This document shows positions 1-64,000 of a stretch of DNA of 64,000 bases, in pieces. Position numbers and translations under genes: made by a program. The stretch covers positions 1 to 64,000 of the forward strand of contig NZ_JAMXQS010000008.1 of assembly GCF_024053505.1 (NCBI RefSeq). Reading direction: 5' to 3'. Numbering within the stretch: position 1 is the first letter of the stretch; every line of letters starts with the position of its first letter. The notes beneath the pieces are model-generated. The model had not been told where the DNA came from and searched no databases. It saw only the letters and a program-made list of their open reading frames with translations. The DNA comes from Mesorhizobium liriopis. Its GTDB lineage: Bacteria > Pseudomonadota > Alphaproteobacteria > Rhizobiales > Rhizobiaceae.

Positions 1-1
1 C

Positions 2-142
2 CAGTTCGTCGTGCTCTGCAAGGCCGACGGCTTCTATAAAGGCCTCTTCATGGTCGAGAAAACATTCAGCAAGGACGACATCAACCGTATCGCCAACGGA
101 ACCGTCGAGCTGTTCATGAATGGCTACAAACCACGAGGGTGA
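2..142 (+). CDS. C-terminal end of a probable TetR/AcrR-family regulator (partial)
   Basis: Only the last 46 codons lie in the window; the gene enters from the left edge and stops with TGA at 140-142. The visible tail ends in a pattern like ...TVELFMNGYKPRG, which resembles the last helix of TetR/AcrR regulators, where a hydrophobic VELFLxGY motif closes the ligand-binding domain. No DNA-binding domain is visible, so the family call is an inference from the tail alone. The gene converges on hutC, whose stop lies 32 bases further on, so it is not part of the hut operon. Confidence 0.45.
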   Translation, partial: QFVVLCKADGFYKGLFMVEKTFSKDDINRIANGTVELFMNGYKPRG

Positions 143-173
143 ACCAAGGGAGCGGTGAAAAAATCGCCGGGGC

Positions 174-911
174 TCAGCTCTCCGCTGGCTTCGTCGAGGC
201 CGGTGTGAAGCGCGCGGTCAGCGCGTGCGTCTGGCCCGGATAGGTCAGCACGACTTTGGTGACCGGGCGCCCTACATTCCAGGTCTTGCGCTCGACCGAC
301 AGGCAGGGTGTTCCCTTGGCGATCCCCAGCGCCCGGCTCGCTTGAGCACTGGCCGCGACCGCGCGGATCGTATGCTCCGCCGCACTCCAGCGCACCGTAT
401 CCAGAAGCCACTGGCCGGGCGGCCGGACGGAAAAATCCACCGCCGAAACATCGGCTGCGGCAGCGAGGCTGATCTGCCGTTCTTCCAGGCAGAAGGGCTG
501 CCCATCGGCGCTGTGCAGGCAGATGAGTTCCAGAACCTCCAGCCGTTCCTCCGACGGGTCCAGCCACGTATCGCCGGCATTCGCTTCGCGCATGGCGCGG
601 TTCAGAAGCCGATAGCCATAGACGCTTTTCGACGCCTCGACTTCGCGTTGGATGTCCTGAATCTCGAGGATCGCCGGTTGCGGCCCCGGCTGAGCGACGC
701 TCGTGCCCGCGCGCCGTTGCCGGACGATCAGCCCTGCGCGCGTCAGTTGCGTCATGACCTTGTTCACCGTCATGCGCGAGCAGCCATAAGCCGCCGCAAT
801 CTCCGTTTCGGATGGCAGCCGATGACCGGGCTGCCATTCCCCTGACAGGATGCGGCCTTCGAGTTCGCGCAGGATACGCCCGTGCAGCGTCTCGTCACCT
901 TCTGCGTTCAC
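174..911 (-). CDS. hutC: HutC, GntR-family histidine utilisation repressor
   Basis: A 245-residue regulator with a GntR winged helix at about residues 9-75 (SETEIAAAYGCSRMTVNKVM is the recognition region) and a UTRA ligand domain at about 95-238. HutC proteins repress hut genes and are released by urocanate; here the location among hut genes supports that role. The chosen start is GTG, with a GGAGG-like site about 10 bases upstream. It lies 19 bases downstream of hutF on the same strand, so the repressor is probably made from the hutF transcript and controls itself through the operator at 2341-2354. Length and domain order are normal for the family. Confidence 0.92.
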   Translation of the reverse strand: MNAEGDETLHGRILRELEGRILSGEWQPGHRLPSETEIAAAYGCSRMTVNKVMTQLTRAGLIVRQRRAGTSVAQPGPQPAILEIQDIQREVEASKSVYGYRLLNRAMREANAGDTWLDPSEERLEVLELICLHSADGQPFCLEERQISLAAAADVSAVDFSVRPPGQWLLDTVRWSAAEHTIRAVAASAQASRALGIAKGTPCLSVERKTWNVGRPVTKVVLTYPGQTHALTARFTPASTKPAES

Positions 912-930
912 GATCGAGGCGCCTCCCGTT

Positions 931-2277
931 TCAAGCCGCGGCGCTCAGTGCCGCCATGGCCTCGTGGAACCGCGCTTCGATCCGCTTGCGCGCGACATGC
1001 CGGCCATCTTCGACCAACAGCCGGCCGCGCACCCAGACCCGGTCGATGCCGATCCTGCCCGCAAAAATCCAGTGGTCGAGCAATGCGTCCTGCGTCACAT
1101 GCGGTGCGGCTTCCGTGTTGAGCGCCACCAGGTCGGCCTCCGAGCCGACCGCGATGCCATGCGAAACGCCGAGCGCCCGCGCGCCGCCCTCGAGCGCCCG
1201 GTTGAACAGCGCCGCACCGGTCGAGCCGCCGGGCGCGGCCAGCACATTGCGGGCCTTAAGCGCCAGCCGCTGTGAATATTCGAGCTGCCTGAGTTCGCCC
1301 ACGAGGGAAATCTCGATGTTCGAATCCGATCCCACGCCCCAGGCACCACCGCCTTCGAGAAACTTGGCCGAAAAAATTCCGTCGCCCAGATTGGCTTCGG
1401 TGATCGGGCAGAGGCCCGCTATCGCACCGGATGCGAGCATCCCTCTGATCTCACTGTTCTCTATATGCGTGGCATGGATCAGGCACCAGTTTCTGTCCAC
1501 CGGCGCGTGGCCGAGCAGCCATTCGACCGGCCGTGCTCCGCTCCAGGCGAGGCAGTCGGCGACTTCCATTTGCTGTTCGGCCACATGGATATGGACAGGG
1601 CCATCCCCGGCCAGCGGCAGGATCGCCATGAGTTCGTCAGGTGTCGCCGCGCGAAGGCTATGCGGGGCGATGCCCACCACGGCGCCCTCCAGACCGTCCA
1701 CCGCCTTCCGGCTCGCTTCCACGAGCCGCGCGAAGCGGTCGGGCGTGTTAACGAAGCGGCGCTGCCCCTCCACTGGTGCGGCACCCCCGAAGCCCGAGCG
1801 GTTGTAGAAGACGGGCAGAAGCGTGAGCCCGATGCCGGCCGCGTGGCTCGCGGCCGCGATCCGCACCGCGAGCTCGGCCACATCGTCGTAAGCGCCGCCA
1901 TCCGGCGCATGGTGCAGATAATGAAACTCGCCGACGCGCCCGAAGCCCGCTTCCAGCATCTCGACATAGAGAAGGGCCGCCACCGCCTCCAGCTGCTCGG
2001 GCGTCATGCGAAGCGCGAAGCGATACATCACCTCGCGCCAGCTCCAGAAACTGTCCGCTCCCGGCCCGCGCCGTTCCGCGAGGCCCGCCATGGCGCGCTG
2101 GAAGGCATGGCTGTGCAGGTTGGTTATCGCGGGAACGAGAACCTCCGCGCGTTCGTCACCAGCCACCGGCCCGACGCCCGTCTCCATGGTCGCGATGCGG
2201 CCTTCTGAAACCGTGATGCGAACACCGTCCGCCCACCCGTCTCGAAGCAGGGCTGAGCGTGCGTGAAGTGTGAGCAT
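931..2277 (-). CDS. hutF: Formimidoylglutamate deiminase
   Basis: A 448-residue amidohydrolase. HutF hydrolyses N-formimidoyl-L-glutamate to N-formyl-L-glutamate and ammonia, the fourth step of the five-step histidine degradation route. The N-terminal metal motif NLHSHAF places H55 and H57 as metal ligands, and HIHVAEQ and the later GSDSN segment fit the HutF branch of the superfamily. A much longer open frame continues upstream, but the start at 2277 has a GGGGA site just before it and gives the usual family length of about 450. No hutG (formylglutamate hydrolase) was seen in the window. It is divergent from hutI and co-directional with hutC. Confidence 0.93.
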
Positions 2278-2324
2278 ATCGGTTTTCCCCTTTGCGAGGC
2301 ACGTCTTTCGACCCCAAGCCACGC

Positions 2325-2352
2325 TTGCCAACGCTTCCGATATGTCTATACA
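2325..2352 (+). promoter_or_regulatory. Probable sigma-70 promoter of hutI-hutH
   Basis: TTGCCA at 2325-2330 is separated by 16 bases from TATACA at 2347-2352, a good housekeeping promoter match. It points at hutI, whose start at 2378 is 26 bases past the -10. The -10 lies inside the operator palindrome at 2341-2354, so a bound repressor would block RNA polymerase directly. Confidence 0.6.
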
Positions 2353-2354
2353 TA
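2341..2354. promoter_or_regulatory. HutC-like operator in the hutF/hutI divergent region
   Basis: TATGTCTATACATA is a 14-base near-perfect palindrome (one mismatched pair) in the roughly 100-base gap between the divergent hutF and hutI starts. GntR/HutC-family regulators bind short TGTAxxTACA-like palindromes, and the encoded HutC lies in this locus. It covers the hutI -10 and could also serve the leftward hutF-hutC promoter. The assignment to HutC is inference. Confidence 0.6.
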
Positions 2355-2377
2355 AAGGCGCGAGATGGAAAGGCTTC

Positions 2378-3613
2378 ATGGTGACGTCCGGTTCTGCGGC
2401 CCCTTCCCAAACCCTCTGGCGCAACCTGCGCCTCGCAACGCTTGCGCCCGATCGTCCCGGCCTGGGCATCGTCGAGCGTGGCGCCATCGCCGTTTCACAT
2501 GGGCGCATCCTGTTCGCAGGTGCCGAGGCCGAGCTGCCGTCAGGGTTCGAGGCGTTCGAGCCGATCGACGGCGAGGGCCGTTGGGCGACGCCCGCGCTGG
2601 TCGATTGCCACACGCACCTTGTCTATGGCGGCAACCGCGCCAAGGAGTTCGAGATGCGCCTCGAAGGCGCGTCCTATGAAGAGATCGCGCGGGCGGGCGG
2701 CGGCATCGTGTCCTCGGTTGCGGCCACCAATGCGCTCTCCGTCGAGGAACTGGTGGAAGCCTCGTTGCCGCGCCTCGACGCGCTTCTGGGCGAGGGGGTT
2801 TCCACGGTCGAGATCAAGTCCGGCTACGGGCTTTCGGTCGAGGGCGAGCTCAACATGCTCCGCGCCGCGCGAGAGCTCGGCCGCCGCCGTCCGGTCCGGG
2901 TCGTTTCCTCATGGCTCGCCGCCCATGCCGTGCCCAAGGACTACAAGGACCGCCGCGATCTCTTTCTTGCCGATGTCGTGCTGAAGGGCATGGACCGCGC
3001 CAGGGCGGAAGCGCTGGCCGATGCGGTGGATGGTTTCTGCGAGACTATCGCCTTTTCGCCGGCGGAGATCGCGCGCGTGTTCGACCATGCCAAGGCGCTG
3101 GGCCTGCCCGTCAAGCTCCACGCCGAACAGCTTTCCAACCTCGGCGGCGCGAAGCTTGCCGCCTCCTATGGCGCGCTCTCCGCCGATCACCTCGAATATC
3201 TCGATGCCGAAGGCGCCGCCGCCATGGCCGAAGCGGGTACCGTCGCCGTGCTCCTGCCCGGCGCGTTCTATGCCATTCGCGAAACGCGCAAGCCGCCGGT
3301 GCAACTCTTGCGCGACGCCCGTGTGCCGATCGCGGTCGCCACCGACTGCAATCCCGGCACCTCGCCGCTCACCTCGCTTCTGCTCGCCATGAACATGGCC
3401 TCCACGCTGTTCGAGCTGACGGTCGTGGAAAGCCTCGCGGGTGCGACCCGCGAGGGTGCCCGCGCGCTTGGTCTTCTCCACGAGACCGGCACGCTCGAAG
3501 CCGGCAAGTCGGCCGACTTCGCGATCTGGAACATCGAAAGCCCGGCCGAGCTCGTCTACCGCATGGGCTTCAACCCGCTCCACGCGCGGGTCTTCAGGGG
3601 AGAGGTCGTCTGA
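2378..3613 (+). CDS. hutI: Imidazolonepropionase
   Basis: A 411-residue amidohydrolase that opens imidazolone-5-propionate to N-formimidoyl-L-glutamate, the third step of histidine degradation. DCHTH at residues 76-80 gives the zinc ligands H78 and H80. HAEQLS and ATDCNPGT later in the chain are typical HutI metal and substrate motifs. The open frame extends 36 codons upstream, but the ATG at 2378 has a GGAAAGG ribosome site 5-6 bases ahead, lies after the promoter, and gives the normal length. Its TGA shares bases with the hutH ATG (TGATG), so the two are translationally coupled. Confidence 0.95.
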
Positions 3614-5148
3614 TGGCACTCACGCTGACACCCGGCGCGGTCTCGCTTCCCCAGCTCGAGCAGATTTATTGGGAGAATACACCGGCCCGCGTCGACCCCG
3701 TGTTTCACTCGGCCATCACCCGCGCGGCGGAACGCATCGCGGCAATCGCCGGCGGCGCGGAACCGGTCTACGGCATCAACACAGGCTTCGGAAAGCTCGC
3801 TTCGATCAGAATCGACGGCGCGGATGTGGCCACCCTTCAGCGCAACCTGATCCTGTCCCATTGCTGCGGCGTCGGCGCAGCCCTGCCCGAAAGCATCGTG
3901 CGCCTCCTCATGGCGCTCAAGCTCGTATCGCTCGGGCGCGGGGCGTCCGGGGTGCGGCTCGAGCTTGTCCGGTTGATCGAAGCCATGCTGGAACAGGGCG
4001 TCGTGCCGGTCATCCCCGAAAAGGGATCGGTCGGTGCATCGGGAGACCTCGCGCCGCTCGCCCATATGGCCGCCGTGATGATGGGCGAGGGCGAAGCCTT
4101 TTTCGCGGGCGAACGCTTGCCGGGCACCGATGCCTTGAAACGCGCCGGTCTTTTACCCGTGGTGCTCGCCGCCAAGGAAGGCCTGGCGCTCATCAACGGC
4201 ACGCAGGTTTCGACCGCACTCGCGCTCGCTGGCCTGTTTCGTGCCCATCGCGCGGCCCAGGCGGCCCTCGTCACCGGCGCGCTTTCGACCGATGCGGCGA
4301 TGGGCTCGTCCGCGCCTTTCCATCCGGAGATCCACGCGCTCCGCGGCCATGCCGGCCAGATCGATGCGGCGGCCTCGCTGCGTGCGCTTCTGGCCGGCTC
4401 GCCCATCCGCGAAAGCCACCTCACAGGCGATGAGCGTGTGCAGGACCCTTACTGCATCCGCTGCCAGCCCCAGGTGGACGGCGCCTGCCTCGATATCCTG
4501 CGCCAGGCCGCGCGGACGCTCACAGTCGAAGCCAATGCGGTCACCGACAACCCCTTGGTGCTCTCCGATGGCTTGGTGGTGTCGGGCGGCAATTTCCACG
4601 CCGAACCCGTGGCGCTCGCGGCCGATGGGATTGCGCTCGCGGTCTGCGAGATCGGCGCCATCGCCCAGCGCCGCATCGCGCTTCTGGTCGATCCCGCACT
4701 GTCCTACGGGCTGCCGGCCTTTCTCGCCAAAAAGCCGGGGCTGAATTCCGGTCTGATGATCGCCGAAGTCACCTCCGCCGCCCTGATGTCGGAGAACAAG
4801 CAGATGGCGCATCCGGCCTCGGTGGATTCCACGCCGACCTCGGCCAATCAGGAAGACCATGTGTCGATGGCCTGCCACGGCGCGCGGCGCCTGCTGCCGA
4901 TGACGGAAAACCTCTTCACCATCATCGGCATCGAAGCGCTGACGGCGGTGCAGGGTGTCGATCTGCGCGCGCCGCTCGAAACCAGTCCGCTCTTGAAACA
5001 GGCGGTCGGCGCGGTGAGAGCGGTGGTGCCGGGGCTGGACGAGGACCGCTACATGGCGCCGGACCTGGCGGCAGCAGGAGAACTGGTCGCATCGGGCAGG
5101 CTGGCCGCGAGCGTTGGCGCCGGAGTGTTGCCGGAACTCGCTCAATGA
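3613..5148 (+). CDS. hutH: Histidine ammonia-lyase
   Basis: A 511-residue cytosolic enzyme that removes ammonia from L-histidine to give trans-urocanate, the first step of the pathway. The tripeptide A142-S143-G144, within [12 protein letters not shown], forms the MIO electrophile. YGINTGFG near residue 53 holds the catalytic tyrosine, and the NQEDHVSM motif near the end is also conserved. It overlaps the end of hutI by one base and is separated from hutU by about 230 bases containing a repeat. The product urocanate is also the usual HutC inducer. Confidence 0.97.
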
Positions 5149-5174
5149 TGAGGCCAATACACAGCGGCCACATC

Positions 5175-5319
5175 ACCCCCACCCTGTATCCCTCCCCACA
5201 AGGGGGAGGGGAGACGTCACCGCCGTGTATCGATCTGCGCCGCCGCGCTGAGATCGGGAGGAAGAGGTCCAACGTTCACGTCCCTCTCCCCCTTGTGGGG
5301 AGGGATACAGGGTGGGGGT
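5175..5319. repeat. REP-like inverted repeat between hutH and hutU
   Basis: Two arms of about 34 bases, at 5175-5210 and 5286-5319, are near-perfect inverse copies of each other. Each carries a CCCTCCCC-ACA-AGGGGGAGGG type core plus CCCTGTATCC. The roughly 75 bases between them contain no gene. Small palindromic intergenic elements with this CCTCCCC/GGGGAGG core occur in alphaproteobacteria. Transcribed through from hutH, it could fold into a very strong hairpin and tune hutU expression or protect the upstream mRNA end. The origin is unknown, and no transposase is nearby. Confidence 0.8.
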
Positions 5320-5376
5320 AACCTCTCCGCCGCGAAAACCTTCAAACGATCCGCCACCCTCAGCCCGGAACCCTTC

Positions 5377-7062
<1,686 letters not shown>

Positions 7063-7215
7063 CCGATCCGCATCACAGCGGAACCGCTCGCTCGCCCTGT
7101 TCGAGACAAAGCAAGGCTTTGCCGCACAATCGTGTGGCCGGAGAAAAGCCGTGCTTTCCAGTGTCGGTCCAAGAGGCGATGATGACGCGTCATTGGAACC
7201 GAATGGAGGCTGGAT

Positions 7216-8154
7216 ATGCGGGCCAAGGGCCGTTTGTTGATGTCAGCGCTGGCGATGGCTCTGGCTCTCGCGCCGGGCGTGAGCCGTGGGGAGGATCAGT
7301 CGCTCTGGAAGCTTTATGAGGACCACTTCAAGACCGCGAAATATATCGATCTGACCCATGCCTTCGCGCCCGTGCAGCCGGTCTGGCCGGGCTTCGCCAA
7401 TTCCACCTTCAAGCCGGCCGTCGCCGGTCAGGACATCGAAGGCTATGTGAAGAAGGGCGAGGAGTTCACTTACAGCAAGCACGGCTTCGTCGCTTCCGCC
7501 TATGACCTGACCACCGACCAGTACGGCACCCAGCTCGACCCGCCCTCGCACTGGAACCCGCTGGGCGCCACCATCAGCGATCTGCCCGCCACCTACGCCG
7601 TCAGGCCTCTGGTCGTCATCGACATCAGCGGCAAGGTGAAGACGGATGAGGGCTACCACCTTCAGGTCGCCGATATCGAGGATTGGGAAAAGCGGCACGG
7701 CCGCATTCCGGAAGGCGCGGTCGTCTTCGTGCGCTCCGACTGGAGCAAGAAGTGGGACGATCCCAAGCGCTTCAACGAGAAGCCGTTCCCCGGCGTCGGC
7801 CTCGACGCGCTGAAGTTCCTGCATCTCGGGCGCAAGATCCTGTTCCACGGCCATGAGCCGCTCGACACCGACACCACGCCCAACCTCGAAGGCGAGCACT
7901 GGCTCCTGCACAACGACTTCACGCAGGCCGAAGGCGTCGCCAATCTCGACAAGGTTCCGGAGGCCGGCGCACTCGTCACCATCGGCTTCGCCAAGCCGCA
8001 GGGCGGCTCGGGCGGCTATGCGCGCTACATCGCCATCGCGCCGGCCGGTTGGAGAGAGGGCGTTTCGGTCGCAGACGCCCCCGGCGCGCCGCTCCCGCGC
8101 CAAACGGCCCCGCTCAAGCGCGACGAAAACGGTGTGTTTCGTCCCACGCCCTGA
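7216..8154 (+). CDS. Exported cyclase-family (kynurenine formamidase-like) hydrolase
   Basis: A 312-residue protein with a clear Sec signal peptide (positive start, then LLMSALAMALALAPG, cleavage near residue 26), so it acts in the periplasm. The body matches the cyclase/kynurenine formamidase superfamily. The usual metal motif HxGTHxDxPxH appears here as DQYGTQLDPPSHW, so two of the usual histidines are replaced while D and the last H remain. A GGAGG site 5-6 bases ahead fixes the start. A 12-base palindrome ATGACGCGTCAT at 7182-7193 lies just upstream. The substrate is unknown. It follows hutU but is separated by about 150 bases and ends in its own terminator. Confidence 0.75.
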   Translation: MRAKGRLLMSALAMALALAPGVSRGEDQSLWKLYEDHFKTAKYIDLTHAFAPVQPVWPGFANSTFKPAVAGQDIEGYVKKGEEFTYSKHGFVASAYDLTTDQYGTQLDPPSHWNPLGATISDLPATYAVRPLVVIDISGKVKTDEGYHLQVADIEDWEKRHGRIPEGAVVFVRSDWSKKWDDPKRFNEKPFPGVGLDALKFLHLGRKILFHGHEPLDTDTTPNLEGEHWLLHNDFTQAEGVANLDKVPEAGALVTIGFAKPQGGSGGYARYIAIAPAGWREGVSVADAPGAPLPRQTAPLKRDENGVFRPTP

Positions 8155-8178
8155 TCGGCAGGCGAGACGAACACCATG

Positions 8179-8208
8179 AAAAAAGGCAGCCTCTCCAGGT
8201 TGCCTTTT
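8179..8208 (+). terminator. Intrinsic terminator after the cyclase gene
   Basis: AAAAGGCAGCCT and AGGTTGCCTTTT pair around a CTCC loop and end in a T run. It stands 25 bases after the cyclase stop. The symmetric A and T runs mean it may also act on leftward transcripts. Confidence 0.75.
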
Positions 8209-8335
8209 CGTCCAGCCAGCACGATCGCAGCCGGTTCCGGAGTTGCGCGCGAAGCCGCTCGTTCCAAGCGCTCACATCGCCCTCTCGTCATGCATGGCGG
8301 CAATCGAAATCGCCGCAGTGGCGCCGCCTAAACGC

Positions 8336-8674
8336 TTACCAGCGGATCCGCCGGCAGACCCGACGCCGACGCCCGTTTCTGCGGATCGTGCGGCAGACCG
8401 TCCGATAGCCGCGACGGCGGCGACCACGATAGCCGCGAAAATCGCTGCGCCCTGTGCGGTCGTAGCGACGTTTGCGACGCATTTCCTGCCGGCGGATTCT
8501 GTCCCGCTCGCGATATTGCACGTCCTCGACCGGCGGTTCGCTCGTGCTCAGCTCGTCCAGAATGCCATCCGGATTGATCACAGCGGCTTCCGCCTCTTCT
8601 GGCCCGATGACCTTCGCCACGGCAACAACGCCCGCAAGCCCCAGCAATCCCGCCAGGAATGATCGTCTGTGCAT
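8336..8674 (-). CDS. Small arginine-rich protein with Tat-like signal
   Basis: A 112-residue protein of unknown function. Its N-terminus MHRRSFLAGLLGLAG is a twin-arginine-like signal followed by a hydrophobic stretch, with an A-rich cleavage region near residue 30. The second half is extremely basic (GYRGRRRRGYRTVCRTI and similar) with two cysteines near the end. The start at 8674 has a GAGGA site about 5 bases upstream; an in-frame ATG 12 codons earlier is less likely. Similar RRSFL...RRRRVCRR proteins occur as hypothetical proteins in rhizobia, from memory. It may be an exported nucleic-acid- or polyanion-binding protein, which is inference only. Confidence 0.65.
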   Translation of the reverse strand: MHRRSFLAGLLGLAGVVAVAKVIGPEEAEAAVINPDGILDELSTSEPPVEDVQYRERDRIRRQEMRRKRRYDRTGRSDFRGYRGRRRRGYRTVCRTIRRNGRRRRVCRRIRW

Positions 8675-8793
8675 CTGCGTCCTCTCTAAATCTGAAGGGT
8701 CAATGCGCAAATGGAGCAGAGCAGGGCTGTGAAAAGAGGAAGACCGGCGCCCATCTGCAAAACCAGCATCAATGTTAACGGGCGCGGCAGGGC

Positions 8794-8834
8794 AAAGAAA
8801 AAGGACCCGCCTGCCGGAGTGCAGAACGGGCCCG
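8794..8834 (-). terminator. Intrinsic terminator of gyrB
   Basis: Read on the minus strand, GGGCCCG pairs with CGGGTCC (one G-U pair) across a 17-base loop and is followed by TTTTTCTTT. It starts about 27 bases after the gyrB stop. Confidence 0.75.
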
Positions 8835-8860
8835 ACAATGGCTTTGAGCGAGACGCGCTC

Positions 8861-11326
<2,466 letters not shown>

Positions 11327-11393
11327 TCAACTTCGAAAAACGCGCGAGACGCCGGGAAAGGCTCCCGATTCGCGCAGGGAACTTAACCCCACG

Positions 11394-11422
11394 CATATAG
11401 GGGTTCTGGCCCGATTTTCCAA
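11394..11422 (-). promoter_or_regulatory. Probable sigma-70 promoter of gyrB
   Basis: On the minus strand TTGGAA (plus positions 11417-11422) is followed after 17 bases by TATATG (11394-11399), close to the alphaproteobacterial TTGAC-N17-CTATAT pattern. The predicted leader to the gyrB start at 11317 is about 70 bases. Confidence 0.5.
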
Positions 11423-11545
11423 GCTTTTCAGGCTTTTCCATCCCCTCTTGCCCGAGGGATTGGAACATGGCTTATGCTCCAAACGTCTTGTGCGCGAAGC
11501 GCCCGTCATGTCGGGCGCGGCAAGCCTGAGAGTGCATCACCTTCC

Positions 11546-13456
11546 ATGCCCAACCGCCTCTTCCCGCAGCGCACCAACCGGCCGGCTCCCGTGGTCGGCG
11601 CCAGCCCGGAAATGACCGGCCGCATCGGCCGGTTCGACTGGAGCACGACCCCGCTCGGCCCGCTGGATACCTGGCCCGAGGCCTTGCGCGCGGCCACCCG
11701 CACCATTTTGTGCTCGCCCATGCCGATGGTGATGCTGATCGGCCGCGAGGGCATCATGATCTACAATGACGGGTATGCGGCTTTCGCAGGCGCGCGCCAC
11801 CCATCCGTTCTGGGCATGCCGGTGGCCGAGGCCTTTCCGGAGATCGGCGACTACAACCGCAACGTGATCGACTTTTCCTTCCGAGGCGAAACGCTGTCCC
11901 TGAAGGATCAGGAACTCGCGATGGACCGCAACGGAACGCTCGAGCCGGTCTGGATGGATCTCGACTATTCGCCGCTTCTGGGCGCGGATGGCGAACCCTT
12001 CGGCGTGCTGGCCATCGTCAACGAGACCACGGCCCAGATGCGCACGAAGCGTGCGCTCGCCCGCTCGCAGGAGCAGTTGTCCTTCGCGTTCGATGCATCG
12101 GGCATCGTCGGCTCGTGGGACTGGAACATCGGCACGAACAGCGTCAAGGCGGACAGCCGTTTCGCCGAACTCTATGGCGTCGAACCCGAAGCCGCCCGCC
12201 AGGGCGTGGCGCTCGACGTGTTCATGGGAGGCATCCACGCGGACGACCGCACGATGGTCGCGGAGGCCATCCGCAAAGCCGTGGAAGGCGGCGACGAGCT
12301 GCGGGTCGAATATCGCGTCCATCCCAGACAAGGGGGCGTCCACTGGGTGCTCGCACTCGGCCGCGTCGCACGCGACGAGACGGGCGCGCCGACGCGCCTG
12401 CCGGGCATCGTGCTCGACATTTCCGACCGTCGCGCGCAGGAGGCCCTTCTGTCGGCCAGCGAAGCCAAGTTCCGTGCCATCGCCGACTCCATGCCGCAGA
12501 TGGTCTGGTCCACGCTGCCCGACGGCTTTCACGACTATTACAACGCGCGCTGGTACGAGTTCACCGGCATGCCGGTGGGCTCCACGGACGGCGAGGAATG
12601 GAACGGCATGTTCCATCCCGACGATCAGGCGCGCGCCTGGGAAGTCTGGCGCCACAGCCTCGAAACGGGCGAGCCCTACGAGATCGAATACCGCCTGCGC
12701 CACCATTCAGGGGAATATCGCTGGACGCTCGGCCGCGCGCTGCCCATCCGCGACGCGGAAGGCCGCATCAGCCGCTGGATGGGGACCTGCACCGACATCC
12801 ACGAAACCAAGATCGCGGCCGAAGAGCGCGAGGTGGTGGCGCAGGAACTCAGCCACCGCATCAAGAACATCTTTTCGGTGCTGACCGGCATCGTGTCCCT
12901 GTCCGCGCGCGCCTATCCGGAAGCCAAGCAGTTCGCGGGCGAGTTGCGCCAGCGCATCTTTGCCATGGGCCGCGCGCATGACTTCGTGCGCCCGCATTCC
13001 CGCGCTTCCCGCCCGCAGGCCCAGCAGCATTCGCTCAAAGCCCTCGTCGAGCAGCTCGTGGCGCCGTTCGAGAGCGAGGAGAAATCCATGCGCCTCAGCT
13101 TCACCGGTGACGACGCGGTGATCGACGAGGCGGCGGCGACACCCCTGGCGCTGCTCTTTCACGAACTCGCCACCAACTCCGCCAAATACGGCGCCTTTTC
13201 CGCGCGCGACGGTCGCGTCACGATCGAGGGCCGCAGTCAGGGCGACCGCTACCAGCTGGTCTGGAAGGAACAGGGCGGTCCCGTGGTCGAAGCCTCGCCG
13301 CGCGAAGGCTTCGGCACCCGCCTCATCGCCTTGTCCGTCGAGGGCCAGCTCGGCGGCAAGCTGGAGCGCGCCTGGGAGGCCGACGGCCTGCGCATGCAGA
13401 TCGACGTGCCCCTCGCGGCGCTCAGCCGCTCGGGACGGTTGCAGAAGACCTTTTAG
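11546..13456 (+). CDS. Multi-PAS HWE-family sensor histidine kinase
   Basis: A 636-residue, apparently cytosolic kinase with no membrane segment. The first PAS-like unit (TPLGPLDTWPEALR, then a YNDGYAAF segment) is the type that often opens HWE kinases; two more PAS/PAC units fill residues about 160-420. The phosphoacceptor is H437 in ELSHRIKNIFSVL. The N box is LFHELATNSAKYG, and WKEQGGP with GFGTRLI completes the HWE signature. The start at 11546 is the best ATG, although its ribosome site is weak and a start at 11474 is possible. The receiver gene at 13705-14100, convergent with it across one terminator, may be its partner. Confidence 0.85.
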   Translation: MPNRLFPQRTNRPAPVVGASPEMTGRIGRFDWSTTPLGPLDTWPEALRAATRTILCSPMPMVMLIGREGIMIYNDGYAAFAGARHPSVLGMPVAEAFPEIGDYNRNVIDFSFRGETLSLKDQELAMDRNGTLEPVWMDLDYSPLLGADGEPFGVLAIVNETTAQMRTKRALARSQEQLSFAFDASGIVGSWDWNIGTNSVKADSRFAELYGVEPEAARQGVALDVFMGGIHADDRTMVAEAIRKAVEGGDELRVEYRVHPRQGGVHWVLALGRVARDETGAPTRLPGIVLDISDRRAQEALLSASEAKFRAIADSMPQMVWSTLPDGFHDYYNARWYEFTGMPVGSTDGEEWNGMFHPDDQARAWEVWRHSLETGEPYEIEYRLRHHSGEYRWTLGRALPIRDAEGRISRWMGTCTDIHETKIAAEEREVVAQELSHRIKNIFSVLTGIVSLSARAYPEAKQFAGELRQRIFAMGRAHDFVRPHSRASRPQAQQHSLKALVEQLVAPFESEEKSMRLSFTGDDAVIDEAAATPLALLFHELATNSAKYGAFSARDGRVTIEGRSQGDRYQLVWKEQGGPVVEASPREGFGTRLIALSVEGQLGGKLERAWEADGLRMQIDVPLAALSRSGRLQKTF

Positions 13457-13655
13457 GCGGCGTCGCGGCTTCATGGCTGTTGCCGGGGTTGAGCGTCGTT
13501 CGCACCACACCACGCCTTAGGCCATCCGAAAGGCAGGTCCGGGGATGGGGTGATATCTAAAAGGCTCCGGCGCATCCGACTGAAAACCGAACGGCGTTGC
13601 TCTTTCACGGGATGGGACGACTAACGTCGCCGGACAGGTCTCAGGCTGGCGCAAC

Positions 13656-13680
13656 AAAAAAGGCGCCATCAGGCGCCTTT
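13656..13680. terminator. Bidirectional terminator between the HWE kinase and the response regulator
   Basis: A perfect GGCGCC-ATCA-GGCGCC hairpin is flanked by AAAAAA on the left and TTT on the right, so it can stop transcription from both convergent genes. The remaining bases of the 13457-13704 gap show no gene. Confidence 0.75.
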
Positions 13681-13704
13681 GATCTTCATCTCCGCCGCTA
13701 CGCT

Positions 13705-14100
13705 TCAGTGAAACAGCTGCAGGCTCTGCGGCGGGGTCGCTACCTGCCGCGCATGGGTCGCGACCGCGAAGGCCAGCGCGTCGCGCAGGTCGTCGTCCAT
13801 CACCGGTTTCGCCATCACGCCGATCGTGCCCGGCACGCCCTCGCCCAGTTGGGAAGGGTTGGCCGTCATGAACATCACCGTCACGCCGCGTTCGGCGAGC
13901 GCGCGACCGATCGTCGGCCCGGTGCAGCCGTCGCGCAGGTTGAGATCGACGATGGCGAGATCCGCATCGGCCGCGAGGTCGAGCGCGGTGCGCGCGTCGG
14001 CTGCGATGCCGATCGGCTCATGACCCAGTTCCGATACAAGGTTCTCGATTTCAATGGCGACGAAGATCTCGTCTTCCACCACCAGCACTTTGCACGCCAT
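13705..14100 (-). CDS. Single-domain response regulator (CheY-like receiver)
   Basis: A 131-residue stand-alone receiver with no output domain. The acidic pocket is D10-E11, the phosphoacceptor is D52 in AIVDLNLRDG, the switch residue is the threonine of MFMTAN (T79), and the conserved lysine is K98 in AKPV. This type of short receiver is commonly found beside HWE kinases in rhizobia, where it acts as a phosphate shuttle or sink. It converges on the PAS-HWE kinase gene at 11546-13456 and is the only receiver gene in the window, so pairing is plausible but unproven. Confidence 0.88.
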   Translation of the reverse strand: MACKVLVVEDEIFVAIEIENLVSELGHEPIGIAADARTALDLAADADLAIVDLNLRDGCTGPTIGRALAERGVTVMFMTANPSQLGEGVPGTIGVMAKPVMDDDLRDALAFAVATHARQVATPPQSLQLFH

Positions 14101-14185
14101 AACCCCGAACTCGCCGATTGTTGTTATGATTATTGGTCCCTGTCGCGGCTCTAACTCGCGAGCCGGCGCAAGGTTGCATTTTTTC

Positions 14186-14200
14186 TCGCATTTGATGCGA
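14186..14200. promoter_or_regulatory. Perfect inverted repeat upstream of the response regulator
   Basis: TCGCAT-TTG-ATGCGA is a perfect 15-base palindrome in the gap between the divergent response regulator and P450 genes. A T run precedes rather than follows it, so it is not a terminator for rightward transcripts. It may be an operator; the binding protein is unknown. Confidence 0.3.
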
Positions 14201-14238
14201 CGCCAAACTTTAACTAATTCTTACAACGCCTTAAGTGA

Positions 14239-14260
14239 CGCAGATCACGCTGAATCTGCG
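14239..14260. promoter_or_regulatory. Inverted repeat upstream of the cytochrome P450 gene
   Basis: CGCAGAT and ATCTGCG form 7-base perfect arms around 8 bases. It lies 134 bases before the P450 start in an AT-richer intergenic stretch and is a candidate operator. No regulator gene for it is recognisable next door. Confidence 0.3.
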
Positions 14261-14393
14261 GTTTATGCCCTGCCGCAAGTCGCAATCTTGACCAATTCGT
14301 GACGCGCGAGACACCGCGATGGCACATCCGCGCAGGCGATTGAAGCGGATTCCGCCCCTCCCTAGATGCGCCGGCGAAACGGGAAATCCGCCC

Positions 14394-15758
14394 ATGAACG
14401 CGCCCTTCATCGCCCCGGCACCGAGCCCCCGCGCCAAGCCGCCTTCAGTGCTGGAGATGATCCGCATCGTTTACCGCAACCCGCTCGAGCTTTGGGGCGA
14501 GCCCTCCTACAACGAGCCGTGGATCTCGGTGAAGGGTGTGGGCGGACCGCTCATCATCGCCAACGATCCCGGCCTGATCCGCCATGTGCTGGTGGACAAT
14601 GCGAAGAACTACAAGATGGCAACCGTGCGCCAGAAAGTGTTGCGCCCGATCCTGCGCGACGGCCTGCTGACCGCCGAAGGACCGGTCTGGAAGCGTTCGC
14701 GTAAAGCGATGGCTCCCGTTTTCACGCCGCGCCACATCTTCGGCTTCGGCGCCGCCATGCTCAAAAGCACGGACGATTTCGCCCGGCGCTACGAGAAGGG
14801 CGGCACTTTCGAGATCGCGCATGACATGACGCTTCTCACCTACGACATCCTCGCCGAAACGCTGTTTTCCGGAGAGATCGCCGGCGAGCCGGGCCGCTTC
14901 GCGGCCGAGATCGACCGCCTCTTCGAAACCATGGGCCGCGTCGATCCGCTCGATATCCTGCGCGCGCCCGACTGGCTGCCCCGTTTCACGCAGATGCGCG
15001 GCCGCAAGACCATAAACTTCTTCCGCTCCATCGTGTCCGACACGATCCGCATGCGCGAGCGCGTCATAGAGCGCGACCCCGATGCCGCGCCCGAGGATTT
15101 CCTGACCCTTCTCCTGCGCGCGGAAGGCGGGCCCAACGGTTTGACCCGCGCGGAAGTCGAGGACAACATCATCACCTTCATCGGTGCCGGCCACGAGACC
15201 ACCGCCCGCGCGCTCGGCTGGACGATCTTCCTCCTGTCGCAAGCCCCACAAGAGCGCGAGCGCGTGGAAGATGAGATCACACGCGTGCGCGCCGAAGAGC
15301 CCGATCCCGTCAAATGGCTCGACAAGATGCCCTTCACCCGCGCGGCCTTCGAGGAAGCGATGCGGCTCTACCCGCCGGCTCCCTCCATCAACCGCGAGCC
15401 CGTCGAGGAAGACCGCTATCAGGATCTCGTTCTGCCCAAGGGCGCACAGGTGCTCGTCATGCCCTGGACCATTCACCGCCACCGCAAGATCTGGGAGCAC
15501 CCCACGGCCTTCATGCCGTCGCGCTTCCATCCCGAGAACCGCGACAGGATCGACCGCTTCCAGTATCTGCCTTTCGGGGCAGGGCCGCGCGTCTGCATCG
15601 GCGCGAGCTTCGCCATGCAGGAGGCGGTGATAGCACTCGCCGTGCTGCTCGGCCGCTTCCGCTTCGACGCGCTGCCCGAAACCAAGCCCTGGCCGGTGCA
15701 GAAACTCACCACCCAGCCGCAAGGCGGCCTGCCGATGCGGGTCACTGCGCGCGTCTGA
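14394..15758 (+). CDS. Cytochrome P450
   Basis: A 454-residue soluble P450 monooxygenase. The heme loop FGAGPRVCIG places the axial thiolate at C401. AGHETT in helix I supplies the acid/alcohol pair for O2 activation, and EEAMRLYPP holds the ExxR motif. It lacks an N-terminal membrane anchor, so it should be cytosolic and need separate redox partners, which are not encoded nearby. The ATG at 14394 follows a GGGAAA site and gives MNAPFIAPAPSPRAKPPS, a proline-rich start usual for bacterial P450s; an upstream in-frame ATG at 14319 is less likely. The substrate cannot be told from sequence. Confidence 0.93.
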   Translation: MNAPFIAPAPSPRAKPPSVLEMIRIVYRNPLELWGEPSYNEPWISVKGVGGPLIIANDPGLIRHVLVDNAKNYKMATVRQKVLRPILRDGLLTAEGPVWKRSRKAMAPVFTPRHIFGFGAAMLKSTDDFARRYEKGGTFEIAHDMTLLTYDILAETLFSGEIAGEPGRFAAEIDRLFETMGRVDPLDILRAPDWLPRFTQMRGRKTINFFRSIVSDTIRMRERVIERDPDAAPEDFLTLLLRAEGGPNGLTRAEVEDNIITFIGAGHETTARALGWTIFLLSQAPQERERVEDEITRVRAEEPDPVKWLDKMPFTRAAFEEAMRLYPPAPSINREPVEEDRYQDLVLPKGAQVLVMPWTIHRHRKIWEHPTAFMPSRFHPENRDRIDRFQYLPFGAGPRVCIGASFAMQEAVIALAVLLGRFRFDALPETKPWPVQKLTTQPQGGLPMRVTARV

Positions 15759-15871
15759 ATACAAATAAATGTTAAGTCCGCGAAATCGGCGGGGAGGGCG
15801 GTAGGAATTTTCGCCCCATCTCTCTAGATTGCCGCAAGGGACGGTGATCGCCCGAACGAGTGCGAGGGCGG

Positions 15872-16891
15872 ATGGACAAGCAGGTGGCGAGGCTGGAGGA
15901 GCGGGACGTTCACTCTCTCGCTTTGTCGCATGTGCCGCTGGCACTGGTGCTCACCAATCCGCATCTCGAAGACGACCCGATCATCTATGTGAACCGTGCC
16001 TTCGAGGCCGTCACCGGTTATAGCCGTGCTTCCGCCATCGGCCGCAACTGCCGCTTCCTGCAAGGTGCCGATACCAACCGCGAAACCATCGCCCATTTGA
16101 GCGCCAGGATCGCCGCGCGCGAGGAAGTGACCGTCGACCTCCTCAACTACCGCGCCGATGGTGTCCCGTTCTGGAATCGCCTTCATGTCGTGCCGCTGCT
16201 CGACGAGGCGGGCGATGTGCAGTTCCATATGGGCGTGCAGCGCCTTCTGGGCTCGCGCCGCGAAGCGACTATCGCGGGCGGCAGCGATGATATGCCACTG
16301 CGCGAGGTGACCCATCGCGTCAAGAACCACCTCGCCATGGTGGTGTCCATGATCCGCACCCAGTCGCGCGCGGCGACCACCAACCCGCAGCAGGACTTTC
16401 TCAACCTCGCGCGGCGCGTGGAGTCGCTCCAGCTGCTCTATCAGGAAATGTCGGACAACGGCGTCGGCTCGGTGTCCGACGAGAAGGTCGCGCTCGGCGC
16501 CTATGTCACGCGCGTGGCCTCCGCCGTGTCTTACCTGGGTTCCGGCGGCGGCATCCGCACCAATGTCGATGTGGAGTTCGTGGAAAGCCGGCTCGAGATC
16601 GCCGCCCAGATCGGCTTGATCCTGTCCGAAATCCTTACCAACGCCTATCAGCACGCCTTTGCGGCCCGCATGCACGGGCTGGTCGATGTCACCTTGCGCC
16701 GCCGTGACGGCGGCATTCGCTTGCAGGTGGTCGATGACGGGGTCGGCATGCCCGAAAACCGCCATTGGCCCGAAAGCGGTTCGCTCGGCGGCCGCATCGT
16801 CCGCTCCCTCGTCAACGGCCTCGACGCCCGCTTGTCCGTGGACCGCCTGTCCGTCGGCACGCAGGTGACGCTCGATATTCCTCTTCACTGA
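15872..16891 (+). CDS. LOV-domain blue-light sensor histidine kinase (HisKA_2/HWE type)
   Basis: A 339-residue protein. The N-terminal PAS is a LOV domain: the signature GRNCRFLQG places the flavin-adduct cysteine at C60, so it should bind FMN and sense blue light. The C-terminal half has a HisKA_2-like dimerisation segment with H148 in THRVKNHLAMV and an ATPase domain (LSEILTNAYQHAF N box, DDGVGMP, GGRIV). The domain plan resembles the LOV-HK of Brucella, which acts on general stress signalling. GAGGG four bases before the ATG at 15872 decides that start over the GTG at 15860. A 15-base tandem duplication covers its stop codon. Confidence 0.88.
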   Translation: MDKQVARLEERDVHSLALSHVPLALVLTNPHLEDDPIIYVNRAFEAVTGYSRASAIGRNCRFLQGADTNRETIAHLSARIAAREEVTVDLLNYRADGVPFWNRLHVVPLLDEAGDVQFHMGVQRLLGSRREATIAGGSDDMPLREVTHRVKNHLAMVVSMIRTQSRAATTNPQQDFLNLARRVESLQLLYQEMSDNGVGSVSDEKVALGAYVTRVASAVSYLGSGGGIRTNVDVEFVESRLEIAAQIGLILSEILTNAYQHAFAARMHGLVDVTLRRRDGGIRLQVVDDGVGMPENRHWPESGSLGGRIVRSLVNGLDARLSVDRLSVGTQVTLDIPLH

Positions 16892-16906
16892 ATTCCTCTT
16901 CACTGA
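16877..16906 (+). repeat. 15-base tandem duplication over the LOV-HK stop codon
   Basis: ATTCCTCTTCACTGA occurs twice, head to tail, at 16877-16891 and 16892-16906. The first copy ends with the TGA that stops the LOV kinase. The exactness suggests a recent slippage event. The rest of the 16892-17056 gap shows no gene. Confidence 0.85.
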
Positions 16907-17056
16907 CTGGCCGCGGCGCTCGGCCGGCCTGCGGTCGTTTTCCTGTCGCCGCGCTCTGGTAATCCACCCGGACCCGCTTACCTCTGCCCTCGCACGGCGT
17001 TTCCGCATCCCGGCGGACTTCGCGCCGCCGCAGCCTTTTCAAACCGAGGATTTTTC

Positions 17057-18124
17057 ATGAACCCGAGCTATGGTTTTGCCTGTTCCGACGCGTCCGAGCC
17101 CCTGAAGCCCTGGAGCTTCGAGCGCCGCGACGTGCGCGACGACGATGTGCGCATCGAGATCACCCATTGCGGCGTCTGCCATTCCGATATCCACCAGGCC
17201 CGCAACGACTGGGGCTGGGCGAGCTATCCGCTGGTGCCCGGCCACGAGATCGTCGGCCGCGTGGTCGAGGTCGGCTCCAGGGTGTCCGGCTTCAAGGTGG
17301 GCGACGCCGTCGGCGTCGGCTGCATGGTCGATTCGTGCCAGGAATGCCCGTCCTGCGCGGAAGGCCTCGAGCAATACTGCCTCAACGGCATGACCCAGAC
17401 CTATGCCGACAAGGACCGCCGCGACGGCACGCCGACCTATGGCGGCTATTCCAACCAGATCGTGGTGCGCGACAAGTTCGTCCTGCGCATGCCGGACAAT
17501 CTCGACCTCGCCGCCGCCGCCCCGCTTCTGTGCGCCGGCATCACCACTTTTTCCCCGCTGCGCCACGTCAAGCTCGGCAAGGGCCACAAGCTCGCGGTCG
17601 TCGGCTTGGGTGGTCTGGGCCATATGGGCATCAAGTTCGGCGTCGCGATGGGCGCCGAAGTCACGCTCTTCACCCGCTCGCCCTCCAAGGAAGCGGAAGC
17701 CCGCGCTTTGGGCGTCACGAATGTCGTTCTTTCCACCGACGAAGAGCAGATGAAGGCGGTCGCGGGCACGTTCGACTTCATCCTCGACACCGTTCCCGTG
17801 CCGCATGACGTCAACCCTTATGTCGCCAGCCTCAAGCGCGACGGCACGCTGATCATCGTCGGCGTGGTCGGCCCGCTCGACCCGCCGGTGTCGGGCGCGC
17901 AGCTCATCATCGGCCGCAAGTCGGTGATCGGCTCGCTGATCGGCGGCATCAAGGAAACCCAGGAGATGCTCGACTTCTGCGCCGAGCACGGCATCACCTG
18001 CGACATCGAGACGATCAAGATGGCCGACATCAACGACGCCTTCGAGCGCACCGTGAAGGGCGACGTGCACTACCGCTTCGTGATCGACATGGCCTCGCTC
18101 GAAGCCCCGAAGCAGGCGGCGTAA
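17057..18124 (+). CDS. NAD(P)-dependent zinc alcohol dehydrogenase (cinnamyl-alcohol/YahK type)
   Basis: A 355-residue medium-chain dehydrogenase. Catalytic zinc ligands sit in HCGVCHSDIH (C38) and GHE (H63). The structural zinc site uses C94, C97, C100 and C108. GLGGLGHMG is the Rossmann loop for NAD(P). The HSDIHQARNDW segment and overall pattern place it with YahK/cinnamyl-alcohol-dehydrogenase-like aldehyde reductases of broad specificity. A GAGG site precedes the ATG. It stands alone with its own terminator at 18145-18169. Aldehyde detoxification is a reasonable guess, but the substrate is not shown by the sequence. Confidence 0.9.
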   Translation: MNPSYGFACSDASEPLKPWSFERRDVRDDDVRIEITHCGVCHSDIHQARNDWGWASYPLVPGHEIVGRVVEVGSRVSGFKVGDAVGVGCMVDSCQECPSCAEGLEQYCLNGMTQTYADKDRRDGTPTYGGYSNQIVVRDKFVLRMPDNLDLAAAAPLLCAGITTFSPLRHVKLGKGHKLAVVGLGGLGHMGIKFGVAMGAEVTLFTRSPSKEAEARALGVTNVVLSTDEEQMKAVAGTFDFILDTVPVPHDVNPYVASLKRDGTLIIVGVVGPLDPPVSGAQLIIGRKSVIGSLIGGIKETQEMLDFCAEHGITCDIETIKMADINDAFERTVKGDVHYRFVIDMASLEAPKQAA

Positions 18125-18144
18125 CGCTTCTCGAAAACACCCAG

Positions 18145-18169
18145 ACGCCGGCCCCGAAGGCCGGCGTTT
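18145..18169 (+). terminator. Intrinsic terminator of the alcohol dehydrogenase gene
   Basis: ACGCCGGCC and GGCCGGCGT are perfect 9-base arms around CCGAA, followed by TT. It begins 20 bases after the stop codon. Confidence 0.75.
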
Positions 18170-18214
18170 CCATCCAAGTTATTGGCGGCAATGCTGTTGT
18201 GACATTCCGACGCG

Positions 18215-18730
18215 TTAAGCTTTCAGCACTTCCGGGCAGTGGGCTTGAAGAAAGGGCATGACATGCCCGACGCTTTCACTATCCAGCAGCACGACAACCT
18301 CGTTTGTCATGAGGATGCGATACAGAAGCGGCAGCTTGGCAAATCGTAGCTGTATGCGTCCTCCTAAGCGGGAGTCCACGCTGATGCTCTGCACATCGCG
18401 CCAAGCAAACTTTACCCAGCCGTAGGCGCCGAGCACCATTCCACCGGTATGTGAGAGATGAAGAGCTGTATTGCTGGCAGATAGTCGCAGCAATCCAAAG
18501 GCGAATGCTCCAAGAAGTAGCGCAAAAGCCAGAAGCAGACCCGACCGTGGAACTGGCGGCAACAGCTCAAGTAATTTGATGACACTGCGGCTAGCGTGCC
18601 AATCCGGATCGAGGGCGCCGATACTTAAATAGATCGCGTAGGTCGCGAGCATTCCCGCACAAGCCCCGGCAACGAGATTGCGCAGAACAGATGCGCGTAT
18701 GGCAAGAGTTTCTCCACTTGGCCGGTTCAT
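18215..18730 (-). CDS. Hypothetical membrane protein with two transmembrane helices
   Basis: A 171-residue protein that I do not recognise. Two hydrophobic segments (VAGACAGMLATYAIYLSIG and LLLAFALLLGAFAFGLLRL) are followed by a soluble C-terminal domain of about 80 residues. In that domain GWVKFAWRDVQSISV and GRIQLRF recall bacterial PH-like (bPH) domains found after two membrane helices; this is a weak, by-eye resemblance. GGAG six to seven bases before the ATG at 18730 chooses that start over two earlier ATG/GTG codons. Its base composition is slightly lower in GC than its neighbours. Confidence 0.6.
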   Translation of the reverse strand: MNRPSGETLAIRASVLRNLVAGACAGMLATYAIYLSIGALDPDWHASRSVIKLLELLPPVPRSGLLLAFALLLGAFAFGLLRLSASNTALHLSHTGGMVLGAYGWVKFAWRDVQSISVDSRLGGRIQLRFAKLPLLYRILMTNEVVVLLDSESVGHVMPFLQAHCPEVLKA

Positions 18731-19048
18731 TTCAATCTCCATGCCAGACGGAGATATACTGCATTCTACTGACGACCCATTACATCGTGTTCTCAATTTT
18801 TACCGAGTGATACTGGCTTGGCATACGGGATGGTAGAACGATCACACGAGCTCTGGTCGATCCAGACAAAGACGATGACGGGCCACCGCATGGGAGCGGA
18901 GACACGAAATCGGGCCCGTATCAAGGAGGGCATTGTCAAGCCGGTCGGCCCGGAAGCCGCTGCGCGGCGAGCCGCTCAATGGATCGCCGCTTCGAGCGAT
19001 CCGGACGCTGTGACCGAGAAAGCCGGTGCTTCACTGAACCGGCTGGCT
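18731..19048. other. 318-base gap with no supported gene
   Basis: This stretch lies between the membrane protein and the Crp/Fnr gene. An open rightward frame crosses it but runs on as antisense into the Crp/Fnr gene and lacks a convincing ribosome site, so I do not call it. I see no terminator or clear repeat; it probably holds the membrane protein promoter. Confidence 0.4.
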
Positions 19049-19801
19049 TCAGGCCTGCCGGAGCAGGGGCACCGGACTCTCCGCCTCGGGGCCGTGCCGC
19101 AGGTGCAGGTAGCTCGGGTCGAAGTCGGCGAAGTTCTGCAGCCGTTCGATGTCGGGAATGTGGATGGTCCGGCCCCGAAAGCTCACCAGTCCCGCATCGC
19201 GCAGGGCTTTCAGGCTCCGGTTCACGTGAACGGCTGAAAGCCCCATCGCGTCGCCGAGCTCGTCCTGCGTGATCGGCAGGCCGAACGAACCGTCCGTCGT
19301 CAGTTCGACCGCCTGCAGCCGCGTCTGCAACTCGCAGAACAGGTGAGCGATCCGCTGTTCGGCATCGCGCTGGCCGAGATTGACCAGCCATTCGCGCAGG
19401 GTCGCCTCGTCCACCAGCGTGCACCACCACAGCGCCTTGGCGAGCCTGGGCCGCGTTTCGGTCATTTCCTGGACCGCATTCCGGGAAATCCGCGCGACCG
19501 TGCATGGCATGATGGCGAGAATATCGTGATCCATCCGGTCGAGCACTGCCACATGCAGGTCGCAAAAATCGCCCGCGACCAGAAAGGCGAGGATTTGCCG
19601 GCGTCCATCACGCAGCAATTTGCTGCGCACCGCCAAGCCTTCGAGGATCACCACCACGTCTTTCGGGCTGTCGCCGGCGCGGGTGATGTATCGGTCGGCT
19701 TCAACCACCGCTGTCTTCTCGCAGACGTTCAGCAACCGCTCCCGGTCACTGACTTCGAGCGGCGCATAACCCTCCAGCTTGCGGACGAGTGCATTCGGCA
19801 T
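19049..19801 (-). CDS. Crp/Fnr-family transcriptional regulator
   Basis: A 250-residue regulator with an N-terminal cyclic-nucleotide-binding-like beta-roll (about 15-135, with GDSPKDVVVILEGLAVRSK) and a C-terminal HTH (about 150-225). The helix ITQDELGDAMGLSAVHVNRSL is the recognition region, and the helix spacing fits the Crp_2 HTH class common in rhizobia. No N-terminal cysteine cluster is present, so it is not an oxygen-sensing Fnr with an iron-sulfur cluster. The effector is unknown. It is a single-gene unit, and the small gene at 19882 on the same strand lies about 80 bases upstream. Confidence 0.88.
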   Translation of the reverse strand: MPNALVRKLEGYAPLEVSDRERLLNVCEKTAVVEADRYITRAGDSPKDVVVILEGLAVRSKLLRDGRRQILAFLVAGDFCDLHVAVLDRMDHDILAIMPCTVARISRNAVQEMTETRPRLAKALWWCTLVDEATLREWLVNLGQRDAEQRIAHLFCELQTRLQAVELTTDGSFGLPITQDELGDAMGLSAVHVNRSLKALRDAGLVSFRGRTIHIPDIERLQNFADFDPSYLHLRHGPEAESPVPLLRQA

Positions 19802-19881
19802 GGCTCGTTCCTCAAATGAGTGCCTGAGACTACATCAGATGAGATGATTTCGCTATTGCCGACGCCATGCGCGGCTTAGCG

Positions 19882-20178
19882 TCAATGGTTGCCGCCGCTT
19901 TCCGCGCGTTCGGAGCCGGCCGCTTCGGTGCGGTCCGAGGGCCCGATCCGGCCGCCGATGGGGTTGCGCAGAAGATCGGCGTCGAAGCTCACCGCATGCC
20001 CCGTCTGCACAGCCGCGATGCAGACCATTTCCGCCAGATCGTCGTCATGCAGATCGAGATCGGACAGGTTCTCCCGAACGATCTTGACCGCTTCGGCGAT
20101 CGAGATCGGCCATTGCGAGCGGCAGCGCGCTTCCATGTAGCGACTGATCGCAGCCTGGGGTGTGCTGACTGAAGTCAT
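19882..20178 (-). CDS. Conserved-looking small hypothetical protein (98 aa)
   Basis: A 98-residue, mostly acidic, soluble protein. It starts MTSVSTPQAAISRYMEARC and has a helical middle (IAEAVKIVRENLSDLDLHDDDLAEMV) and a DADLLRNP segment; the last 20 residues look disordered. A GGGAAGG site about 8 bases upstream supports the start. No domain is recognised. It lies upstream of the Crp/Fnr gene on the same strand, about 80 bases away, and might be co-transcribed with it. The 224 bases between it and yraN hold no further gene that I can support. Confidence 0.55.
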   Translation of the reverse strand: MTSVSTPQAAISRYMEARCRSQWPISIAEAVKIVRENLSDLDLHDDDLAEMVCIAAVQTGHAVSFDADLLRNPIGGRIGPSDRTEAAGSERAESGGNH

Positions 20179-20402
20179 GCTCGAACCTTCCCTGAAAGCA
20201 GACAGCAGGCTTCACCCAAGCGGAGACACCTCGCATTAACCTTTCATGGGAACGCCGCGTTCGTTTTTACCGGGATTGCGACGATGCCGCCCGATGATCG
20301 CGCGGGCATCACCGATCCGCGGGGCGGCCAGTGACGCCTCGGCTGGATTCGATCAGGGGAGCTGGTCGTGACGAAGAGGAGTGGCCCGTCGCTCTCGTGC
20401 GC

Positions 20403-20798
20403 TCAAAAAATCCCCGGCACATGCACCGGCCAGCGCCAGGGCAGGACGGCCACGAGGTCATAGCGCAGCGACAGCCGCGAGGCGCCCACCTGTCGGGCGA
20501 GCCAGAGATTGGAAGCATTCAGGATGCGGTGCTGGGCGTGCTGGGTTACCGCCTCCATCGCCGCCTGAAGCGTCCGGCGCCGCTTCACTTCCACGATCAA
20601 AACGAGATCGCCGCGCCGGGCGATCAGGTCGATCTCGCCCAGTGGCGTGCGGTAGCGCCTGGCCACGATCCTGAAGCCTTTCAGCCGCAAGGCCTGCGCC
20701 GCCCACCATTCGCCGGAATGCCCCTGGCGATAGGCCTTGAGCCGTTTCGGATCGGCCGGCGGGCGTTTGAGCTGGGGCCCGGTCTGCTTGGACGCCAT
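20403..20798 (-). CDS. yraN: YraN/UPF0102-family predicted nuclease
   Basis: A 131-residue protein of the YraN family, a Holliday-junction-resolvase-like fold. The motif order is [20 protein letters not shown], then [11 protein letters not shown] and FVEVK-like VEVKRR, giving the E-D-ExK nuclease residues of the PD-(D/E)XK class. The role is unproven, possibly in DNA processing or recombination. A longer frame continues upstream in rsmI antiphase, but the ATG at 20798 starts 14 bases after the rsmI stop, and rsmI-yraN is a widely conserved pair. Confidence 0.9.
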
Positions 20799-20812
20799 CG
20801 TCCCTCTTGTCC

Positions 20813-21718
20813 TTATCCAGCCTCGCTTTTGAGGTCCACCAGCCGCTTGAACAGCTCGCCTTTGGGCCGCCCGGTCAGTTTCGCGGCTTCCGCCGCAGCC
20901 TTGCTCGCGCCCATCTCGGCGCCCAGCTGGCGCAACAGCCTGTCGATGTCTTCGGCGCCTGCGACCGCGCTGTTTTCGGCCGGTGGGCCGACGCAGATCA
21001 CCACTTCGCCCTTGGGCGCATCCGCATTGCTGTAGAATTCCGCCAGCGCGCCCAGCGTTCCCCGGCGCAGTTCCTCGAAGGCCTTGGTCAGTTCGCGCGC
21101 CACCACCGCCTCGCGGCCTTCGCCCAGCACCGCCGCCATCGCCGGCATCGTGTCGTCCAGCCGGCGCGGGGATTCGAAGAACACCAGCGTCGCCTGCACG
21201 CTCTTGAGCGCTTCGAGCCGCGTCTTGCGCGCACCGGCCTTCACCGGCAGGAAGCCGGCGAACAGAAAACTGTCGGTCGGCAGGCCCGACGCGGTCAGCG
21301 CCGCGAGCACGGCGGACGGCCCCGGCACGGGCACCACCTTCAGCCCGCGCTCCAGCACCGATCCCACCAGCCGGAAGCCCGGATCCGACACGAGCGGCGT
21401 GCCCGCATCCGAAACCAGCGCCACGCTCTGCCCCTGTTCCAGCGCCGCCAAAAGCTTCGGACCGGCCTCCGCCGCATTGTGCTCGTGATAGGCGAGCGTG
21501 CGCCGCTTGATGCCGTAGCGGTCGAGCAGCACGCGCGTTACGCGCGTGTCCTCGCAGGCCACGAGATCGGCGCCCGCCAGCGTTTCCAGCGCGCGGATGG
21601 TGATGTCGCCGAGATTGCCGATCGGGGTCGCGACGAGATGCAGCCCCGGCTCGATCGGCCGCGCCCGGATCTCCGTCGCCCCGATCATGAAGCTCCGCGC
21701 TTCGTGGCCGTCGCTCAC
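20813..21718 (-). CDS. rsmI: 16S rRNA (cytidine-1402-2'-O)-methyltransferase
   Basis: A 301-residue SAM-dependent enzyme that 2'-O-methylates C1402 in the decoding centre of 16S r[18 protein letters not shown] and ACEDTR near the N-terminus, [12 protein letters not shown] and [11 protein letters not shown] are the standard tetrapyrrole-methylase-fold motifs of RsmI. The length is normal with a short N-terminal extension. It is followed 14 bases later by yraN in the same direction. Confidence 0.95.
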
Positions 21719-21829
21719 TTGCCTGCCTCATCGTTCGGCATTTGCCGAAAAATATCGCAAAGCCTGCCCGCGAAAGGAACGCGGACCGTGCCTCGCGAAT
21801 TACTGGCGATGGTGGAAAAGGGCATAGGC

Positions 21830-22009
21830 ATGAACACGCTGATCGTATGCGACGTTTTCGATGCTTACTACGAAGGCCGCAAGGCCCCGTTCCCCGAGAA
21901 AGCCGAAACGCGCGATCGTGACGCGAAAATCGACCGCACCGAAGTGCAGGTCGAGCGCGGGGTCCTCGCAGAAAAACAAGACGCCAAGGTCGTACGGCTA
22001 CGCGACTAG
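21830..22009 (+). CDS. Possible small hypothetical protein (59 aa)
   Basis: A 59-residue reading frame starting [17 protein letters not shown], with a charged second half rich in K, D and E. A GGAAAAGGG stretch just upstream could be a ribosome site. Its TAG overlaps the hemW stop on the other strand (shared CTAG). No family is recognised. The codon pattern looks coding rather than random, but the length is short and the call tentative. Confidence 0.4.
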
Positions 22010-23163
22010 CGCGCCAGATCCGCCACCAGCGCGTCGAGCACGATCATCCCCGAAGGTGTGGCGCGAATGCGCGAATTGCCCACCGGTGCGATCAGCCCTT
22101 CCGAAAGGAGGTTGCCGATCTGGCGGTTGGAAAGCGGGCGTCCGGCGAGCTTTTCGTAGCGGTCGAGATCGATGCCCTCCGCCAGTCTGAGCCCCATCAA
22201 GAGGAACTCGTCGGCTTCTTCCTCGGAATCGAGCCGCTCGCCATCGACGATGCCGTGGCCTTTTTCTTCGACGAGTGCCGCCCAGGCTTCAGGCAGGCGC
22301 TCGGTCATCGTCACGATACGCCGGCCCTTTTCCTTGAACCGACCATGCGCGCCGGGGCCCGCGCCCACATACTCGCCATAGCGCCAGTAAACGAGATTGT
22401 GCCGGCTTTCCGCGCCGGGCCGTGCATGGTTGGAGATTTCATAGGCCGGCAACCCGTTGGCCGCCGTGACTTCCTGCGTGACCCGGTAAAGCTCGGCCCC
22501 CGTTTCGCCATCGGGCACCGCGAACTTGCCGCGCTGGTGCAGCCCGTAGAAGGCCGTGCCTTCCTCGATGGTCAGCTGGTAGAGCGAGAGGTGATCCGCC
22601 GCTAGGCCGATCGCTTCTTCGAGCTCGCGCCCCCATGCCTCCGGCGTCTGGTTCGGCCGCGCATAGATCAGGTCGAACGACATGCGCGGGAATGTTTCCC
22701 GTGCGAGCGCTATCGCCCGCTTGGCCTCGTCCACGCCATGCAGGCGGCCCAGGAAACGCAGGTCCGGATCGTTCAGCGCCTGCACGCCCAGCGACACGCG
22801 ATTGACGCCGGCAAGGCGATAGCCGCGAAACCGGTCCGCATCCACCGATGACGGATTGGCCTCGAGCGTGATTTCCGCGTCCGAGCGCACCGTCCAGAGC
22901 CGCGCCACGGTGTCGAGCAGCGCGCCCACCGTTTCGGGCTTCATCAGCGAGGGCGTGCCGCCGCCCAAAAAGATGCTCACCGCCTCGCGCGGGCCGGTTC
23001 GCTCGCGCAGGTGCTCGAGCTCGCGCGTGAAGGCGCGCACGAAGCGTTCCTGGTCCACCGGCTTGTGGCGCACATGGCTGTTGAAGTCGCAATACGGGCA
23101 TTTGGCCGCGCAGAAGGGCCAATGGAGATAGATGCCGAAGCCCGGATCGAGGTTGAGCGTCAT
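22006..23163 (-). CDS. hemW: Radical SAM heme chaperone HemW (coproporphyrinogen III oxidase-like)
   Basis: A 385-residue radical SAM protein. The cluster motif is CAAKCPYC, as in HemW and HemN, preceded by LYIHWPF-like [16 protein letters not shown] and ARPNQT are other family marks. HemW proteins bind heme and deliver it to respiratory enzymes; most lack coproporphyrinogen oxidase activity, so HemW is preferred to HemN. Its ATG shares a base with the rdgB stop (TGATG), giving a coupled rdgB-hemW pair, a common arrangement in this order. Confidence 0.92.
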
Positions 23164-23810
23164 CAGAGCCCTAGGCGCGCTTTCCCGAATTTCTGGAATG
23201 CCCGCGCCCGGTGCGACAGCGGCTCGGAGCCGTCCGCCTTCAGCCCGTGCTTCTCCTGGCTTTCCATCTCGCCGAAGGTGCGCGCGTGCCCGTCAGGCAG
23301 GAACACCGGGTCATAGCCGAACCCGCGCTCGCCCTTTGGCGGCCACACCAGCGTGCCCTCGACCTCGCCGCGATAATATTCCGCCGTGCCGTCCGGGAAA
23401 GCCAGGCACAGCACCGAAACGAAGCGTCCCTTGCGCTGCGCGGGCGCCGTCGCACCCTTCGCCTGCATCGCATCTTCCGCGCGCTGCATGGCCTTGCCGA
23501 AGTCGCGCTTGCCGTCGCTTTGCGTCGCCCAGTCCGCCGTATAAACGCCGGGCTCGCCGTCGAGCGCGTCGATGCAGAGGCCCGAATCGTCCGACAAGGC
23601 CGGGAGCCCGGTGGCCTTGGCCGCCGCTTCCGCCTTGATGAACGCGTTCTCCTCGAAGGTCGTGCCGGTTTCCTCGGGCTCGGGCAGCCCATATTCGCCG
23701 GCCGAGCGTGCCGAAAAGCCGAACGGCGCCATCAACTCGGCAAACTCCTTGCGCTTGCCCTCATTGTGCGTCGCGACCACGATGGTCTTCGCGGAAAGAT
23801 CGGCTGTCAT
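23163..23810 (-). CDS. rdgB: Non-canonical purine NTP pyrophosphatase (RdgB/HAM1)
   Basis: A 215-residue house-cleaning enzyme that hydrolyses ITP, dITP and XTP to monophosphates, keeping them out of nucleic acids. [13 protein letters not shown] is the N-terminal nucleotide motif, with [13 protein letters not shown]-type metal and substrate loops (ALSDDSGL) and [14 protein letters not shown] at the end. The start at 23810 overlaps the VOC-protein stop as ATGA; a longer upstream frame is a shadow. It lies in the run rph-VOC-rdgB-hemW on the minus strand. Confidence 0.95.
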
Positions 23811-24220
23811 TCCATGCTCCAGATGCGTGGCTCGGCGAATTCCAGCGAATTGCCCGCCGGATCGCGAAAGTAGATCGAGCGGCCGCCTTGCGGCCACGCG
23901 AACGCGGCCTCGACCTTGACCCCTTGCGCGTCCAGCCGCGCAGTCCACGCTTCTATCTCACTGGAGCTTGCGCGAAAGCAGAGATGCCCCGGGCCCCGGG
24001 CGCCATGCGGCGGCACCGGCAGCTTGGCGTCGGGTGCCGGCGGCACCACCGTGGCGTTCGGGTTGAACACCAGCACCACGCCTTGGCCGCAGCGAAAGAA
24101 CACGTGCCGCCCCTCGACACGCGCGATCTCTTCGAGCCCCAGCACCTCGCCATAGAACCACGTCGCCGCGTCGAGATCGGTGGCGTAAAGCGCCGCTTCG
24201 AGAATGCCTGCGGGCGTCAT
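23807..24220 (-). CDS. VOC-family (glyoxalase/bleomycin-resistance fold) protein
   Basis: A 137-residue single-module vicinal-oxygen-chelate protein. [19 protein letters not shown] opens the fold, GHLCFRA gives a metal-ligand histidine, and [15 protein letters not shown] closes it with the conserved glutamate. The reaction is unknown; the family includes glyoxalases, dioxygenases and drug-binding proteins. It sits between rph and rdgB, overlapping rdgB by four bases, and is an accessory insertion into an otherwise conserved rph-rdgB-hemW run. Confidence 0.88.
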
Positions 24221-24230
24221 CGCCTTGCCC

Positions 24231-24947
24231 TCAGGCCACCGCCAGCTGCTGCAAGGAAACGATGCGCGAGATCCCTTTTCGCGCCAGTCCCAGAAGCTGC
24301 CCGAACTCGGCCTCCGAGAACGGCTCGTGCTCGGCCGTGCCCTGGATTTCCACGATCCCGCCTTTGCCCGTCATCACGAAATTCGCATCCGTGCCGGCCG
24401 CCGAATCTTCCGGATAGTCGAGGTCGAGCACCGGCGCGCCCTCATGGATGCCGCAGGACACGGCGGCCACATGGTCCTTCAGGACCTTGTCGACCGAAAT
24501 CATCGAGCGCGCTTCCATCCAGCGCAAGCAATCGTGCAGGGCGACCCAGCCGCCCGAAATGGCGGCGGTGCGCGTGCCGCCATCGGCCTGCAGCACGTCG
24601 CAGTCCACCGTGATCTGCACTTCGCCCAGAGCCGGCAGATCCACCACCGCGCGAAGCGAGCGCCCGATCAGCCGCTGGATTTCGAGCGTCCGCCCGCCCT
24701 GCTTGCCGGACGACGCCTCGCGCCGCATGCGGTCATGCGTGGAGCGCGGCAGCATGCCGTATTCGGCCGTCACCCATCCCTTGCCGCCATTCCTGAGCCA
24801 GGCCGGCACGCGCTCCTCGAGGCTCGCGGTGCACAGCACATGCGTGTCCCCGAACTTCACGAGGCACGAGCCCTCGGCATGGCGCGAGACGTTTCGCTCG
24901 AACGAAACCGCGCGCATTTCATCGGGCTGGCGTTTGGATGGTCGCAT
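24231..24947 (-). CDS. rph: Ribonuclease PH
   Basis: A 238-residue phosphorolytic 3'-exoribonuclease that trims tRNA 3' ends. [18 protein letters not shown] is the typical start, and [33 protein letters not shown] and [17 protein letters not shown] are diagnostic. The ATG at 24947 gives the normal length; an upstream in-frame start is not needed. In many relatives rph stands next to hrcA, but here hrcA is about 5 kb away. Confidence 0.96.
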
Positions 24948-25154
24948 GAAAATAAACCGGATAGCGGAGAATCGGCGCGGTTTAGCGGGTCGGGGCAGGG
25001 GAGGCAAGGAAGAGCGGAAGCTCGCGGATCAGCCAACGGGAAGCGTTGCGCGAACGGGCGAGGGCGCCGATCGGCGTGCGGTCAGGCATCGCGTGCAACC
25101 CTTCCCTGCGGTCGAGGAAAGTGAGAGAAGAGGGCTCCATTGGAGTTCGCTTCC

Positions 25155-25772
25155 ATGAACCTCGCCGGCTATCTCGCTTATTGCGGTGCGCTGGGGCTGG
25201 CCGCGGCCATTCCCGGACCCGGCATCACGGCCTTGGTTGCCCGCACGCTCGGGTCCGGCTTCCGCTCGGCGCTGGCCATGAGCCTCGGTCTGGTGCTGGG
25301 CGATCTCACTTACCTCACCGCCGTGGTGCTGGGGCTGGCGCTGGTGGCGCAGAGTTTCGGGACGGTGTTTCTTCTCGTCAAATGGCTCGGCGTCCTCTAC
25401 CTCGCCTGGCTCGGCTGGTGCTTCTGGCGCACCGGCATCACCCCGGAGCGCATCGAGGCGATGCGCTCGCGGGACGGATTGTTCGCCAGCGCCTTGTCAG
25501 GCCTCGTGCTCACCCTTGGCAATCCGAAGACCATGGTGTTCTACCTCGCGATCCTGCCGACCGTGATCGATCTGCATGCCATCACCGTGCCCGACTATCT
25601 CGTGCTTGCGAGCCTGACGGTCGCGGTTCTGCTGGTCGTTCTCGTGCCCTATCTGCTCCTCGCCGCCCGTGCCCGCTGGCTGCTTCAGATGCCGCGCGCG
25701 CTGAAGCTTCTCAACCGCACGGCGGCGACCTTCATGGTGGGGGCTGCGGCGGCGATTGCCGCGCGTTCCTGA
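25155..25772 (+). CDS. LysE/RhtB-family amino-acid exporter
   Basis: A 205-residue inner-membrane protein with about six hydrophobic helices. The motif IPGPGITALVARTLGSGFRSAL near the N-terminus is the LysE/RhtB signature, and GNPKTMVFYLAILP is the conserved mid-protein motif. These proteins export amino acids or derivatives such as homoserine, threonine or lysine; the substrate is not predictable. A TTG five codons earlier is possible, but the ATG at 25155 has GGAG nine bases upstream. It is a single gene between rph (divergent) and cysK. Confidence 0.9.
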   Translation: MNLAGYLAYCGALGLAAAIPGPGITALVARTLGSGFRSALAMSLGLVLGDLTYLTAVVLGLALVAQSFGTVFLLVKWLGVLYLAWLGWCFWRTGITPERIEAMRSRDGLFASALSGLVLTLGNPKTMVFYLAILPTVIDLHAITVPDYLVLASLTVAVLLVVLVPYLLLAARARWLLQMPRALKLLNRTAATFMVGAAAAIAARS

Positions 25773-25932
25773 TTTTCGGTGGCCTTCAACAGCGTCCGCA
25801 TTCTCCCAAACGCCCGAAAAGAGGAAAAACCTTCCGGTCCTCCACCGCGTCTCGCGTCATCCCCGCTCGAATTTTTTCGCCGCTCGCTCTATCTTGGCGC
25901 TCTGATCCGAGGAAAGAAACGGGAGCGAAGCG

Positions 25933-26925
25933 ATGAATCAGGCTTTTGTGCCGGCCAATGACACCAAGAAAGCTCCGGGCCGGGGGCGCGTTTATGATTC
26001 CATCACGCAGACCATCGGCGACACGCCGCTCGTGCGCATCGACAAGTTCGCGCGCGAGAAGGGCGTAAAGGCGAACCTTCTCGCCAAGCTCGAATTCTTC
26101 AACCCCATCGCCAGCGTCAAGGACCGTATCGGCGTCGCCATGCTGGAAGCGCTCGAGCGCGACGGACGCATCAAGCCGGGCGAAACCACGCTGATCGAGC
26201 CGACCTCCGGCAATACCGGCATCGCGCTGGCCTTCGCGGCCGCCGCCAAGGGCTACAAGCTGATCCTCACCATGCCCGAAACGATGTCGGTCGAGCGCCG
26301 CAAGATGCTGGCGCTGCTCGGCGCGGAACTGGTGCTGACCGAAGGACCTAAGGGCATGAAGGGCGCCATCGCCAAGGCGGACGAGCTGGCCGCGACCATT
26401 CCCAACGCGGTCATTCCGCAGCAGTTCGAGAACCCGGCCAATCCGGAAATCCACCGTCAGACCACCGCGGAAGAAATCTGGAACGACACCAACGGCGCCA
26501 TCGACATCTTCATCGCGGGCATCGGCACGGGCGGCACGATCACCGGGGTGGGTCAGGTGATCAAGGGTCGGAAGCCCGACCTCCATGTGGTGGCGGTCGA
26601 GCCCGAGGCCTCGCCGGTTCTGTCCGGCGGCCAGCCGGGCCCGCACAAGATTCAGGGCATCGGTGCCGGCTTCGCGCCCAAGGTGCTCGATACGGGCATT
26701 TATGACGAGATCATCACCGTGTCGAACGACGAGTCGGTCGCCAATTCACGGCTGCTCGCCCGCCTCGAAGGCATTCCGGTGGGCATTTCCTCGGGCGCAG
26801 CACTTCAGGCCGCCGTGGAAGTGGGTTCGCGGCCCGAGAACGAGGGCAAGAACATCGTGATCATCATCCCGTCCTTCGCGGAACGGTACCTGTCGACGAT
26901 CCTGTTCGAGGGACTGGGCGCCTGA
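25933..26925 (+). CDS. cysK: Cysteine synthase A (O-acetylserine sulfhydrylase)
   Basis: A 330-residue PLP enzyme making L-cysteine from O-acetyl-L-serine and sulfide. The PLP lysine is K63 in [19 protein letters not shown] is the substrate loop, GTGGTITG binds the phosphate, and SSGAALQAA is the C-terminal PLP-ring contact. The first 18 residues form an extra extension relative to the shortest CysK proteins. A strong GAGGAAAG stretch precedes the ATG. The unit ends at the terminator at 26956-26985. Confidence 0.95.
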
Positions 26926-26955
26926 CGCCACTTTCAGCCGGCTTCTTCAAATATG

Positions 26956-26985
26956 ACGCGCGGGGCCGAAAGCCTCGCGCGTTTT
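26956..26985 (+). terminator. Intrinsic terminator of cysK
   Basis: ACGCGCGGGGC pairs with GCCTCGCGCGT (one G-T pair) around CGAAA and runs into TTTT. It starts 30 bases after the cysK stop. Confidence 0.8.
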
Positions 26986-27019
26986 CGTTCTGCCGACCGT
27001 ATGAAGAGGGCGGAAGCGC

Positions 27020-27196
27020 TCAGCGCACGTTGAAGGTGGTCAGCGGCGTGCCGCCCATCGGCGAGCGGCGGGCACAGGCCGGGCCGGGGCCACGCATGTA
27101 ATGGCGCTCCGGGCGATATGTGGGGGCTATGAACTCGCGAACCGATGCCGCGATGCTCGCGACCTTTCTGAAAACACGCATGACCTTCGTTTCCAT
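27020..27196 (-). CDS. Small basic hypothetical protein (58 aa)
   Basis: A 58-residue protein starting METKVMRVFRKVASIAAS and ending with an arginine, glycine and proline-rich tail (REFIAPTYRPERHYMRG, then RRSPMGGTPLTTFNVR). The conserved-looking tail and a GGGGG-type site 8-9 bases upstream suggest a real gene. No domain is recognised. It ends close to the cysK terminator, with which it is convergent. Confidence 0.5.
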   Translation of the reverse strand: METKVMRVFRKVASIAASVREFIAPTYRPERHYMRGPGPACARRSPMGGTPLTTFNVR

Positions 27197-27402
27197 TGCT
27201 TTCGGCCCCCACCGCCAGCAAGCCGTTGTTAACCGCAAACCGGTGAATGGAATGTGAATCCGGTCACTGTTCGCGCCACCTTTCTGCGCCTCCAAGCGTG
27301 TCCGCATTGTGTCGCTGCGTAAGCACGAAGTATCCGTCAGGCCGCGAATTCCGAAACGTGTCTTTCGGGCAACGGGCCTTTTGGGGAAAGCGGTTCCTCG
27401 GC

Positions 27403-27427
27403 GGAACCTGGGTCTGGGGCAAGCGTT
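27403..27427 (+). promoter_or_regulatory. Probable sigma-EcfG (general stress) promoter of the DUF892 gene
   Basis: GGAAC at 27403-27407 and CGTT at 27424-27427 are separated by 16 bases, matching the GGAAC-N16/17-CGTT pattern of alphaproteobacterial EcfG-type sigma factors. The leader to the DUF892 start is about 95 bases. It lies in the 328-base gap 27197-27524, which otherwise shows no gene. DUF892 genes are frequent members of this stress regulon, which supports the call. Confidence 0.55.
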
Positions 27428-27524
27428 GGGGAGCCGAGCCGGGCGGGGTCGCCCCGTTCGCACCCCGATAACCGACTGTCTCGACGCCTGCCCGAACAGG
27501 CGCGGCCAGCCAAGGAGGAATGTC

Positions 27525-28031
27525 ATGGGCCTTTTCTCGAAGGACATCAAAACGCTGGACGATCTCTTCGTCCACCAGTTGCAGGACATCTATTACGCCG
27601 AGAACCAGATCAAGAAGGCGCTGCCTGACATGATCAAGAAGGCCTCGGCACCCGATCTCAAGGCCGGCTTCGACAAGCATCTCAAGGAAACCGAGACGCA
27701 GATCCAGCGCCTCGAACAGGTGTTCGAGATGCATGACCAGAAGGTCAAGGCCGTCACCTGCCCGGCCATCGACGGCATCATCAAGGAAGCCAACGAGGTG
27801 GCCGGCGAAGTAGCCGATCCGAAGGTGCTCGACGCGGCGCTCATCGCGGCCGCCCAGGCCGTCGAGCATTACGAGATCACCCGCTACGGCACGCTGATCG
27901 CCTGGGCCAAGCAGCTCGGCCGCGACGACTGCGCTGCGGTGCTCGCACAGAACCTCGCCGAGGAAGAAGCGACCGACAAGAAGCTGACGCAGATCGCCGA
28001 AGGCGGCGTGAACCTGCAGGCCGCCGAGTAA
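27525..28031 (+). CDS. DUF892 (YciE/YciF) ferritin-like stress protein
   Basis: A 168-residue all-helical ferritin-like protein. It opens KDIKTLDDLFVHQLQDIYYAENQ, the DUF892 signature, and has the ExxH-type metal residues in AVEHYEI and further glutamates in the four-helix bundle. YciE/YciF proteins are induced by stress in enterobacteria and are presumed diiron proteins; their reaction is unknown. A textbook AAGGAGGA ribosome site fixes the start. The EcfG-like promoter upstream implies general stress control. Confidence 0.92.
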   Translation: MGLFSKDIKTLDDLFVHQLQDIYYAENQIKKALPDMIKKASAPDLKAGFDKHLKETETQIQRLEQVFEMHDQKVKAVTCPAIDGIIKEANEVAGEVADPKVLDAALIAAAQAVEHYEITRYGTLIAWAKQLGRDDCAAVLAQNLAEEEATDKKLTQIAEGGVNLQAAE

Positions 28032-28055
28032 GCATTCGCTCCAGTCGAACTGCGA

Positions 28056-28085
28056 AAGGGGCCGGTCTCAGCCGGCCTCTTTTTC
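28056..28085 (+). terminator. Intrinsic terminator after the DUF892 gene
   Basis: GAGGCCGGC-type arms (AGGGGCCGG and CCGGCCTCT) pair around TCTCAG and run into TTTTTCT. It begins 25 bases after the stop. Confidence 0.75.
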
Positions 28086-28176
28086 TATGGGGGGTGGGGA
28101 GGATATGTCTCGCGACGTAATGTTCGCCGAAAGGCACCGCCCAGGGCTCCGTTACCCAACTTCTCGGCCGCCAAGC

Positions 28177-29127
28177 TCAGCCCGCCGCTTCGATCCGTGC
28201 CGCCTTGGCCTGCCAGCGCGCCGCGGTCTGCGGCTTGATGAACAGGCCCGAAATCTGGGGCATCTCCTCGCGTAGCCGCTTTTCGATGCGTTCCACGCAA
28301 GCCTCGACCTCACCGATGCTCGCCGCGTCCTCGAACTCGACGGAAAGGGCCGCCACGATCTGGTTCGGCCCGAGATGAACGGTGACGACCCCGTTGGCCT
28401 GCTGCACGGCCGGGTCGGCCTGCGCGATGGCCAGCACGCGGTCCTGCACCTCCGGTGCTGCCGCTTCGCCCATCAGGAGCCCCTTGGCCTCGCGCGCCAA
28501 AAACACGGCGGTGGCCGCGAGCAGCAGGCCGATGCCGAGCGAGGCTACGCCGTCGAGTTCCGGTATCTCCAGCACCTGCGCCAGCGTGATGCCGACGAGT
28601 GCGATCAGAAGCCCGATCAGAGCGGCGGAGTCTTCGAAGAGCACGGTGTAAACCGTCGGATCCTTGCTCTGCCGCACTGCCTGCCACCAGCCGAGCGCCC
28701 CCTTGGCGTGGCGGAACTCCTTGAGCGCGATCAGCCACGACCCGCCCTCGAACAGAATCGAAAGCCCCAGCACCACATAGTTCACGATGGGGTTCTCGAT
28801 CGGCTCGGGATCGAGAATATGGACCACGCCTTCATAGAACGACACGCCCGCGCCCAGCGCGAAGATCAGGAGCGCCACCACGAAGGACCAGAAATAAAGC
28901 TCGCGCCCATGCCCGAACGGATGCGTCCGGTCCGCAGGCCGCGCCGCGCGCTTCATGCCGTAGAGAAGCAGAAAGCCGTTTCCTGTATCGACCAGGCTGT
29001 GAATGCCTTCCGACAGCATGGCCGAGGAGCCGGTGAAGAAGGCGGCGACGAACTTGGTCGCGGCGATCAGGAAATTGCCGACGAGCGCGGCATAGATGAC
29101 GGTCTTCGAACCCGATTGAGATGCCAT
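28177..29127 (-). CDS. Cation diffusion facilitator (ZnT9-like)
   Basis: A 316-residue inner-membrane metal transporter with five to six transmembrane helices. SEGIHSLVDTGNGFLL carries the first metal site (HxxxD). HPFGHGRELYFWSFVVALLIF and FEDSAALIG match the ZnT9/SLC30A9-like branch rather than the classic YiiP type, whose second site is HxxxD; here it is ED. A C-terminal cytosolic domain of about 90 residues follows. The probable role is zinc or other divalent metal efflux, but this branch is poorly characterised in bacteria. It is a single-gene unit. Confidence 0.9.
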   Translation of the reverse strand: MASQSGSKTVIYAALVGNFLIAATKFVAAFFTGSSAMLSEGIHSLVDTGNGFLLLYGMKRAARPADRTHPFGHGRELYFWSFVVALLIFALGAGVSFYEGVVHILDPEPIENPIVNYVVLGLSILFEGGSWLIALKEFRHAKGALGWWQAVRQSKDPTVYTVLFEDSAALIGLLIALVGITLAQVLEIPELDGVASLGIGLLLAATAVFLAREAKGLLMGEAAAPEVQDRVLAIAQADPAVQQANGVVTVHLGPNQIVAALSVEFEDAASIGEVEACVERIEKRLREEMPQISGLFIKPQTAARWQAKAARIEAAG

Positions 29128-29185
29128 GCCGTCTGCCTTCCGTGAGACGGCTTAGATGGCGCGGCGGGAGGCGAGGGAAAGAGGC

Positions 29186-29521
29186 TCAGGCCGCCCTGGG
29201 CCTGCGGCGGGCATGGCGTTCGGCGCGTTTCAGGAGCCAGTCGAGGATGTTTCGGGAAACGACCTCGCCGGTCTCGGCATCCTTGAGCGTGCCGATGCGG
29301 TCCACGCGGAAGCCGCGATAGGTGCCGGTCTCCTCGTCCACCCCGCCCAACAGCAGCTTGGCCGGTCCCACCTTCACTTCGAGCGCATGCACATGGCGCA
29401 GGCTCGGGCGGCCCGCGACGTCGAGATAGGCGAACTCGAAATGCCCTTCGAAGGGCAGAACGCGCCAGTTGCCCTCGTCGCGCGGGGCGTCCTCGATAGC
29501 CTTGTTTGAATGGGTTTCCAT
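29186..29521 (-). CDS. Hypothetical protein with WYL-like core
   Basis: A 111-residue soluble protein. After about 15 flexible residues come beta-rich segments (WRVLPFEGHFEFAYLDVAG, HALEVKVGPAKLLLGGVD) and then YRGFRVDRIGTLKD, which recalls the WYL-domain strand FRLDRI. The C-terminus is arginine-rich. No HTH is present, so it is not a WYL regulator. The function is unknown. It lies between the CDF gene and hrcA, all on the minus strand with modest gaps. Confidence 0.6.
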   Translation of the reverse strand: METHSNKAIEDAPRDEGNWRVLPFEGHFEFAYLDVAGRPSLRHVHALEVKVGPAKLLLGGVDEETGTYRGFRVDRIGTLKDAETGEVVSRNILDWLLKRAERHARRRPRAA

Positions 29522-29565
29522 GGGCCTGATATGGGGATCAAGCCCTTGTTTTGCAACGCTTCCGG

Positions 29566-30639
29566 CTAGCGCAGCAGCCGCGAGATCGCCTGTGCCGTGT
29601 AGTCCACCATGGGCACGATCCGCGCATAGTTCAGCCGCGTCGGACCGATCACCCCGAGCGCGCCCACCACGCGCGATTTCTCGTCCCGGTAGGGCGCCAC
29701 CACGAGGCTCGAACCCGACAGCGAGAACAGCTTGTTCTCCGAGCCGATGAAGATGCGCACGCCCGAGCCTTCCTCGGCGAAGTCGAGCAGCTGCAAAAGC
29801 CCGTCCTGCGTTTCCAGATCCTCGAAGAGGTGCTTGAGGAGATCGAGGTCCGCACCCGCCGACATGCCTTCGAGCAGGTTCGCGCGCCCCCGCACGATCA
29901 GCCGCGAGGGCTGGCCGCCATCCGAGCCGGCCCACACGGCCAGCCCCTGCTCGACCATGGTTTCGGCGAGGCTGTCGAGGGCTGCCTGTGTTTCCTTGCG
30001 GATGCGCGAGATTTCCGTCCGCGCTTCCACCAGCGTGCGCCCGCGAATATGCGCGTTCAGGAAATTCGACGCCTCCTGCAATTGCGAGGCGGTGATGCCG
30101 AGCGGCAGCTCGATCACGCGGTTCTCGACGTCGCCGTTCTGGGCGACCAGGATCGCCAGGCCCCGCGTCGGCTCGAGCTGGATGAACTCGATATGCTTGA
30201 GCGCGGTTTCGGCCTTGGCGGCCAGCACCAGCCCGGCACCGCGCGACATGCCCGACAGCATCTGGCTGGCCTCGGTCAGCATATGCTCCACCGTGCCGCC
30301 CGTGCCCCGCGCACCCAGCTGGCTTTCGATCTGGATGCGCTCGTCGTCCGACAGGCTGCCCATCTCCATGAAGGCGTCCACGAAGAAGCGCAGGCCTTTC
30401 TGGGTCGGCAGCCGCCCGGCCGAAATATGCGGCGCATAGATCAGCCCGAGATGCTCCAGATCGCTCATCACATTGCGCACGGTCGCGGGCGAAAGCGAAG
30501 CGGGAAGCATCCGCGCGAGGTTGCGCGAGCCGAGCGGTTCGCCATCGGAAAGAAACGAGTCGACGATCAGCCGGAAGATGTCGCGCGTGCGCCTGTCCAG
30601 CGCGCGCAGGTCCGGTTCGTGGTGGAGCGGCTTGTTCAT
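29566..30639 (-). CDS. hrcA: Heat-inducible transcription repressor HrcA
   Basis: A 357-residue repressor with an N-terminal winged helix (LPASLSPATVRNVMSDLEHLGLI) followed by the HrcA domain, with GPTRLNYARIVPMVDYTAQ near the end. HrcA binds CIRCE elements before groESL and related heat-shock genes and depends on GroEL to fold. The start at 30639 gives MNKPLHHEP; an upstream in-frame start adds 25 unlikely residues. No CIRCE element is visible in its own upstream region, so it does not look autoregulated here. grpE is not adjacent, unlike in many relatives. Confidence 0.95.
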   Translation of the reverse strand: MNKPLHHEPDLRALDRRTRDIFRLIVDSFLSDGEPLGSRNLARMLPASLSPATVRNVMSDLEHLGLIYAPHISAGRLPTQKGLRFFVDAFMEMGSLSDDERIQIESQLGARGTGGTVEHMLTEASQMLSGMSRGAGLVLAAKAETALKHIEFIQLEPTRGLAILVAQNGDVENRVIELPLGITASQLQEASNFLNAHIRGRTLVEARTEISRIRKETQAALDSLAETMVEQGLAVWAGSDGGQPSRLIVRGRANLLEGMSAGADLDLLKHLFEDLETQDGLLQLLDFAEEGSGVRIFIGSENKLFSLSGSSLVVAPYRDEKSRVVGALGVIGPTRLNYARIVPMVDYTAQAISRLLR

Positions 30640-30748
30640 GGCCGGTTCGAGCTTCCTTGGTCCTCTTCTGGAATATTTCTTGCAAGACACGGCTGCAACC
30701 ACACGATTGATCACACCTCGTTTTCTTCACACACGAACAGCGCCTCTC

Positions 30749-31285
30749 ATGCCCGACCTCGCCGCCCCGATCACTATCCGCACGCTTTCGCCCGAAAAGG
30801 TGCGAGAAAGGATCCCCGAACTCTCGGCGGTCCTCCTCGACTGCGTCCATGGCGGCGCGTCCGTGTCCTTCATGGCCCCGATGGCGCCCGAAACCGCTGA
30901 CCGCTTCTGGCAGGGCGTGGCCACCCGCGCGGCAAATGGCGATGCGGTCGTCCTCGTCGCCGAGCAGGAGGGCCGGATCGTCGGCACCGCCCAACTCGTC
31001 ACAGGCCTGCCCGAGAACCAGCCCCACCGCGCCGATGTCGCCAAGGTGCTGGTTCACCGCGGCGCCCGCAACCGGGGCGTGGCGCAGGGGCTGATGGAGG
31101 CGGTCGAAGCCGAAGCGCGCCGGCTCGACCGCACGCTGCTCGTGCTCGACACCGTGCCCGACACGCCCGCTTATCGCCTCTACACCCGTCTCGGCTGGCA
31201 GGAAGTCGGCCGCGTGCCGGGCTTCGCGCTCTGGCCCGACGGCCGCCCCTGCGACACCGCCTTCTTCTTCAAGACGCTGCGATGA
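30749..31285 (+). CDS. GNAT-family N-acetyltransferase
   Basis: A 178-residue acetyltransferase. The acetyl-CoA loop is VHRGARNRGVAQGLM, matching the R/QxxGxG/A pattern, and VLDTVPDTPAYRLYTRLGW is the following helix-strand. The substrate is unknown; the family includes resistance and protein-modifying enzymes. It is divergent from hrcA, and the 109-base gap must hold both promoters. Confidence 0.85.
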   Translation: MPDLAAPITIRTLSPEKVRERIPELSAVLLDCVHGGASVSFMAPMAPETADRFWQGVATRAANGDAVVLVAEQEGRIVGTAQLVTGLPENQPHRADVAKVLVHRGARNRGVAQGLMEAVEAEARRLDRTLLVLDTVPDTPAYRLYTRLGWQEVGRVPGFALWPDGRPCDTAFFFKTLR

Positions 31286-31465
31286 CCCGCCCGCACTGAC
31301 TTACCCGCAGTGACTTGATTGTGCGTCGGCGCTTTGCCTGAAGCCCTTGCCAGAACGGGCACGCCGCTTCAGATATCGCGCCGAACCCGCGTGCGAGACC
31401 GAATTTCTGCCGATGCCTTCGAATCCACGCGCCGCCCTTAGCGGCCGCGCGTCCCAGCCTCACTC

Positions 31466-32950
31466 ATGACCGAGCCCCGCGATCCTCTGGCATTCCTGGC
31501 CGGCGGCGGCGAGGCCGCGCGCATGATCCGCGAGCGCGACTGGACCGGCCATCCGCTTGGGGCCCCCGAAACCTGGCCCGAAGCGTTCCGCTCGGCCCTC
31601 AGCCTGATCCTCAATTCCCCTGAATCGATGATCCTCGCCTGGGGCCAGCCCGACCTCTACTTCTTCTTCAACGAGACCTATTTCCCGCTTCTCGGCCCCC
31701 GCCTGTCCTGGGCCATGGGCGAGCGTTTCGACAAGGTCTGGGCGGATGCCTGGGCACAGGCCAAGCCGATCATCGACGACGCTTTCGCGGGCCGCTCCAA
31801 GCGCTTCATCGACCTGCCCTGGAAGCTCGACACCGATCGCGGCTCGCGCGACACCTGGTGGACCTTCTCCTATTCGCGCGTGCTCGACGCGCAAGGGGCC
31901 ATCGCCGGCCTCTTCATCTTCACCAACGAGACCACGCGCGAGGTGCTCGGCAATGCGGCCCTGCGCCGAAGCGAGGAGCGCTTCCGCGCCATCACCAACG
32001 CGACCGCCGACGCCATTTACCGGATGAATGCCGACTGGACCGAGATGCAGGCGCTCGACGGGCGCGGCATCCTGGAAAGCCAGGACGCCCCGATGGTGCG
32101 GTGGCGCGAGGCCTATCTGCTGCGCGAGGATCTGCCACTGGTCCAGGCCGCCATCGACGAGGCCGTGCGGACCAAGGGCCTGTTCCAGCTCGAACACCGC
32201 GTGCGCCAGGCCGACGGCACGATCGGCTGGACGCTCTCGCGCGCCATCCCCATTCTCGATGACGAAGGCACGATCACCGAATGGTTCGGCACGGCGAGCG
32301 ACGTGTCGGAGCGCCACCGCTCGGACGCGCATATGCGGCTGATGATCAACGAGCTGAACCACCGGGTGAAGAACAATCTCGCCATCGTCCAGGCCATCGG
32401 CGCGCAGACCATGCGCAGCACCGACGACATGCGCGACGCGCGCACCCGCTTCACCTCCCGCGTGGTGGCGCTCGCGCGCACCAACGACCTGATCACCGGC
32501 GAGCGTGGCGTCAGCGCCTCGCTTCAGGAAGTGGTGCGGCTCGCACTCGCGCCCCACAATGCCGAGGCCGACCGGCTGGAGATTTCCGGCCCCGAAATGG
32601 TGCCGTCCTCCAAGCTCGCGCTCGCTTTGTCCCTGGCACTCCACGAACTCGCCACCAACGCCACCAAATACGGCGCATGGTCGAACGAGACGGGCATCGT
32701 GTCCGTCTCGTGGAAAGTGGCAGAGGACACACATGGCGACCCGCTCTTCCGCCTCGGCTGGCAGGAGCGCAACGGCCCGCCTGTTTCCGCCCCCGACCGC
32801 CGCGGCTTCGGCTCCCGCCTCATCGAACGCGTGCTCGCCGCCGAAGTCGACGGCACCGTCCAGATGGCCTTCCACCCCCAAGGCCTCCACTGCACCATCG
32901 AAGGCGCCCTGAACGAACATCGAGAATTCGCCGGGCCGGTGGGGAAGTAG
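31466..32950 (+). CDS. PAS-domain HWE-family sensor histidine kinase
   Basis: A 494-residue cytosolic kinase. As in the kinase at 11546, the first module shows GHPLGAPETWPEAFRSAL-type sequence; a second PAS/PAC covers about 170-285. The phosphoacceptor is H299 in ELNHRVKNNLAIVQAI. The N box LHELATNATKYG and WQERNGPPV with GFGSRLIERV give the HWE signature. No receiver gene is adjacent, so it is an orphan kinase that may feed a PhyR-type stress pathway, as many HWE kinases do; that is inference. Confidence 0.87.
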   Translation: MTEPRDPLAFLAGGGEAARMIRERDWTGHPLGAPETWPEAFRSALSLILNSPESMILAWGQPDLYFFFNETYFPLLGPRLSWAMGERFDKVWADAWAQAKPIIDDAFAGRSKRFIDLPWKLDTDRGSRDTWWTFSYSRVLDAQGAIAGLFIFTNETTREVLGNAALRRSEERFRAITNATADAIYRMNADWTEMQALDGRGILESQDAPMVRWREAYLLREDLPLVQAAIDEAVRTKGLFQLEHRVRQADGTIGWTLSRAIPILDDEGTITEWFGTASDVSERHRSDAHMRLMINELNHRVKNNLAIVQAIGAQTMRSTDDMRDARTRFTSRVVALARTNDLITGERGVSASLQEVVRLALAPHNAEADRLEISGPEMVPSSKLALALSLALHELATNATKYGAWSNETGIVSVSWKVAEDTHGDPLFRLGWQERNGPPVSAPDRRGFGSRLIERVLAAEVDGTVQMAFHPQGLHCTIEGALNEHREFAGPVGK

Positions 32951-33007
32951 GGGGAGGCTCAGGGCGATTCTAAGCATCGCCCTGAGCCAACCACTCCAGC
33001 CCTCCCG

Positions 33008-33871
33008 TCACCCCACAAGCCCTGCCGCGAAGTCGCGATAGGAATGCAGAGGCCGGCCGAGGATATTCTCCAAGCGCTCACGGTCGCCGTCTTGCGGGAT
33101 CATGCCGTCGCTCACATAGCGCTCGGCCATCAGGCGCATCTCGTAGGCCGTCCATTTGGGCATGAAGCTTGCCATATTCGCTTCGAACCCGCTCGGATCA
33201 TCGCCGCCGTAAACCACGGTCTGCCCGAGCAACTCCGTCCAGATCGCGGCGACATCACTACCCGTCAGCGTGTCGGGGCCGACAAGGTTGATGGTCTCGA
33301 TCGGAAGCTTGCCCGGCGCCTGCTCGCGGCGGATCAGTTCGATCGCGGCGACCTCGGCGATGTCGCGGGCATCGACCATGGCCACGCCCTTGGAGCCGAT
33401 CGGCATCGGGTAGACATGGTGGTTCGCGATCACGTCCTTCACCATCACCTCATTGTCGATGAAGTAGGTCGGCCTCAGGATCGTCGCGCTGAAGCCCATG
33501 GCCTCCAGCATCCGCTCGGCTCCGAACTTGACTGCGAAATGCGGCACGTTCACCGCGAGGTCGGCTTCGAAGACCGAAAGATAGACGACCCGATCAACGC
33601 CTGCCTCGCGGGCGATGTTCAGCGTGATGATGGCCTGGGCGAATTCGTCGCCCGTCACCGCATTGAGCAGAAACAGCGTCGAGACCCCGGAGAATGCCGC
33701 GCGCAGCGCATCGATGTCGAGCAGATCGCCTTTCGCGACTTCGACGCCCTCTCCGAAGCCGGCTTTTTCCGGGTCGCGGGTCAAAACGCGCACGCTCGCG
33801 CCCCGCTCGAGCAGTTGCTCGACGACGTTGCGGCCGACGCGGCCTGTGGCTCCGGTCACGAGAATGGTCAT
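33008..33871 (-). CDS. NmrA-like NAD(P)-binding oxidoreductase
   Basis: A 287-residue atypical SDR. TILVTGATGRVGRNVVEQLLERGA is the dinucleotide loop (GATGRVG), and ILRPTYFIDN is the usual SDR-a7-like downstream strand; the YxxxK pair is not obvious, as in NmrA/NAD(P)-sensing proteins. The start at 33871 follows a GGAGCAAG site. It is divergent from a LysR gene, and such LysR/NmrA pairs are usually regulator and target. Possible roles are quinone reduction or redox sensing. Confidence 0.88.
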   Translation of the reverse strand: MTILVTGATGRVGRNVVEQLLERGASVRVLTRDPEKAGFGEGVEVAKGDLLDIDALRAAFSGVSTLFLLNAVTGDEFAQAIITLNIAREAGVDRVVYLSVFEADLAVNVPHFAVKFGAERMLEAMGFSATILRPTYFIDNEVMVKDVIANHHVYPMPIGSKGVAMVDARDIAEVAAIELIRREQAPGKLPIETINLVGPDTLTGSDVAAIWTELLGQTVVYGGDDPSGFEANMASFMPKWTAYEMRLMAERYVSDGMIPQDGDRERLENILGRPLHSYRDFAAGLVG

Positions 33872-33963
33872 GGGTCTTGCTCCTTGCTGGGCCAGTGGGG
33901 GATCGCCCTGTCTGGCGGTTGAGCCGTTTTGGCTGAGACCCAAACTAGTGATCCAATAGTGAG

Positions 33964-33982
33964 CCGATAGATGCTATATCGG
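33964..33982. promoter_or_regulatory. Candidate LysR-type operator
   Basis: CCGATA-N7-TATCGG is a perfect 19-base interrupted palindrome 27 bases before the LysR start and about 90 bases from the NmrA start. It fits the T-N11-A layout of LysR sites. A TAGTGA direct repeat at about 33947-33963 lies beside it. Binding is inference from position and form. Confidence 0.5.
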
Positions 33983-34008
33983 AACGCTTCGTCTCACAGG
34001 TGGAACGC

Positions 34009-34905
34009 ATGGATTTGCTCGCGCTTGCGGATTTCAACCTCGTCGCCCGCCACGAAGGCTTCGGCCGTGCCGCGCGCGCGGCCAACCGCCCCAAGGCCAC
34101 ACTGTCGCGGCGGGTGGCGGAACTGGAAGCGTCTTTGTCCTTGCGTCTTTTCGAACGTGGTGGGCGCATCCTCAAGCTGACCGAAGAGGGTCGCGCCCTC
34201 TTCGAGCGAACCGGCACGCTCCTTGCCGAGCTCGATGAAACGGCGGCTGCGATTGCCTCGGGCGGCAAAACCCCGCGCGGTCGCTTGCGCATCAGCGCGC
34301 CGCTTCTGTTTTCGCAAACTGCGATGGGCCGGCTCGCCGCCGATTTCGCGGTCAAGCACCCGCAGGTCCGGCTCGAAGTGACCACCGACGACCGTGCCGT
34401 CGACATGATCGAGGAGGGCTACGATCTGGTCATTCGCGTGAACCCCGCCCCGGATGAAAGCCTGGTCGGCCGCGCCTTCCTGCGCGACAGGCTCGTCGCG
34501 GTGGCAAGCCCCTCGCTTGCGCCGCCGCACGATGACGGCACCCTCGTTCCGGCGGTCGTGCGGGGCTCCGGCAGCGCGAACACGCCTTGGACCATCACGA
34601 CACCGAACGGCCGCTCGCGCATCGCCATCGATCCGGTTCTTCGCCTTTCTTCGCTCGTCATGGTTCGCGATGCCGTGCGCGCCGGCGTAGGAGCCGCCCT
34701 TCTGCCCATCTCCCTCGTCAGTCACGACATCCTGTCCGGCCGGCTGGTTCAATGGGGCGATGTGGACGGATCGGACATCGCGCTCTGGGCCCTTTATCCC
34801 TCGCGCCGCCTCCTCAGCACGCGCGTTTCCGCCTTCCTCGACCACCTCAAAAGCGCCTTTCCGCAGGGCACCCCGGACGAACTGGCGGCCTATGTCGGTG
34901 ATTGA
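34009..34905 (+). CDS. LysR-family transcriptional regulator
   Basis: A 298-residue regulator. The HTH is ARAANRPKATLSRRVAELEASLSLRLFERG (about residues 15-50), followed by the effector domain with GRLRISAPLLFSQTAMG. It belongs to the large group of LysR regulators divergent from SDR, quinone-reductase or NmrA genes. The ATG at 34009 follows an AGGTGGA site and is preferred to the GTG at 34000. The inducer is unknown. The 215 bases downstream to the yigZ stop contain no supported gene. Confidence 0.92.
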   Translation: MDLLALADFNLVARHEGFGRAARAANRPKATLSRRVAELEASLSLRLFERGGRILKLTEEGRALFERTGTLLAELDETAAAIASGGKTPRGRLRISAPLLFSQTAMGRLAADFAVKHPQVRLEVTTDDRAVDMIEEGYDLVIRVNPAPDESLVGRAFLRDRLVAVASPSLAPPHDDGTLVPAVVRGSGSANTPWTITTPNGRSRIAIDPVLRLSSLVMVRDAVRAGVGAALLPISLVSHDILSGRLVQWGDVDGSDIALWALYPSRRLLSTRVSAFLDHLKSAFPQGTPDELAAYVGD

Positions 34906-35120
34906 GTGTTCGATGTGCCAGCCTACCATCCGTCAGGGCAGGCGAGCACGCTCAACGATCTGCCTTCGACGGATAAGGCCATTACCAAGCATAAGCGCTC
35001 GGGCAGCTGCTGCCCGTTGCAGAGGAACAGACGATTAACGCTCTCGCCGTTCTTCCATTCAAGCGCGGAACTCGCGGCGGCCGAGACCGGCATCAGGCTT
35101 CGCACCGAAACCTGACGACC

Positions 35121-35717
35121 TCACGCCTCGGCGCTGAGAACCGCCCGTCCGCTCGATAAATCGCTCACGAGGCGCGCCAACTCTTCCATCGCGCCGCGCG
35201 GAACGGCCAGCGTCCATTGCGCGCCGGTGTCGGTGAAGGTGGGGCTTTGCATCTCTACGCCCGGATGAGCGCCGAGGCGCGCCTGCAAGAGGGCGAGATC
35301 GCCGAACAGGCAGGTCACCGTGGCTGGCACCGTGTCGACCAGCGCGGTCTTTTCCGCCCCACGCAGGCACAAGGCCGCGGTGCCGCCATAGGCGCGGACG
35401 AGGCCGCCGCTGCCGAGCAGGATACCGCCGAACCAGCGCGACACGACCACCGCGACGCGATCCAGACCCTGTCCGTCGATGGCCTGCAGAATGGGTTTGC
35501 CGGCCGTGCCGCTCGGCTCGCCATCGTCGTTGAAGCGATAAGCCTGTCCGATCCGCCACGCCCAGCAATTGTGACCGGCGGTCGCCGCCACATGCTGCGC
35601 CACGAATGCCTTTGCGGCCTCCTCGCCATCGACCGGACCCGCGACCGCGATGAAGCGGCTCTTCTTGATCTCCTGATGGGCCTCCGCCGTGGCTGAAAGC
35701 GTGTGGAGCGTGCTCAC
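35121..35717 (-). CDS. yigZ: YigZ/IMPACT-family protein
   Basis: A 198-residue protein of the UPF0029/IMPACT family. IKKSRFIAVAGPV opens the domain, and the core ATAGHNCWAWRIG, NDDGEPSGTAGKPIL and VVVSRWFGGILLGSGGLVRAYGG is diagnostic. The eukaryotic homologue IMPACT modulates the Gcn2 kinase; the bacterial role is not settled. The start is GTG, overlapping the stop of the PAP2 gene (GTGA), so the two are coupled. A longer upstream frame in PAP2 antiphase is a shadow. Confidence 0.93.
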   Translation of the reverse strand: MSTLHTLSATAEAHQEIKKSRFIAVAGPVDGEEAAKAFVAQHVAATAGHNCWAWRIGQAYRFNDDGEPSGTAGKPILQAIDGQGLDRVAVVVSRWFGGILLGSGGLVRAYGGTAALCLRGAEKTALVDTVPATVTCLFGDLALLQARLGAHPGVEMQSPTFTDTGAQWTLAVPRGAMEELARLVSDLSSGRAVLSAEA

Positions 35718-36409
35718 GCAGACTCCGCCAGACCCTCGCCGGCGCGGCGCCGGCTCAGAACGGCGCGCGCCAGGAGCCAGCACAGAACCGCCCAGGCCGA
35801 ACCCGCGCACCAGCCGGCCAGCACATCGGAAGGCCAGTGCACGCCGAGGTAAAGGCGGCTGATGCCGATCAGCACCGTGAGCACCACGGCCACGCTCATC
35901 ACATAGGCTTTCAGCATCCGCCCATGCACCACGCGCGCGCAGAGCGCGCCGACGGTGAGATAGGTGACGGCGGCGAGCATCGCGTGCCCGCTCGGGAAAG
36001 ACAGCGTGAACACTTCCGCCGCGTGCGGCACGAGTTCGGGGCGGGGGCGGTCGATCAGAACCTTCAGCCAGGAATTGAGCAGCTGCCCGCCGACCACCGC
36101 GACCAGCAGGAACAGCGCGCCACCGGGCCGGCGCGAGAACAGCATGAACAGCATCGCGATCAGGATCACGGTGATCAGCACCGTGACGCTGCCCAGGCTC
36201 GTGAAATCGCGCACCGCCTCATGTACCCAGGCGGGCCCGATCGTCTGCGAGAGATTGGCGGGATCGCGGAACAGGAGCAGGATGCGCTGATCGAACCCAT
36301 GCGGCTCGGCGGCATGCGCGAATTGCACCAGCGCCACGAACCCCCAGGCGCCGGCCGCCAGAACCATCAGCGCGCAAAGCGTGACGAACTCGACCCGGTA
36401 TTGCATCAT
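35714..36409 (-). CDS. PAP2-family membrane phosphatase
   Basis: A 231-residue inner-membrane protein with about six helices. The acid-phosphatase signature is KVLIDRPRP, FPSGHA and SRLYLGVHWPSD, giving the lysine, arginine and two histidines of the active site on the periplasmic side. Likely substrates are lipid phosphates such as undecaprenyl pyrophosphate or phosphatidylglycerophosphate. The ATG overlaps the stop of the small DMT gene (ATGATG), and its own stop overlaps yigZ, so the three genes form a coupled run. Confidence 0.9.
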   Translation of the reverse strand: MMQYRVEFVTLCALMVLAAGAWGFVALVQFAHAAEPHGFDQRILLLFRDPANLSQTIGPAWVHEAVRDFTSLGSVTVLITVILIAMLFMLFSRRPGGALFLLVAVVGGQLLNSWLKVLIDRPRPELVPHAAEVFTLSFPSGHAMLAAVTYLTVGALCARVVHGRMLKAYVMSVAVVLTVLIGISRLYLGVHWPSDVLAGWCAGSAWAVLCWLLARAVLSRRRAGEGLAESA

Positions 36410-36747
36410 GCCCGCCCCAGAAGCGTTGGCCCGAGCGTGATGATGGCGACGCCGAGCACGGCCAGGAGGATGCCCACGCCTTCGATCAGCCCCACGCGCT
36501 CGTGGAAGTAAAGAAACGCCACAGCACTCACCGCCACGAGCTGGAACACCGACGAGATCGAGAACGCCACGCCCATGCCGAACTCGCGGATCAGCCGCAG
36601 CATGATCAGGTTGCCGAGCGTGTAAAGCAGCATCGTCACCACGAGCTTCGGCGCGGACGGCGCGAGCGCCCACGACTTCGCGCACGTCGCCGCCGCCAGA
36701 AAGACGAGCGTCGAGAAGCCGAGCTGCAACAGACCGGAAAGGCTCAA
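36406..36747 (-). CDS. Small EamA/DMT-type transporter subunit (four helices)
   Basis: A 113-residue membrane protein with four hydrophobic helices, half the length of a full DMT exporter and close in size to SMR or ArnE-like half-transporters. YTLGNLIMLRLIREFGMGVAF and the VGLIEGVGILLAVLGV segment fit the EamA fold. The start is TTG with a GGAG site about 8 bases upstream; the frame continues further but without a start signal. It may work as a dimer; the substrate is unknown. It is coupled to the PAP2 gene, which could suggest lipid-linked cargo, by inference. Confidence 0.7.
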   Translation of the reverse strand: MSLSGLLQLGFSTLVFLAAATCAKSWALAPSAPKLVVTMLLYTLGNLIMLRLIREFGMGVAFSISSVFQLVAVSAVAFLYFHERVGLIEGVGILLAVLGVAIITLGPTLLGRA

Positions 36748-36824
36748 GGGGAGGGGCTCCGTTTCGCGAGGGCTCCCGCCCTTTGCCGCGCGCACTCCCG
36801 CTCCGTCAAGCGAACAGCACAAAC

Positions 36825-36860
36825 GAGAAAGGGGCCGGCGCTTTCCCAGCTGCCGACCCC
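36825..36860 (-). terminator. Intrinsic terminator of the cysteine-containing small gene
   Basis: On the minus strand GGGGTCGGC and GCCGGCCCC pair (with one G-T) and run into TTTCTCGTTT. It starts about 43 bases after the stop at 36903 and separates this gene from the small DMT gene. Confidence 0.7.
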
Positions 36861-36902
36861 TTTGCCTTGGCCCCCTGTGCGAGGGCCTGGGTTCAGTTGA
36901 AT

Positions 36903-37130
36903 TTACGACGCGCGGCCGTGCGGCGCGGTGAAGTGGCCGCACCAGTCGTCGGAAGCCACCACCGGCCACAGGCCGCGCTGGTTGGCGTCCGGCTGGGAGA
37001 CCGGCGGGTTGAAGCGGCAAAGGCCGGCATCGTTGACGGCCTGCGCGGACGCGCCGTTGCCGTGGTGATCGTCAAAGAAAACGCAAGCGTTGCAGGCGCT
37101 GCCGGCGTCGGAATGGGTTGCAGTCTGCAT
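36903..37130 (-). CDS. Small cysteine-containing protein under an Irr-type box
   Basis: A 75-residue soluble protein of unknown function. It has four cysteines in the pattern CNACVFF ... GLCRFNPP ... WCGHF, plus several histidines, as in small metal- or iron-sulfur-binding proteins. A GGAG ribosome site six bases ahead and a strong promoter with an Irr-type box upstream mark it as an expressed, probably iron-regulated gene. It has its own terminator, so it is a single-gene unit. The combination of CxxC, lone cysteines and iron control suggests a role in iron or iron-sulfur handling, by inference only. Confidence 0.8.
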   Translation of the reverse strand: MQTATHSDAGSACNACVFFDDHHGNGASAQAVNDAGLCRFNPPVSQPDANQRGLWPVVASDDWCGHFTAPHGRAS

Positions 37131-37166
37131 CTCTTATCTCCTTGTAAAGTCGACCAAAACGTTCTA

Positions 37167-37185
37167 CTTTAGAACTGTTCTAAAG
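37167..37185. promoter_or_regulatory. Irr-type iron control element (ICE box)
   Basis: CTTTAGAACTGTTCTAAAG is a perfect 19-base palindrome. It matches the TTTAGAA-N3-TTCTAAA form of the iron control element bound by Irr, the heme-responsive Fur-family regulator of Rhizobiales. It overlaps the -10 and spacer of the leftward promoter, the layout expected for repression when iron is scarce. lepA diverges on the other side, 133 bases away. Confidence 0.8.
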
Positions 37186-37196
37186 ATACCAATCAA
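37168..37196 (-). promoter_or_regulatory. Probable promoter of the cysteine-containing small gene
   Basis: On the minus strand TTGATT (37191-37196) is followed after 17 bases by TCTAAA (37168-37173). The predicted start of transcription is about 30 bases before the coding start at 37130. The Irr-type palindrome covers the -10. Confidence 0.45.
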
Positions 37197-37317
37197 CGAC
37201 AAACCGCGCAAGGGGTTCCCCATTTTTCGCCTCACGCTGCGGTGATGTGCGCTCCACGCGCCGCAAACCCTTATCCCCGTTCCCCTTTTGGCTGTGCTCG
37301 GTTATAGGCCTCGTCCC

Positions 37318-39126
37318 ATGACCCCGATTTCCCGCATCCGAAACTTCTCCATCGTCGCCCATATCGACCACGGAAAGTCCACGCTCGCCGACCGCCTGAT
37401 CCAGCTCACCGGCGCGATGGACGCGCGCGAGATGGCGGGCAAGGAACAGGTGCTCGACAACATGGACATCGAGCGCGAGCGCGGCATCACCATCAAGGCC
37501 CAGACCGTGCGCCTCCAATACAAGGCGAATGACGGCGAGACCTACACGCTCAACCTCATCGACACGCCCGGCCACGTCGATTTCGCCTATGAGGTCTCGC
37601 GCTCGCTTTCGGCCTGCGAAGGCTCGCTGCTGGTGGTCGATGCATCCCAAGGCGTCGAGGCCCAAACCCTCGCCAATGTCTACCAGGCCATCGACAACGA
37701 CCACGACATCGTCGTCGTCCTCAACAAGGTCGATCTGCCCGCCGCCGAGCCCGAGCGCATCCGCGACCAGATCGAGGAGGTGATCGGCATCGACGCCTCC
37801 CAGGCCGTGCTGATCTCCGCCAAGACGGGCTTGGGCATCCCCGACGTGCTCGAAGCCATCGTCACGCAGCTGCCGCCCCCGCGCGAGGGCGATCCCGAAA
37901 AGCCGCTGAAAGCGATGCTGGTCGACAGCTGGTACGACGCCTATCTCGGCGTGATCGTGCTCGTGCGCGTCATCGATGGCGTGCTCAAAAAAGGCCAGAC
38001 CATCCGCATGATGGGCACGAACGCCAGATACCCCGTCGAGCGCACCGGCGTCTTCACGCCCAAGATGCTCAATGTGGACGCGATCGGCCCCGGCGAGTTC
38101 GGCTTCATCACAGCAAGCATCAAGGAAGTGGCTGACACCCGCGTGGGCGACACGATCACCGAGGACCGCCGCCCCACACTTTCCCCGCTGCCTGGCTTCA
38201 AGCCCGCGCAGCCGGTGGTGTTCTGCGGCCTCTTTCCCGTCGATGCCGCCGATTTCGAGGACCTGCGCGCGGCGGTGGGCAAGCTGCGCCTCAACGATGC
38301 GTCGTTTTCGTTCGAGATGGAAACCTCGGCCGCGCTGGGCTTCGGCTTCCGCTGCGGCTTTCTCGGCCTCCTGCATCTCGAGATCATCCAGGAGCGTCTC
38401 GAGCGCGAGTTCGACCTCGACCTCATCGCGACCGCGCCTTCCGTCGTTTACCGCCTCAACCTCATCGACGGCTCGCAGAAGGAGCTGCACAACCCCGCCG
38501 ACATGCCCGACGTGGTCCGCATTTCCTCGATCGAGGAGCCCTGGATCCGCGCCACGATCCTGACGCCCGACGACTATCTCGGCGGCATCCTCAAGCTCTG
38601 CCAGGATCGCCGCGGCATCCAGGCCGACCTGTCTTATGTCGGCACCCGCGCGATGCTGGTCTACGACCTGCCGCTCAACGAAGTGGTGTTCGACTTCTAT
38701 GACCGCCTGAAATCGATCTCCAAGGGCTATGCCTCCTTCGACTACGCGCTCACCGACTATCGCGAGGGCGATCTCGTGAAGATGTCGCTGCTCGTCAACG
38801 AGGAGCCGGTGGACGCGCTCTCCATGCTGGTCCACCGCACGGCCGCCGAAAAGCGCGGCCGCGCCATGTGCGAGAAGCTCAAGGAGCTGATCCCCCAGCA
38901 CATGTTCAAGATCCCGATCCAGGCGGCCATCGGCGGCAAGGTGATCGCGCGCGAAACCATCTCGGCGCTGCGCAAGGACGTCACCGCCAAGTGCTACGGC
39001 GGCGACGTCACCCGCAAGCGCAAGCTTCTGGAAAAGCAGAAGGAAGGCAAAAAGCGCATGCGCCAGTTCGGCAAGGTGGATATCCCCCAGGCGGCGTTCA
39101 TCGAAGCGCTGAAGATGGGGGATTAA
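37318..39126 (+). CDS. lepA: Elongation factor 4 (LepA)
   Basis: A 602-residue ribosome-bound GTPase that assists translation and initiation under stress. G1 is AHIDHGKS, G2 [12 protein letters not shown]3 DTPGHVDF and G4 NKVD. The LepA-specific C-terminal region shows [21 protein letters not shown]-type sequence. The ATG at 37318 gives [15 protein letters not shown]; an earlier in-frame ATG is not needed. It is the last core gene before the AT-richer island that starts at its stop codon. Confidence 0.97.
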
Positions 39127-39140
39127 CGAGGTCGTGTGCC

Positions 39141-41015
39141 TTACAATGGGCGTGAGGAGCGAGCTTCAACGATGTCGTTTATCAGTTGAATCGTAAACCG
39201 AGCTGCATTCTCCGCAGCTATCGCTTGATGATCCTTATTCTTACTATGGCCCCAATCGCACACTGCTTTGATTAGAATCCACTCGACACCCTGACGATGC
39301 GAAGCAGCCATGACCCCTACGCCCTCCATTTCGCCTCCAATCGCGTCAGGAAAGCGCTCACGCAGTTGTTTAACCATTCGCACATCATCGACTAGTTTGT
39401 CGCCTGACAGAATAAAGCCATCGTGAATTTTGAAGGACGGCCTGTTCGCTCGGTGCTGTCGTTCGCGGTTAAGCGCAAACGACAGGAGGCTTGAGCCGCT
39501 TGGGATTCTTTCTCCACGCTCAACAATTCGATTGCGGTTGCCGACACGAGTCTTCTCGTAACTCTGCATGGAGTCCGCGATCAGCACGTCTCCAATGGCT
39601 TGCTTCTTATCCTCGAAGCCGAAACAGATCCCAGTGGAGATTACGTACTGCGGCTGTGTGGTACGTATCGCATCCTCGGTGAGCAGGTGCGATCCGCTTG
39701 TGCCACTACTTCCAGCGCTGGATCGACAGATAAATATCTCTGACCCTCCCGCTTTGGTGTATGTGGCGAGTACGCCCTTATCCATACGCACGCTCTGTGC
39801 CTCCACAAATCCCGCCTCAATAAGCGAACGATGAACCTCATCTTCTTCCGTAGGAGTTGCCACTAGAATTAAGAAACGCATGCTGTTCTTGTTTGGCACG
39901 TATTGTTCCCACTTATTTGCGAATGGCTTTTCAGATCGGAGTTTTCCGGCAGCTCGATGAAGTGCTTCCGAAGATAACTCCAAAAACTGATTGATGGTGT
40001 CGCGAGGGTATTTAATAGCCACACTTTCAGGCTGAAGATGTCTCTGAAAAATTTGTTCTATGCTTTGCCGTAGTGAAAACCAAGTGTCTCTCTTTGATAT
40101 GCTATCCAATCGCTCGGTGAGCGTTAGTGAAAGGCAACTATCTATGAATGCTCTGACCAAATAGCAGAATTTGTGGTGGAGAGGGGTTCCATAGTGCCCA
40201 ATATCTAAACTCTGAATAGCTTGCCTTCGCGCCATTGACCGATAGTAGCCGAGAGAGCGTAGAAGCGCTTTTAATATCGGTATGTCAAAGAATGGAAAGC
40301 TATTCAAACTGTCAGTATAGCCGCTCGAAAAGATACCCGTGCATGTCGCGCAGGCATTCATCTCTGCATAATTTGTCATATATAGGCCAGATATTACTCG
40401 TGCGGCTGATGCCATCACCAATGCCGCATTCGTTTTTATTGCTCGATGGTGCGGCTCGTATAAGGCGCGGGTGATAGCTGCGTCTGGCTCGCGCACGGCT
40501 GCGCCTTGAAAGAAGTCTATATTATCAGTGAAAGATTTATAGTCTTCCTCATCAACTCGTCCGATTCCGAAGGGCAATTGACTGTCGGTGAAACTAAATA
40601 TATTTTGACGCAAACGATGCGTCATCGAAAAACTATTTCTGCCAGTGATTCTAAAGTCTTCGATAATCTCGATCTTATCAAAATACATTGGATATCGGAG
40701 ACTGTCATGAGCATATATCTTCTGTCTCTCCGAAATGAAAGCTGATATATCGCTGTTGTGACTAGTAGATAATATAATATTTTCGCGTATGAGTTTCACT
40801 AGCCAAGGAGTGAGGAGCTTTTTCCCGAAGCTATACTCAATCATCTGCGAAATATTAGCTGACATCCTAGATGAGTGGGTCAGCAGCAGGGCCTCTAAAG
40901 CGGCCAAGTCGTCTTGTTCAGGCGCGGCACGACCTGCCGCTAAGTTGGCTTCACGGTTTAGAAAATCTAGGAATACAGGGTTCTCCAAGTAAAGCTTGGC
41001 ATCAAGATTGGCCAT
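39141..41015 (-). CDS. Nucleoside-phosphorylase-domain protein, putative immune effector
   Basis: A 624-residue protein. Residues about 378-620 form a PNP/MTA-nucleosidase-fold domain: FLILVATPTEEDEV starts it, TGICFGFED is a phosphate/ribose loop, GGEMEGVGV (E562, E564) binds the ribose, and KAVCDWGHSKNKDHQ carries the catalytic aspartate D587. The WILIKAVCDWG...KD..Q.IAAENAA pattern matches PNP domains fused to CBASS, Avs and Detocs proteins, some of which cleave ATP. Residues 1-370 are mostly helical, have a CATC cluster near 222, and match nothing I know; they may be a sensor. The start overlaps the HARE-HTH gene by 14 bases, and codon use is unlike the neighbours. Confidence 0.8.
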   Translation of the reverse strand: MANLDAKLYLENPVFLDFLNREANLAAGRAAPEQDDLAALEALLLTHSSRMSANISQMIEYSFGKKLLTPWLVKLIRENIILSTSHNSDISAFISERQKIYAHDSLRYPMYFDKIEIIEDFRITGRNSFSMTHRLRQNIFSFTDSQLPFGIGRVDEEDYKSFTDNIDFFQGAAVREPDAAITRALYEPHHRAIKTNAALVMASAARVISGLYMTNYAEMNACATCTGIFSSGYTDSLNSFPFFDIPILKALLRSLGYYRSMARRQAIQSLDIGHYGTPLHHKFCYLVRAFIDSCLSLTLTERLDSISKRDTWFSLRQSIEQIFQRHLQPESVAIKYPRDTINQFLELSSEALHRAAGKLRSEKPFANKWEQYVPNKNSMRFLILVATPTEEDEVHRSLIEAGFVEAQSVRMDKGVLATYTKAGGSEIFICRSSAGSSGTSGSHLLTEDAIRTTQPQYVISTGICFGFEDKKQAIGDVLIADSMQSYEKTRVGNRNRIVERGERIPSGSSLLSFALNRERQHRANRPSFKIHDGFILSGDKLVDDVRMVKQLRERFPDAIGGEMEGVGVMAASHRQGVEWILIKAVCDWGHSKNKDHQAIAAENAARFTIQLINDIVEARSSRPL

Positions 41016-41895
41016 TTTCGATGTGTTCTAATACAGCCTTACTGAAATCATCTGTTACTCTAGCTCGCCAATTCTGCCAAGGGGTCCATTCCATGTTTCC
41101 TGCATCCAGTCGCCGCTTGACTCGCAGCTTGTCGAACGAGTTTTCCGGCCATTTATAGAGCGCAACCACGCCAACGTAATGGGATCGATTGTCGAATGCA
41201 CAAAAAAGTGTCTTAGTGCGTTGCCGGATGTCTCGGTCATCTTGATCCATTGCTCGATAATCGAAATAAAATTCGCAGGAACGGATGGAGCTTCGTATTT
41301 CCCCAGTAATTTCTCCGTCTATCAGATCTAGATCGAACTCATCTATAAAGCGGCGTAATCCGCCTGAAATCATCCCTGAAATGTCTCCGGTATTAGAGTA
41401 CTTCCCGACCCGGCATGTTAGTATATGTGTCTCTGTCGCCACGATTGTGAAAACAAAGGCGGGATATAGTAGTGTATCGGACCGCAGGTACAGATAGTCG
41501 CTGCTCAGAATGTCAGCCCTCATGCCATCGATGCTCACGAAGTCCACCTCGGCACGAGATGAATGAGGAATGTGCAAAATTCGATGCCTATTCAATGGCT
41601 GTCGGCGAGTGTTGGTTGTATGCTCAGCCGTTAGGCGCTCGTTGAGCTCTGGACTATTTGCTTTCGATCTTAGGAAGTATATTCCTTGCCCAGTTCTATA
41701 AAATTTTGAGCGTGATTTGTGGGTGAATATGTCCTCGGCGATACGCGCCTGCAAAGTCTTCTGCATCGTGCTGCCCGAGAATTGACGGGGCAGAAGATCA
41801 AAGCGTTTAGCGCTTTCCATGATGTGTTGTGCGGACATCGGCTGCCCACGTGCCAGAAGAACCTGCTCAGCTATTTTTAAGTACCTACTAGTCAT
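41002..41895 (-). CDS. HARE-HTH domain protein, partner of the PNP effector
   Basis: A 297-residue protein. Residues about 1-75 are a HARE-HTH winged helix (LKIAEQVLLARGQPMSAQHI, then TLQARIAEDIF and FYRTGQGIYFLR), the module found in restriction and DNA-modification-linked systems. Residues about 95-297 are alpha/beta with a GKYSNTGDISGMISGGLRR segment faintly recalling a degenerate Nudix fold, but the Nudix box is absent; I do not assign a function. The ATG at 41895 starts exactly at the HTH; the frame continues to a TTG at 41967. It lies upstream of, and overlaps, the PNP gene, so the two form an operon. Confidence 0.75.
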   Translation of the reverse strand: MTSRYLKIAEQVLLARGQPMSAQHIMESAKRFDLLPRQFSGSTMQKTLQARIAEDIFTHKSRSKFYRTGQGIYFLRSKANSPELNERLTAEHTTNTRRQPLNRHRILHIPHSSRAEVDFVSIDGMRADILSSDYLYLRSDTLLYPAFVFTIVATETHILTCRVGKYSNTGDISGMISGGLRRFIDEFDLDLIDGEITGEIRSSIRSCEFYFDYRAMDQDDRDIRQRTKTLFCAFDNRSHYVGVVALYKWPENSFDKLRVKRRLDAGNMEWTPWQNWRARVTDDFSKAVLEHIENGQS

Positions 41896-42220
41896 CCCAG
41901 ATATTCCGCACTTACTCGATTGGACGGAATGGCTAAGAGAGTTGCCTCTGCGTTCAGCTGAGAGCAATAGCTAAGCCAAGTCGAAGGCGGCATCTTCACA
42001 GGATATCTGTAAAATTTTATGCAACTCCCAGCGGCACCTCGCTATGGCGCCCAAAACGTGGTGGACAGATGTGAGCAAACCAAGCGCCTTTGGCAGGAGT
42101 GCAGAGCGGTAGCGGTGCCAAGTCCAGCTGCCGAATAGTTGCGTATTCCAAGAGGGCTTTATTAATTTCATCCACCCCCCTCCCACCCTCCCTACACTCC
42201 CGCCGCCAGACAAAAGCGAG

Positions 42221-43189
42221 GTGGTCGTGGACGGGCGATTGGGGATCGAGCATGACCGGGCGGTGCTGCAACGCATCGTGGTGACGCTCGTCGCCATGGC
42301 TGGCCTTGAGCCTGTCGAAAGAAAAGAGGGGAGGGCCACGCTGCCGCGCCGCTTGCGCAATGCCGTGTTGAAACTCCTGCGGCCCGCGGAGTCCGCCGCC
42401 CGGCGGCTGATCATCGCCGCCTCCCACCACATCGCGCCCGAAAAGCTGTTCTTCGACAAGCTCAGGATGAGGCGGTCGGCGCAAGAGGCCAGGCCCGCAT
42501 CGATGGTCGTGCGCAACGGCCGGGGCACCGGGATCGTGATGACGCGCGCGCAGGGGCAGGACCTGGCCCACGCGAAGCCCCTCAGCCTGAGCCCTGAGCC
42601 TGTCGAAGGGGAGCTTGCCAAAGGGGAGCCTCTCGAAGCGGAGCTTGCGGAAGGGGCGAAGGCGCGCGTTTCGCCCCCGCGCCTGCCGCTCTTCGATGCG
42701 ATGCGGCGCGTGCAGACCCGGCGCTGGACGCGTCCAACCGCCGTGCCGCGCATCATGGGCCAATTCGGGCCCGATATCCACGCGGTGTCCGTGCCGCCGC
42801 CGCCCGCGCCCCACGATCTGCTTCCCGCCGAGCCCCTGCGGCTGCGCCTCGACGCGCTCGCCCATGCGCTCGAGGACCTGCCCCGCGAAGCCCTCCGCTT
42901 CGCCCGCTGGCGCGCCCGCCAGGCCCTTCAGCGGGCTGAGGCCGAGGCGCTTCGGGCGAGCCCCGAGCGCGTCAGAGGGTCGAGCACCGATCGGCTGAAA
43001 AAGAAGCTTTTGGCGAACCGGGGCATCGCGGTGCGCGAGCGCCGTCCGTTCAAGGAGCGCTGGCCGCTGCGCTTCGGCCGCCCGCCCGGCGCGCTCGGCT
43101 GTGCCGGCCACGAGTTCCACGCGGTCCTGTCCCACACTGATGCTCTCGCCCGCTGGGCGCTGGACCAGCCGGTGCCGGACACCTCATGA
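42221..43189 (+). CDS. Hypothetical protein with embedded short repeats
   Basis: A 322-residue protein that I do not recognise. Stretches such as LPRRLRNAVLKLLRPAESAARRLIIAA and RIMGQFGPDIHAVSVPPPP look like a genuine conserved protein, rich in R, A and P. In between, the DNA carries several copies of a short dispersed repeat that are read as SPEPVEG-type peptide insertions. The start is uncertain: GTG at 42221 or GTG at 42227, after a weak AAGCGAG site. It directly follows the AT-richer island and returns to high GC. The antisense frame over it is a shadow. Confidence 0.6.
   Translation: MVVDGRLGIEHDRAVLQRIVVTLVAMAGLEPVERKEGRATLPRRLRNAVLKLLRPAESAARRLIIAASHHIAPEKLFFDKLRMRRSAQEARPASMVVRNGRGTGIVMTRAQGQDLAHAKPLSLSPEPVEGELAKGEPLEAELAEGAKARVSPPRLPLFDAMRRVQTRRWTRPTAVPRIMGQFGPDIHAVSVPPPPAPHDLLPAEPLRLRLDALAHALEDLPREALRFARWRARQALQRAEAEALRASPERVRGSSTDRLKKKLLANRGIAVRERRPFKERWPLRFGRPPGALGCAGHEFHAVLSHTDALARWALDQPVPDTS
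42304..42610. repeat. Three copies of a short dispersed repeat inside a coding gene
   Basis: CCTTGAGCCTGTCGAAAG at 42304-42321, the inverse form CTTCGACAAGCTCAGG at 42451-42466, and CCCTGAGCCTGTCGAAGGG at 42592-42610 share the core CTTCGACARGCTCAG. A degenerate fourth copy follows at about 42620-42655. Short repeats with this core are scattered through many high-GC proteobacterial genomes. All copies here keep the reading frame open. Confidence 0.75.
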
Positions 43190-43329
43190 GGGGAGGGGCT
43201 TTCGCTGAAACGACCTGAATAGCCCGCGCAACACCCTTGCGCGGGGGCGCCCCCGCATGCGCCTGACACAAAGGATTTGTCGCGAAAGCGCATATCGCTG
43301 ATCGGAGAAACCCACTACAGCGCGCACCC

Positions 43330-45357
43330 ATGCGCGACATCGACCCTTCAGCCCCGATCTTCCTCGGCATCGACACCGGCGGCACCTACACCGATGCGGT
43401 GCTGTGGACCGAACAGGGCGGTCCCAAAGGCACCGTTCTCGCCAAGGCCAAGGCGCTGACCACGCGCCACGATCTGGCGGAAGGCATCAGGGGGGCCGCC
43501 CGCCGCGTGCTGGATGAGAGCGGGATCGGGCACACGCGCATAAAACTCGTCTCGATGAGCACCACGCTCGCCACCAATGCGCTGGTGGAAGGCCAGGGCG
43601 GCCGCGCCGGCCTCGTGATGATCGGCTTCTCGCCCGCCGATCTCGACCGCGACGGGCTGAAAGCGGCGCTCGGCACCGATCCGGTGGTCTTCTGCGAGGG
43701 CGGCCACGACACCCACGGCAATGGCCGTTCGCTCAGTCTTTCGCCCCTCGAACGGGCGCTGGACGAATGGGGCGAAACCGTTTCAGGCTTCGCCGTCTGC
43801 GCCTATTTCGCCACCCGCAACCCCGCCCACGAGAAGGCGGCGGCCGAGCTGATCCGGACCCGCACCGGCCTCCCCGTCACGATGAGCCACGAGCTCACCT
43901 CGAAACTCGGCGGCCCCCGCCGCGCGCTGACCACGCTCCTCAACGCCCGCCTCGTCCCCACCATCGACCGTCTGGTGGCCGCGACCGAAGGCTTCCTCGC
44001 CGAACAGAACATCCAAGCCCCCCTGATGGTGGTGCGCGGCGACGGCGCGCTGGTCTCGGCCGCCTTCGCGCGCTCGCGCCCGATCGAAACGATCCTGTCC
44101 GGCCCCGCCGCCAGCCTCGTCGGCGCCCGCCACATGACCGGCCTCGACGCCGCCCTCATCTCCGACATCGGCGGCACCACGACGGACGTCGCCGTGTTGG
44201 ATGGGGGCCGCCCCCGCCTCGACCCCGAGGGCGCGACCGTGGGCCAGTACCGCACCATGGTCGAAGCCGTCGCCATGCGCACCTTCGGCCTCGGCGGCGA
44301 TTCGGAAGTGGGCGTGGAGGAGGGCGGGCTCGTGTCCACCCTGACGCTCGGCCCCCGCCGCGTGGTGCCGCTCGCGCTTCTCGGCCTCCAGCACGGCCCG
44401 CTGGTGCGCGACGCCCTCGAGCGCCAGCTGCGCGCGCCCAATCCCGGCCGCCTCGACGCCCGCTTCGCGCTGCGTACCGGCGTCCCCGACCGCCTCGCGG
44501 CGGGCCTCAGCGCTTCCGAAGCGAAGCTCTACGGCCTCATCGCGCTTACCCCCATCCCGCTCGACCAGCTCCTGACATCCAACGCGCAAACCTCGGTCCT
44601 GAACAGGCTGGTCGCGCGCGGCCTCGTCCATATCGCGGGCTTCACGCCTTCGGACGCCGCCCATGTGCTGAACCGCCAGAGCAACTGGGACCGCGAGACC
44701 GCGCGCCTCGGCGCCGAACTCTTCGCCCGCCGCCGCGACGGCCGCGGCGGTCCCATCGCGCCCGACGCCGAAACCATCTCGGCGCGTGTGCTTGCCACCG
44801 TCACCCGTCTTTCCGCCGAAGCCATGCTCGAAACGGCCTTCGCCGAGGACGGCCAGGATGGGCGCGCCAGCACCGCTCACCCGCTCGTCCAGCGCGCACT
44901 GAACAAGGCGCCCGGCATCGCGCGCGTGTTTGTCACGCTCGACCGTCCCGTGGTGGGCCTGGGCGCTTCCGCCCCTCTCCACTACGCCACCCTGTCCGAT
45001 TGTCTCGGCGTGCCCTGCCATGTTCCCTCCGATACCGATGTCGCCAATGCGCTTGGCGCGGTCGTCGGCCAGGTGCGCGTCAGCGTCGAAGCGGGTATCG
45101 CACAGCCGCAGGAGGGGGTGTATCGATTGACCGTGGGCGGCAGCGTCTCCGACCATCTCGGCGAACAGGCTGCCTTCAATGCCGCCGAAGCAGCGTTGCG
45201 CGCTCTCATCGCGAAAAGGGCGGAAGAGGCGGGAACGGCGGATGCCGAGATCACCATCGCGACCACGGTCGACGCCGCCACCGTCGAGGGCAAGCGCACG
45301 CTGATCGCCGCGCGCCTCGTTGCCACCGCCTCAGGTCGTCCACGCATTGCCTCTTGA
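43330..45357 (+). CDS. Hydantoinase/oxoprolinase-family protein (HyuA-like)
   Basis: A 675-residue member of the hydantoinase A/5-oxoprolinase alpha family. GIDTGGTYTDAVL at the N-terminus is the ASKHA-type ATP site, and SDIGGTTTDVAVLDGG is the second phosphate motif. Relatives hydrolyse hydantoins, 5-oxoproline or carboxylate acetone with ATP, normally with a HyuB partner. No hyuB gene follows, so this is a solo HyuA-like protein of unknown substrate. The C-terminal part (VPSDTDVANALGAVVGQV) is conserved in single-subunit versions. The gene is extremely GC-rich. Confidence 0.88.
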   Translation: MRDIDPSAPIFLGIDTGGTYTDAVLWTEQGGPKGTVLAKAKALTTRHDLAEGIRGAARRVLDESGIGHTRIKLVSMSTTLATNALVEGQGGRAGLVMIGFSPADLDRDGLKAALGTDPVVFCEGGHDTHGNGRSLSLSPLERALDEWGETVSGFAVCAYFATRNPAHEKAAAELIRTRTGLPVTMSHELTSKLGGPRRALTTLLNARLVPTIDRLVAATEGFLAEQNIQAPLMVVRGDGALVSAAFARSRPIETILSGPAASLVGARHMTGLDAALISDIGGTTTDVAVLDGGRPRLDPEGATVGQYRTMVEAVAMRTFGLGGDSEVGVEEGGLVSTLTLGPRRVVPLALLGLQHGPLVRDALERQLRAPNPGRLDARFALRTGVPDRLAAGLSASEAKLYGLIALTPIPLDQLLTSNAQTSVLNRLVARGLVHIAGFTPSDAAHVLNRQSNWDRETARLGAELFARRRDGRGGPIAPDAETISARVLATVTRLSAEAMLETAFAEDGQDGRASTAHPLVQRALNKAPGIARVFVTLDRPVVGLGASAPLHYATLSDCLGVPCHVPSDTDVANALGAVVGQVRVSVEAGIAQPQEGVYRLTVGGSVSDHLGEQAAFNAAEAALRALIAKRAEEAGTADAEITIATTVDAATVEGKRTLIAARLVATASGRPRIAS

Positions 45358-45442
45358 ATCGTAAAATGATCAAAAGGCTTTGTGGGTGGGGAGATGAACT
45401 GATGGGCGACCGTGCTGAAGACACGGCGGCGTTTGGCGTCGC

Positions 45443-46126
45443 ATGAAACTCCTTGCGATCGACACCGCCGCCGACCGCTGCGCGGCCTGCGTCTGGAGCG
45501 TGGATGAAAATCGCGTATTGTCGCGTTCGGTCGAACCCATGCGCACCGGTCACGCCGAGCGGTTGATGGCGGTGATCGACTCAGGCCTTCGTGACGCCGA
45601 AACGGATTTCCCCGATCTCGGCGCCATCGTGGTGGCGACGGGGCCGGGTTCGTTCACCGGCATCCGCGTCGGCCTTGCCACCGCGCGCGGCTTCGGCGTG
45701 GGGCTGCGCGTGCCGGTGATCGGCATCGACGTGCTGCGTGCGATCGCGGAAGAAACCCGCGCGGAGCATCCCGGTCGTCCGGTCACCGTCGCGCTCGATG
45801 GCGGACGCGGCGAAATCCATGCGGCCTCCTATGGTCCGGACGGCGAGGTGATCGAGGAGCCGGCGGCGCTCACGCTCGAACAGGTCATGGCGCGTGCGCT
45901 GACGCTCTCGCCGGTGCTGGCCGGCACGGCCGCCCCGAAAGTCTCCGCGGAACTGCTGGATGCGACGCTCGGCCCCGTCACGCCCACTGCCGACATCGAG
46001 ACCTTCGCCCGGCTGGGCGCCAGAGCACTCGCATCCGATCCGAACCCCGAGCGTCCCCGGCCGCTTTATCTGCGCGCGCCGGATGCCAAGCCGCAAAGCT
46101 TCACGCTTTCCCGCCGGGAGAGTTGA
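45443..46126 (+). CDS. tsaB: tRNA t6A37 biosynthesis protein TsaB
   Basis: A 227-residue scaffold of the TsaBDE complex, which transfers threonylcarbamoyl to A37 of ANN-decoding tRNAs. LLAIDTAADRCAACV opens the ASKHA fold, and GPGSFTGIRVGLATARG is the diagnostic motif. tsaD is not in the window. It is the first gene of the block tsaB-rimI-plsC-miaB and overlaps rimI (TGATG). There is no strong ribosome site, only weak purines. Confidence 0.95.
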   Translation: MKLLAIDTAADRCAACVWSVDENRVLSRSVEPMRTGHAERLMAVIDSGLRDAETDFPDLGAIVVATGPGSFTGIRVGLATARGFGVGLRVPVIGIDVLRAIAEETRAEHPGRPVTVALDGGRGEIHAASYGPDGEVIEEPAALTLEQVMARALTLSPVLAGTAAPKVSAELLDATLGPVTPTADIETFARLGARALASDPNPERPRPLYLRAPDAKPQSFTLSRRES

Positions 46127-46620
46127 TGCGCCTGCCTTTTCTGTCGCAACGCCCGCGTGAGTTCACGGTCGAGCCGGTCCATCCCGAGGATGTGGATGCG
46201 CTCGCCGCCCTTCACGCCGAGGGTTTTCCACGCCCCTGGAACGCCGCCGAGTTCGCGAGCCTGATCGAGCAGCGCCCGGTGTTCGGTTACACCGCGCGCC
46301 CCGCGGGCAGCGGCCGCGCGGGACCTGCCGGCTTCGTGCTCGCCCGGCTGGCGGCGGGCGAGGGCGAGATCCTGACCGTCGTCGTCTCGCGCCAATGGCG
46401 CAACCAGGGCCTTGGCTGGCTTCTGATGGACGCGGTGCTGCGCGCGCTGCACCGCGAGCGGGCCGAGGCGCTTTTCCTCGAAGTGGACGAGACCAACGCA
46501 TCGGCCATCCATCTTTATCGCCGTCTCGGCTTCTTTCAGGTCGGCCACCGCCCGAACTATTATCGTGAGGGCGAGGGGCCGCCGACAGGCGCGCTGGTGA
46601 TGCGCCGGGACCTGCGCTGA
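46126..46620 (+). CDS. rimI: Ribosomal-protein-alanine N-acetyltransferase RimI
   Basis: A 164-residue GNAT enzyme that in E. coli acetylates the N-terminus of ribosomal protein S18. The acetyl-CoA loop is RQWRNQGLGWLLMDAVL, and LEVDETNASAIHLYRRLGFF with RPNYY is typical of RimI. The ATG at 46126 overlaps the tsaB stop and is preferred to the TTG at 46123. The pairing with tsaB is widely conserved and supports the name. Confidence 0.93.
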   Translation: MRLPFLSQRPREFTVEPVHPEDVDALAALHAEGFPRPWNAAEFASLIEQRPVFGYTARPAGSGRAGPAGFVLARLAAGEGEILTVVVSRQWRNQGLGWLLMDAVLRALHRERAEALFLEVDETNASAIHLYRRLGFFQVGHRPNYYREGEGPPTGALVMRRDLR

Positions 46621-46624
46621 ACCC

Positions 46625-47416
46625 ATGCGCGGCAAACTTCGCCTGTTCTGCGCGTGTTTCGCGATGCTCTTGGTGTCGCTTGTTCTGGTGCCCTGGCTCT
46701 GGCTCGGCCGCAGGCTCAACCTGCCGGGCGTCCGCACCGCTCCGCGCCTCTGGTACCGTTGCGCGCTCCGGGCACTCGGCTGGCGGTTGCGCCACGAGGG
46801 GCGGATGACGGACGCCCGGCCGCTTCTGATCGTCGCCAACCACGTCTCATGGGGCGACATCGTCGTGCTCGGCGCGCTCGAAGAGCTGACCTTCATCGCG
46901 AAATCTGAAGTCGCCGACTGGCCCGTGATCGGCTGGCTGGCAAAGCTCCAGCGCATCATCTTCGTGGAACGCGAGCGCCGCAACAAGGCGGCAGCGCAAG
47001 CGGGCGAGATCGCGGGCCGCCTCGACGAGCACCTGCCCGCCGTGCTTTTCGCCGAAGGCACCACAGGTGACGGCAACCATCTTCTGCCCTTCAAGAGTTC
47101 GCTGTTCGGCGCGCTTGCCCTCAACAAAAGCGCGCCCGTCACCGTGCAGCCGGTCTCCATCGCCTATACCAGGCTCCATGGTGTGCCGATGGGCACCTGG
47201 GAGCGCAACATTGCCTCATGGGTCGGCGAACGCTCGCTCGGCTTCCATCTCGATCTGCTCAGCCGGCACGGCCCGCTCGACGTCGAACTGCGCTGGGGCG
47301 AACCGCTGGTCCTGCCCGAGCGCTTTGATCGCAAACTGACGGCGGCGAGTGCGGAAAGCGCCATCCGCACGATGATGGCCGCGCAGTTGCGTCAGCGGCC
47401 TGTTCAGGCTCCGTGA
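46625..47416 (+). CDS. 1-acyl-glycerol-3-phosphate/lyso-lipid acyltransferase (PlsC family)
   Basis: A 263-residue membrane-associated acyltransferase. One N-terminal membrane helix ([17 protein letters not shown]) precedes the HX4D motif NHVSWGD and the substrate motif FAEGTTGDG. Homologues at this position in rhizobia include OlsA of ornithine-lipid synthesis and PlsC; the sequence alone does not decide. It starts four bases after rimI, so it is in the same operon. In several relatives a fur/mur gene lies between rimI and this gene, but not here. Confidence 0.88.
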
Positions 47417-47436
47417 AAGAGGGTAGAAGGCGCGCA

Positions 47437-48885
47437 ATGGAAAATCACGTCTCGCCCGAGGAGCAGGCCGTTCCCGCCTCGGAAAATCTGCCGATCGATG
47501 CGTTCGCAACCGGCACCGGCATCAGCACTGGTGCCGTTGCGGGTACCGTCCGCAAGGTCTTCATGAAGACCTATGGCTGCCAGATGAACGTCTATGACAG
47601 CCAGCGCATGAGCGACGCGCTGGCTGCCGACGGTTATCAGCCGACGGAAGCGATCGAGGACGCCGACCTCGTTCTGTTCAACACCTGCCACATCCGTGAG
47701 AAGGCCGCGGAAAAGGTTTATTCGGAGATCGGACGCGTCCGCAAACTGAAGGATGCGCGCGCCAGGCAAGGCCGCGAAACGCTGGTCGGCATTGCCGGCT
47801 GCGTGGCGCAGGCCGAAGGCCGTGAGATGATCCGCCGCGCGCCGACGGTCGATTTCGTCATCGGCCCGCAGACCTATCACCGTCTGCCCGATGCCGTCGC
47901 GCGCGCGCGGGCTGGCGAAAAGGTGATAGCGACCGACTATCCGGAAGAAAGCAAGTTCGAGCATCTGCCGCACGCGCCGCGCGCGGTTCAGACTAAGCGC
48001 GGCGTCGCGGCGTTTCTGACCGTGCAGGAAGGCTGCGACAAGTTCTGCACCTTCTGCGTCGTGCCCTATACACGCGGCTCCGAGACCTCGCGCCCCGTGC
48101 GACAGATCGTGGCGGAAGCCGAACGTCTGGCCGCAGCTGGCGTGCGCGAGCTGACTTTGCTCGGCCAGAACGTGAATGGCTGGCACGGCGAAGGTCCGGA
48201 CGGTCGCGAATGGGGCTTGGGCGAACTGCTTTACCGTCTGGCCGAGGTGCCGGGCATCGCGCGCCTGCGCTACACCACCAGCCACCCGCGCGACATGGAC
48301 GATGCGCTGATCGCCGCCCATCGCGACCTGCCGGCCCTCATGCCCTACCTGCATTTGCCCGTGCAGTCGGGCTCGGACCCGATCCTCAAGGCGATGAACC
48401 GCCGCCACAAGGCGAGCGACTACCTCCGCCTGATCGACCGCATCCGCGCCGCACGTTCCGATATCGCGCTCTCGGGCGATTTCATCGTCGGCTTTCCCGG
48501 CGAAACGGAAGCCGATTTCCAGGCGACGCTCGATCTGATCGCCCAGGTCGGCTATGCCCAGGCCTTCTCCTTCAAATATTCGCCACGCCCCGGCACGCCG
48601 GGTGCGGAACTCGGCGACCATGTGGAAGAAGCGGTGAAGGACGAGCGCCTGCAGCGGCTGCAAGCGCTGGTCAACAGCCAGCAGGCGGCGTTCAATCAGG
48701 GGCTGGTCGGACGCACCATCGATTTGTTGATCGAAAAGCCCGGCCGCCGGCCAGATCAGAAGGTCGGGCGCTCGCCATGGCTTCAACCGGTCGTCATCGA
48801 TGCCCATCTAGGTGAGATCGGAGACCTTCGCACGGTGCGCGTCACCGGCACGGGCTTCAACACACTCATGGCCGAGGCCGCTTAA
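47437..48885 (+). CDS. miaB: tRNA-2-methylthio-N6-dimethylallyladenosine synthase MiaB
   Basis: A 482-residue radical SAM methylthiotransferase that converts i6A37 to ms2i6A37 in tRNA. The N-terminal cluster cysteines are in TYGCQMN, NTCHIRE and AGCVAQ; the radical SAM motif is CDKFCTFC; a TRAM domain ends the chain. About 40 extra N-terminal residues precede the UPF0004 domain. The ATG at 47437 with an AGAAGG site is preferred to the GTG at 47413. Confidence 0.96.
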
Positions 48886-48914
48886 GTGGCGGCCCTTTTC
48901 GCGGAGCACACTGC

Positions 48915-50024
48915 TTGAGCCAAACCACGGACCCCAAGGGGCCTCCTGCGGCACCTGTGTCCAACCCCCAGCCCAATCTGTCCAAGGGCATCGCGCCCCA
49001 AAGCGGTGCTCCCCAGACGGGGGCGTCCGACATGACCCATGTCGTGCTGTCCTTCGACAACAACCGCTATGCGAGCGCGCTTTACGGCCAGTTCGACCAG
49101 AACCTGGCCCTCGTCGAGCAGAAGCTCGGCGTCGATATCCGCTCGCGCGGCAACCAGCTCACCATCCGCGGCAATGCGGTGGCCGCCGAACAGGCGCGCC
49201 GTGCGCTCGATGCGCTTTACGCCGTGCTCCAGAAGGGCGGCGAGATCGCGCAGTCGGATGTGGAAGGCGCGCTGCGCATGGCCGTCACGCCCGACGACCA
49301 GCTGACGCTGCCCACCATGGAATCGAAGAGCAAGCTGTCGGCCGCCCAGATCGCCACGCGCAAGCGCACGATCTATGCCCGCACGCCCAATCAGGACGCC
49401 TATATGCGGGCGCTGGAGCGCTCCGAACTGGTGTTCGGCGTCGGTCCCGCCGGCACGGGCAAGACCTATCTCGCGGTGGCGCATGCCGCGATGCTGCTGG
49501 AACGCGGTCTGGTCGAGCGCATCATTCTTTCGCGTCCCGCCGTTGAAGCCGGCGAGCGGCTGGGCTTTCTGCCCGGCGACATGAAGGAAAAGGTCGATCC
49601 CTACCTGCGTCCGCTTTACGACGCGCTCCACGACATGATGCCCTCGGACCGCGTCGAGCGCGCGATCCAGGCCGGCGTCATCGAGATCGCCCCGCTCGCC
49701 TTCATGCGCGGCCGCACGCTCGCGCATTCGGCGGTGATCCTGGACGAAGCGCAGAACACGACCTCGATGCAGATGAAGATGTTCCTGACGCGTCTGGGCG
49801 AGAACTCGCGCATGATCATCACGGGCGATCCGACCCAGATCGACCTGCCGTCCAACACCCGTTCGGGCCTCGTCGAAGCCCTGCGCATTCTGGACGGCGT
49901 TTCGGGCATCGTCACCGTGCGCTTCAACGAAAAGGACGTGGTGCGTCACACGCTGGTCGCCGAAATCGTGTCCGCCTATGATCGTGACGCCCGCATCGCG
50001 CGCGGCATGGACGAGGCCGGCTGA
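48915..50024 (+). CDS. phoH: PhoH-family ATPase
   Basis: A 369-residue PhoH/YbeZ protein with Walker A GPAGTGKTYLA and Walker B VILDEAQN. YbeZ-type PhoH proteins act with YbeY, the next gene, in rRNA processing and quality control. The start is TTG at 48915 with CGGAG eight bases ahead; this adds an alanine- and proline-rich leader of about 39 residues before MTHVVLSFDNNRY, so the ATG at 49032 is an alternative. It lies 30 bases after miaB in the same operon. Confidence 0.93.
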   Translation: MSQTTDPKGPPAAPVSNPQPNLSKGIAPQSGAPQTGASDMTHVVLSFDNNRYASALYGQFDQNLALVEQKLGVDIRSRGNQLTIRGNAVAAEQARRALDALYAVLQKGGEIAQSDVEGALRMAVTPDDQLTLPTMESKSKLSAAQIATRKRTIYARTPNQDAYMRALERSELVFGVGPAGTGKTYLAVAHAAMLLERGLVERIILSRPAVEAGERLGFLPGDMKEKVDPYLRPLYDALHDMMPSDRVERAIQAGVIEIAPLAFMRGRTLAHSAVILDEAQNTTSMQMKMFLTRLGENSRMIITGDPTQIDLPSNTRSGLVEALRILDGVSGIVTVRFNEKDVVRHTLVAEIVSAYDRDARIARGMDEAG

Positions 50025-50032
50025 CCGTTCCC

Positions 50033-50590
50033 ATGGGCGAACCCGCCATTTCCCAACCCCACCCCGCGCCGCTTTCGGTCGAGGCGAGCGTCGAGGCCGG
50101 CGCTTGGCCCGACGAGGACCGACTTACCGCCATCGCCTCGGCTGCGGTCGAGGCGGTGCTCAGTGAGCTCGATGAAGCATTTCCGCCTGAAACGGAACTG
50201 AGCCTCGTCTTCACCGACGATGCCGCGATCCGTGTGCTCAACCGCGACTGGCGCGACAAGGACAAGCCCACCAATGTCCTGTCCTTCCCCGGGCCCGAGC
50301 CGCTGCCCGGGGTGGAGATGCCCGCGAGCCTTGGCGACATCGTCTTGGCCTTCGAGACGGTCGCCCGCGAGGCGGAGGCCGAGAGCAAGAGCTTCGAGCA
50401 CCACCTGACACATTTGATCGTGCACGGCTTCCTGCATTTGCTAGGCTTCGACCACGAGGACGAGGCGGAAGCGGAAGAGATGGAAGCCACCGAGCGCCGC
50501 GTTCTGGCGCGTCTCGGCATTGCCGATCCTTACGCAGACATATCCATAAACAACGGAGAAGCGCTGCCCGGGCAGCGCACGGAGCGATGA
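50033..50590 (+). CDS. ybeY: Endoribonuclease YbeY
   Basis: A 185-residue single-strand endoribonuclease that matures 16S rRNA 3' ends and assists ribosome quality control. The zinc motif is HGFLHLLGFDH (HxxxHxxxxxH), with NRDWRDKDKPTNVLSFP upstream. It overlaps the corC-like gene as ATGA and follows phoH after eight bases, the usual phoH-ybeY-corC order. Confidence 0.96.
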   Translation: MGEPAISQPHPAPLSVEASVEAGAWPDEDRLTAIASAAVEAVLSELDEAFPPETELSLVFTDDAAIRVLNRDWRDKDKPTNVLSFPGPEPLPGVEMPASLGDIVLAFETVAREAEAESKSFEHHLTHLIVHGFLHLLGFDHEDEAEAEEMEATERRVLARLGIADPYADISINNGEALPGQRTER

Positions 50591-51552
50591 GCGAAGACAA
50601 CATCACGGCACTGCGTGGGGCGGATGCCCACGAGGAAGGGTCGGAGGGCCTCAGTCGGCACACCGGGCCGACTTTTCTGGAACGGCTCGCAGGCTATTTC
50701 CGTGGCCGCAACGGCACTTTGCGCGAGGAGATCGCCGAAGCGCTGACGGCGGTGGAAGAAGACGGCAAGGAAGCCTTCTCGCCCGGCGAGCGTGTGATGC
50801 TCACCAATATTCTGGGCCTGCGCGAGGTCAGCGTCGAGGACGTGATGATCCCGCGCGCCGATATCGAGGCGATCGAGATCGGCACCAAGCTGTCCGACCT
50901 GTTGACGATCTTCGAGCGTTCCGGCCACTCGCGCATGCCGGTCTATGCCGGCTCGCTCGATGATCCGCGCGGCCTCGTCCATTTCCGCGACGTGCTCGCT
51001 TATATCACCCGGCAGTCGCACACCGAGAACGGGCTCGACATGTCACGCGTCGATCTGTCGGAGACGATCGGCAATCTCGACGTCATCCGCACCGTGCATT
51101 TCGTGACACCCTCCATGCATGTGTCGGACCTTCTCACCCGCATGCAGGCGTCGCGCATCCATGTAGCGCTGGTGATCGACGAATATGGCGGCACGGACGG
51201 TCTCGTCTCGCTCGAGGACATTCTCGAAACCGTGGTGGGCGACATTGCCGACGAGCACGACGACGAGCAGGCGCTGATCGTGCCCGATGGCGACAACGCT
51301 TATCTGGCCGACGCCAAGGCTGACATCGACGAGGCCACCGCCGTGATCGGGCCGGATTTCGCGATCGGCGATCACGAGGATTACATCGACACGATCAACG
51401 GCCTGATCGTCAACGAAGTGGGCCGCGTGCCGCAAACGGGCGAAGTGCCGGAAGTCCTGCCGGGCTTCGAGTTCCACATTCTCGACGCCGATCCGCGTCG
51501 CGTGAAGCGCGTGCGCATCGTGCGCCGGAGCGAGGAGGCGTCGGCCGCTTGA
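50587..51552 (+). CDS. Hemolysin/CorC-family CBS-domain protein
   Basis: A 321-residue cytosolic protein with two CBS domains (about 75-200; EVSVEDVMIPRADIEAI begins them) and a C-terminal CorC_HlyC domain (about 225-305). The set is homologous to CorC/TlyC/YbeX. It has no DUF21 membrane part, so it is the soluble YbeX/CorC type, linked to magnesium handling and ribosome maturation in E. coli. Its position between ybeY and lnt is conserved. The stop overlaps the TTG of lnt. Confidence 0.92.
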   Translation: MSEDNITALRGADAHEEGSEGLSRHTGPTFLERLAGYFRGRNGTLREEIAEALTAVEEDGKEAFSPGERVMLTNILGLREVSVEDVMIPRADIEAIEIGTKLSDLLTIFERSGHSRMPVYAGSLDDPRGLVHFRDVLAYITRQSHTENGLDMSRVDLSETIGNLDVIRTVHFVTPSMHVSDLLTRMQASRIHVALVIDEYGGTDGLVSLEDILETVVGDIADEHDDEQALIVPDGDNAYLADAKADIDEATAVIGPDFAIGDHEDYIDTINGLIVNEVGRVPQTGEVPEVLPGFEFHILDADPRRVKRVRIVRRSEEASAA

Positions 51553-53204
51553 GCGTCGGGGTCGGAGGATTGGAAGCGCCGCGGGCCGCCGATCGCGGCC
51601 CCTCGGCCTTGGAGCGGCTGGCGAACAGCGTCATCCTGCTCTGGGGCTGGCGGCGCTATGCGCTGATCTTCACCGCCGGTGCGCTGTTCGTTTTGGCGCA
51701 GGCGCCTTACGACTTCTTCGCGGTGGGCTTTCTGTCCTTTCCGCTCCTCGTCTGGCTGCTCGACGGCGCCGTGGTCGGCGGCAATGCCTCGCTCTGGCAA
51801 CGCGCACGGCCCTTCTTCGCGCTCGGCTGGTGGTTCGGCCTTGGCACGTTCCTGTTCGGCCTCTGGTGGGTCGGCGGGGCGATGCTGATCGAATCCGAAA
51901 CCTATATCTGGGCCTTGCCCATCGTGGCGCTCGGCCTGCCGCTTCTGCTTGCCCCCTTCTATGGTCTGGCGACGCTGCTCGCGCGGCTGTTCTGGGACGA
52001 GGGCCTCGGCCGCATCTTCGCGCTCGCCTTCGGCTTCGGCTTGGCCGAATGGCTGCGCAACTGGGTGCTGACCGGCTTCCCTTGGAACCCCGTCGGCTTC
52101 GCCACCATGCCCGTGCCGCTCGCCATGCAGAGCACCTATCTGATCGGCACGATCGGCATGAACGCGGCAGCGGTGTTCGTCTTCGCAGCACCCGCGCTTC
52201 TGGGCAGCGGCAGGCATCGCCGCGTCGGGCTGGCCCTGGCGTTTCTGCTTGTCGCCGCTCATCTTTCCTATGGCGCGTGGCGGCTCGACCAGCCGATTGA
52301 AGGCACGACCTTGCGCACGCGCATCGTCCAGCCCTCCATCGACCTGACGGAAAAATGGGATGGCGAAGTGCGCGACCGCATCTTCGCGACCATGCTCGAC
52401 CTGTCGAAAGGCCCGCCAGACGACCGTGGTGCGCCCATCGAGTTGACACTCTGGCCCGAAACCTCCGTGCCCTTCCTTCTGACCGAGCGTCCCGACGCCT
52501 TGAGCGCTCTCGGCAAGCTCGAACCGGCAGGCGAGGGCTTGCCCGACCATCTCACGCTGGTCGGTGCGGTGCGCGCGGAAGGCGAGATGGGCACGACCGA
52601 TGAGCGCTACTACAACGCGCTCGTCGCCGTGGACCGCGCCGGCCTGATCACGGGCGCCATGGACAAGGTGCATCGCGTGCCCTTCGGCGAATATATCCCC
52701 TTCGCCTCGCTCTTCTCGCTGGTCGGCGTCGAACAGATCGTGGCAGGCCCCATGACCTTCGAGGCGGGCGTACAGCGTCATAATTTCACGCTGCCGGGCG
52801 GCCTGATCGCAGCCCCCTTTATCTGCTACGAGATCATCTTTCCCGAAGAAGTGGATGCGGGCTCGGCTGGCGCCGACCTTCTCGTCAACGTCACCAATGA
52901 TGGCTGGTTCGGCGACACCGCCGGTCCCTACCAGCACTTCCGCAATTTCCAGATCCGCGCGGCCGAAACCGGCAAGCCGGGCCTGCGCTCGGCCAATAAC
53001 GGCATTTCGGGGGCGGTCGATGCGCGGGGGCGCGTGGCTGATGCGCTCGCCATGAACGAGCGTGGCCGCATCGACCTCTCGCTGACCGTGCCGAAGCGGG
53101 CGGAGATGCGTCTCTCCCCATCGGTGGTCGGCCTTGGTGTGGTTGCAGCTTGCGGCGTTCTGGCCCTGGCTTTCACCCTTCTCGGCCGGCGTCGCATGAA
53201 TTGA
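51549..53204 (+). CDS. lnt: Apolipoprotein N-acyltransferase
   Basis: A 551-residue inner-membrane enzyme that adds the third acyl chain to lipoproteins. About seven hydrophobic helices precede a nitrilase-type domain with catalytic E304 (LWPETS), K373 (MDKVHRVPFGEY) and C426 (FICYEIIFP). The start is TTG, overlapping the previous stop as TTGA, with GAGGAGG about 11 bases upstream. A final helix anchors the C-terminus. The length is slightly above the E. coli enzyme. Confidence 0.95.
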   Translation: MSVGVGGLEAPRAADRGPSALERLANSVILLWGWRRYALIFTAGALFVLAQAPYDFFAVGFLSFPLLVWLLDGAVVGGNASLWQRARPFFALGWWFGLGTFLFGLWWVGGAMLIESETYIWALPIVALGLPLLLAPFYGLATLLARLFWDEGLGRIFALAFGFGLAEWLRNWVLTGFPWNPVGFATMPVPLAMQSTYLIGTIGMNAAAVFVFAAPALLGSGRHRRVGLALAFLLVAAHLSYGAWRLDQPIEGTTLRTRIVQPSIDLTEKWDGEVRDRIFATMLDLSKGPPDDRGAPIELTLWPETSVPFLLTERPDALSALGKLEPAGEGLPDHLTLVGAVRAEGEMGTTDERYYNALVAVDRAGLITGAMDKVHRVPFGEYIPFASLFSLVGVEQIVAGPMTFEAGVQRHNFTLPGGLIAAPFICYEIIFPEEVDAGSAGADLLVNVTNDGWFGDTAGPYQHFRNFQIRAAETGKPGLRSANNGISGAVDARGRVADALAMNERGRIDLSLTVPKRAEMRLSPSVVGLGVVAACGVLALAFTLLGRRRMN

Positions 53205-53298
53205 CTTCTGCAACCACGCGACCGAATAGTGCCACTCTGACGCGAAGTGCTGAGCTTGCCTCGAGTTTCGACCAGACTGCCCGACGTGATGAGTGGAC

Positions 53299-53724
53299 AT
53301 GGAAAGCAAGAAGAAGCCCAATCCGATCGACGTCCATGTCGGTAGCCGCTTGCGTCTGCGCCGCAACATGCTGGGGATGAGCCAGGAGCGTCTGGGCGAA
53401 AGCCTGGGCATCACCTTTCAGCAGATCCAGAAATACGAGAAGGGCACCAACCGCATCGGCGCGAGCCGTTTGCAGGCGATCTCGGGTATTCTGGAAGTGC
53501 CCGTCTCCTTCTTCTTCGAAGGCGCGCCGGGGCAGGAAAATGCGGCTCCCTCGGGCTTCGGCGAGGAGCAGCAGGCTTCTTACGGCGACGACTTCTTGTC
53601 GAGCGCCGAAGGTATCCAGTTGCAGCGTGCCTTCGTGCGCATCGGCGACCCCAAGATCCGCCGCCGCATTCTCGATCTGGTCAAGGCCCTGAGCGCCGAA
53701 ACGGATGAGGGGAGCCCTTCCTAG
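53299..53724 (+). CDS. XRE/SinR-type HTH regulator
   Basis: A 141-residue protein with an XRE HTH at about residues 12-70 (RRNMLGMSQERLGESLGITFQQIQKYEKG). The HTH matches the y4wC-like regulators found between lnt and metK in rhizobia. The C-terminal half is short and probably disordered, ending in a helix (IRRRILDLVKAL). The ATG at 53299 is preferred to the GTG at 53293; the ribosome site is weak. The target is unknown, but the conserved position suggests a general role. Confidence 0.88.
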   Translation: MESKKKPNPIDVHVGSRLRLRRNMLGMSQERLGESLGITFQQIQKYEKGTNRIGASRLQAISGILEVPVSFFFEGAPGQENAAPSGFGEEQQASYGDDFLSSAEGIQLQRAFVRIGDPKIRRRILDLVKALSAETDEGSPS

Positions 53725-53855
53725 AGCAGAATTTCCTACGCGCCGTGCTTCCGCCCATGCGCCTTTTCTTGACGCTTTCCCTCCGATGATGCATCGCTTT
53801 GCCGCGTTCTCGGTGGGACGAGGGACCTGCCGCCTTTCTTGAGGGGATTTGCCCG

Positions 53856-55118
53856 TTGCGTCTGAACTATCTTTTCACCTCCGAGTCCGTGTCCGAAGGC
53901 CACCCCGACAAGGTGTGCGACCGCATTTCCGACGAGATCGTGGATCTGGTCTATCGCGAAGCCAAGAAGACGGGCATGGACCCGTGGAAGGTGCGTGTGG
54001 CCTGCGAAACGCTCGCCACCACCAACCGCCTCGTGATCGCCGGCGAAGTGCGCGTGCCCGAAACGCTTCTCAAGCACGACCGCGACGGCCAGGTGGTCGT
54101 GGACGCCGCAGGCCATCCCGTCATCAACCCGTCCAAGTTCCGCGCGGCAGCCCGCAAGGCCATCCGCGCCATCGGCTACGAGCAGGGCGGCTTCCACTGG
54201 AAGACGGTCAAGATCGACGTGCTCCTGCACGGCCAGTCGCCCGATATCGGCCAGGGTGTCGACAATTCCGCCGACCGCCAGGGCGAGGAAGGTGCGGGCG
54301 ATCAGGGCATCATGTTCGGCTATGCCGTGCGCGAAACGCCCGAACTGATGCCGGCCCCCATCTATTACAGCCACAAGATCCTCGAATTGCTGGCTGAGGC
54401 CCGCCACAAGGGCGAGGGCGAGGCGGCCAAGCTCGGGCCCGACGCCAAGAGCCAGGTCACCGTGCGCTATGAGGACGGCAAGGCAGCCGAAGCGACCCAG
54501 ATCGTGCTTTCCACCCAGCATCTCGACGAAAGCTGGGATTCCAAGAAGGTGCGGGCGGTGGTCGAGCCCTATATCCGTGCGGCGCTGGGCGACCTGAAGA
54601 TTGCCGACGACGCCAACTGGTACATCAACCCCACCGGCAAGTTCGTCGTCGGCGGTCCCGATGGGGATGCGGGGCTCACGGGCCGCAAGATCATCGTGGA
54701 CACCTATGGTGGGGCGGCCCCCCATGGCGGTGGTGCGTTTTCGGGCAAGGACACGACCAAAGTGGACCGCTCGGCGGCTTACGCCGCGCGCTATCTTGCC
54801 AAGAACGTGGTGGCGGCGGGTCTGGCCGAGCGCTGCACGATCCAGCTGTCCTATGCCATCGGCGTGGCCCAGCCGTTGTCGATCTATGTGGACCTTCACA
54901 ACTCCGGCACCGTCGACGAGGCCAAGCTCGAAGACGCGCTGCGCAAGGTCATGGACCTCTCGCCATCCGGCATTCGCCGCCATCTCGACCTCAACAAGCC
55001 GATCTATGCCAAGACCGCGTCCTACGGCCATTTCGGCCGCAAGCCCGGTCGCGACGGCTCGTTCTCATGGGAAAAGACCGACCTCGTCAAAGCCATCAAG
55101 CAGGCGGTCGCCGCCTGA
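53856..55118 (+). CDS. metK: S-adenosylmethionine synthase
   Basis: A 420-residue enzyme making S-adenosylmethionine from methionine and [33 protein letters not shown] and [15 protein letters not shown] are the three signature motifs. The start is TTG giving [11 protein letters not shown], as in rhizobial MetK, with GAGGGG about 8 bases ahead; an in-frame extension to 53799 has no support. The 131 bases before it were checked for a SAM-II riboswitch and none is evident. Confidence 0.97.
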
Positions 55119-55128
55119 ACCAATCGCC

Positions 55129-55827
55129 TTGACCGAGACCCAACGAACACGCGCGACGGAGGCCTTCTGGGGCCGCCGTCACGGCAAGCCGCTTCGTCCC
55201 ATGCAGGCCGAGGCCATGGATACCGTGCTGCCCGCGCGGCTGGTCGATGTGACGACGCCTGCGCCTCAGAACCTGCGCGCTCTCTTTGACGCGGAGACCG
55301 ACACAGTCCGCCTCGAAATCGGCTTCGGCGGCGGCGAGCATCTGTTGCGCGAGGCGGAAGCCCATCCGCGCACCGGCTTCATCGGCGTCGAGCCCTTCGT
55401 CAACGGCATGGCCAAGATGGCGATGCGGCTGTCCGAGGCGCCCCTGCCCAACATCCGGCTCTTCCACGACGACGCGACGCTGTTGCTCGACTGGCTGCCC
55501 GACGCCTCGCTCGACTGGATCGACCTGCTTTACCCCGACCCATGGCCCAAGAAGCGCCACTGGAAGCGGCGTTTCGTGAGCGACAAGAACCTCAGCCGCT
55601 TCGCCCGCATCCTCAAGCCCGGTGGCCGCTTCTGCTTTGCGTCGGATATCGACACCTATGTCGATTGGACGCTGATCCATGCGCGCGACCATGAGGCTTT
55701 CGAATGGCCGGCGCGATCCTCGCTCGACTGGCTGACGCCTTACAAGGGCTGGGCGCCCACGCGCTACGAGGAAAAGGCCCGGCGTGAAGGACGCAGTTCG
55801 GCCTATTTGACCTTTATCCGTCGCTGA
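55129..55827 (+). CDS. trmB: tRNA (guanine-N7)-methyltransferase TrmB
   Basis: A 232-residue SAM-dependent enzyme that forms m7G46 in t[15 protein letters not shown] is the SAM loop and [17 protein letters not shown] is the TrmB signature. It begins with a TTG 10 bases after the metK stop, giving [20 protein letters not shown]; the N-terminal [12 protein letters not shown] is usual in rhizobial TrmB. In many relatives rimP follows directly; here the tct operon lies between. Confidence 0.94.
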
Positions 55828-55841
55828 TCGGGACGCGCCGA

Positions 55842-55870
55842 TTGACAAGGCGGGGCCTCGCCCGCTCTAT
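55842..55870 (+). promoter_or_regulatory. Probable promoter of tctCBA
   Basis: TTGACA at 55842-55847 and CTCTAT at 55865-55870 are separated by 17 bases, a strong alphaproteobacterial sigma-70 match. It begins 15 bases after the trmB stop. A CCCCG-TTTC-CGGGG hairpin at 55887-55900 lies in the leader, without a T run. Confidence 0.6.
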
Positions 55871-55918
55871 GAGGCCGAAAGTGATGCCCCGTTTCCGGGG
55901 TTCTTGGGAGGAAATCAT

Positions 55919-56869
55919 ATGAAGACTTCGCTTTGGGCAGGCGTGATCCTGTCCGCACTCGTTTCTGCCGGCAGCGCCTGGGCGGCCGACTACAAGATCA
56001 TCGCGCCCGCGGCTCCCGGCGGCGGCTGGGACCAGACGGCCCGCTCGATGCAGTCCGCACTTCAGGATGACGGCATTTCGCCGAGCGTGCAGGTGACCAA
56101 CGTGCCGGGCGCCGGCGGCACCATCGGCCTTGCCCAGTTCGTCAACCAGGCGAGCGGCGATCCCGAGCAGCTGATCGTCGGCGGTTATGTCATGGTCGGC
56201 GCGATCCTCACCAACAATTCGCCCGTGACGCTCGAGCAGATCACGCCGATCGCGCGCCTGACCGGCGAGTATGAGGCGATCGTGGTTCCGGCCGCGTCCG
56301 AGATCAAGGACATGGCCGGCCTCGTCGAGAAGCTGAAATCCGATCCGGGCTCCGTGTCCTGGGGCGGCGGCTCGGCCGGCGGCACCGACCAGATCACGGC
56401 GGGCCTGATCGCCAAGGCCGTCGGCGTCGATCCGACCAAGGTCAACTACATCGCCTTTTCGGGTGGCGGCGAAGCGCTGGCGGCCATTCTCGGCAATCAG
56501 GTGACGGTCGGCATCTCCTCCTACAGCGAGTTCGCGAGCCAGGTTCAGGCCGGCACGCTGCGCCTGCTGGCCGTGTCGTCGGATGAGCGCCTCACCGGCG
56601 TCGAGGCGCCGACCTTCAAGGAAGCCGGCGTCGATGTCTCGATCCAGAACTGGCGCATGGTCGCGGCAGCTCCCGGCATCAGCGACGAGCAGAAGGCGAC
56701 TATTACGGCGGATGTCGACAAGATGGTGAAGTCCGAGGCCTGGAAGAAGATCCTTGCCGACAAGGGCTGGGCCGACACCTATCTGGCCGGCGACGAGTTC
56801 GTCGCGCAGCTCAAGAAGGATCAGGAAGCGACCGCGACGATCCTGAAGGAAATCGGCCTGGTTCAGTAA
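55919..56869 (+). CDS. tctC: Tripartite tricarboxylate transporter substrate-binding protein
   Basis: A 316-residue periplasmic binding protein (TctC/Bug family) with a Sec signal peptide, MKTSLWAGVILSALVSAGSA, cut near AWA-A. The mature part starts DYKIIAPAAPGGGWDQTAR, the classic Bug-family ligand loop. NVPGAGGTIGLAQF is also conserved. It captures tricarboxylates or similar organic acids for TctAB; the ligand is not predictable. A GGGAGG site precedes the ATG at 55919. It is first of the tctCBA operon. Confidence 0.92.
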   Translation: MKTSLWAGVILSALVSAGSAWAADYKIIAPAAPGGGWDQTARSMQSALQDDGISPSVQVTNVPGAGGTIGLAQFVNQASGDPEQLIVGGYVMVGAILTNNSPVTLEQITPIARLTGEYEAIVVPAASEIKDMAGLVEKLKSDPGSVSWGGGSAGGTDQITAGLIAKAVGVDPTKVNYIAFSGGGEALAAILGNQVTVGISSYSEFASQVQAGTLRLLAVSSDERLTGVEAPTFKEAGVDVSIQNWRMVAAAPGISDEQKATITADVDKMVKSEAWKKILADKGWADTYLAGDEFVAQLKKDQEATATILKEIGLVQ

Positions 56870-56908
56870 ACCAGAGCCAGCCAGCGACGAAATGCGAGCT
56901 ACGCTGTT

Positions 56909-57382
56909 ATGAGCGAGAACACATCGCGCCGCCCCGACCGGGCGGCGCTTCTGATTGCGCTGGGCCTCGTGGTGATCGGTGCGGTCATCGCGTGGAGCAC
57001 CTATAATGCCGGCGGCCCGCGCGGCTATTCGCCGGTCGGGCCCAAGACGGTTCCCTTCGTGATTGCCAGCGTTCTGGTGATCCTCGGAATTTTCACCGCA
57101 ATCGCGGGAATGCGCGGCGATTTTCCCGAGCGTGAGCATCATGATCCGAAGCCGATCCTCTGGATCCTCGGTGGTCTCGTTATCCAGATGCTTTCCATGA
57201 AGACGGTCGGCTTCTCGATCGCGACTGGCCTTCTCTTCGCACTCGTCGCGAAAGGCTTCGGACGCGGGCCGCTCTGGATGACGATACCCATCGGCATCGT
57301 CTTTTCCTTCGTGATCTGGTTCATTTTTGCCAAGGGCCTGCAGCTTTCGCTTCCGGCCGGTCCGCTGGAGCGTCTGATCTGA
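56909..57382 (+). CDS. tctB: Tripartite tricarboxylate transporter small membrane subunit
   Basis: A 157-residue inner-membrane protein with four hydrophobic helices ([34 protein letters not shown], and two near the C-terminus). [12 protein letters not shown] before helix two fits TctB. It lies 39 bases after tctC and overlaps tctA by one base (TGATG), so it belongs to the operon. Confidence 0.9.
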
Positions 57383-58926
57383 TGGATACGTTCGCGCTTC
57401 TGGGCCAGGGCCTCGTTACCGCCTTCGAGCTTCAGAACCTTCTTTACGCGCTGATCGGCGTGACGCTCGGCACGGCAGTCGGCGTGCTTCCCGGCATCGG
57501 CCCGGCGCTCACCGTGGCCCTGCTTCTGCCTGTCACCTACAAGCTCGACCCCGCCGGCTCGCTGATCATGTTCGCGGGCATCTATTATGGCGGCATGTAT
57601 GGCGGCTCGACCACCTCGATCCTGCTCAACACGCCGGGCGAGAGCGCTTCGATCGTGACCGCGCTCGAAGGCAACAAGATGGCCCGAAAGGGCAGGGGCG
57701 GGCCGGCTCTCGCGACCGCCGCCATCGGCTCCTTCGTCGCCGGCCTGCTCGCGACGCTGGGTCTGGCCTTCATCGCGCCGAGCGTGGTGAGCTTCGCGCT
57801 GTCCTTCGGCCCGGCCGAATATTTCGCGCTGATGCTCTTGGCCTTCATGACGGTTTCGGCCGCCTTCGGCGATTCGACCCTGCGCGGCCTGACCTCGCTC
57901 TTTCTGGGTCTGGCGCTCGGCCTGATCGGCATCGACCAGCTGACGGGACAGGCACGCCTCGTCTTCGGCCTGCCCAACCTTTTCGACGGCATTTCGGTGA
58001 CCACGCTCGCGGTCGCGCTCTTCGCGATCGGCGAGACGCTCGCAGTGGCCGCGAGCCACCAGACCGGTGACGAGAAGGTGGAGGCGGTGAAGGGCTCGGT
58101 CTGGATGAACCGCGAGGACTGGCGGCGGTCATGGATGCCATGGCTGCGCGGCACGGCGATCGGTTTCCCCATCGGCGCGATGCCGGCGGGTGGCGCGGAC
58201 GTGTCGAGCTTCCTGTCCTATTCGGCGGAGCGCAACTTCTCGAAGCACCCTGAGGAGTTCGGTCATGGCGCGATCGAGGGTGTCGCCGGCCCTGAGGCCG
58301 CGAACAACGCGTCGGCCGCCGGCACGCTGGTGCCGCTCCTGACGCTCGGTCTGCCGACCACGGCGACCGCTGCGATCATGCTGGCGGGCTTCCAGCAGTT
58401 CGGGCTTCAGCCGGGTCCGCTGCTGTTTGCCACCAATGCGCCGCTGGTCTGGGGCCTGATCGCGAGCCTCTTGGTCGCGAACTTCATGCTTCTGGTTCTG
58501 AACCTGCCCCTGATCGGGCTTTGGGTGAAGCTGCTGACCATCCCGCGGCCGTGGCTCTATGCCGGCATTCTGGTCTTTGCGACGCTCGGCACCATCGGTG
58601 CGGATGCTTCGACGACCTATCTCGGGGGAATTCCCGTCGCCTTCGGGCTGGGGCTTCTGATGCTGTTCGGATTGCTCGGCTATGGCTTGCGCCGCTTCGG
58701 CTATCCGATCGCGCCCGTGGTGGTGGGTCTGATCCTGGGGCCGATGGCGGAGAAGAGCCTGCGTCAGGCACTCCAGATCAGCCAGGGCAATCCGAGCGCG
58801 CTGTTCCATTCATGGATCGCGATCGTGCTCTGGGTGCTGGCCTTCACGGCACTTCTCTTGCCGCTCTACCTGCGCATGCGGGGCAGAGGCAAAGTGCTCT
58901 CGCAGTTCGGGACCGACGAGGACTGA
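57382..58926 (+). CDS. tctA: Tripartite tricarboxylate transporter large membrane subunit
   Basis: A 514-residue integral membrane protein with about eleven helices, the sodium- or proton-coupled channel of the system. [17 protein letters not shown] and [20 protein letters not shown] are the TctA signatures, repeated in related form in the second half ([16 protein letters not shown]). The ATG overlaps the tctB stop. The operon ends at a hairpin at 58940-58960. Confidence 0.95.
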
Positions 58927-58939
58927 GATAGCGCGGACT

Positions 58940-58960
58940 GAGAACCCGAAACGGGTTCTC
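58940..58960. terminator. Hairpin after tctA
   Basis: GAGAACCCG-AAA-CGGGTTCTC is a perfect 9-base-arm hairpin followed by GTTCG. The T run is weak. It stands between the convergent tctA and the small gene at 58981-59142 and may serve both. Confidence 0.6.
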
Positions 58961-58980
58961 GTTCGTGCGAACTCTGGATG

Positions 58981-59142
58981 TCAGAGCTTGATCTGACGGA
59001 ACGTTGCCGGCTCGATGCCGAGCTGCTGAAGGTCACGGGCCTTGGGCTGGCGACGACCGTCAAGGGCTGCCGAAACGGCGATGGCGCTGCCGAGAGCATC
59101 GAAGATGCTGCGAATGCGGCTGGGGCGCGACTGCATGGTCAT
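58981..59142 (-). CDS. Small DUF1127-like protein (53 aa)
   Basis: A 53-residue protein starting MTMQSRPSRIRSIFDALGSA and ending with QQLGIEPATFRQIKL. The end recalls the DUF1127 pattern (LxDLGIxxxxF), whose members are small RNA-binding or stress-linked proteins in alphaproteobacteria; the resemblance is partial. AGGAAACC upstream supports the start at 59142; an ATG six codons earlier is possible. It is divergent from the rimP operon. Confidence 0.6.
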   Translation of the reverse strand: MTMQSRPSRIRSIFDALGSAIAVSAALDGRRQPKARDLQQLGIEPATFRQIKL

Positions 59143-59264
59143 GATGGTTTCCTGTTTCATTGTGCGATGCAACATAGATAATATGTCGCGTGGCCTTGGG
59201 TGAGGGATAAGATCGCAGGCCAGCCATGCTGAACTGCATGGACTGTGAACGAATGCGGATCGAC

Positions 59265-59293
59265 TTGCATTCGGGGGGCAGCCAAGCTATATG
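59265..59293 (+). promoter_or_regulatory. Probable promoter of the rimP-nusA-infB operon
   Basis: TTGCAT at 59265-59270 and TATATG at 59288-59293 are separated by 17 bases. The predicted transcript starts near 59300, giving a leader of about 80 bases before rimP that contains a terminator-like hairpin. Confidence 0.6.
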
Positions 59294-59322
59294 CGCCCCA
59301 TATTCTTGGTCGGTTTGACGAA

Positions 59323-59352
59323 GAGTGGGTCCACCCGGTCCCGCTCTTTTTT
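59323..59352 (+). terminator. Terminator-like attenuator hairpin in the rimP leader
   Basis: GAGTGGG pairs with CCCGCTC (one G-T pair) around ten bases and is followed by TTTTTT. It sits about 25 bases into the predicted leader and 27 bases before the rimP ATG, so it cannot end an upstream gene on this strand without also governing the operon. It is a candidate attenuator through which NusA could control its own operon. Confidence 0.65.
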
Positions 59353-59379
59353 GTTTCCGGCCCCTCGTTCAGGACCCTG

Positions 59380-60009
59380 ATGACGGCTGAAAGCTTTAAC
59401 GACGATCGGCTTATCCGCGAAAGTGGTTCGGACGCCCGTGTGGCGGCCATCGTCGCGCCTGTGATCGAGCCACTGGGTTTCCGCCTCGTGCGGGTTCGCG
59501 TTTCAGGGCAGAACGGCTTGACGCTGCAGATCATGGCCGAGCGCCATGACGGCACCATGAGCGTCGAGGATTGCGAGACGGTGAGCCGTGCGGTGTCGCC
59601 CGTGCTGGACGAGGCCGACCCGATCCCCGACGCCTATCATCTCGAAGTGTCTTCGCCCGGCATCGACCGGCCGCTGGTGCGTGCCAGCGATTTTTCCGAT
59701 TGGGCCGGCCACGTCGCCAAGCTCGAAACCTCGGTGATGGTGGATGGCCGCAAGCGCTTTCGCGGCAAGCTCGGGGTTCCGGAAAACGGCCATGTGGTGA
59801 TCGAGCGCGACGCGGCGTCCTATGGTGACGCGCCGACCGTTTCGATCCCGCTCGACGCGATTTCCGACGCGCGCCTCATTCTGACGGACGAACTGATCCG
59901 CGAGGCGCTCGCCAAGGACAAGAAGGCCCGCCAGGCCGCCAAGCGCGGCGAAGTGGGCAACGACAACGAACCGGCGGACGACGAAGACGTCTCTGCTGAC
60001 GAAGAGTAG
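59380..60009 (+). CDS. rimP: Ribosome maturation factor RimP
   Basis: A 209-residue protein needed for 30S subunit assembly. [27 protein letters not shown] carries the RimP signature, with [11 protein letters not shown] upstream. The C-terminus is a long acidic and basic tail ([11 protein letters not shown]), common in rhizobia. AGGA five bases ahead supports the ATG at 59380; the frame extends to 59245 but would include the terminator hairpin. It is first in the rimP-nusA-ylxR-infB operon. Confidence 0.95.
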
Positions 60010-60106
60010 TAATTCCAGCAAAAGTGCGCAGCGGTTTTGCGTGCGGAATTACGAGAAAGAAGAGATGGAGCATTTGCGATGAATCTTGATTCATCGGAAG
60101 TGCTCC
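60010..60106. repeat. Rhizobiales-type intergenic mosaic repeat between rimP and nusA
   Basis: Two hairpins in tandem fill the gap. TAATTCC (60010-60016) pairs with GGAATTA (60045-60051), with GCAAAA and TTTTGC arms inside. GGAGCA (60067-60072) pairs with TGCTCC (60101-60106), with CGATGAAT and ATTCATCG inside. The AAAGTGCGCAGCGGTTTTGCG unit followed by an AAGAGATGGAGC unit is the form of the RIME-type mosaic elements seen many times in rhizobial genomes, from memory. It begins right after the rimP stop and lies within an operon. Confidence 0.7.
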
Positions 60107-60125
60107 GACACAAGGGAGAGTGACT

Positions 60126-61724
60126 ATGGCCGTCAGCGCCAACAGGCTCGAGCTTCTGCAGATTGCGGACGCCGTCGCGCGCGAAAAGTCGATCGACAAG
60201 ACCATCGTGATCGCCGCCATGGCGGACGCCATCCAGAAGGCCGCGCGCTCGCGCTACGGCCAGGAAACCAATATCCGCGCCGACATCAACCCGAACACCG
60301 GCGAGATGAAGCTGCAGCGCCTGATGGAAGTGGTCGAGACGGTCGAGGAATATGACCGCGAGATCGCGCTCGAGGACGCGCGCCGCCGCAACCCCGATGC
60401 GCAGGTCGGCGACTTCATCGCCGAGCAGCTGCCGCCCATGGATTTCGGTCGCATCGCCGCCCAGAGCGCCAAGCAGGTGATCGTGCAGAAGGTGCGCGAG
60501 GCCGAGCGCGACCGCCAGTATGACGAATACAAGGATCGCATCGGCGAGATCGTCAACGGCACGGTCAAGCGCGCCGAATACGGCAATGTCATCGTGGATC
60601 TGGGCCGTGGAGAGGGCATCGTCCGCCGCGATGAGCTGATCCCGCGCGAGAACTACAAGTATGGCGACCGCATCCGCGCCTATGTCTATGACGTGCGCCG
60701 CGAGCAGCGCGGGCCGCAGATCTTCCTGTCGCGCACCCATCCGCAGTTCATGGCGAAGCTCTTCACCATGGAAGTGCCGGAGATCTATGACGGCATCATC
60801 GAGATCAAGTCGGTGGCTCGCGATCCGGGCTCGCGCGCCAAGATCGCGGTGACGAGCCGCGATTCCTCGATCGATCCGGTCGGCGCCTGCGTCGGCATGC
60901 GCGGCTCGCGCGTGCAGGCCGTGGTCGGCGAGTTGCAGGGCGAGAAGATCGACATCATTCCGTGGTCGCCGTCCGCCGCCTCCTTTATCGTCAATGCGCT
61001 GCAGCCGGCGGAAGTCGCCAAGGTCGTTCTCGACGAGGACGCCGAGCGTATTGAAGTCGTGGTGCCGGATGACCAACTGTCTCTGGCGATCGGCCGTCGC
61101 GGCCAGAACGTCCGTCTCGCTTCGCAGCTGACGGGCTGGGACATCGACATCCTTACCGAGGAAGAAGAAAGCTCGCGCCGCCAGAAGGAGTTCACCGAGC
61201 GTTCGGCCCTCTTCATGGACGCGCTCAACGTGGACGAGATGGTGGGCCAGGTTCTGGCGTCCGAAGGCTTCTCGACGGTCGAGGAAGTGGCTTACGTCGA
61301 TGCGGACGAGATTTCGTCCATTGACGGGTTCGACGAGGAAACCGCGACCGAGATCCAGTCGCGTGCGCGTGAGTATCTGGAGCGTATCGAGGCCGAGCAC
61401 GATGCCAAGCGTCGTGAACTGGGCGTCGAGGACGAGCTTCGCGAGATCCCCGGCATCACGACCGCGATGCTGGTGGCGCTCGGCGAAGACGGCGTGAAGA
61501 CGGTCGAGGACTTCGCCGGCTATGCGGTGGACGACCTGACCGGCTGGAAAGAGCGCAAGGACGGGGAAACCAAGACCTTCCCCGGCATCCTGACGCCTTT
61601 CGAGGTTTCGCGCCAGGACGCGGAAGCGATGGTCATGGCGGCCCGTTTGAAGGCCGGCTGGATCGAAGAAGAAGAACTCGGCTCGGACGAGGCGGACGAC
61701 GCCTCCACCGAAGCGGCCGAGTAA
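60126..61724 (+). CDS. nusA: Transcription termination/antitermination factor NusA
   Basis: A 532-residue RNA-polymerase-binding factor. The N-terminal domain spans about 1-130, S1 about 135-200 ([18 protein letters not shown]), and two KH domains about 230-345 ([20 protein letters not shown], then [16 protein letters not shown]). Two C-terminal helix-hairpin repeats and an acidic tail follow. GGGAGAG six bases ahead of the ATG at 60126 fixes the start over a GTG two codons earlier. It lies after the mosaic repeat and before ylxR. Confidence 0.97.
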
Positions 61725-61748
61725 GGGCAGTGGTTTGGAGCGCGACAC

Positions 61749-62426
61749 ATGGGCAGGGAGGCAGTCGAAGACATGAACGACCGCACTTGCATCGTGTCGC
61801 GCCAGGCCGGCAGCTCGGATGAGCTGATCCGTTTCGTCGCAGGGCCCGACAATTCCGTCGTGCCCGACCTGAAGCGCTCGCTCCCTGGGCGCGGCTGCTG
61901 GGTGACGGGCACGCGCGATAGCGTGGAAAAGGCGCTCAAGCGCAAGCTGTTTCCCCGCGCGCTCAAGGCCGAGGTGCAAGCGTCAGCCGACTTGCCCGCA
62001 AATCTCGACACCCTACTTGTTCGGAATGCGCTCGGCGCATTGGGTCTTGCGCGCAAGGCGGGAAGCCTCGTTTTCGGCGCGGCTCAGGTCGAGAAGGCCG
62101 TACGCTCCGGCCGTGCCGCCTTCGTGCTTCACGCGACCGAAGCCTCACCTGACGGCATTCGCAAGATCACGAATGCGCGACACGCGGTCCTCCACATGGA
62201 TGGACCCGCCATCGAAGCCTACAAACTGTTCTCCGAGGCCGAATTGGGTTTGGCATTGGGTGGGACAAATGTGATACATGCTGCCGTGCTCAGCGAAGGC
62301 GCTGGCAAGGCGGTGGAAAAGCGCGTGCAGGCGCTCCATCGGTACCGGGGAGGTGGCTCCCCCGACAGCCGTTCAATGGATCAAGCGACTGCGCCCCAAG
62401 ACGACGCCGCGAAGGATATGGAATGA
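61749..62426 (+). CDS. YlxR-L7Ae fusion RNA-binding protein
   Basis: A 225-residue fusion. Residues about 8-85 are a YlxR/DUF448 domain ([21 protein letters not shown]). Residues about 90-190 are an L7Ae/L30e-like kink-turn-binding domain ([26 protein letters not shown]). In Firmicutes these are two genes (ylxR, ylxQ) between nusA and infB; fused forms are common in alphaproteobacteria. The start at 61749 has GGAG nine bases ahead; 61773 is an alternative. The stop overlaps the infB ATG as ATGA. Confidence 0.93.
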
Positions 62427-64000
62427 GTGATACCAAGACAGGTGACGACAAGACGCTGAGCGTGAGCGGCAAGCTGACGCTGAAGCGTCCGGGCCTCGAG
62501 CAGGGCACGGTGCGCCAGAATTTCAGCCATGGTCGCACCAAGTCTGTCGTCGTCGAGACGAAGAAGCGCAAGTTCAACGTGCCGGGCACCGAGGCGCCTG
62601 CAGCAGCACCCGCGCCCGCCGCGGGCGGCCTGAAGCCGCGTCCGGCGGCCCCGGCTGCCGCTGCCCCCGCGCCGCAGGCCCCTGCCGCGCAAACGCCGCC
62701 TCCCGCGCCGACGCCGCGCCCGGCGGCACCGGCACCCGCTCCGGCACCTCAGGCTGCGACGCCTGCCCCAGCACCTCAGGCCGCGACGCCGGCTCCAGCA
62801 CCTGCCGCGCCTCAGGCACCAGCAGCGATTGCCGCTGCTGAGCCGACGCCCGCGCCGGCTCCAACACCAGCACCTCAGCCGGCCGCCGCAGCACCCGTTG
62901 CTCAGCCTCGTGCCGAGACGCCAAGCGCACCGGCACCTCAGGCTTCCGCTCCGGCTCCGCGCCCCGCCGCGCCTTCCGCGCCGCAGGGTCAGCGTCCGGG
63001 TGGGCCTGCGCCGCAGGGCGGACGTCCCGGTTATCAGGGTCAGGGTTATCAAGGCCAGCGCTCGGGTGGTCCGGGCGGTGGTGGCCGTCCCAACGATCGT
63101 CCGCAGGGCGGCCGTCCGGGTGGCGCGCCTTACGGTCAGCGTTCGGGTGGTGGCGGCGAAGGCCGTGACCGTGATCGCGACCGCTCGCGTGGTCCTCAGC
63201 AGAACCGCAGCGGTGGCGGCGGCATGGTGTTGAACTCGCTCTCGCAGAGCGAGATGGAAGCCCGCCGTCGTGCCCTGGCATCAGCCGGTGCGCGTGAGCA
63301 GGAAGATCGTGCGCGCGCTGCCGACGATGCGCGTCGCCGCGCCGAGGAGGATGAGCGCCGCCGTCGCGAGCGTGAAGAATCCGCGCGCCGTCAGGCCGAG
63401 GAAGAGGCACGCATCCAGAAGGAAGCGGAAGACCGCCGTCGCGCCGAGGAAGACGCCAAGCGCCGCGCCCCGCGCGCCGAACTGGTCAACTCGTCTGACG
63501 ACGAGGAGGAGGGCGACCGCCGTCCGGCTCGTGGCGCGGGTGCAGGTGCCGGTGCTGCGGCCCGTCCCGCACCGCGTCTTGCCGCGCGCCCCGATGCCAA
63601 CCGTACGCCGGCCCGCACCCGTCCGGGTGGCGATGACCGCCGTCGCGGCAAGCTGACGGTCAGTGCTGCGACGTCCGACGACGATGCGCGTTCGCGCTCT
63701 CTTTCGGCGATGCGTCGCCGGCAGGAGAAGTTCAAGCGTGCGATGTACGAACAGCCGCGCGAGAAGATCACCCGCGAGGTGGTTCTGCCTGAAACCATCA
63801 CTATCCAGGAACTCGCTCAGCGTATGTCCGAGCGCGCCGTGGAAGTGGTGAAGTACTTCATGAAGCAGGGCCAGATCATGAAGCCCGGCGACGTGATCGA
63901 TGCGGATACCGCCGAGCTGGTCGCGTCCGAATTCGGCCACACCGTGCGCCGCGTGGCGGAAAGCGACATCGAGGAAGGCCTCTTCGACATCGCCGATCGT
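62423..64000 (+). CDS. infB: Translation initiation factor IF-2 (partial, N-terminal 526 codons)
   Basis: The gene runs off the right edge in frame; 526 codons are visible. After a short N-terminal motif ([19 protein letters not shown]) come about 200 residues of alanine/proline and glycine/arginine repeats, then a charged coiled-coil rich in R and E (about 270-360), and the IF2_N domain near the end ([20 protein letters not shown]). The GTPase domain is beyond the window. The long low-complexity region is typical of alphaproteobacterial IF-2. It overlaps the ylxR gene by four bases. Confidence 0.95.

Follow-up and report, generated by a model that had tools for sequence, protein, structure and literature searches.

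Directly upstream of a 75-codon gene on the minus strand of Mesorhizobium liriopis lies the sequence CTTTAGAACTGTTCTAAAG, a 19-base perfect palindrome. It is located at positions 37167–37185 of the window, i.e., the whole analyzed stretch of 64,000 nucleotides (contig NZ_JAMXQS010000008.1, positions 1 to 64,000), and was annotated as an Irr box (ICE; no strand assigned) by sequence match and by its conservation before homologues. The reading of this locus that we consider rather likely is an Irr-repressed one-gene unit, whose product would be a cytoplasmic stand-alone HiPIP-like Fe-S protein, likely a soluble electron carrier.

The gene occupies positions 37130–36903 (minus strand), starts with ATG, and encodes 75 residues with exactly four cysteines (C13, C16, C38, and C64) in the arrangement CxxC-x21-C-x25-C. 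Based on the ORF list, the alignment, and the homologues, its product was predicted to be a cytoplasmic HiPIP-like protein. A ribosome-binding site, AAGGAG, was read from the sequence at 37138–37143 (minus strand), 7 bases before the start. The neighbors in the window are lepA (assigned by reading), an EamA-like fragment below the cut-off, and PAP2. Thus, the main elements described by the sequence-only reading were found in place: the perfect 19-base palindrome of the TTTAGAA-N3-TTCTAAA type, the ORF of 75 residues with a CxxC and two other cysteines, and the single-gene unit, which fits both the window as read and all eight annotated plasmid homologues inspected. Between the small gene and the next gene, an inverted repeat, AAAGGGGCCGGC ... 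GCCGACCCCTTT, is located at 36828–36864; judged by eye it is possibly a terminator, and the scan made no call there.

No match for the 75-residue protein was found in Pfam, NCBIfam, PHROGs, or PDB sequences, and two relatives touch phrog_15838 (unknown function) at 0.003–0.004. Conservation of the cysteines is directly established, all four being invariant in the 26 family members aligned. The surrounding CR[FIVY]NPP-like, WPVV, and DWCG stretches are present in 25 of these 26, the exception being the distant L009. Only 12 residues precede the first cysteine, so there is no room for a signal peptide, the absence of which was judged by reading. The literature search yielded no paper on this protein family, although one of its genes may have been listed earlier as a predicted Irr target; the main survey of the Irr regulon is reportedly that of Rodionov et al. 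from 2006. Distant relatives were also observed in viral contigs (L118–L131), where CxxC, C[RHK], and WPVV..DWC are mostly kept.

Each pointer to the fold of this protein is weak, and it is the agreement among them that argues for a HiPIP-like fold. When the broad alignment (A4) was compared by hhalign with 15 HiPIPs, all four cysteines fell into register. The score of 21.98 (trimmed alignments, A4) was reached by 0 of 200 shuffles with fixed cysteines, for which the mean was 13.0 and the maximum 20.9. For the narrower alignment (A1), the score was equalled or exceeded in 6 of 200 shuffles, so the hhalign support comes from the broad set; the hhalign probabilities of HiPIP against the family are 6–32%. 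AlphaFold2, run on A4 with no HiPIP put in, produced a middling model (pLDDT 64, pTM 0.47). An earlier model from A1 was poor (pLDDT 46) and was not used for searches. Six chains were passed on by Foldseek for structural comparison, and all five with Z of at least 2 are HiPIPs (rmsd 2.4–6.0 over 46–55 residues), at Z values of 2.1–3.0, which, as the tool warns, may mean a common arrangement alone. No non-HiPIP family occurred among the rows of this comparison of six chains.

The only Foldseek match in the PDB was 9o8u_B (E 1.8) from the MASS complex, this chain being taken for the beta subunit on account of its 118 residues. In the published description, the gamma and beta subunits of this complex are HiPIP-like folds with [4Fe-4S], the delta subunit has a rubredoxin-like fold, and the beta cysteines are Cys32, 35, 51, and 86 (PMC12358834). 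Below the Pfam threshold, BssC_TutF was touched by 3 of the 31 members (best E 0.0077), HIPIP by one (0.11), and a zinc ribbon likewise by one (0.017). BSS gamma is the product of BssC. For BSS gamma, a HiPIP-like fold is described (PMC12590467). The best match of the A4 profile among PDB sequences was a HiPIP (E 0.26), with the cysteines beyond the first CxxC out of the expected register, and the A1 profile returned a ribosomal protein alone (E 0.58), which was discarded. When the second model was searched against BFVD, the upper rows were phage proteins, uncharacterized or without a name (best E 0.0019).

From these pointers, a HiPIP-like fold is somewhat more probable than not, and an Fe-S cluster in the protein is probable. 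The sequence-only reading had proposed a small iron or Fe-S protein; this proposal gains support from the kept cysteines, the recurrence of the box, the Irr gene, and the Fe-S targets described below, and the agreeing, individually weak fold pointers sharpen it to a HiPIP-like fold. Electron transfer is our best guess for the job of the protein.

The gene may alternatively be under Irr while its cysteines coordinate a structural zinc ion or one iron atom, as in a zinc-ribbon-like adaptor. Small proteins with four cysteines are often zinc sites, and small zinc-binding proteins are common in viruses; relatives of the small protein occur in viral contigs, and one member among 26 has a sub-threshold match to zn-ribbon_14 (E 0.017). 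However, rubredoxins and zinc ribbons require two CxxC knuckles, whereas the small protein has a single CxxC, after which the other two cysteines stand alone. Its closest matches in fold and profile, weak as they are, are HiPIP-like, and a zinc protein would be a less sensible target for a regulator that silences iron users. The zinc or single-iron site therefore appears unlikely.

Control of the window gene by Irr is very probable. The core of the palindrome, positions 37168–37184, has no mismatches to the pattern TTTAGAANNNTTCTAAA. If up to 3 mismatches are allowed, this pattern occurs twice in the window, whereas shuffling predicts 0.21 occurrences; 2 matches were likewise reached in 5 of 100 shuffles. 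The palindrome at 37167–37185 is the sole perfect TTTAGAA-N3-TTCTAAA match in the genome of 4,477,003 bases, in which three further places have one mismatch and two have two mismatches. At up to 2 mismatches the reversed-pattern control gives 4 places per strand vs. 6 for the box pattern, so that weight was placed only on the perfect match and the identities of the targets, and not on the number of sites. An Irr-like sequence with 3 mismatches, TTTCGATGTGTTCTAAT, lies at 41016–41032 of the window directly before an ORF of 624 residues (41015–39141) and is probably due to chance.

Four of the five other places in the genome with up to 2 mismatches (three with one and one with two) precede Irr-type genes. 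These are a class-V cysteine desulfurase gene facing that of an alpha/beta hydrolase, a catalase gene, an imelysin gene facing that of an EamA transporter, and the gene for an Nfu-type scaffold protein. Cysteine desulfurase, catalase, imelysin, and Nfu genes are typical of Irr control. At the fifth place (L006, two mismatches), no recognized target was found downstream. In total, three Fur-family genes were found in the genome, including an irr gene (L092, G000:C21:75538-75831) that shares its contig with the window and lies about 11.5 kb past the end of the latter. Its product passes both NCBIfam Irr equivalogs, NF045678 with 220 bits (cut-off 150) and NF045677 with 206.7 (cut-off 170). The box, the Irr gene, and the common targets are all direct observations.

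The pattern TTNGANNNNTTCTAA was also scanned in seven other genomes, picked because they carry a homologue of the small gene. The scan gave 43 rows, with palindromes counted on both strands, vs. 22 for the reversed-pattern control. Among the 24 loci read, five belong to the small gene (partly a consequence of how the genomes were chosen), six to cysteine desulfurase, two each to Nfu, MbfA, and TonB-receptor-like genes, and one to RirA; at six, nothing was recognized. One MbfA (L138, NF045676) and RirA (L150, NF008886) pass the NCBIfam cut-offs, the other MbfA (L137) was recognized by its rubrerythrin and VIT1 domains (Pfam), and the remaining loci were named by eye.

Homologues of the small gene often carry the box as well. 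A scan of named genomes yielded 143 relatives, and the best 80 of these 143 were kept, mostly from Methylobacterium, with several from Rhizobiaceae and others. Within 150 bases upstream, a box with up to 4 mismatches was found for 69 of these 80 close homologues vs. 37 of 7020 control windows, and with up to 5 mismatches for 80 of 80 vs. 186 of 7020; many of the 80 are close kin and therefore do not represent 80 independent cases. The homologues from four Rhizobiaceae (Aliirhizobium, Endobacterium, Rhizobium, and Agrobacterium) have a box with 1 mismatch, those from Methylobacterium mostly one with 4 mismatches, and those from Lichenibacterium (L066), Mesorhizobium (L069), and Martelella (L085) one with 5 mismatches. 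The best site of L066 is an inverted repeat of its own, GTCTGGA-N5-TCCAGAC. Four copies of the gene were observed in Methylobacterium sp. J-077 (L016, L026, L031, and L032), each with a box-like element of 4–5 mismatches, and at least three other Methylobacterium assemblies carry three copies.

An order-wide draw, made by profile search in 397 genomes of the same order with up to 15 first-look candidates scored in each, gave a match in at least 36 genomes, the M. liriopis genome included. The upstream 170 bases were read for 29 of the 39 matches outside this genome, the other 10 (4 of them near-subfamily) being without a locus. The loci read comprise 19 of the near-subfamily, defined by E below 1e-16, and 10 distant relatives. 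A box with up to 4 mismatches was found in 11 of the 19 near-subfamily loci, vs. 12 of 1402 control windows, and in none of the 10 distant relatives. The 11 boxed loci span five families, with 7 of 8 loci in family f42 and 4 of 11 in all others; conversely, 7 of the 8 near-subfamily loci where the box is absent are outside f42. The single f42 locus without a box (L167) has a 6-mismatch stretch nearer the start, resembling the Methylobacterium form. Class-wide, the family is rare, being found in 6 of 385 genomes, and among near relatives in 4 of 151, with the M. liriopis genome counted in both. On the evidence of these searches, the gene has a patchy distribution, and within this order the close subfamily is frequently but not invariably accompanied by the box. 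Conservation of the box in much of the order is directly established. The expected pairing of box and homologous gene in other Rhizobiales was thus confirmed for most close homologues and for over half of the order-wide near-subfamily, yet it weakens outside f42; homologues lacking both box and cysteines had been named as counter-evidence, and here the cysteines are kept throughout the 26 aligned members while the box is absent from the loci noted above and from six Rhodobacterales homologues.

In the plasmid set, 33 records contain a homologue, and 25 of these belong to Paracoccus or Thioclava. The gene product is annotated as "hypothetical protein" in 31 records, and the remaining two have no annotation at the locus. 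Six Rhodobacterales homologues (Paracoccus and Thioclava) were searched upstream, and no Irr box was found, the best sites having 5–6 mismatches. Five of these six loci (L156, L159, L161, L162, and L163) have TCAACTATnTGnTTTT upstream, near a TTGA(C) -35-like stretch. Irr seems to be of small importance in Rhodobacter sphaeroides (PMC3413700), which makes a switch of regulator in the Rhodobacterales homologues plausible. Among the plasmid homologues, one from Neorhizobium carries a box with 2 mismatches and one from Methylobacterium a box with 5. On the Thioclava plasmids L158 and L159, the homologue adjoins a gene for a TonB-dependent receptor, and heme and iron transport genes are also present in L158.

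The Methylobacterium element could also be a core promoter alone (TTGAC - TCTAAT) with no Irr site, in which case the conservation of the box would be overstated. Conservation is highest in the right arm, which includes the -10, the left arms are degenerate, and outside f42 the box accompanies a minority of the order-wide genes. The arms were compared at 77 loci (L066, L069, and L085 being dropped), grouped into 30 clusters with flanks less than 60% identical. The left arm matches the inverse of the right arm at 4.77 of 7 positions, compared with 1.44 for nearby 7-mers, and the value of 4.77 leans toward the box because the sites were selected by box match. In 26 of 30 clusters, fewer than 5% of nearby 7-mers equal the match of the left arm to the inverse right arm. 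The left arm thus still matches its partner, a result that the choice of sites favors; moreover, the boxes of the four Rhizobiaceae homologues have 1 mismatch, and that of the window is perfect. A promoter without an Irr site is accordingly judged distinctly improbable, and we retain an Irr site in these elements.

The direction of control may depend on the position of the box relative to the promoter. In 83 upstream regions scored for -35/-10 pairs, the -10 of the best pair overlaps the box in 72, whereas uniform placement would predict 16. For 63 of these 83 regions, the TCTAAT-like portion of the right arm of the box is itself the -10, and there box and -10 are not independent; the independent part of the promoter evidence is the TTG-containing -35 located 15–17 bases before the -10, a spacing that the scorer itself favors. 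At seven Methylorubrum-type loci and at L024, a second box is located on the -10, and the seven also have a box upstream of the -35. For the window, the register common to these 63 regions (box register 11) suggests a putative -10, TCTAAA, within the box at 37168–37173 (minus strand), and a putative -35, TTGATT, was read from the sequence at 37191–37196 (minus strand), 17 bases before it. The consensus scan missed this -35 and found no promoters in the window, and the -35/-10 scorer preferred TTGCGC-17-TATCTT, whose -10 merely overlaps the edge of the box. The idea that the box covers the -10, the position of a repressor site, is therefore plausible from the shared register, but the promoter calls in the window itself do not show it.

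Irr could instead act as an activator or fine-tuner here, with the gene up in low iron. Irr can also activate, depending on the position of the box (PMC7762939), and the further box upstream of the -35 in the seven Methylorubrum-type homologues would suit such a role. Against this, Irr acts as a repressor in iron-depleted cells of the species examined, and the overlap with the predicted -10 in most of the scored regions resembles mbfA, where a box position of comparable kind is read as a repressor site (both from PMC3413700). Activation is thus considered quite improbable, and repression is retained as the preferred direction. That the palindrome is there by chance, or belongs to the divergent gene read as lepA, whose putative start, by reading, is an ATG at 37318, 132 bases away, is hardly credible, since the perfect match is unique in the genome, the box is found again before the small gene in other genomes, and lepA adjoins the homologue in none of the eight annotated plasmid loci inspected.

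For the working of the locus as an Irr-repressed unit, we infer the direction of control, the cluster, the fold, and the electron transfer as follows. When iron (heme) is short, apo-Irr would bind the palindrome over the likely -10 and silence the gene. Under iron sufficiency, Irr would be inactivated, and the small gene would be transcribed together with genes for Fe-S assembly, catalase, and iron handling. The four cysteines would most likely coordinate a single [4Fe-4S] cluster within a HiPIP-like fold whose loops are longer. The protein would most likely be used as a soluble one-electron carrier or redox partner, affordable only with plentiful iron.

More tentatively, and with slightly more doubt than confidence, the family may represent an uncharacterized cytoplasmic branch of the HiPIP fold, outside photosynthesis and glycyl radical enzymes, acting as an iron-gated [4Fe-4S] carrier and spreading as a cassette of one gene, in many cases together with an Irr box, and with distant relatives in viral contigs. 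The gene was found on chromosomes and plasmids, with four copies in one Methylobacterium. If this is true, an electron-transfer function would join the Irr set, which these bacteria silence when iron runs short. HiPIPs have mostly been described as carriers in the periplasm and the HiPIP-like fold in subunits of anaerobic enzymes, and the known uses of this fold would grow by a free-standing group in the cytoplasm.

Compared with known systems, the small gene resembles members of the Irr regulon (mbfA, suf/nifS, nfu, and rirA) in having the same box, detected with one pattern in the same genomes, but, unlike them, its family has no assigned function. Targets of Irr are mostly genes for iron storage, heme, and Fe-S assembly. 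With HiPIPs, the small protein shares the CxxC-C-C order, an aromatic residue shortly after the first pair, a Gly two positions before the third Cys, [WY]C at the fourth, and the weak structural match (Z 2.1–3.0 over 46–55 residues). In contrast to HiPIPs, it has no export signal and no N-terminal segment bearing the Tyr (Y9) invariant in the 15 HiPIPs aligned. It has Asp where HiPIPs have an invariant Gly before the last WC, and its loops of 21 and 25 residues compare with 9–13 and 13–15 in HiPIPs. The protein is below the Pfam cut-off for PF01355 (HiPIP), and no PF01355 match was found in the M. liriopis genome. By family score, N-terminal segment, and export signal, it is therefore not classified as a HiPIP. 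Differences from BssC/TutF (PF08201) are the one-gene unit and the absence of a PF08201 match in the small protein itself; a glycyl radical enzyme was found beside the homologue in none of the eight annotated loci and is not among the window neighbors. BssC/TutF and MASS beta are nevertheless similar to it in being small, in the CX2CXnCXnC arrangement, and in the HiPIP-like fold, predicted here for the small protein. With MASS beta it also shares a long last loop, which runs from Cys51 to Cys86 in that subunit (PMC12358834).
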